In this document: in pieces, positions 1 to 22,988 of the stretch | Layout of the letters: every line of letters starts with the position of its first letter | Numbering within the stretch: position 1 is the first letter of the stretch | Source of the DNA: a virus | Length of the DNA: 22,988 nucleotides | Strand: one strand, 5' to 3' | IMG/VR virus record: IMGVR_UViG_3300025671_000564 | Span: 1 to 22,988 of that record | Made by a program: the position numbers and the translations under genes | Notes under the pieces: generated by a model | Seen by the model: the letters and a program-made list of their open reading frames with translations, nothing else | Told to the model about the DNA's origin: nothing | Database searches by the model: none

Positions 1-55
1 CAATAAAACCAAGTGCATTAGATATCCTAAGTTGGTCAGTTATAATTGCCGACAT
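1..55 (-). CDS. gp8-like baseplate wedge protein, N-terminus only (partial)
   Basis: Only the first 18 codons are in the window, beginning MSAIITDQLRISNALGFI; the gene continues past position 1. This N-terminal signature resembles proteins encoded just after the giant gp6-distal gene in T4-like cyanophages and usually annotated as gp8 or a virion structural protein. T4 gp8 is a baseplate wedge component, and the position after gp25, gp6 and a gp7-position gene matches T4 order. The start at position 55 is chosen because an exact late promoter lies about 20 bases upstream and the 34-base gap from the giant gene's stop is otherwise empty. There is no strong Shine-Dalgarno. The gp8 name is inference from position and a short N-terminus. 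Confidence 0.6.
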   Translation of the reverse strand, partial: MSAIITDQLRISNALGFI

Positions 56-74
56 TTTCTAACATTTTTTTGAT

Positions 75-82
75 TATTTATA
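75..82 (-). promoter_or_regulatory. T4-type late promoter (TATAAATA)
   Basis: The minus strand reads TATAAATA, the exact T4 late promoter -10 octamer, in the 34-base gap between the giant gene's stop (90) and the gp8-like start (55). The T4 late sigma-like factor (gp55 with gp33 and the clamp) recognises this without a -35 box. The site would give a leader of about 10 bases. In such AT-rich DNA the octamer can occur by chance, but its intergenic position supports it. Confidence 0.7.
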
Positions 83-89
83 ACCAATT

Positions 90-3000
90 TTATGGTTCAT
101 AATCATAATTTGAGAATTTCAATGGATTAACTCTTTGAACTATTGGATTATTATCAATTAAGAAAGATTTTGGATCAATTCTCTTCGATAAATTAGAAAT
201 TTTGCCCCAACTAAATTGACCAATATCATTGATGTATGAAGCACCAAAGTCATCATATAAAGTAGAAACAGCACATATAATCCTTCTGACCAAAATATTG
301 CCATATTTGGGACTGAACTTATTAACAGTAACTGCTGGGAAAATAACTTGATATATATTATTCAAATTTGTAGAAATTCCTATAACATTTCCTGCATTGT
401 TATAAGTTGTGTTTGGGGAATTTGCAATATTTGCATTGCTTATAGAAAAGTAGTCTCCTAGATCCAACTGAGATACTGTAATTGCAGATCCAACAACAGT
501 ATTTCCTATGAATGCAGAATCTCTAAGAATAGAATCTTCTGGAATATATAAATCAAATACCAAACCAGGTACAACAACAGGACCAATAGGAATACTTGCA
601 ATTGTAGTAACTCCAACAATTACTCCATAGTCTCCAAAGAAAGAAACATCTGGTATTACTTCAGTCTTAACTGTGGGTGGATCGATTGAAATTTGTGGAG
701 TTTCAATTTGAGAAACTTCAAACTGTATTGGTCTTGATAAAGGATAATTTCTAAAAGTTTCACCAATTCCAGGATTATCAAATACATCAACTTCTAAAAT
801 ATCACCAACAGAGTATCTAAATCCTTTATTCGTAATATTAATATTAGTCCTATCAATTATGAAGTTTTGAGTAATTGGATCAACTAATAGGTTAACATCA
901 GCAGATGCGTTTTGACCAATACCAGTCTTCGTTTTAAGTCTGGCAGAAGTAAAGGTACTGTTTGATGAATTTAAAGTTTCTGGAAAACCAAGACCTTCAG
1001 TTTTAACTCTTAAAGATTTTATTGGACCATAAGTATATCCTATTCCAGAATTTGTTACTGTTATAGAATTTACGGACCCAGAAGAAATAGTTGCTGTTGC
1101 TGTTGCAAACTCTGTAGAATCCAATGTTTCAATATCGGCAACAAATCCAGATTCGAACAGATTTATTTCTTCACCAACTTCAAATATATTCAAACTTGTT
1201 GGGATAACTTGAATAAAATTATCAGATGTAATTCCAGCAAGAACTCCAGAAGCACGACTATTTCTACCAAGCAAAAATTCTCCAATAGTCGCTGTCGAAA
1301 TTCCAGTTGTGGATATAGTACCAACTATATTATCAATATTGGTCAATCCAATTCCAATTGGAGATGGATTTGTAAAATATGGATATTGAATAGAAACATT
1401 TGGAGCAGTTGTATAACCTTCGCCACCATCAAGAACTAAAATGGAAGATACCTCACCATTAACAACCTGACATGTTCCAATTGCAGGTGATTTTTGTTCT
1501 TGATCAATTATTTTAATCAAATTTCTTTCTTTATCCTCAATAGTTTCTGCTGCATTATCAAAGAATGGTTTCAATGTGTCAACATAAAATTCAGTTGAAG
1601 ATGGAGTTATTTCTGATATTATTTTTGCGGAAGGATATATACTTGCCTCATTATAAACTCTATCTTTTCCAATAAATTGCCCATCAATAACAAGATCTTC
1701 AGTTTGTTTTGATAGTAAAACAGGTCTTAACAAATTAAAGTCTTCGACAATACCTTTGTCAGAGTAAATAAAAGTATTTGCAAAGTCGGATGCGACAATA
1801 TCAGAAACAATTCTTTCATTCTCATTTAATTTTTTAACATCATTTGTAATAGTTAATGAATCTCCAATTTTAACATTTTCTAAAACATCAACATCAATTA
1901 CATCAACATCACTATTTCCTCTATAGAATATTATAGTGACAGTGTCTCCAAATTTTGGAGGTTCTGGGAACACTATAATACTTCCGCCATTAAATTCATA
2001 TCCTTCACCAGGAACTTGGAGAATATCATTAAATAGAACTATTAAAGTTGCTTCGATATCAATTGCAGATCCTTTTTTAGCTCTAATGGACTTAATTTCT
2101 CCATTGATTTTGATTGGGAAAATCTTTCTTCTATTATCGAATAAATCGTCGAATTTATCAATAACTTGAAGATCACCGATAGACCAAGAAGAAAACTTAG
2201 TGTCATATACATCATCTATGAATATTTGGAATTCACTAAATGGATATTGCGTATTTGTGGGTATTCCAATCAATCCATCAGTTGGAATTGTTAATATCTC
2301 AAAAGGTCTATACCCATATCCATTATTTACAAATTTAAAGTCAATAACACTACCATCTTCACCAACTAATATATTTAATTTTGCACCAGTTCCAATTCCT
2401 ATAGAAGGAGAATCTGAACTATAAATTAATGGAATGTTATAATATCCTATAGGCGAATCAAATTCAATATTTGGTGGCGAAAATCTTCTGATAGTTACTA
2501 CATCATTGGAAGTAATTGTTGATAGTGGACTGTCAAGTGTAATGAAAGTATTTCCAATTCCCGTAATTTTTACATTAAAATCTGAATTTACTGTAATATA
2601 ATTATTAATATTATTAATATTTTTAATATTATTAACATAAAGAACAGTTGATCCAGCAGCAATTGATTCAGATGCTCTTGTGTCAAATACATCATAGAAA
2701 GAAGTAAATGCAATTCCAGGATCAACAAAATTTATTGAAGTTGAAATTGATCCTGAAATTACAGTTGTAAATCCAATATAATTTACGTCATAATCACCAC
2801 TACTTTCCGTTCTAATTCCAATATCAACTATTTCTGTAGACAATTCTGTTAGTTTTACTGAAATTCTGGATCCTGCAGGAATATCTTCATCTAAAGCACT
2901 GGATAGTGTAATTGTAGAAGCAATTGGATCATATGCAGTAATTTCCACATCATTATATACCGTACCTATTCCAGTACTACATAATGCTCTTGAAGAATAT

Positions 3001-6000
3001 GGAAGTTTGTCAAATAAACTTTTTTCATCAACGACTTCTAAAGTAAATGTTCCAGAAACTGCAATAGAAGATGTAGAAACAAAAATTTCTTTACCATCAA
3101 CTAATCTATATCCACTTCCAGTAGAACCAATAGTTATGTTTGAAATTGATCCAGTATCATCAATAGTGACTGTTGCGCCAGCAGTTTTTAATGGTTGATA
3201 TCCAGAACCAAATGTAGAACCAGTGCTAACTATTATGCCACCAACGGGAAGGTTTGTTGAATTAATATCATCAAGATTTGAAACTTCATCCTGTTGCTTA
3301 AAGATTATTGTTGTTTCTCCTCCAAGGTTTCGACTTAGTGTAAACGAACCTTCTGGATTACTATCCTCATCAAAAGGAGTTTGAAGTATATTTTTAACCA
3401 GAACAAACAGGTTTGATGTTGAAATACCAGATACTGGTAAACCTTTCTCCTTCAAAATAAACTCACTTGTAATTCCAGTAAATTCTTCAGAAAGACCATC
3501 TAATAAAATATTGTCAGAGTATGTTGGATTTTCTCCATTAATTTCTCCACTTTTATTAAATATTCTTCCGGAGAAAGAAGAACCAGTAGAAATTCCAACA
3601 AAATCAACTTCATCTGGTTTTGGATTTTTTGGTGTTATTGGAAGTGGACCATATGGAGGATCATAGAAATGGATTGTATTGTCAACAATATTATAATCTC
3701 CAACTAATTTTGTACAAGCAGTACCAACAGTATGGACTCCTGGTAATGATCCCAACCAGAATCTATTAACAAGTAGTGTATTCGTTGCACCAAATCCAAC
3801 AACTTTAACTCTGAGAATTTCATTATCTACTTGGAAAACATCTCCACCAATAAACACATTTGGATTTGTTACTTTAACTCTCACATCTTTCAGTCCTAAA
3901 GGTTCTGCCAAAGTTGTTTCGAACGAAGTTGAAACAATAGGTGCCTGAATCATATTATCAATAGTAATTAATGATCTAGAATTTCCTCTCTTACCTGTTA
4001 ATGTATGATTTGTTCCTGTCCCATAACTCACCAAATCCAGATATTCAGGAACAGATCTTAATGCCTGAGATGCCGATGCAGAAACTCTTATATTAATATC
4101 GTTTTCTTTAATAATGTAAAGAGTTGATGGAAGTATATCTGTTACACCTATTCCCGGAATATCAGTTAATGCAATTCTAATCGGATCATCTCCATTTGGA
4201 TCATATACAACTTCTTCTCCAGTACTAAAATAATGATTTGGTATTTTAATAGTGTCATCAAACAAATTAACTGAAACAAAACTAGAAGCATTGAAAACTC
4301 TTCTTAAAATGCGATTATTTTTATAGAATAGTTCAAATGATCTTCTAATTGCATTCTGAGTTCCAATATAATCTGTAGTATATGAATTAATTTGAGACTC
4401 ATTTAATGGTAATATAAGTTTATCTGGAGTTTCTGGTGCTTCCGTAATTGTCTTAACTCCCTGATAATAATATCTAATGCTAATATTTCTATCTGGCAGT
4501 GGAGTAAAGAATAATCTACATCTATTTCCTACAATTTCTGTTGTAATTGTTCCAAGTCCAACTAAAGAATCGTCACTAATAACAGAACCAAATTGAGTTT
4601 CATATACATCCAAATCATTATTTACAGTTGTAAGTTCTAGAGAATTGTATATACCATTAGTCGTGTCTTCAATAGAGAGATAATAATATGCACCACCATA
4701 TACTAAAGTATGCTGATGAACTTCAACTTTTGTGGGAGAAGGACTTAATGGAATGTTTACAAATCCAGACTCTAATCTAGTATTACTTAATGCTAATAAA
4801 CCTGATGTTGTTCTTGTAATATCTGCAACAGAAATATTTAAAACATTAACTTCTAGTGTTGATCCATATGCAACTGTAGGAGTTGCATTGACAATTAAAT
4901 CTGATCCCAAGATTTCTGCACTATAAGTTGCAAATCCTATTGGGGGATTTACCGCTTCTGTATACAACTTTCCATATTCGGTTATGTAAACATCTGTTCC
5001 ATTATGAGTGAGGTTTAGTTCTACAGATTCTCTAAATTGACCAGTTTGGTCATTTAAAGTAACTAGAACCTTGGAGGATCTATTTGAAAGATGAACTGTT
5101 GATATTCCAATTGTATCAGTTGACCCGCTAGGAATAGTTGTTTTTTGGTTGTCTATAGTTACAATATTGCCCAATTCGTATGATTCAGTTGTAGTTGATC
5201 CTAGACCAACAAAAGTATCGAACAAACTATATGAAACCAACTCAATATCAAAATCATTAAATTCAAAATCAAAAGGATTAAAAGTAATTTCTCCAAAATT
5301 TCCATTAATTGCAAATTCAAAATTACCAAGTTCCTCTAGAGTATCTAATCTTCCATATTGATTAACATATCCATTTAAATCATCATGTATTATGGAAAGT
5401 ATTCCAAACTGCCTTTCATTAAAGAACAATTTATCTTTAACGTATGTAAAATATTTTCTATACCTAGTTTGGAAGATTGGGAATCTATCTGCAACAACAA
5501 ATTTTTCTTCCCTTGGAATGTTATTAAATTCGCCACTAAAATCATCTATTGTCAAAACTCTATTTCCAATAGACTCTGCAAAATCTTGAATTGGAATCGT
5601 ATTGAATACAATTTGGTCAGATGCAATTCTTCCATCAAGCAAATATGCATTTTCCGAAACCATATCGAAATCCACATAAGAATTTAAATCAACTACCGAA
5701 ATTAAATCGGAAACTGAGTTTAACTCTGAATATGAAATTGTGGTTTTATTTTCTTCCCCAGTAAAAGATTCAACCTCAAAAGTGGAGAATTTCTTAAATC
5801 CAGAAACATGATTGAGACTTGATACTGCATCTTCCCATTCAGAGAATTGTGTTTTGGATTTTAAGTCATATGAGAAGTATTGATAATAGAAACTATCCTG
5901 AATTCTTTGACTATTATCATTGAGGAATCCTATATTAGTGTCCCAACCTCTAGTAACTTCAGCTGAAGAACTTGTCTTATATTCAGATTCATAGAATTGT

Positions 6001-9000
6001 ACTGTTCCAACAACTCCAGTTAAGTTTGAAGTCCTTCCTGTGATTTTATCACCAGTTACAAACTTATCATCGGATAGAATGCTAACAAATTCATTATCCC
6101 TATCCCAATACTCAACAATACCAGTAAATCCACTAGTACTAGTGACTTGTTCACCAAGAATAAAATTATTTTTTTGGAGAGTTATATTGAAAGTTGGAAA
6201 ATAACTTTGAGGAACAACATATCCAAAAGAATTGACTGGTCTATAATCTCCTGGAATTTCATCACCTTCCAAGTAGTCAGTCATATCAATTGAGAAACTT
6301 GCGCCACTGCCACCGATAGCTTTGTTTACATTTTCTACTGTAAATAAAGCATATCCATAATTTTCGGAATTGATTCCTTTTACATTTTGATTTATAGTAA
6401 CCTCATTTGTAATAGGATCAAAAATAATATCATTAACTCTAAAGTTTTCCAATAAAACTTTATCTCCATCATCAAAAGGAAAATCTGCTTCACTGCTGAA
6501 TGATGGATTTAGTATGAAAGTTAATACCTTCGAATCTACATTATATGATACACTTCTAACGCTGATTCCGTTTGAATTATTGATTGGCACAATAATTGGA
6601 GTCTTATTAAAAAGACCAGAACTATTTTGAATAATTTCAACCTTATAATCTTCTGGAATAAACTTCAACTCTGATTGAGAATCAAACTCATTTGTCAATC
6701 CATCAAGAACTATTAAATTCGGTATAAGAGTATAATCTTTACCAATAGTTAGCACTTCAATATCTTTAAATATGCTTAATGGCTCTACATTAATTAATTG
6801 GGGCAAATTGCCAGTTGGTCTCAAGCTATAATCTACACTATAATCAAATCCAATATTTTGAACATCTACTTTTTTAACAAATCCAATTTTTCTACTGGAA
6901 GGAAATAATAATGCTCCGGTTCCAGTTTTTGAAGTAATTGATGTAATTCCTGGCAACACTCTGTACTTTCTATCTCTAGAAAGTACATCCACTTTAGAAA
7001 TGGATCCAGTTGTTGAATATGAGGATGTATTATATGAAAGTGAGGAATTTGTTTTTAAGTAAGATGTTTTTTCTGGTCTAGTCGATATAAAATATTCAAA
7101 ATAATTTGAACCGGTAGATTTAACTCTTTTTCTTCCAGAATATACACTATCCAAAACGAACAAAGTGCTGTCATTTTCAATATTCTCATTATCAACCCTA
7201 TATTCAGTTTTAGAATCCGGAATGTTTAAATTTGTATTTGCTAAAGATAACTTATAATAAAGTTTTTTTGGAGTATTTTCATTTATTTGCAGCCTTAATT
7301 TTGCAAAATTTTCAACTCCAATTTTACCAGATTTTGTTACAGTAAAAGAATCATCTTTTTCAGATTTTATAAACTTATTTACAAAATTTTCATCGGAATA
7401 TAAATCAAAATCAAAAGCAGGAACAGAATTTGCGTTATTTACAAATGATAAAGATTTGTCAGTCAGGTCAAAGTTTATAATTTGGTTTTTATATAACTCT
7501 ATTGATGGATTTACTTGAGAAATTTCTCCAAATGAAGTAATTGTAATATCAATAACACTAGGATTTTTTGAGATAGAGTCCTGATAAGTTTCAGAAAGAC
7601 TGAAACTATTATCATCTTTAACAACAATATAGAAAATTTTATTATTTTCTATTGAAGAAGTTAAATCATCTGTGGTGTGTATAACTTTTTCACCAGTAGA
7701 GTATCCATGATTTGAAATTGGAATTGTATTATCTATTGGATTTGTTTGAACAAATTCTTTAGGTTCAAATACAAGTCTTCTATTTTCATCATTATATTTT
7801 ACAATAAAAGTTTTTTCTGAAGTATCTTTTACTTTAATATCGACAGATTCATTGTAAAATAGAGATGGGTCTTGTAAAGTTCTTACTCTTGCAACATTTT
7901 TGGCAATCTTACCAACCAAAGTATCCGAATTATCTGTTCTAATACTGTGATATTTTCTAGATCCAACGTTAGTATAATAAAATAAAGTTGCATTGGACAC
8001 TGGATTCAGATATTCACCGGTTGTAGTTAACCCCACAATATCTGTGGAAATTCCAATATAATTTTGATCGAACACATATGCATACAAATCACTAGGATCA
8101 GTCAAAGGAAATTCATTTATTTTGTCTTCCGACACTAAAATTTGAGATCCTGTATTATTACTGTATACAATTTTATCACCAGTTTTAAGTCCATGATTTG
8201 GCAAATATATTTGCCTTGTATTAATATTTCTAACAATCCATTTTTGAACGTATGATGTTACTCCAGTCCCAACAATAGAATTTATTTGTGTTGTGGATAA
8301 ATCGCTTACATTATAGTCTATTGTTATAGAACTAAATCCAACATTAAGAACTTCAACTTCTTCAATATTGTCAAATTCAGTGTTAGATGATCCTGTCAAA
8401 TTTATAAAATCGCCAATTTTGAAGTTTGATGAATTTATGAAATTGTTAAACACTAAACCAACTTTAGGTTCGGGATCTCCAGATACTAAAGTATCGGTAG
8501 AAATTCCAACTTGATAATTTAATGGATCAATTTCAAGTAAAATATTTGATATACTTCTTTCGCCTGTACCAATACCAATAGAAACTGAAGGATCAAAATA
8601 TATTTCTTTGTTTATTGGATAATTTTTATCCCCAAAAAATACTGGAGATGAAACATCATCAACAGCAGAAACTTCAAAAAATCTTGGTTTTTCAACTAAA
8701 ATTGATCCAGCTGGATGGGAAGCAATTCCAGCAAGAGTTCTTAAAATTCTTATTTGGGAATTTTCCGGTATGACATTTAGAACTTTAAATTCCTCATCAC
8801 CAATTTGATAAATGTCACTTGGTCTTATGGCAGATTCCTTTAAATTTCCATTTACTGAGATTAGTTTTGGTATAAAATTATCTGAGATTCCTCCTACATC
8901 AATTTGTTCATTTAATATTAATTCGTTTGTAAATACAGTAATAGTTGAACTAATATCTTTTTTTCTATTTGTAAGCAATTCATCCAATCCAATTATTGAT

Positions 9001-12000
9001 ATAAGGTCTCCATCATTTAGATTATGTGGATCAGATGATACGCCAATAACAGAATTTGAAAAACTAGAAGATCCAAATTCAACATTTGGTATTTTTGTGG
9101 ATATTAAAGATATTTCCTCAACTTCTTTTCCGGAAATTTCGGATACTTCAGCAAAAGATTCATTTCCAAATTCATCTTTAGCAAATTTAATTTTATCACC
9201 TACAGAATAATTTTCTCCTCCGGATATTATAGTAACTTCATCAATTATACCTCTTTCAGTTCTAGATACTTTGTTTAATTGATCTTCATAGTCAATAGGG
9301 TTGAATATAAAATCATACCCTGCAGTATCACTCAAAAGTTTATACTTATTTGTATTTCTAACCAATCCCAAATCTTCAAAAGATGCCGAATTTTGACTAC
9401 TATCAGTAGTACTATCAAAATTAAATTCAATAGGAGTAGATTTGTATTGATTTCCAATAAAATATGGGAAAATAGGTCTTAAGTATTTTTGGCTGAATTG
9501 AGTATCAACTTCTCCCAATGTTGAAAAATACGCATAAACTCCATTAGGATACTCCGGAGTTACACATAATCTTCCATTATATTCATCAAGATCACCACTA
9601 TCAAAGTATGAATAATCTTCGACAAAAAATCCTATTGGGAAAAAAACAGTACTTGGTCTATTTGGTTTTAAAGAAATAGAATAACCAGACTGCATTTTTT
9701 TAACTAATCCACCTCCAACTGGATTAGTAAATCCAAATGGACCATAAATTGGATTTCCATCGTATGCCCAACCTATAATTGGAGAGTGTGTAGTTGATTC
9801 AGAAGACTCATTTCCATTAAAATCTACTTCCAAATCTTTTTTATAAAAAATTTGATCAAGTTCTATTCTAGAAACTAAAAGATTTTCTCTTAATTTTCTT
9901 GGTGCATATGAATGTGTTAATTGAGTAATTCTTTCACCATCTTCATTTTTAGTATCATAAAGAAAAATATCATTTGATGTAATCTCATTTTTAAAGATCG
10001 ATCTTTCTACATTATTTACATTCCATCTTTGTATAGAAATATCAAATGCTGCTCCAGATCCAGAAGATACAACTCTAAGAGAAGTTCCATTGGAATCATA
10101 GTTTATTCCTTCCGATGTAACTACTACATCAATAATCCTACCATTGGAAATTTTTGGTATCAAATTAGCACCAGATCCAATACCATCAATTTCAATAGTA
10201 GGAGTGGAATTATAATTAGATCCACCATTAACAATCAATACTCTTTTAATTTGTCCGTTTACGATAATTGGACTTAACTCACATCCAGAACCATTTTTTA
10301 CTTCAATTAATGGTTGTCTATTATAATTTAATATATTTTCCGATCCATAGTTAGATCCGCCATTTTCAATCGATGTTGAGAAAAGTTCACCAGAAAATGA
10401 TGGTATAATTTTAGCACTAATATCATCTAAAGGTAGAGATCTATTTTTAAAATCGCCAACTATTTCAACTTTAATTGGTTGATAATTTAGAATATAAGGA
10501 CCTACACCAAAATCAGTAAAATTGACAAATATGTTTCTATTTAAATTAAATTCTTTTGGATCTGAAGGATTTGTATTAATTCCACATAGTCTAAACTCGT
10601 TATTATCAACAACGCTGACATAATATTCAGTATTTGTAGTTAATCCAGATATAGAAGTTCCTTCAGAGTTATATACAACTATTTCGCCAGTTTTATATCC
10701 ATGGTCATCAATTTTTATAGAATTTCTATAAAGATCTACATTTGAGTTTTTAAATGTAAGTTTTTTATTTGTATAATTTTTTCCAGATCGTATTACTCTA
10801 ATAGATCCAATCTTTGATTTTTTATTAACACTTTTCAAATAATGTTTTCCGGGAGCAAGGGAAGTTAAAATTATTGGGTTTGTTTTATTGATAGAATCCA
10901 AGAATGTTCCATAAACTTTTAACGTAAAATCAGAATCTGGGGAGATAAAATAATCGACATCTCTTTGCAAACCTTCAATTGGAACATCTGTATAATCATA
11001 TCTAACCCTTTCACCCTCATAAAACTTGTGCTTTAAATTAAATGTGATAGTATAATTTGACAAATTTACTTGATTACTCTCAGCAATAAATTCCACAAAA
11101 TGATCAAATACAGTCATATTTGGAACTGCTATAGCATTTGCACCATTTCCACCCGATATTCTTATTTCGGGAATGCCATCATAATCAAATCCACCATCCA
11201 AAACTTCAATTTTATTCAGAGATCCTCTGATATGTGAAATTACCGATGCACCAGAACCTGATGAATCTATAATATTGAGAATTGGTGGATTTATAACATC
11301 ATATCCACTTCCAAAAGATTTTGGTTCAACTTTATCAACAGATCCATAATATATAAAATCATTTGACTTATAATTTTGAATTTCTACTCCATTGGCAAGA
11401 ATGCCAATATTTCCAGAAGGAGTTAAACTTCTTTCATTTGGTTCTAATGGTTTTGCAATTTTTTTGAAAATATTTTTTGGAGATATTGATCTATTGAAAT
11501 TAGATTGCTCATCATCAGTAGTATTCTGGAAGAAAATTAGTTCATTTGTAGATCTAAAAAATTTATTTTGGGACCCCACCAATCGAGTTGTTGAGTTGGA
11601 TAATCCAACATCGAGAAATATATTATTGTCAATATTATTTCTACTACTAGAAAGTTTTATTTGAGTCGAATTATTAAATGATCCAAGAACTTTTGCATAA
11701 TAAATTCCTTGATCAATATTTAAAGAATTTCCATCAGGTCCAGATTGATAATAAAGAGCATCTCCAGTAACAAATGAATTTTTTCCAATATTTAAAATTT
11801 TATCAATTTTTTGAGAATCATTGGCATTAATTTCTTCAGTGATAAAAAAGTCTTCGCCAAGAGTTATAGTTTCATCACTTAATGCAATAGATTCTTTTCC
11901 ATATTTTGGCAATGATTGGGAAGAAACATATAGCACATCATCTGTTCCTTTATATACATTTTGAACATCAGTAACATAGATATCATTAGATTCTGGAAAA

Positions 12001-13616
12001 GTTTGAGAGTTGTAAGTAAACTTAAACTTTCCAGATTTTCTTTCAATTTTATATTTTTGAGAAGAATCAAAATTAAGAGGTAATGAAATATTTAAAGTGA
12101 AAATGTCTTTTACAGATTCAACAACCGCATCATAAGTCTTCAAAGGTCCAGTGATTGATGTTAGTATTGCTTCATCTCCAGCATAAAATATATGATCATC
12201 ATACAGAGAGAGTGTATATATGCTATTTTGCTGATTACTAATTGAAATGGATTTAATATTATAAGAAGGTGATATATTAAATTTCCAATCATTGTACTTT
12301 GATTCTTTGAGATCTTTTCCCAAAGTTCTCAAATTAACTCTATTTCCACTAACAATATACCTAGAATTTGGATCAACTACTGCTTCGGATAAAACCCCTG
12401 TAATTCTAAACTTGATAGGATTTTCGTCATCACCAAAAGTCAATCCACCTTCACAAGTATAATTCAAATAAATGTTTGTTTTCTTTGAAATGCTTCTTGT
12501 TACCAGACAACCTAAAAATTGATTTAAATTTTTTCTTTCATACGTAATTGTCTGGGTTGTATTGTCATCATAGTATACTATGAGAGATCCATTCTTTTCT
12601 GGAAATCCATATGTACTATCTACAGTTATTTGAGTTGATCCCGGAACAACATCTTCAACAATTATTGTTTTTGGACCAATTACAAATTCTCCATAGACTG
12701 ATCCTCTCAAATTAATATCTTTATTAAAATCAAAATCAAGACCTAAGATATAATAAGTCTGTTCTTCTCTATTGATTGTTTCAACTTTATTGACAGTTCC
12801 ATAAGCAGAAGAAATAAATTCTTTGCCATCTACAATTAGAGTATTTTGAAATATTGTAGTATTAACAAGATCTTTTGGATCACCATCGATTGCTTCAACA
12901 ACTAATTGCTGATTTTTTCTATATTGAGCATCTGAAGGTCTAATCAGATAATCCCTTGGTTTAATTACCTGAACATCGTCACCAAATAACGCTTTAAATA
13001 ATATTTTATACGAAGCATCTGTTCCCTTTGCAGTATAAAAATCCTTTAATTGCTTTATCAGTATATTTTTATTGATTTTTAAGGAAGAACCGCTAAAAAA
13101 GGATCTATCTTCAAAACCTGGAGCAAACTGAGATTTTATTTTTTTAAAAAATTCATTAATGAATAAAATATTCAAGTTTTTAACAGTAGAAGAACTTGAA
13201 TGCTTTTCTGCACTTGTTGATTCAAATTCTAATCCATTTTCATAAGAAGTAATGCCACTAAAACCTCTAATACAATCATTGAAGGATGAATAACTTTTTG
13301 ACTTGTAAAAAATAATTTCACCATCAATTTGAATCAATCCATGTGTATCAGGAAATCCCAATGTATTTTTAACAAAAATGCTAGTGTCGGAAAAAGAAAC
13401 ATCCTTAGTTAAAGTTGTAGTTTCAATTAAATTAGTAAGATTGTCAAGTTTAACATACTGGTCAATATTTTGAAGTATATCTAAAACCCCTCCCTTATAC
13501 TCAAGTCCAGAATAATATTCTACAAATAGACTTTCAACTAGAGGATAATTTTCCCTAACGAAATTGGGAAGTTGGTTTTTTACAACATTACTAATTTTAA
13601 TCCTTGATTTTTGCAT
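90..13616 (-). CDS. Giant virion structural protein, baseplate (gp7-position), with YHYH domain
   Basis: A single uninterrupted frame encodes 4,508 residues, far larger than T4 gp7 (about 1,030). It starts 5 bases after the gp6 stop and is followed by a gp8-like gene, so it occupies the position of gp7 in T4. Residues about 180-235 (ILIKQLKDFYTAKGTDASYK and following) match a segment I recognise near the N-terminus of gp6-adjacent structural proteins in marine myophages. A YHYH domain lies at about 1275-1391. The rest is beta-rich and repetitive. One module type has an H-x3-TGE-x-V-x-Y signature (near residues 862, 968, 1805, 1970 and 3128). Another alternates GG/GSGY turns with short strands (near 765-830, 1075-1190, 2208-2260, 3455-3520, 4047-4200). 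No transmembrane segment or catalytic triad is evident. It is probably a baseplate or tail-fibre-like component; the gp7 equivalence is positional, not shown by sequence. Confidence 0.85.
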   Translation of the reverse strand: MQKSRIKISNVVKNQLPNFVRENYPLVESLFVEYYSGLEYKGGVLDILQNIDQYVKLDNLTNLIETTTLTKDVSFSDTSIFVKNTLGFPDTHGLIQIDGEIIFYKSKSYSSFNDCIRGFSGITSYENGLEFESTSAEKHSSSSTVKNLNILFINEFFKKIKSQFAPGFEDRSFFSGSSLKINKNILIKQLKDFYTAKGTDASYKILFKALFGDDVQVIKPRDYLIRPSDAQYRKNQQLVVEAIDGDPKDLVNTTIFQNTLIVDGKEFISSAYGTVNKVETINREEQTYYILGLDFDFNKDINLRGSVYGEFVIGPKTIIVEDVVPGSTQITVDSTYGFPEKNGSLIVYYDDNTTQTITYERKNLNQFLGCLVTRSISKKTNIYLNYTCEGGLTFGDDENPIKFRITGVLSEAVVDPNSRYIVSGNRVNLRTLGKDLKESKYNDWKFNISPSYNIKSISISNQQNSIYTLSLYDDHIFYAGDEAILTSITGPLKTYDAVVESVKDIFTLNISLPLNFDSSQKYKIERKSGKFKFTYNSQTFPESNDIYVTDVQNVYKGTDDVLYVSSQSLPKYGKESIALSDETITLGEDFFITEEINANDSQKIDKILNIGKNSFVTGDALYYQSGPDGNSLNIDQGIYYAKVLGSFNNSTQIKLSSSRNNIDNNIFLDVGLSNSTTRLVGSQNKFFRSTNELIFFQNTTDDEQSNFNRSISPKNIFKKIAKPLEPNERSLTPSGNIGILANGVEIQNYKSNDFIYYGSVDKVEPKSFGSGYDVINPPILNIIDSSGSGASVISHIRGSLNKIEVLDGGFDYDGIPEIRISGGNGANAIAVPNMTVFDHFVEFIAESNQVNLSNYTITFNLKHKFYEGERVRYDYTDVPIEGLQRDVDYFISPDSDFTLKVYGTFLDSINKTNPIILTSLAPGKHYLKSVNKKSKIGSIRVIRSGKNYTNKKLTFKNSNVDLYRNSIKIDDHGYKTGEIVVYNSEGTSISGLTTNTEYYVSVVDNNEFRLCGINTNPSDPKEFNLNRNIFVNFTDFGVGPYILNYQPIKVEIVGDFKNRSLPLDDISAKIIPSFSGELFSTSIENGGSNYGSENILNYNRQPLIEVKNGSGCELSPIIVNGQIKRVLIVNGGSNYNSTPTIEIDGIGSGANLIPKISNGRIIDVVVTSEGINYDSNGTSLRVVSSGSGAAFDISIQRWNVNNVERSIFKNEITSNDIFLYDTKNEDGERITQLTHSYAPRKLRENLLVSRIELDQIFYKKDLEVDFNGNESSESTTHSPIIGWAYDGNPIYGPFGFTNPVGGGLVKKMQSGYSISLKPNRPSTVFFPIGFFVEDYSYFDSGDLDEYNGRLCVTPEYPNGVYAYFSTLGEVDTQFSQKYLRPIFPYFIGNQYKSTPIEFNFDSTTDSSQNSASFEDLGLVRNTNKYKLLSDTAGYDFIFNPIDYEDQLNKVSRTERGIIDEVTIISGGENYSVGDKIKFAKDEFGNESFAEVSEISGKEVEEISLISTKIPNVEFGSSSFSNSVIGVSSDPHNLNDGDLISIIGLDELLTNRKKDISSTITVFTNELILNEQIDVGGISDNFIPKLISVNGNLKESAIRPSDIYQIGDEEFKVLNVIPENSQIRILRTLAGIASHPAGSILVEKPRFFEVSAVDDVSSPVFFGDKNYPINKEIYFDPSVSIGIGTGERSISNILLEIDPLNYQVGISTDTLVSGDPEPKVGLVFNNFINSSNFKIGDFINLTGSSNTEFDNIEEVEVLNVGFSSITIDYNVSDLSTTQINSIVGTGVTSYVQKWIVRNINTRQIYLPNHGLKTGDKIVYSNNTGSQILVSEDKINEFPLTDPSDLYAYVFDQNYIGISTDIVGLTTTGEYLNPVSNATLFYYTNVGSRKYHSIRTDNSDTLVGKIAKNVARVRTLQDPSLFYNESVDIKVKDTSEKTFIVKYNDENRRLVFEPKEFVQTNPIDNTIPISNHGYSTGEKVIHTTDDLTSSIENNKIFYIVVKDDNSFSLSETYQDSISKNPSVIDITITSFGEISQVNPSIELYKNQIINFDLTDKSLSFVNNANSVPAFDFDLYSDENFVNKFIKSEKDDSFTVTKSGKIGVENFAKLRLQINENTPKKLYYKLSLANTNLNIPDSKTEYRVDNENIENDSTLFVLDSVYSGRKRVKSTGSNYFEYFISTRPEKTSYLKTNSSLSYNTSSYSTTGSISKVDVLSRDRKYRVLPGITSITSKTGTGALLFPSSRKIGFVKKVDVQNIGFDYSVDYSLRPTGNLPQLINVEPLSIFKDIEVLTIGKDYTLIPNLIVLDGLTNEFDSQSELKFIPEDYKVEIIQNSSGLFNKTPIIVPINNSNGISVRSVSYNVDSKVLTFILNPSFSSEADFPFDDGDKVLLENFRVNDIIFDPITNEVTINQNVKGINSENYGYALFTVENVNKAIGGSGASFSIDMTDYLEGDEIPGDYRPVNSFGYVVPQSYFPTFNITLQKNNFILGEQVTSTSGFTGIVEYWDRDNEFVSILSDDKFVTGDKITGRTSNLTGVVGTVQFYESEYKTSSSAEVTRGWDTNIGFLNDNSQRIQDSFYYQYFSYDLKSKTQFSEWEDAVSSLNHVSGFKKFSTFEVESFTGEENKTTISYSELNSVSDLISVVDLNSYVDFDMVSENAYLLDGRIASDQIVFNTIPIQDFAESIGNRVLTIDDFSGEFNNIPREEKFVVADRFPIFQTRYRKYFTYVKDKLFFNERQFGILSIIHDDLNGYVNQYGRLDTLEELGNFEFAINGNFGEITFNPFDFEFNDFDIELVSYSLFDTFVGLGSTTTESYELGNIVTIDNQKTTIPSGSTDTIGISTVHLSNRSSKVLVTLNDQTGQFRESVELNLTHNGTDVYITEYGKLYTEAVNPPIGFATYSAEILGSDLIVNATPTVAYGSTLEVNVLNISVADITRTTSGLLALSNTRLESGFVNIPLSPSPTKVEVHQHTLVYGGAYYYLSIEDTTNGIYNSLELTTVNNDLDVYETQFGSVISDDSLVGLGTITTEIVGNRCRLFFTPLPDRNISIRYYYQGVKTITEAPETPDKLILPLNESQINSYTTDYIGTQNAIRRSFELFYKNNRILRRVFNASSFVSVNLFDDTIKIPNHYFSTGEEVVYDPNGDDPIRIALTDIPGIGVTDILPSTLYIIKENDINIRVSASASQALRSVPEYLDLVSYGTGTNHTLTGKRGNSRSLITIDNMIQAPIVSTSFETTLAEPLGLKDVRVKVTNPNVFIGGDVFQVDNEILRVKVVGFGATNTLLVNRFWLGSLPGVHTVGTACTKLVGDYNIVDNTIHFYDPPYGPLPITPKNPKPDEVDFVGISTGSSFSGRIFNKSGEINGENPTYSDNILLDGLSEEFTGITSEFILKEKGLPVSGISTSNLFVLVKNILQTPFDEDSNPEGSFTLSRNLGGETTIIFKQQDEVSNLDDINSTNLPVGGIIVSTGSTFGSGYQPLKTAGATVTIDDTGSISNITIGSTGSGYRLVDGKEIFVSTSSIAVSGTFTLEVVDEKSLFDKLPYSSRALCSTGIGTVYNDVEITAYDPIASTITLSSALDEDIPAGSRISVKLTELSTEIVDIGIRTESSGDYDVNYIGFTTVISGSISTSINFVDPGIAFTSFYDVFDTRASESIAAGSTVLYVNNIKNINNINNYITVNSDFNVKITGIGNTFITLDSPLSTITSNDVVTIRRFSPPNIEFDSPIGYYNIPLIYSSDSPSIGIGTGAKLNILVGEDGSVIDFKFVNNGYGYRPFEILTIPTDGLIGIPTNTQYPFSEFQIFIDDVYDTKFSSWSIGDLQVIDKFDDLFDNRRKIFPIKINGEIKSIRAKKGSAIDIEATLIVLFNDILQVPGEGYEFNGGSIIVFPEPPKFGDTVTIIFYRGNSDVDVIDVDVLENVKIGDSLTITNDVKKLNENERIVSDIVASDFANTFIYSDKGIVEDFNLLRPVLLSKQTEDLVIDGQFIGKDRVYNEASIYPSAKIISEITPSSTEFYVDTLKPFFDNAAETIEDKERNLIKIIDQEQKSPAIGTCQVVNGEVSSILVLDGGEGYTTAPNVSIQYPYFTNPSPIGIGLTNIDNIVGTISTTGISTATIGEFLLGRNSRASGVLAGITSDNFIQVIPTSLNIFEVGEEINLFESGFVADIETLDSTEFATATATISSGSVNSITVTNSGIGYTYGPIKSLRVKTEGLGFPETLNSSNSTFTSARLKTKTGIGQNASADVNLLVDPITQNFIIDRTNINITNKGFRYSVGDILEVDVFDNPGIGETFRNYPLSRPIQFEVSQIETPQISIDPPTVKTEVIPDVSFFGDYGVIVGVTTIASIPIGPVVVPGLVFDLYIPEDSILRDSAFIGNTVVGSAITVSQLDLGDYFSISNANIANSPNTTYNNAGNVIGISTNLNNIYQVIFPAVTVNKFSPKYGNILVRRIICAVSTLYDDFGASYINDIGQFSWGKISNLSKRIDPKSFLIDNNPIVQRVNPLKFSNYDYEP
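9441..9790 (-). other. YHYH domain within the giant structural protein
   Basis: Residues about 1275-1391 carry the hallmark IIGWAYDGNPIYGPFGF, followed by LDEYNGRLCVTPEYPNGVYA and FPYFIGNQY. These are the conserved blocks of YHYH domains, which are known from secreted bacterial proteins and marine phage structural proteins. The biochemical role is not established; carbohydrate or surface interaction is a guess. Boundaries are approximate. Confidence 0.8.
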
Positions 13617-13621
13617 TTCTA

Positions 13622-15535
13622 TTATTCTCTAATTAATTTTCCATTCGTATAACTTGAGGTTGTAATATAGTTACTTCCGGAAATATCATTTCCGGAAGAA
13701 ATATTGTCAGGAACAGAAGTGACTGTTAGTTTATTAGTATCAAGTTGTAAATATAAATCTTGCAATCCAATGACGTCATTGGATTTTGGAGTCACTGAAA
13801 TTTCAACAATGGATTCTCCACTATCTATAACAGTTGAAACTATGTTAATTGGATTTAAAAGTACCTCACCTTTCACATAATCTACAGTTCCTACAGATTG
13901 TCTGACCTGTATTGGATTTTCGGATTCTGTTGATAATTTAAACAAAAATAGATTTCCAGTTTTCTGGTCTGGATTTGGTTTATCTGCAATATAAACTACG
14001 CCAGTAATTCCAGAAACAGAAAAACCAGAAGTTTTTATGTTGTATCCACTTAAACTATTGATATGAATTTGGTTACCAAAACAAATTTCATATTCTGCAA
14101 ATTGATTAACTGATGCTCTAAAATCCCTTCTTAAAGAAACTTTTGTAATATTTGAAGTGATTGACTTGTCACTCTGATCAATTATATTCAAAACTTTACT
14201 ATATTTAAATCTGATATCACTCTGATCAGACTCAAGAGATTTTGAATATTTTTCTAAATTAGAAATTACTTTATTTTTTGGAGTTTGACCATTATCAGTT
14301 AAGTTTTCATTATAATAAATTGTACTATCAAGTTCAATGTATAAGTATTTTAAATCAATAACATCAACTACAATTCCAGCAACAGTATATTTTCTAAGCA
14401 TATTCTTCAAATTCTGAGCTGCACTTGAAGATAAAAATGTTCCACTTTGAGGTTTGACCGCGACAAAAACTTTTCCATATCTTGGCGGATTTAAATCTTC
14501 TCCACCAAAAACGTTTACAGATTCTAATTCTGGAAAAATTCTTGGAACAATTGCCTTGAAGTCATTTGCTGTTACTGCTCTATTTTGTGAAGAGTAGTAT
14601 TTTGGCGAATAATTTCTAATTGATTGAACAGATTCAATCTCATTACCACCATAAGATGTAGTATTTGTTTCAATTGTGGAGATTCCCCTAGTAACTAAAC
14701 CAGTATTAGAGTTTAATTTTCCAGTAAAGGTAAACTGAGATAGATTATTTCCAAGTGGTCCATTAGAAACAACGTATGATGCTTTAATTAAATTATTATT
14801 TTCTAATTTATTTCCAAAAATTCCATCTCCAAAAATTAATTCATATTTTTGATCGGCAATTTCTTGAATGAAAAATATCTTTGAATCTGATTCAACATCA
14901 ATAATATCTTGTGCTAACTTATATCGAGTTGAAATCGTACTTAAAGAATTTTTAAATACAGACACTGATAAAGTGCTTATGTCAACATTTGCATTGTCAA
15001 TAATATATCTTTGAGGTGGATTAGGTATTAATGAACTTACGAAAAACTCACTTGATAACAAAGTTCCTTCACAAATTTCAATATTATCAAAGAATGCAAT
15101 TCCATTTACAACAGGAACTGTAATATCTTCTTTTATGACAAAAGTATAACTTTCCCCACTAAAATCAGATTCTGTAGTGCATACAATTCCTTTAGATAGA
15201 GTTACAATTCTTGGAATTGATGGATAATCAGATACATCAACGAAAAATGATATATTTGCTTTTGCTGCAGTTCTTGATCTTGGAACATAACCAATATTTC
15301 TTGCTAGTGAAACTACATTTTCTCTAAGAGTTGCACTATCAATAAAAACTTCACCGCTAACCATGTTAGCATTGTATGAAGAGATGTATGTATTATAAGC
15401 AAGAATATCTATCAAGACCGACAAATTCGATCCTTCAAAATCATAATCCGTAAAATCTGAACTTGATCGAAGGTAATCTTTAATTGATGACCTTATTTGA
15501 TCAAAGTCTAAGTCTGTAAAATTTATTATTGCCAT
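13622..15535 (-). CDS. gp6: Baseplate wedge subunit gp6
   Basis: 637 residues, close to T4 gp6 (660). The N-terminus (MAIINFTDLDFDQIRSSIKD, then FEGSNLSVLIDILAYNTY and NIGYVPRSRTAAKA) is the typical start of gp6 / J-like baseplate wedge proteins. In T4, gp6 dimers form the inner ring of the wedges, contact gp25 and gp53 around the hub, and transmit the sheath-contraction signal. The ATG follows the gp25 stop directly (TAAATG), so the two are probably translationally coupled. The giant gene follows after 5 bases. Family assignment is secure from motifs, length and the gp25 partner. Confidence 0.93.
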   Translation of the reverse strand: MAIINFTDLDFDQIRSSIKDYLRSSSDFTDYDFEGSNLSVLIDILAYNTYISSYNANMVSGEVFIDSATLRENVVSLARNIGYVPRSRTAAKANISFFVDVSDYPSIPRIVTLSKGIVCTTESDFSGESYTFVIKEDITVPVVNGIAFFDNIEICEGTLLSSEFFVSSLIPNPPQRYIIDNANVDISTLSVSVFKNSLSTISTRYKLAQDIIDVESDSKIFFIQEIADQKYELIFGDGIFGNKLENNNLIKASYVVSNGPLGNNLSQFTFTGKLNSNTGLVTRGISTIETNTTSYGGNEIESVQSIRNYSPKYYSSQNRAVTANDFKAIVPRIFPELESVNVFGGEDLNPPRYGKVFVAVKPQSGTFLSSSAAQNLKNMLRKYTVAGIVVDVIDLKYLYIELDSTIYYNENLTDNGQTPKNKVISNLEKYSKSLESDQSDIRFKYSKVLNIIDQSDKSITSNITKVSLRRDFRASVNQFAEYEICFGNQIHINSLSGYNIKTSGFSVSGITGVVYIADKPNPDQKTGNLFLFKLSTESENPIQVRQSVGTVDYVKGEVLLNPINIVSTVIDSGESIVEISVTPKSNDVIGLQDLYLQLDTNKLTVTSVPDNISSGNDISGSNYITTSSYTNGKLIRE

Positions 15536-15937
15536 TTATCGGGTTGGCTGTAATACAAAAACTAACTGTTGTGGTGGAACATCTATACCTATAATGTTAT
15601 ATCTAATAGTAACATTAAATTCATTGTTATCAAAATTAGGTTCAACCAAAACTTTCGTTAAAGAAACTCTTGGTTCATAAGATCTAATAGTACTTTCAAT
15701 TTGAGATTTAATTGTACTTGCAGAAATTGCATCTATATTTTCAAACAGCGACTGGCTAATGTCAGATCCAACATCTGGATTAAAAAATCTTTCCCCTGGT
15801 AGGGTTAATACTAAATTACGAACTGACCTAGCAATCGCCGTTTCATTCTTAAGAGCCAAAACATCGAAAGTCAATGGACTGACCTGAAGAGATAAACTAA
15901 TATCCTTGAATGATTTACTAATTCTCTCTAAAGGCAT
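15536..15937 (-). CDS. gp25: Baseplate wedge subunit gp25 (lysozyme-like fold)
   Basis: 133 residues against 132 in T4. The GPW/gp25 signature is visible: NETAIARSVRNLVLTLPGER then FFNPDVGSDISQSLFENID, and a C-terminal segment predicted to be beta (FNVTIRYNIIGIDVPPQQLV). gp25 is a conserved sheath-proximal wedge protein of contractile systems; despite its lysozyme-like family name it is structural. It abuts gp6 with no gap (TAAATG). A late-promoter-like AATAAATA lies about 25-32 bases upstream. No Shine-Dalgarno is evident before the ATG, which is preceded by an AT-rich stretch. Confidence 0.94.
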   Translation of the reverse strand: MPLERISKSFKDISLSLQVSPLTFDVLALKNETAIARSVRNLVLTLPGERFFNPDVGSDISQSLFENIDAISASTIKSQIESTIRSYEPRVSLTKVLVEPNFDNNEFNVTIRYNIIGIDVPPQQLVFVLQPTR

Positions 15938-15961
15938 TTATATAAAGATATAGTCTCAAAT

Positions 15962-15969
15962 TATTTATT
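15962..15969 (-). promoter_or_regulatory. Late promoter-like AATAAATA upstream of gp25
   Basis: AATAAATA on the minus strand differs from the T4 late consensus TATAAATA at one base and fits the relaxed NATAAATA form described for cyanophages. It overlaps the stop of the preceding 86-aa gene and lies about 25-32 bases before the gp25 ATG, well placed to drive gp25-gp6-giant. AT-richness lowers certainty. Confidence 0.5.
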
Positions 15970-16228
15970 AAGGATTTTGACCGTAAAATGGTTCAGTCCC
16001 ATAAGACCAATCATCATAGTCATTATCATTGCGAATTTTCTCATGAATTTCATTCTGGTGAGCAAAATCGTGCTTTTTTGGAGTAATATCGTCGTTATTA
16101 ATCTCCCTGAGCATCTGTTTTTTAGAATCTGATGATGTTTTGCACCAATAATCAGTGATCAGACTCGTTGTTCCCCAAATTTCTTTCATATAATTTACGT
16201 CCCTATCTGGATTTGGTTGAATTGCCAT
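15968..16228 (-). CDS. Small acidic protein upstream of gp25, unknown function
   Basis: 86 residues, starting MAIQPNPDRDVNYMKEIWGT and ending rich in Asp, Tyr and Trp (DNDYDDWSYGTEPFYGQNP). The ATG has a good Shine-Dalgarno (AAGGA, about 8 bases upstream), which fixes the start. It is soluble, with no membrane segment, signal peptide or recognisable domain. Its place directly before gp25 in the late block suggests a minor virion or assembly role, but that is only positional. Confidence 0.75.
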   Translation of the reverse strand: MAIQPNPDRDVNYMKEIWGTTSLITDYWCKTSSDSKKQMLREINNDDITPKKHDFAHQNEIHEKIRNDNDYDDWSYGTEPFYGQNP

Positions 16229-16275
16229 CTGTTTGTTCCTTTTTTGAGGGTTAAACAGAACTTTTTAAGGGGTTT

Positions 16276-16731
16276 CTATCCCTTTTGAGGTATTTTATGG
16301 TCTTTACCTAGAATTTCCTCAAGCAGTTCCTTGTTCCAATGCTCATAATATTTGGTTTTTGATAGATTTTCTCTAGATTTTTCTAATTTTTCTCTAGATT
16401 GAGATAAAATTAAATTATATTTACCATTATTTGTTTGAATACCTTGTATAAAAGTTTTATAATGACCACAATCCTCTAAAAATATGTAGTCTTTGTAGAT
16501 ATTATTGTAGATTTCGCACCACATCTGTATTGCAGAAGCATCTAGGTAGTCCTCAACAACAAAAATGACGACATCATACCCCTTTAAAGGCATAATATCG
16601 TCAATATTTGATAGTATAATTTTATAAGAAGCAGTTGAAGAGAAGGGGCAAATTGCAAAATTACCCAATTCGGGTCTTAATTTTGATATTTTGAAGATCC
16701 AATTCTGGATATGCTCTTCAATTTCCTTCAT
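16276..16731 (-). CDS. Conserved-looking 151-aa protein, unknown function
   Basis: The frame is open upstream to 16896, but I place the start at 16731 (MKEIEEHIQNWIFKISKLRP) because GAGGGGG lies about 8-14 bases before that ATG and the upstream extension runs over the 46-aa gene. The protein has an N-terminal helix, a GNFAICPFSSTA stretch, a hydrophobic strand (DVVIFVVEDYLD) and a charged C-terminal helix (residues about 110-145). The CPF followed by a hydrophobic strand recalls small phage and bacterial proteins of unknown function; I do not recognise the family with confidence. It lies between the small basic gene and the 86-aa gene, all on the same strand. Confidence 0.75.
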   Translation of the reverse strand: MKEIEEHIQNWIFKISKLRPELGNFAICPFSSTASYKIILSNIDDIMPLKGYDVVIFVVEDYLDASAIQMWCEIYNNIYKDYIFLEDCGHYKTFIQGIQTNNGKYNLILSQSREKLEKSRENLSKTKYYEHWNKELLEEILGKDHKIPQKG

Positions 16732-16792
16732 TTTGGATTTCCCCCTCTTCTTTTGCCTCAAAAGAGAGACTTTGGATGACCGGATATAAGAA

Positions 16793-16933
16793 TCAACCCT
16801 GTCCCCTACTACGCTTACGTGCTTTATTACGAGAAGTTGCAGCATACTTGGTATGTTTGCCAGAACCCTGCCGTGTTTTTTTGGGTTTTGATTCAATTAA
16901 AACACCACCATTAAAAGAAGGTCTCTTAGCCAT
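16793..16933 (-). CDS. Very basic 46-aa protein, cyanophage-type
   Basis: The protein begins MAKRPSFNGGVLIESKPKKT and ends SRNKARKRSRGQG. Fourteen of 46 residues are Lys or Arg and only one is acidic, so nucleic-acid or capsid-interior binding is plausible. I recall very similar short proteins in T4-like cyanophages near structural genes, without a known function. The start codon overlaps the end of the preceding 50-aa gene (ATGGCTAA), which supports translational coupling and this start. Confidence 0.8.
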   Translation of the reverse strand: MAKRPSFNGGVLIESKPKKTRQGSGKHTKYAATSRNKARKRSRGQG

Positions 16934-17078
16934 TTACAATTTCCTCCAATTTAAGTTCATTCGGATCAATTTCAACACCCTCATAAAATTCATATGAAAG
17001 TTCTGAAAGGACTTCCGCACATTCTTCATGAGAAAGTCCTGTATACATTATTTCCCCTTTGTAGAGAATATTAAACAT
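16926..17078 (-). CDS. Small acidic 50-aa protein, unknown function
   Basis: Translates as MFNILYKGEIMYTGLSHEEC followed by AEVLSELSYEFYEGVEIDPN and a short acidic tail. The pattern of a short beta hairpin (NILYKGEIMY) followed by a helix (SHEECAEVLSELSYEFY) is typical of tiny cyanophage proteins. It starts 2 bases after the glycosyltransferase stop and its stop overlaps the next start by 8 bases, so it is part of the same message. A second in-frame ATG at 17048 is preceded by AAAGGGGAAATA, a better ribosome site, giving a 40-aa alternative. No function assigned. Confidence 0.75.
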   Translation of the reverse strand: MFNILYKGEIMYTGLSHEECAEVLSELSYEFYEGVEIDPNELKLEEIVNG

Positions 17079-17080
17079 TA

Positions 17081-17881
17081 TCAGATAATACGAGTCTTTT
17101 CGTGCCCAACGCGAATGCGAGGATCACACCAAATCTCATATCCCTGATCTTTTGCATCAAGACAGAAGGAAACATCCTCTCCACACATATCTTGTACTGC
17201 ACCAGATTCAAAAACTTGCATCTTCGGAGCAAACCAAGGATATTCAAGATTCTCAAAGACTCCATTCTGAATTAATACCCAACCAAATCCTGTATAATCA
17301 ACAGTAAATGGTTTCTTACGCTTACTGATACTCTCAACAGTTTCGTGATTCATCACACCACCATTGTTACGGAAATCATCTTCCTCTAACCAATGTGCTA
17401 CAGAAGTTGTACGACCATCTTCTGTCGCATACCATCCAGCAACAATACCACGCTGCTTAGATGTATCAACAACTCCTTCATCATCAATTGCTTCAGCAGG
17501 AAATGCCAAATCACAAAGTTGCCAAAACTTCTCAGTATTGAAAACAATATCACTATCAATCCATAGTTGATAATCATATTGCAACTTACCGTCCCAAGGA
17601 ACCTGATTTGGACCCCTCAGAACATTCGCACCAAGACACTTGCAACGCGCAAAGTTTACCATTGATGAATAATCTTGAGAAATCTGTATTCCACATCCAT
17701 TTTGTACAAGATCAAAACAGAGTTGAACAAATGACTTCAAGAATGTATATGAACATCCACGCCCTGGTAGACAAAATACAATGCTCTTGCCCCGCATTCT
17801 TTCCTTGATTGCATCAATATCCCAATCCTCAGATGTCTGAATACTGGGAGCTTTTGCTTTAACTGTAAATCCTTTTGCCAT
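17081..17881 (-). CDS. Glycosyltransferase, GT-A-like fold
   Basis: 266 residues. A nucleotide-sugar binding Rossmann-like start (GKSIVFCLPGRGCSYTFLKS, about 31-50) is followed by the DxD motif in YQLWIDSDIVF (D109, D111), expected to bind divalent metal and the sugar nucleotide. Later elements are GFGWVLIQNGVFE (about 198-210), a GED-type acceptor/catalytic segment (CGEDVSFCLDAKDQGYEIWC, 233-252) and a C-terminal H260. This order is standard for inverting GT-A enzymes. Such enzymes occur among cyanophage structural genes, where they may decorate virion proteins or alter host surface sugars; the substrate cannot be told. A GATAAATA late promoter lies 36 bases upstream and AAGGA about 12 bases before the ATG. 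Confidence 0.85.
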   Translation of the reverse strand: MAKGFTVKAKAPSIQTSEDWDIDAIKERMRGKSIVFCLPGRGCSYTFLKSFVQLCFDLVQNGCGIQISQDYSSMVNFARCKCLGANVLRGPNQVPWDGKLQYDYQLWIDSDIVFNTEKFWQLCDLAFPAEAIDDEGVVDTSKQRGIVAGWYATEDGRTTSVAHWLEEDDFRNNGGVMNHETVESISKRKKPFTVDYTGFGWVLIQNGVFENLEYPWFAPKMQVFESGAVQDMCGEDVSFCLDAKDQGYEIWCDPRIRVGHEKTRII

Positions 17882-17916
17882 GAGTAATAAAATCCTTCAG
17901 ATCAATTTTATCGTGT

Positions 17917-17924
17917 TATTTATC
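17917..17924 (-). promoter_or_regulatory. Late promoter-like GATAAATA upstream of the glycosyltransferase
   Basis: GATAAATA on the minus strand fits NATAAATA and lies 36 bases upstream of the glycosyltransferase ATG, leaving room for a leader with AAGGA. The gap between the 64-aa gene and the glycosyltransferase is 59 bases, so a promoter here would define a transcription unit down to the 86-aa gene. Confidence 0.5.
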
Positions 17925-17940
17925 TTTTGTAAACCCCCCT

Positions 17941-18135
17941 TCAAAACGAAGACTCAGATACTGTTTTTTTATTTACGATTAGTTCTTCGTAATTTAAATC
18001 CTCTCTCTGATACTCGCTTGAAGTCAAATCTACAAGTGTAAGTAGAGTATTCCAGGTATTGTAAAACTCATCCTCCTTGAGTGAGTAATACAAACATTTA
18101 TCCTTTGCATATATGTGATAAACTTTTTCTAACAT
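17941..18135 (-). CDS. Small 64-aa protein, unknown function
   Basis: Begins MLEKVYHIYAKDKCLYYSLK and is rich in Tyr, Glu and Asp, ending NYEELIVNKKTVSESSF. The pattern (short strands VYHIYAKDKCLYYSL, then a helix EFYNTWNTLLTLVD) resembles short proteins I know from T4-like cyanophages, none with a function. It starts 10 bases after the stop of the small membrane protein gene, so the two are probably cotranscribed. The ATG has only a weak purine stretch (AAAGA) about 10 bases upstream. Confidence 0.75.
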   Translation of the reverse strand: MLEKVYHIYAKDKCLYYSLKEDEFYNTWNTLLTLVDLTSSEYQREDLNYEELIVNKKTVSESSF

Positions 18136-18145
18136 ATTGAAATCT

Positions 18146-18301
18146 TTATTGTCTCAATGCATTATATATCATCACTACAATAGACCCAAATAAGACCATC
18201 AGCGGAAATCGAAATACATTGAATACTTTCTCAGGATATCTTATGATCCATCCCGCAAAAATAACTTTCCAAAAACTCCAATACGGTTTACGTTTACTCA
18301 T
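18146..18301 (-). CDS. Small single-pass membrane protein (51 aa)
   Basis: Translates as MSKRKPYWSFWKVIFAGWII followed by RYPEKVFNVFRFPLMVLFGS and IVVMIYNALRQ. The N-terminus is basic and aromatic; residues about 32-48 form a clear transmembrane helix, and residues 12-20 are a shorter hydrophobic stretch. The basic N-terminus suggests an N-in orientation. It is the first gene after the repeat-bearing boundary and is spaced 10 bases from the 64-aa gene. Small inner-membrane proteins of this kind are common in phages (holin-like, superinfection exclusion or membrane-stress roles), but nothing here decides between them. Confidence 0.75.
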   Translation of the reverse strand: MSKRKPYWSFWKVIFAGWIIRYPEKVFNVFRFPLMVLFGSIVVMIYNALRQ

Positions 18302-18347
18302 TCTTATATCTTAAAATTTTTTGCGCGAAATTTTTTTTATGTTTTTG

Positions 18348-18417
18348 GAATCCATAGGGCGTTTTAGAAATCCATAGAGGGTTTTAGAGGGGGTTTTAGA
18401 GGGGGTTTTAGAAATTC
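18348..18417. repeat. Short tandem repeats in the boundary region
   Basis: On the plus strand two 20-base units beginning TCCATAG (351-370 and 371-390) agree at 16 of 20 positions. They run into a 12-base unit GGGTTTTAGAGG present twice exactly (379-390, 391-402) and a third time degenerate. On the minus strand these read as TCTAAAACCC units. They lie about 50-115 bases upstream of the small membrane protein gene. No spacer structure, so not a CRISPR. Confidence 0.75.
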
Positions 18418-18545
18418 TTAGAGGCACATATAGACCTCGTGGGGGCATACTTTTATAGCTTATTGGTACCTTAAGAAAATAATATACGAGGGCCGCCTTA
18501 TACTTAAGGGGCAAACTTTTTTCTAACTGGCTGTCACGAATGCTC

Positions 18546-18576
18546 CGAACGAATGAGATATGCACCCATTCGTTCG
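18546..18576. repeat. Perfect 10-bp inverted repeat
   Basis: CGAACGAATG is followed after 11 bases by its exact reverse complement CATTCGTTCG. It lies 15 bases beyond the stop of the 78-aa gene. No T-run follows on either strand, so a standard intrinsic terminator is unlikely; an RNA 3' end structure or protein-binding site are alternatives. Confidence 0.8.
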
Positions 18577-18590
18577 TGAGGTGCTAAGTG

Positions 18591-18827
18591 TCAACGAAGG
18601 GCAGATTTGAGAGCAATCTCATCGGGGCGAAGTTGCCCTGCTTTGAGTCTACCATTGCCGCCAGTGGAGTTGTTCCAACGGGTTCCACATCCGCCAACAC
18701 GAGTCATAATCAAATCGGATTTGCGGGGTTTACGGGCAGGCAAACGAGTTACCTTCACTTTCCCCTGAATCTCTGCGATGAGAAGGTCATCGGAGGCAGC
18801 AGCAGCAAGAATCGAAAGATCAGTCAT
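18591..18827 (-). CDS. Basic 78-aa protein, unknown function
   Basis: Starts MTDLSILAAAASDDLLIAEI and continues with a basic middle (KVKVTRLPARKPRKSD) and a Gly/Asn segment (GGCGTRWNNSTGGNGRLKAG). The basic region could bind nucleic acid. There is no Shine-Dalgarno: the 45 bases upstream are pyrimidine-rich, with a T7 tract 26 bases before the ATG and CCCTCCTCTGAAA next to it. It is the last gene of the accessory block. The long open frame on the opposite strand is taken as its shadow, because this strand carries all neighbouring genes. Function unknown. Confidence 0.65.
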   Translation of the reverse strand: MTDLSILAAAASDDLLIAEIQGKVKVTRLPARKPRKSDLIMTRVGGCGTRWNNSTGGNGRLKAGQLRPDEIALKSALR

Positions 18828-18872
18828 TTTCAGAGGAGGGTATCAGTGAGAAGAAAAAAAGGTGAGCAGAGA

Positions 18873-19049
18873 TTAACCCTGCTTCCCCACGTAGTCTGTA
18901 TGTAACCCAGCAAGTTCAGCAGTGGGGTATCCATCGACGTCCCAACCACGGGTGTGAGAATTCGCTTGAGATTTACCCTTGGCAACGTTAGTCCCAACCC
19001 AGATGGTTTGGCGGGTGTTGATGTCGGTTGCCATTGTCCAGAGTGCCAT
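18873..19049 (-). CDS. Small 58-aa protein, unknown function
   Basis: Translates as MALWTMATDINTRQTIWVGT, then NVAKGKSQANSHTRGWDVDG and YPTAELAGLHTDYVGKQG. The start is fixed by a clear AAAGGAG 6 bases before the ATG. It is polar, with no membrane segment or known motif. It sits 45 bases upstream of the 78-aa gene. Codon use is GC-richer than in the structural genes, as in the rest of the right block. Confidence 0.7.
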   Translation of the reverse strand: MALWTMATDINTRQTIWVGTNVAKGKSQANSHTRGWDVDGYPTAELAGLHTDYVGKQG

Positions 19050-19133
19050 CGATTGCTCCTTTGTTTGCTTCCTGTGTATCCTACAGCATCAGGGGCACCT
19101 CAGAGCACCCCCGACACACTTTGAAATGTTGAC

Positions 19134-19304
19134 TCAGAACTCCACAGGTTGCAGAGTGGGAGTCGAAATTGCCGCATAATGTGCAGCGCACTCATTGATG
19201 TTCTGATCTTCGATTGCGGAAACCATAGTGTCAAGGATATTGAGGATTTGACTCCCATCCTGACCCTGGCGAAGCATACCGAGAAGAGTCGAACGATTGA
19301 ACAT
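19134..19304 (-). CDS. Small 56-aa helical protein, unknown function
   Basis: Translates as MFNRSTLLGMLRQGQDGSQI, then LNILDTMVSAIEDQNINECA and AHYAAISTPTLQPVEF. Two amphipathic helices (STLLGMLRQG; GSQILNILDTMVSAI) resemble the fold of short cyanobacterial and cyanophage proteins of unknown role. There is no Shine-Dalgarno; the ATG is preceded by TCTACTTTTTTTCTCAA, with the T7 tract ending 5 bases before the start. A longer overlapping frame (19100-19363) in another phase lacks a plausible protein and is rejected. Confidence 0.7.
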   Translation of the reverse strand: MFNRSTLLGMLRQGQDGSQILNILDTMVSAIEDQNINECAAHYAAISTPTLQPVEF

Positions 19305-19333
19305 TTGAGAAAAAAAGTAGAGAGTTTGGGATT

Positions 19334-19380
19334 TGCCCCGCTGTGAGAATCGAACTCACACACCGTTAAGTGTCACCAGA
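19334..19380 (-). other. tRNA 3'-half-like fragment
   Basis: The minus strand has a perfect T-arm: stem GTGAG / CTCAC around a consensus loop TTCGATT, followed by an acceptor-like AGCGGGGCA. Before it, ACAC-TTAACG-GTGT could be a type II (Leu/Ser-like) variable arm and TCTGG an anticodon-stem 3' strand. No matching CCAGA, D-arm or CCCCGCT 5' acceptor strand exists upstream, so a complete tRNA is absent. It may be a relic of recombination at a tRNA gene or a tRNA mimic. Confidence 0.45.
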
Positions 19381-19384
19381 GCAG

Positions 19385-19420
19385 AGAAGAAAGTGCCGAG
19401 TTAGAGTAGGGAACTCGGCA
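19385..19420 (-). terminator. Intrinsic terminator after ardA
   Basis: A 9-bp perfect stem (TGCCGAGTT / AACTCGGCA) with a 9-base loop begins 12 bases after the ardA stop and is followed on the minus strand by CTTTCTTCT. The U-rich but interrupted tract makes it a moderate intrinsic terminator. Confidence 0.65.
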
Positions 19421-19431
19421 ACCCTTAGAGG

Positions 19432-19863
19432 TCAGTAATCGCTGAAGATGTACACGGTGCGATAACCTACCTCGCAAGCGGTGAAGTCATAACGCAGGTT
19501 CTGATCATAGGTCGCTTCCCAGTCAACTACAACGTGGGAGGGTACATCACCATACACATCAGAGGTGAACTGTTCAGCGAAATCTGCGGTGGATTCGTAT
19601 TCACCACGATAACGCTCATCGCATCCCTCAACATCAGAAACGCAACCCATCTCACCGATGAGAGCGTCTACTGCTTCATAACCTATTGCCTCACCTACGC
19701 GCACATACTCTTCGTAATAGGCAACAAAATCATTCTCATTGTAGGTGTCAATGAACTCCAGCATGTCATCCAGAGCATAGTTCTCATCCAGCAACTCATC
19801 GATCTTCTCAACAGCATCAGCGGCGAGAAAATCTTTGTAGGAAGCAGTCAGAGTCACGGTCAT
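19432..19863 (-). CDS. ardA: ArdA-like antirestriction protein (DNA mimic)
   Basis: 143 residues from the start at 19863 (MTVTLTASYKDFLAADAVEK); the frame is open further upstream, but that part covers a promoter cassette. ArdA proteins mimic bent B-DNA and inhibit type I restriction enzymes. The C-terminal half shows the ArdA pattern: YRGEYESTADFAEQF (85-99), then DVPSHVVVDWEATYDQNLRY (106-125), matching the DVPE-x-VA-x-YFDYEAYAR-type motif of the family. By my count about 35 residues are acidic and 7 basic, as expected for a DNA mimic. It is somewhat shorter than typical ArdA (about 165), with the N-terminal domain reduced. The start has no Shine-Dalgarno. A promoter cassette lies upstream and a terminator follows, so it may be a monocistronic unit. 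Confidence 0.82.
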   Translation of the reverse strand: MTVTLTASYKDFLAADAVEKIDELLDENYALDDMLEFIDTYNENDFVAYYEEYVRVGEAIGYEAVDALIGEMGCVSDVEGCDERYRGEYESTADFAEQFTSDVYGDVPSHVVVDWEATYDQNLRYDFTACEVGYRTVYIFSDY

Positions 19864-19923
19864 TAGAGTCAAGAATGAGGTTGAAATCAGCGGGTTGGGT
19901 TTCCCTTTCCCCCTGATGCAATC

Positions 19924-20000
19924 AGTATGGCACGGCAGGGGGAGCATCGGGGGGTTTGGTGTGCAGTTACCCAACTGGTCGGGCAGCTGGGGAGTTTGTG
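19924..20000 (-). promoter_or_regulatory. Recurrent promoter cassette, copy 4 (upstream of ardA)
   Basis: Minus-strand order over 77 bases: CACAAACT box, CCCCAGCTGCCC, GACCAGTTG, CACACCAAACCCCCC, a C-rich stretch and an extended -10 TGCCATACT. The elements match the copy at 22737-22814 in order and spacing. The -35 is not recognisable here. Expected start of transcription is about 19917, giving ardA a leader of about 54 bases. Confidence 0.65.
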
Positions 20001-20013
20001 TCAGAAACTCCCC
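19989..20013 (-). other. Perfect hairpin after the 61-aa gene
   Basis: GGGGAGTTT and AAACTCCCC form a perfect 9-bp stem with a 7-base loop, starting 10 bases after the 61-aa gene's stop. There is no U-tract, so it may be an RNA 3' stabilising or processing structure rather than a simple terminator. Its 3' arm overlaps the first box of the promoter cassette. Confidence 0.6.
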
Positions 20014-20023
20014 GTACTATGGG

Positions 20024-20209
20024 TCACACAGGCAGCGAATCGTTCTCATCCAGTATACCGAACGAAATCTCAAAACCACTGTGGGTGGGATAGATTCCGA
20101 AGTAAAGTTTACCCAACCCGAATGCCAGTAACTCATCACCAGAGCGGGCAGATGTATCCAACCCGAAGTAAGCGAAGCGGGAGAGATTGTAGGGAGTTTG
20201 GAGTCGCAT
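20024..20209 (-). CDS. Small 61-aa protein, unknown function
   Basis: Begins MRLQTPYNLSRFAYFGLDTS and has an aromatic, Gly-rich middle (FGLGKLYFGIYPTHSGFEIS) suggesting a small beta sheet; ends DENDSLPV. No domain recognised. The start at 20209 is preceded by CTTCTTTTTTCCA, with no Shine-Dalgarno; an alternative ATG 33 bases upstream would overlap the preceding gene. It follows the 64-aa gene after 23 bases and is the last gene of its unit before the hairpin. Confidence 0.68.
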   Translation of the reverse strand: MRLQTPYNLSRFAYFGLDTSARSGDELLAFGLGKLYFGIYPTHSGFEISFGILDENDSLPV

Positions 20210-20232
20210 TGGAAAAAAGAAGTTTGTGAGAA

Positions 20233-20427
20233 TCAAAGACACATCTGATGCATTACATCAGTTTCGATCTGTTTGAGTACATCACCGTTCCACATTTCGG
20301 AAATGATGTCACCTTCCTCAGTGTACAATTCACTCACCCAGTAATCGTGAAGCATTGCGTTTGTATCATTGAGATTCTCCAATCCCTGATAGATGGAGGA
20401 AACAATTTCGGAATCGTAGATGAACAT
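20233..20427 (-). CDS. Small acidic 64-aa protein, unknown function
   Basis: Begins MFIYDSEIVSSIYQGLENLN and ends with a helix rich in Glu and Asp (EEGDIISEMWNGDVLKQIET). Acidic, soluble, mostly helical. The ATG is preceded by CCTCACTTTTTTTCTA with no Shine-Dalgarno; the T7 tract ends 3 bases before the start. It lies 26 bases after the 86-aa gene and 23 bases before the 61-aa gene, so all three share a unit. No family recognised; an acidic partner-binding or inhibitor role is only a guess. Confidence 0.7.
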   Translation of the reverse strand: MFIYDSEIVSSIYQGLENLNDTNAMLHDYWVSELYTEEGDIISEMWNGDVLKQIETDVMHQMCL

Positions 20428-20453
20428 TAGAAAAAAAGTGAGGGTGGAAAGAG

Positions 20454-20714
20454 TCAGGAAACGCGGGCAGAATCCCACACATTCCAGAAACAATCCCACG
20501 CCCATTCATCAGCAACGAAGGTATCAATCCCCACCTGATCACAAACCCAATCGTATGCTTCCTCACAACCAAGTTGAGTCTCACCCATAAAGTTGTAGAG
20601 GGAAGCAATCACCTCACGGAACTTTTGGTTCTCCATTTGTGACAGAAACACCTTGCCAGTTTCGGTGTTGCGGATGATCATTTGCCCTTCGATGTTGTGA
20701 GCGGCGTAGAACAT
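20454..20714 (-). CDS. 86-aa acidic/aromatic protein, unknown function
   Basis: Starts at 20714 (MFYAAHNIEGQMIIRNTETG), chosen because GAGGA lies 10 bases upstream and the longer open frame would run through the promoter cassette. Then a helical part (KFREVIASLYNFMGETQLGC) and a Trp/Asp-rich C-terminus (DEWAWDCFWNVWDSARVS). There are two Cys in the middle but no zinc-binding arrangement I can defend. First gene of a three-gene unit with the 64- and 61-aa genes, probably driven by the cassette at 20741-20820. Confidence 0.7.
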   Translation of the reverse strand: MFYAAHNIEGQMIIRNTETGKVFLSQMENQKFREVIASLYNFMGETQLGCEEAYDWVCDQVGIDTFVADEWAWDCFWNVWDSARVS

Positions 20715-20740
20715 TCGGTTGCTTTCCTCAGTACTTTTTA

Positions 20741-20820
20741 AGAATACAGGATGGGGGCGCCCTTTAGGGGGTTTGGTGTGCGGTTCGGCAACTGGCACAG
20801 GGGCAGCTGCCCAGTTTGTG
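20741..20820 (-). promoter_or_regulatory. Recurrent promoter cassette, copy 3
   Basis: Minus-strand order over 80 bases: CACAAACT, palindromic GGGCAGCTGCCC, CCAGTTG, CACACCAAACCCCC, C-rich stretch, and an extended -10-like TGTATTCT in place of TGCCATACT. The -10 gives an expected start near 20734 and a leader of about 20 bases carrying GAGGA before the 86-aa gene. Confidence 0.6.
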
Positions 20821-20920
20821 ACACTTAAGGCAGAATGAAATAAGTTCACCAGAGGTGCCTAGAATCGCCCGGAGGGTGTTTCTAAGGTGCTCAAGGTGTC
20901 AGAGTACCCGATAACACTTT

Positions 20921-21133
20921 TCAGAGGAATTCTGCCATCAAATAGTCCACTGTGATTTCCAATTCTGCTGCCATTCTTTCTAGCTCTTGGTCAACAATAG
21001 TAGATCGGTGAGTGCCATCAATAGCACCATTCTTTTGCTCTTCGTGTTCAATGAAAAGGTCAGCAGTTTCGTTAGTCACTTGACAACAGTCTCCAATTGT
21101 GTGTATAATGTGCCTTGTCACCGATGATGACAA
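20921..21133 (-). CDS. 70-aa acidic protein, non-ATG start, unknown function
   Basis: From a TTG at 21133 the protein reads (M)SSSVTRHIIHTIGDCCQVTN and continues through an acidic helical part to ELERMAAELEITVDYLMAEF. The first in-frame ATG is far downstream, so the start is TTG (21133) or GTG (21121). It starts 8 bases after the preceding gene's stop, which favours translation by coupling. No domain recognised. After its stop, about 100 bases are empty before the promoter cassette. Confidence 0.6.
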   Translation of the reverse strand: MSSSVTRHIIHTIGDCCQVTNETADLFIEHEEQKNGAIDGTHRSTIVDQELERMAAELEITVDYLMAEFL

Positions 21134-21141
21134 TCAAGACT

Positions 21142-21351
21142 CTAAGTTACTACAGATTCTTTAAGTTGCTCTGCGGGATAGTTGAAGAGTTTATTAATCC
21201 TTTCAATTTCACTCTCAAAAAACTCCATTGCCTCCAAAGGTTCAATGTCATAAGTGTTAGCAAGTTCATCAAGTTTCCATCTCAAGTCATCCATCTCCAA
21301 AAGTTGTGTGAGAATGAATAACCGAACTTCGTGCTTTTGATTGTTCTTCAT
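21142..21351 (-). CDS. 69-aa acidic helical protein, unknown function
   Basis: Reads MKNNQKHEVRLFILTQLLEM, then DDLRWKLDELANTYDIEPLE and AMEFFESEIERINKLFNYPA. It is almost entirely helical by appearance and acidic. The ATG overlaps the stop of the preceding gene by one base (TGATG), a typical translational-coupling arrangement that settles the start. No family recognised. Confidence 0.75.
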   Translation of the reverse strand: MKNNQKHEVRLFILTQLLEMDDLRWKLDELANTYDIEPLEAMEFFESEIERINKLFNYPAEQLKESVVT

Positions 21352-21542
21352 CAGGCAGCAGCAAGGATTGCGGATTCCATTACAACCTCACGAACATCCA
21401 TCAGAGAGTAATCATAACCCTCCTTTTCTTCTAGATGGACAAGGTAAGCATTTGCGGTAGAGAAACAGTCAAACAAGCGAAGGGATTTGAAGTCTTCACC
21501 TTCGTAATCCCAACCACCAATCACCGCGTAAACCTTAGTCAT
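21351..21542 (-). CDS. Small 63-aa protein, unknown function
   Basis: Begins MTKVYAVIGGWDYEGEDFKS, continues RLFDCFSTANAYLVHLEEKE and ends MDVREVVMESAILAAA. The IGGWDYEGEDFKSLRLF strand-turn-strand followed by a helix (STANAYLVHLEE) recalls small proteins I have seen in cyanophages, of unknown function. The start at 21542 has GGAG three bases upstream; the frame extends further upstream into the promoter and is not used. First gene of a unit with the 69- and 70-aa genes, under the promoter at 21568-21596. Confidence 0.75.
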   Translation of the reverse strand: MTKVYAVIGGWDYEGEDFKSLRLFDCFSTANAYLVHLEEKEGYDYSLMDVREVVMESAILAAA

Positions 21543-21567
21543 TTGCTCCGTTTCCGTTTGAGTCCTT

Positions 21568-21627
21568 AGTATGGCAGGTCTCAGGGGGAACCTCAAGGGG
21601 TCTTGTGCCAGTGCCTCAGGTGGCACA
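21568..21627 (-). promoter_or_regulatory. Promoter with partial cassette, copy 2
   Basis: Minus strand: -35 TTGAGG (21591-21596), 17-base spacer, extended -10 TGCCATACT (-10 hexamer CATACT at 21568-21573), then AAGG as in copy 1. CACAAGACCCCTTGAGG is shared with copy 1 but the CACAAACT box is missing; in its place is a 7-bp hairpin (TGTGCCA / TGGCACA) that covers the end of the upstream 73-aa gene. Leader about 18-20 bases with GGAG. Confidence 0.65.
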
Positions 21628-21837
21628 GTGGTCATAGGAATGAGTCTCAACATAATGCCAACCTACAGCAGTTGCATCCTCCCGTGAGAAAAACTTACCA
21701 TGAGTTGTTAATGTTTTGTAGTGATGGCGAATGACTCCATCAGGATGCATTTCGCTGTTTTTGTATACCCAAACATTGTAACCATGCTTTCCTTTGTTGA
21801 CTTTGATTGGTGATGGATTTCCGCCTTTGATAATCAT
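21616..21837 (-). CDS. 73-aa protein coupled to the ligase-like gene, unknown function
   Basis: Reads MIIKGGNPSPIKVNKGKHGY, then NVWVYKNSEMHPDGVIRHHY and a C-terminus rich in His and Thr (GWHYVETHSYDHCAT). Basic N-terminal part, alternating strands, no known domain. Its ATG overlaps the stop of the ligase-like gene by four bases (ATGA), so the two are translationally coupled and may act together. Its last codons also form one arm of the hairpin ahead of the next promoter. Confidence 0.75.
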   Translation of the reverse strand: MIIKGGNPSPIKVNKGKHGYNVWVYKNSEMHPDGVIRHHYKTLTTHGKFFSREDATAVGWHYVETHSYDHCAT

Positions 21838-22730
21838 TTGGCAACCTGAAAACGACCAGAGTTAAAGTTTGCGTGGGAGAATACTTCCCTGTTCACTAGT
21901 TTGAAAGACCCGAACTCATTGGAGAGAACGTATCCTTCAGCATCAATTCTGTCTTGCCCAATGTAAGCAGCAGGTCCATCATTGCGACAGATAAAGACAC
22001 AATCGTCTTTGATGCTCTTTACCAACAACCAGAACTCAATCAACAGTCGATCACAATCAAAGTCCTCAGGGTTGATGACACGCTGTTCACGAATGCAAGC
22101 ATTAAGTTGTTGCTTGATCTTTACTGCTTCCTTGTCAGAAACAAAGTTGACCACAGTGGACATTTGGCGAGCAAACTTTACCACTTCCTCAACATCAGCA
22201 AAGGAAGTTTGACCGTGCTGAATGTAAGCATTGGGTTTCACAAACAGACACTCATCAGTGCTGTCCAGATTGACAGTCAAAGGAATTGCCCAACTATCAC
22301 GAAGGTCGTCGTTTGCTTCATAACGAGTGTGAGGTGCCACGATGACCTTTTGCTCTACGATTTCAGGAAAGACGTAAGTGATCGTGTTGGGACAAAAAGT
22401 ATCAGACCCGCTAAAACCAATAAAATCACCTTGGATGATAGAATCGGTGCGAGGTAGACAATCAAAGCAAGCGTGAAGAATAGTCGCAACTTCACCTTGA
22501 TAGAAGAGGTCAATTTCTTCATGATTGTGGGCGATACGAATCTTTTTCTTGTTAAAAACTGCTTTAGTTCCTACAAAGAACTCACCGCAGGCAGGGTCGA
22601 TTCCCCATACGATTGCGGGGGCACCATCAATCTTGACCGAAAGGTTGCCAGCAGCAGTGAACCAATCCAGAACAGAAAAATCTCCATTTAAGATGCTGTC
22701 TTCGGGGTGTTCGAGGTGTTTGTTTTGCAT
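21834..22730 (-). CDS. Ligase/nucleotidyltransferase-like protein (DUF6267-like)
   Basis: 298 residues from 22730 (MQNKHLEHPEDSILNGDFSV). Residues 32-58 (VKIDGAPAIVWGIDP, then FFVGTKAVF) resemble a marine phage family I recall as DUF6267. The order of motifs mirrors covalent nucleotidyltransferases (DNA/RNA ligases): K33-x-D-G as motif I, IIQGDFIGF (98-106) in the motif III position, AEGYVL (264-269) as motif IV, and FKLVN (276-280) as a motif V candidate. If active, K33 would carry AMP or GMP. The C-terminus (REVFSHANFNSGRF) is also family-like. Whether it joins nucleic acid ends is not shown. The start is chosen by LEHPED, which begins the family homology; the frame extends to 22763, but through the promoter. 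The 73-aa gene overlaps by 4 bases. Confidence 0.72.
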   Translation of the reverse strand: MQNKHLEHPEDSILNGDFSVLDWFTAAGNLSVKIDGAPAIVWGIDPACGEFFVGTKAVFNKKKIRIAHNHEEIDLFYQGEVATILHACFDCLPRTDSIIQGDFIGFSGSDTFCPNTITYVFPEIVEQKVIVAPHTRYEANDDLRDSWAIPLTVNLDSTDECLFVKPNAYIQHGQTSFADVEEVVKFARQMSTVVNFVSDKEAVKIKQQLNACIREQRVINPEDFDCDRLLIEFWLLVKSIKDDCVFICRNDGPAAYIGQDRIDAEGYVLSNEFGSFKLVNREVFSHANFNSGRFQVAK

Positions 22731-22736
22731 GACCTT

Positions 22737-22814
22737 AGTATGGCACGAAATCGGGGGGTCCACAAGGGGTCTTGTGACACTCTCTCAACTGGTTGGGCAG
22801 CCGCCGAGTTTGTG
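22737..22814 (-). promoter_or_regulatory. Recurrent promoter cassette, copy 1 (best preserved)
   Basis: Minus-strand order over 78 bases: CACAAACT, CGGCGGCTGCCC, AACCAGTTG, a second AGTGTCACAA box, the palindrome CACAAGACCCCTTGTG, C-rich stretch, and extended -10 TGCCATACT. The -35 TTGTGG (22760-22765) is 17 bases from CATACT (22737-22742), ideal sigma70 spacing. The expected start lies at or next to the ATG of the ligase-like gene. Confidence 0.7.
22761..22776 (-). promoter_or_regulatory. Operator-like palindrome over the -35 box
   Basis: CACAAG-ACCC-CTTGTG is a perfect 6-bp inverted repeat with a 4-base centre; its left half on the plus strand overlaps the -35 hexamer. A degenerate copy (CACAAGACCCCTTGAG) occupies the same place in copy 2. 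This placement is typical of a repressor site. Confidence 0.5.
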
Positions 22815-22824
22815 ACACTAACTC

Positions 22825-22988
22825 TCAAACATTTGCCAACTCATGAAGTTTATCAACCTCCTTAGGATTCCAGGTGCTAAACATAGTCACACCGTTCAAA
22901 ACACGCCCCATAGTATCAAGATCAGTCTCAGGATTGTCTAACACTTCATCCATACCAATACACATTAGTTTGTGGACAATAGCGAAGG
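22825..22988 (-). CDS. Unknown protein, C-terminal 53 residues (partial)
   Basis: An open frame enters from the right edge and ends at 22825. The visible part reads FAIVHKLMCIGMDEVLDNPE, then TDLDTMGRVLNGVTMFSTWN and PKEVDKLHELANV. Acidic with helical stretches; not recognised. Internal ATG codons exist, so the true length could be as short as about 46 residues. The promoter cassette begins 10 bases after its stop. Confidence 0.6.
   Translation of the reverse strand, partial: FAIVHKLMCIGMDEVLDNPETDLDTMGRVLNGVTMFSTWNPKEVDKLHELANV

Follow-up and report, generated by a model that had tools for sequence, protein, structure and literature searches.

On its minus strand, the window (the whole stretch of viral DNA that was analysed, 22,988 nucleotides) carries three copies of an ~80-bp cassette, at 19915-20003, 20733-20823 and 22728-22816, and the explanation that we consider probable as a whole is that this cassette is an early promoter of the T4-like phages of Synechococcus (Kyanoviridae). 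A sequence-only reading had described the same ordered elements at three intergenic sites, and every element it named was located there on the minus strand. In copies 1, 2 and 3, respectively, the 5′ box CACAAACT lies at 19993-20000, 20813-20820 and 22807-22814, the GCTGCCC core at 19981-19989, 20801-20811 and 22795-22804, the CCAGTTG box at 19972-19978, 20789-20795 and 22786-22792, and CACA with its C-run at 19950-19964, 20767-20781 and 22766-22780, followed by the −10 at 19924-19929 (CATACT), 20741-20746 (TATTCT) and 22737-22742 (CATACT). Counting from where CACAAACT begins to where the −10 ends, both included, gives 77, 80 and 78 bases, the lengths reported.

The three main copies exceed chance. 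The pattern CACAAACTNNNCNGCNGCC, which was derived from these same copies, matched the window three times and 100 shuffles not once. A profile HMM trained on 80 seeds, none of them a copy in the window, scored the three at 49.6, 31.4 and 47.7 bits (E = 5e-15, 2.4e-9 and 1.9e-14), and the same HMM reached a maximum of 10.7 bits over 100 Markov resamples of positions 17501-22988. The intergenic stretches are GC-rich and hold C-runs, as a chance likeness of such DNA to itself would have it, but the shuffles and the recovery by an HMM that had not seen these copies refute that reading for the three main copies, and its probability is negligible.

A fourth site (21564-21618, minus strand) has the promoter half only, with GGCACAAGACCCC and TTGAGG-17-CATACT. 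It shares 75% identity with copy 3 across 60 bp, but alone it scores 5.8 bits (E = 0.23) with the HMM built without the window copies, which is within the resample range. The earlier suggestion of a fourth site with the promoter half thus holds as a resemblance to copy 3 and not as a significant match by itself, and a relationship to the cassette is plausible.

The gene units behind the copies had been called unrelated, and the three copies do precede different families. Copy 1 (55.6 bits with profile model R1, in whose training set it stands) is the predicted promoter of an ArdA-like anti-restriction gene at 19432-19863 on the minus strand (phrog_36653, E = 9.5e-42; PF07275 at 20.8 bits, under the cut-off of 27). 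Its boxes and extended −10 (TGC CATACT) place the predicted +1 at 19917, with a leader of 54 nt, and its 5′ box lies in the 3′ arm of GGGGAGTTT-CTGACAC-AAACTCCCC. Copy 2 is the predicted promoter of a phrog_714 gene (20454-20714, minus strand; E = 5.6e-23), with a 20-nt leader in which GAGGAAAG precedes the ATG. Copy 3 is the predicted promoter of a DUF6267 gene of phrog_455 (21834-22730, minus strand; PF19782, E = 8.2e-79; phrog_455, E = 2.9e-118). Here an extended −10 (TGC CATACT), with TTGTGG (22760-22765) 17 nt upstream, is followed by 6 nt and the ATG, so that the start codon coincides with the predicted +1 and the mRNA is predicted to be leaderless. The block of small genes is bordered by the baseplate genes gp25 and gp6 (13622-15937, minus strand; gp25 by phrog_261, E = 7.4e-54, gp6 by position), in the same order as in Syn1, S-RIM44 and S-CAM3, and in the window and in these three phages the cassettes occupy this block, upstream of gp25-gp6. 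The proposed mechanism has the cassette preceding individual small accessory genes, or brief runs of genes, in this hypervariable block.

For the wider class, copies found by nhmmer too near a contig end were dropped, which left 262 contexts; discarding copies that were 85% or more alike reduced these to 164, a set that contains the HMM seeds and whose members are not independent. Duplicates and stubs (L001, L002, L161-L173) were excluded, and the breakpoint test excluded L174-L203 as well. Two coding hits (L224, L256) are absent from the HMM seeds and are counted among the 61 copies located via the 3′ half. Of the 164 non-redundant copies, 133 have a TG with 0-2 nt between it and the −10, under a picking rule for the −10 that gave TG a small bonus. 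A CAGTTG-like box is present in 132/164 (116 at −47 to −49 from the −10) and a TGTCCAC-like box in 150/164 (137 at −35 to −37). A consensus −35 at 16-18 nt is true of a subset only and not of the class, with at least four of six matches in 36/164 copies versus about 8% in shuffles, and it is the −10 together with the boxes that carries the promoter assignment. The 5′ half lies upstream in just 13 of the 61 copies located via the 3′ half, and the full 80-bp unit of the sequence-only reading is therefore not the general form. A generic sigma-70 promoter and terminator scan did not list the three window copies.

From this architecture, we infer both promoter activity and early timing. The extended −10 (of the TGN CATACT or TATAAT type) would be recognised by host RNA polymerase carrying its main sigma factor. 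The TGTCCAC-like and CAGTTG-like boxes, which lie ~47 and ~60 bp ahead of the start, respectively, are probably the site of an activator; the two boxes would substitute for the −35 absent from most copies. The first transcribed base would be a purine at a constant position, 7 nt past the −10, and the 5′ half, CACAAACT...GCTGCC, would be an optional module close to the preceding gene's stop codon. In the excerpt of one account, cyanomyoviruses are without alt, modA, modB and motA, and their early genes are thought to be transcribed by unmodified host polymerase (PMC2984593).

The position of the start codon relative to the −10 follows two peaks. Among 147 copies (the other 17 of the 164 have no open ATG within 60 nt), the first open ATG lies exactly 6 nt from the −10 in 46, at 5 or 7-11 nt in none and at 20-29 nt in 83; 18 fall outside both peaks, 10 of these at 0-4 nt. 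An ATG 6 nt after the −10 occurs in 48 copies, compared to a mean of 2.1 and a maximum of 8 in 200 shuffles, and of the 116 copies with no ATG there, 109 have a purine (A or G) at that position. The 48 copies of the leaderless type represent about 15 gene families, judged by eye from the N-termini, with DUF6267 making up 13 copies. Because 46 of the 147 place the ATG precisely 6 nt past the −10, leaderless early mRNAs are predicted, that of window copy 3 included. In about one third of copies, the +1 purine would be the A of the start codon, yielding a leaderless mRNA, and most remaining copies would give a leader of 14-23 nt. Phage transcripts are described as often leaderless in part of one source (PMC5312081). 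Evenly balanced, in our judgement, is the fuller proposal of a single early-promoter class where roughly one gene in three has its start codon fused to the +1 (leaderless, the first codons being rich in A, as in ATGAACAAAACA), the others have leaders of 14-23 nt or longer, and the same cassette serves as the joint for swapping accessory genes. If this is true, an incoming gene would acquire its timing and its translation mode in one exchange.

The profile scan of related cyanophages that had been proposed as a check was run with model R1, to which S-RIM44 contributed one copy. At E ≤ 0.01, R1 gave 56 matches in 14/19 records, comprising 14/16 Kyanoviridae genomes and 0/3 phage controls (T4, RB49 and Ma-LMM01); eight of the 56 are four places in S-T4 counted at both record ends. 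P-SSM2 and S-SM2 had no R1 match at this threshold. Six of the 16 Kyanoviridae had previously surfaced in a cassette BLAST (Syn1, S-RIM44, S-CAM3, S-CAM1, S-SCSM1 and S-T4), and R1 matched eight of the ten that had not. The matches lie on one strand in 14/14 records, and among 238 copies in 97 contigs (26 of them single-copy) only three oppose the majority strand of their contig. The cassette also occurs in many IMG/VR contigs, preceding different genes. As a matter of sequence, then, the proposed dispersed regulatory cassette is borne out by its presence in most of these genomes, its single strand in each and its varied downstream genes in IMG/VR. In a first viral scan with the pattern, most of the matches listed were, by eye, chance matches in coding sequence.

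Bacterial genomes provided a further control. Eleven of the 13 genomes bearing the 5′ pattern were used (L144 and L145 not included), chosen for that pattern, and with 150 candidates scored per genome R1 had matches at E ≤ 0.01 in 7/11, the best at 21.8 bits. Five of these seven are limited to the 5′ part, and one covers model positions 4-88 at 21.8 bits. Twelve of the 16 Kyanoviridae score above this best bacterial value; Syn9 has five R1 matches at 46.3-53.1 kb, of which only one (23.2 bits) does so. The scan of cellular genomes used the 5′ pattern alone and returned 13 stretches, none with the remaining cassette when read, so that the 3′ half may still be of host origin.

The ~80-bp copies are direct repeats, and in the proposed mechanism homologous recombination from one copy to another would therefore be able to add or remove gene units. 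The mosaic junctions are consistent with this. Intergenic breakpoints fall in cassettes in 17/49 cases versus 11.7% expected (p = 2e-5, with events that are non-independent), one clean exchange lies within two cassettes (19 bp overlap, flanks about 90% identical), and one gene replacement in S-RIM44 terminates at a cassette edge. The earlier suggestion that the cassette moves together with gene units is partly supported by these junctions, but 34 of the 50 clustered indels lie clear of any cassette; judged from sequence, cassettes can be recombination joints. These junctions, and the intergenic position of the cassettes in a hypervariable block, would also suit the PeSL cassettes of T4-like phages, reportedly described by Arbiol et al. 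in 2010 and by Comeau et al. in 2014. In the strict T4 sense, these would combine a terminator hairpin with an early promoter and chiefly mediate modular shuffling. Some copies do have a terminator directly upstream (GGGGCATTCGTGCCCC then TTTCTTT), but a GC-rich hairpin of at least 6 pairs is found in only 25/164 copies (about 10 expected from shuffles) and a hairpin followed by T's in 4/164 (0.4 expected), and RNAalifold gave no shared structure. As the terminator is absent in most copies, we regard a strict PeSL as doubtful. In the excerpt of Puxty et al. 2015 (PMC4503421), PeSLs were judged an unlikely cause of the S-PM2 ORFanage.

Numerous short, similar and dispersed copies could also suggest a MITE- or REP-like mobile element that spreads itself, with the promoter incidental. 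However, no terminal inverted repeats or target duplications were noticed by eye in the aligned copies, and the single orientation, together with the fixed spacing to the −10 and the start codon, makes this very unlikely. A structured RNA or riboswitch-like leader in place of a promoter is highly improbable, because the conserved part lies upstream of the −10 and would not be transcribed from its own promoter. Some copies can fold (AACTGGTCGG-CTGC-CCGACCAGTT), and window copy 1 has a z of −2.0, but the folds of single copies differ, there are no consensus pairs, and the stretches searched had no Rfam match. A tRNA scan found none.

To our knowledge, most small cyanophage accessory genes are without known function, and much about how they are regulated and exchanged is still to be worked out. 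Recognising the cassette in sequence would flag candidate early genes in uncultured contigs, could correct start codons that gene callers set too far upstream, and gives the idea of leaderless translation during Synechococcus infection a form that can be tested. The cassette may also be one route, not the sole route, of gene turnover upstream of gp25-gp6.

The early promoters of T4, with five relatives described, are extended and sigma-70 based and also stand before novel ORFs, a likeness to the cassette, but in the part of that account consulted their −35 resembles GTTTAC and an A-rich, UP-like region is present, in contrast to the GC-rich boxes and mostly absent −35 here (PMC1524935). PeSL cassettes share with the present ones an early promoter between genes of hyperplastic regions, and they act as recombination joints, a role for which the present cassettes are candidates; they differ in that most copies here have no stem-loop terminator, and R1 finds nothing in T4 or RB49. 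The lambda cI mRNA is leaderless and begins at its AUG, and the cassette resembles this type where the predicted +1 coincides with the A of the ATG. It differs in being a recognisable early-promoter class, in which start codons fixed to the +1 are mixed with leadered members. Nearest is a novel element controlling early genes that Doron et al. reportedly found in 2016 (ISME J 10:1437) with Syn9 and P-TIM40 and that is said to be conserved among T4-like cyanophages. Its reported presence in Syn9 and in T4-like cyanophages agrees with the R1 matches in Syn9 and in most Kyanoviridae. The core of the promoter half has probably been described before, and the claim that no element of this form was known is probably wrong for that half. 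The published element is not known to include the 5′ CACAAACT/GCTGCC half, the 6-nt spacing to the ATG or the junction evidence. What the present analysis would add to it are the predicted leaderless starts and the cassettes as candidate recombination joints.

Three copies of one cassette type, ∼80 bp long, lie in the minus-strand block of small genes upstream of gp25 (15536-15937, family match) in the window, which is a complete IMG/VR record (22,988 bases) of a T4-like cyanophage; the ORFs after gp25 follow the S-RIM44 order of gp6 and giant structural protein. The copies, all on the minus strand and ∼4-7 kb upstream of gp25, precede genes for an ArdA-like protein (copy 1, 19915-20003), phrog_714 (copy 2, 20733-20823) and DUF6267 (copy 3, 22728-22816). 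Every element named in the sequence-only reading was found in them, and their occurrence is beyond chance, with pattern matches in 0 of 100 shuffles and scores of 49.6, 31.4 and 47.7 bits, respectively, from a profile HMM of 80 seeds that excluded the window copies, far above the best of 100 resamples (10.7 bits). The fourth site of that reading (21564-21618), described there as sharing only the promoter half, scored 5.8 bits and is not claimable by itself. A possible fifth promoter of this kind is marked by TGCTGTAGGAT at 19078-19083 (minus strand), in front of the gene whose start is at 19049; this sequence also occurs in cassettes of the collected sequences L205 and L239, while the site is absent from the HMM matches in the window. 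Elsewhere in the window, the plus strand (the genes lie on the other one) has a perfect TTGACA-18-TATAAT (12/12) at 21080-21109, from which an antisense RNA could be made, starting at ∼21115. Short tandem repeats (GTTTTAGAAATCCATAGAGC, GGGTTTTAGAGG; 18341-18412) separate the gp25 side from the block of small genes, and an intergenic inverted repeat (CGAACGAATG...CATTCGTTCG; 18546-18576) was seen by eye.

Judged from its sequence, the cassette reads as a promoter in which the -35 element is mostly replaced by a putative upstream factor. What the copies generally share is a pair of boxes 12 bp apart (CAGTTG and TGTCCAC-like), together with a C-rich stretch, an extended -10 and, 7 nt past the -10, a purine, while the upstream CAAACT box occurs in only 13 of 61 copies retrieved via the 3′ half. 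Among 164 non-redundant copies, the CAGTTG-like box lies at -47 to -49 from the -10 in 116 and the TGTCCAC-like box at -35 to -37 in 137; box presence is biased because the boxes were used in retrieval, and the distance from box to -10 was not required in the pattern scans. TG precedes the -10 in 133 of the 164, under a picking rule that slightly favoured TG, and a -35 with at least 4/6 matches is present in 36/164, compared to ∼8% in shuffles. According to a review, cyanomyoviruses lack alt, modA, modB and motA (PMC2984593), which is consistent with use of an unmodified host polymerase. In three collected sequences (L132 at 8252, L143 at 10492 and L084 at 1906), an AT-rich hairpin, TGTGGAA...TTCCACA, follows the 5′ box AACACAAACTGGTCAGCYGCC and replaces the usual dyad.

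Among 147 copies, the first open ATG falls mainly at two distances from the -10, in 46 at exactly 6 nt and in 83 at 20-29 nt; distances of 5 or 7-11 nt do not occur, and the other 18 copies are scattered, with 10 at 0-4 nt. With the -10 chosen without use of the ATG, an ATG stands 6 nt past it in 48/164 copies (not independent, representing ∼15 gene families by N-terminus, as judged by eye, with DUF6267 accounting for 13 copies), compared to 2.1 on average, and never more than 8, in 200 shuffles. An SD-like word precedes the ATG in none of the 46 copies with 6-nt spacing, a modest contrast, as the leadered copies contain such a word in just 28 of 83 cases. In the 6-nt class, A makes up 61% of codons 2-5, versus 29%, and the base preceding the ATG is C in 46/48. 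A purine occupies the ATG-equivalent position in 109 of the remaining 116 copies, a separate mark of a fixed +1. The similar N-termini of DUF6267 in S-SRM01 (leadered, MKNLHLQHPED) and in the collected sequence L217 (leaderless, MKNTHLQHPED) support a start at an ATG placed at +1. GenBank starts fall at such ATGs in S-BM3 (SBM3_00006), S-RIM44 (_079 and _080), Syn1 (Syn1_078) and S-CAM3 (_072); by contrast, the annotated start of Syn1_081 falls inside its cassette. Together, the spacing, start-codon and annotation evidence predicts leaderless early mRNAs from the putative cassette promoters. In the window, copy 3 is predicted to be leaderless, copy 2 to have an SD leader of 20 nt, and copy 1 a 54-nt leader. 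In another leader type (L218, L253, L254 and L123 near 2944), a GC hairpin, such as ATCGGGGGC...GCCCCC, stands at the extreme 5′ end of the predicted mRNA and is perhaps protective.

The 5′ pattern matched at least 120 stretches of IMG/VR (on reading, ∼15 loci among the matches listed hold the cassette or a variant) and a stricter form matched 27; the 3′-half pattern gave 70 stretches. BLAST of one copy against named phages (loose limit, E 10) returned 53 records, 52 of them cyanophages, and that of another copy 174, of which 172 are named Synechococcus phage or Cyanophage. A search model, R1, built from 25 copies on sequence only, matched 56 places in 14/16 Kyanoviridae genomes (the eight in S-T4 are four counted at both record ends), on a single strand in each of the 14 records; it gave no match in the other two Kyanoviridae, P-SSM2 and S-SM2, nor in the controls T4, RB49 and Ma-LMM01. 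The 16 genomes were not blindly drawn, since Syn1, S-RIM44, S-CAM3, S-CAM1, S-SCSM1 and S-T4 were already in the cassette BLAST and S-RIM44 supplied one training copy; outside the BLAST set, 8/10 match. A second control used 11 bacterial genomes chosen for containing the 5′ pattern, with at most 150 candidates scored per genome; seven have a match at E ≤ 0.01, none above 21.8 bits, and five of the seven matches are confined to the 5′ part. When the limit is set at 21.8 bits, 12/16 phages stay. Cassette places lie 3-12 kb upstream of gp25 in Syn1, S-RIM44 and S-CAM3. For S-RSM4, in which R1 has five matches (two above 21.8 bits), the review states that no sigma-70-like early motifs were found (PMC2984593).

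Some cassettes also coincide with junctions of gene exchange. In L239, a 203-aa gene is framed by two cassettes (2312-, 1627-), while L229, with flanks ∼90% identical, has a single cassette whose 5′ half is that of the first L239 cassette and whose 3′ half is that of the second. The gained or lost gene appears PD-(D/E)XK nuclease-like by eye; an annotated restriction endonuclease lies in the small-gene block of S-BM3. Between S-RIM44 isolates W2_10_0709 and W2_07_0710, 26 bp take the place of a gene-bearing piece of 305 bp, between flanks 98.8 and 99.5% identical; right-hand identity restarts at the 5′ edge of the cassette, and the left junction lies at the end of the preceding gene. A survey of 97 contigs gave 50 clustered indels with 100 breakpoints (51 coding, 32 other intergenic and 17 in cassettes), so that cassettes hold 17 of 49 intergenic breakpoints versus 11.7% expected (p 2e-5; events not independent). 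However, 34/50 events lie clear of any cassette, and a single event ends in a cassette on both sides. Given this enrichment and the clean exchange, set against the events elsewhere, cassettes are probably one route of gene exchange, not the rule.

The architecture is similar to that of the PeSLs of T4-like phages. However, most copies lack the PeSL terminator hairpin (hairpin with T-run in 4/164), and no common RNA structure was found among the copies, so we do not class the cassette as a PeSL. The promoter half is probably the early-gene element reportedly described by Doron et al. in 2016. Work on Ma-LMM01 names Doron as one of its sources for three temporal classes and for the absence of T4-like middle promoters (PMC5780444). 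Phage transcripts in general are often leaderless, according to another paper (PMC5312081); in the largely open-access literature covered, no report of leaderless early cyanophage mRNAs of this kind was found. Thus, the promoter half is probably known already, and what this analysis adds is the predicted class of leaderless mRNAs and the evidence from junctions.
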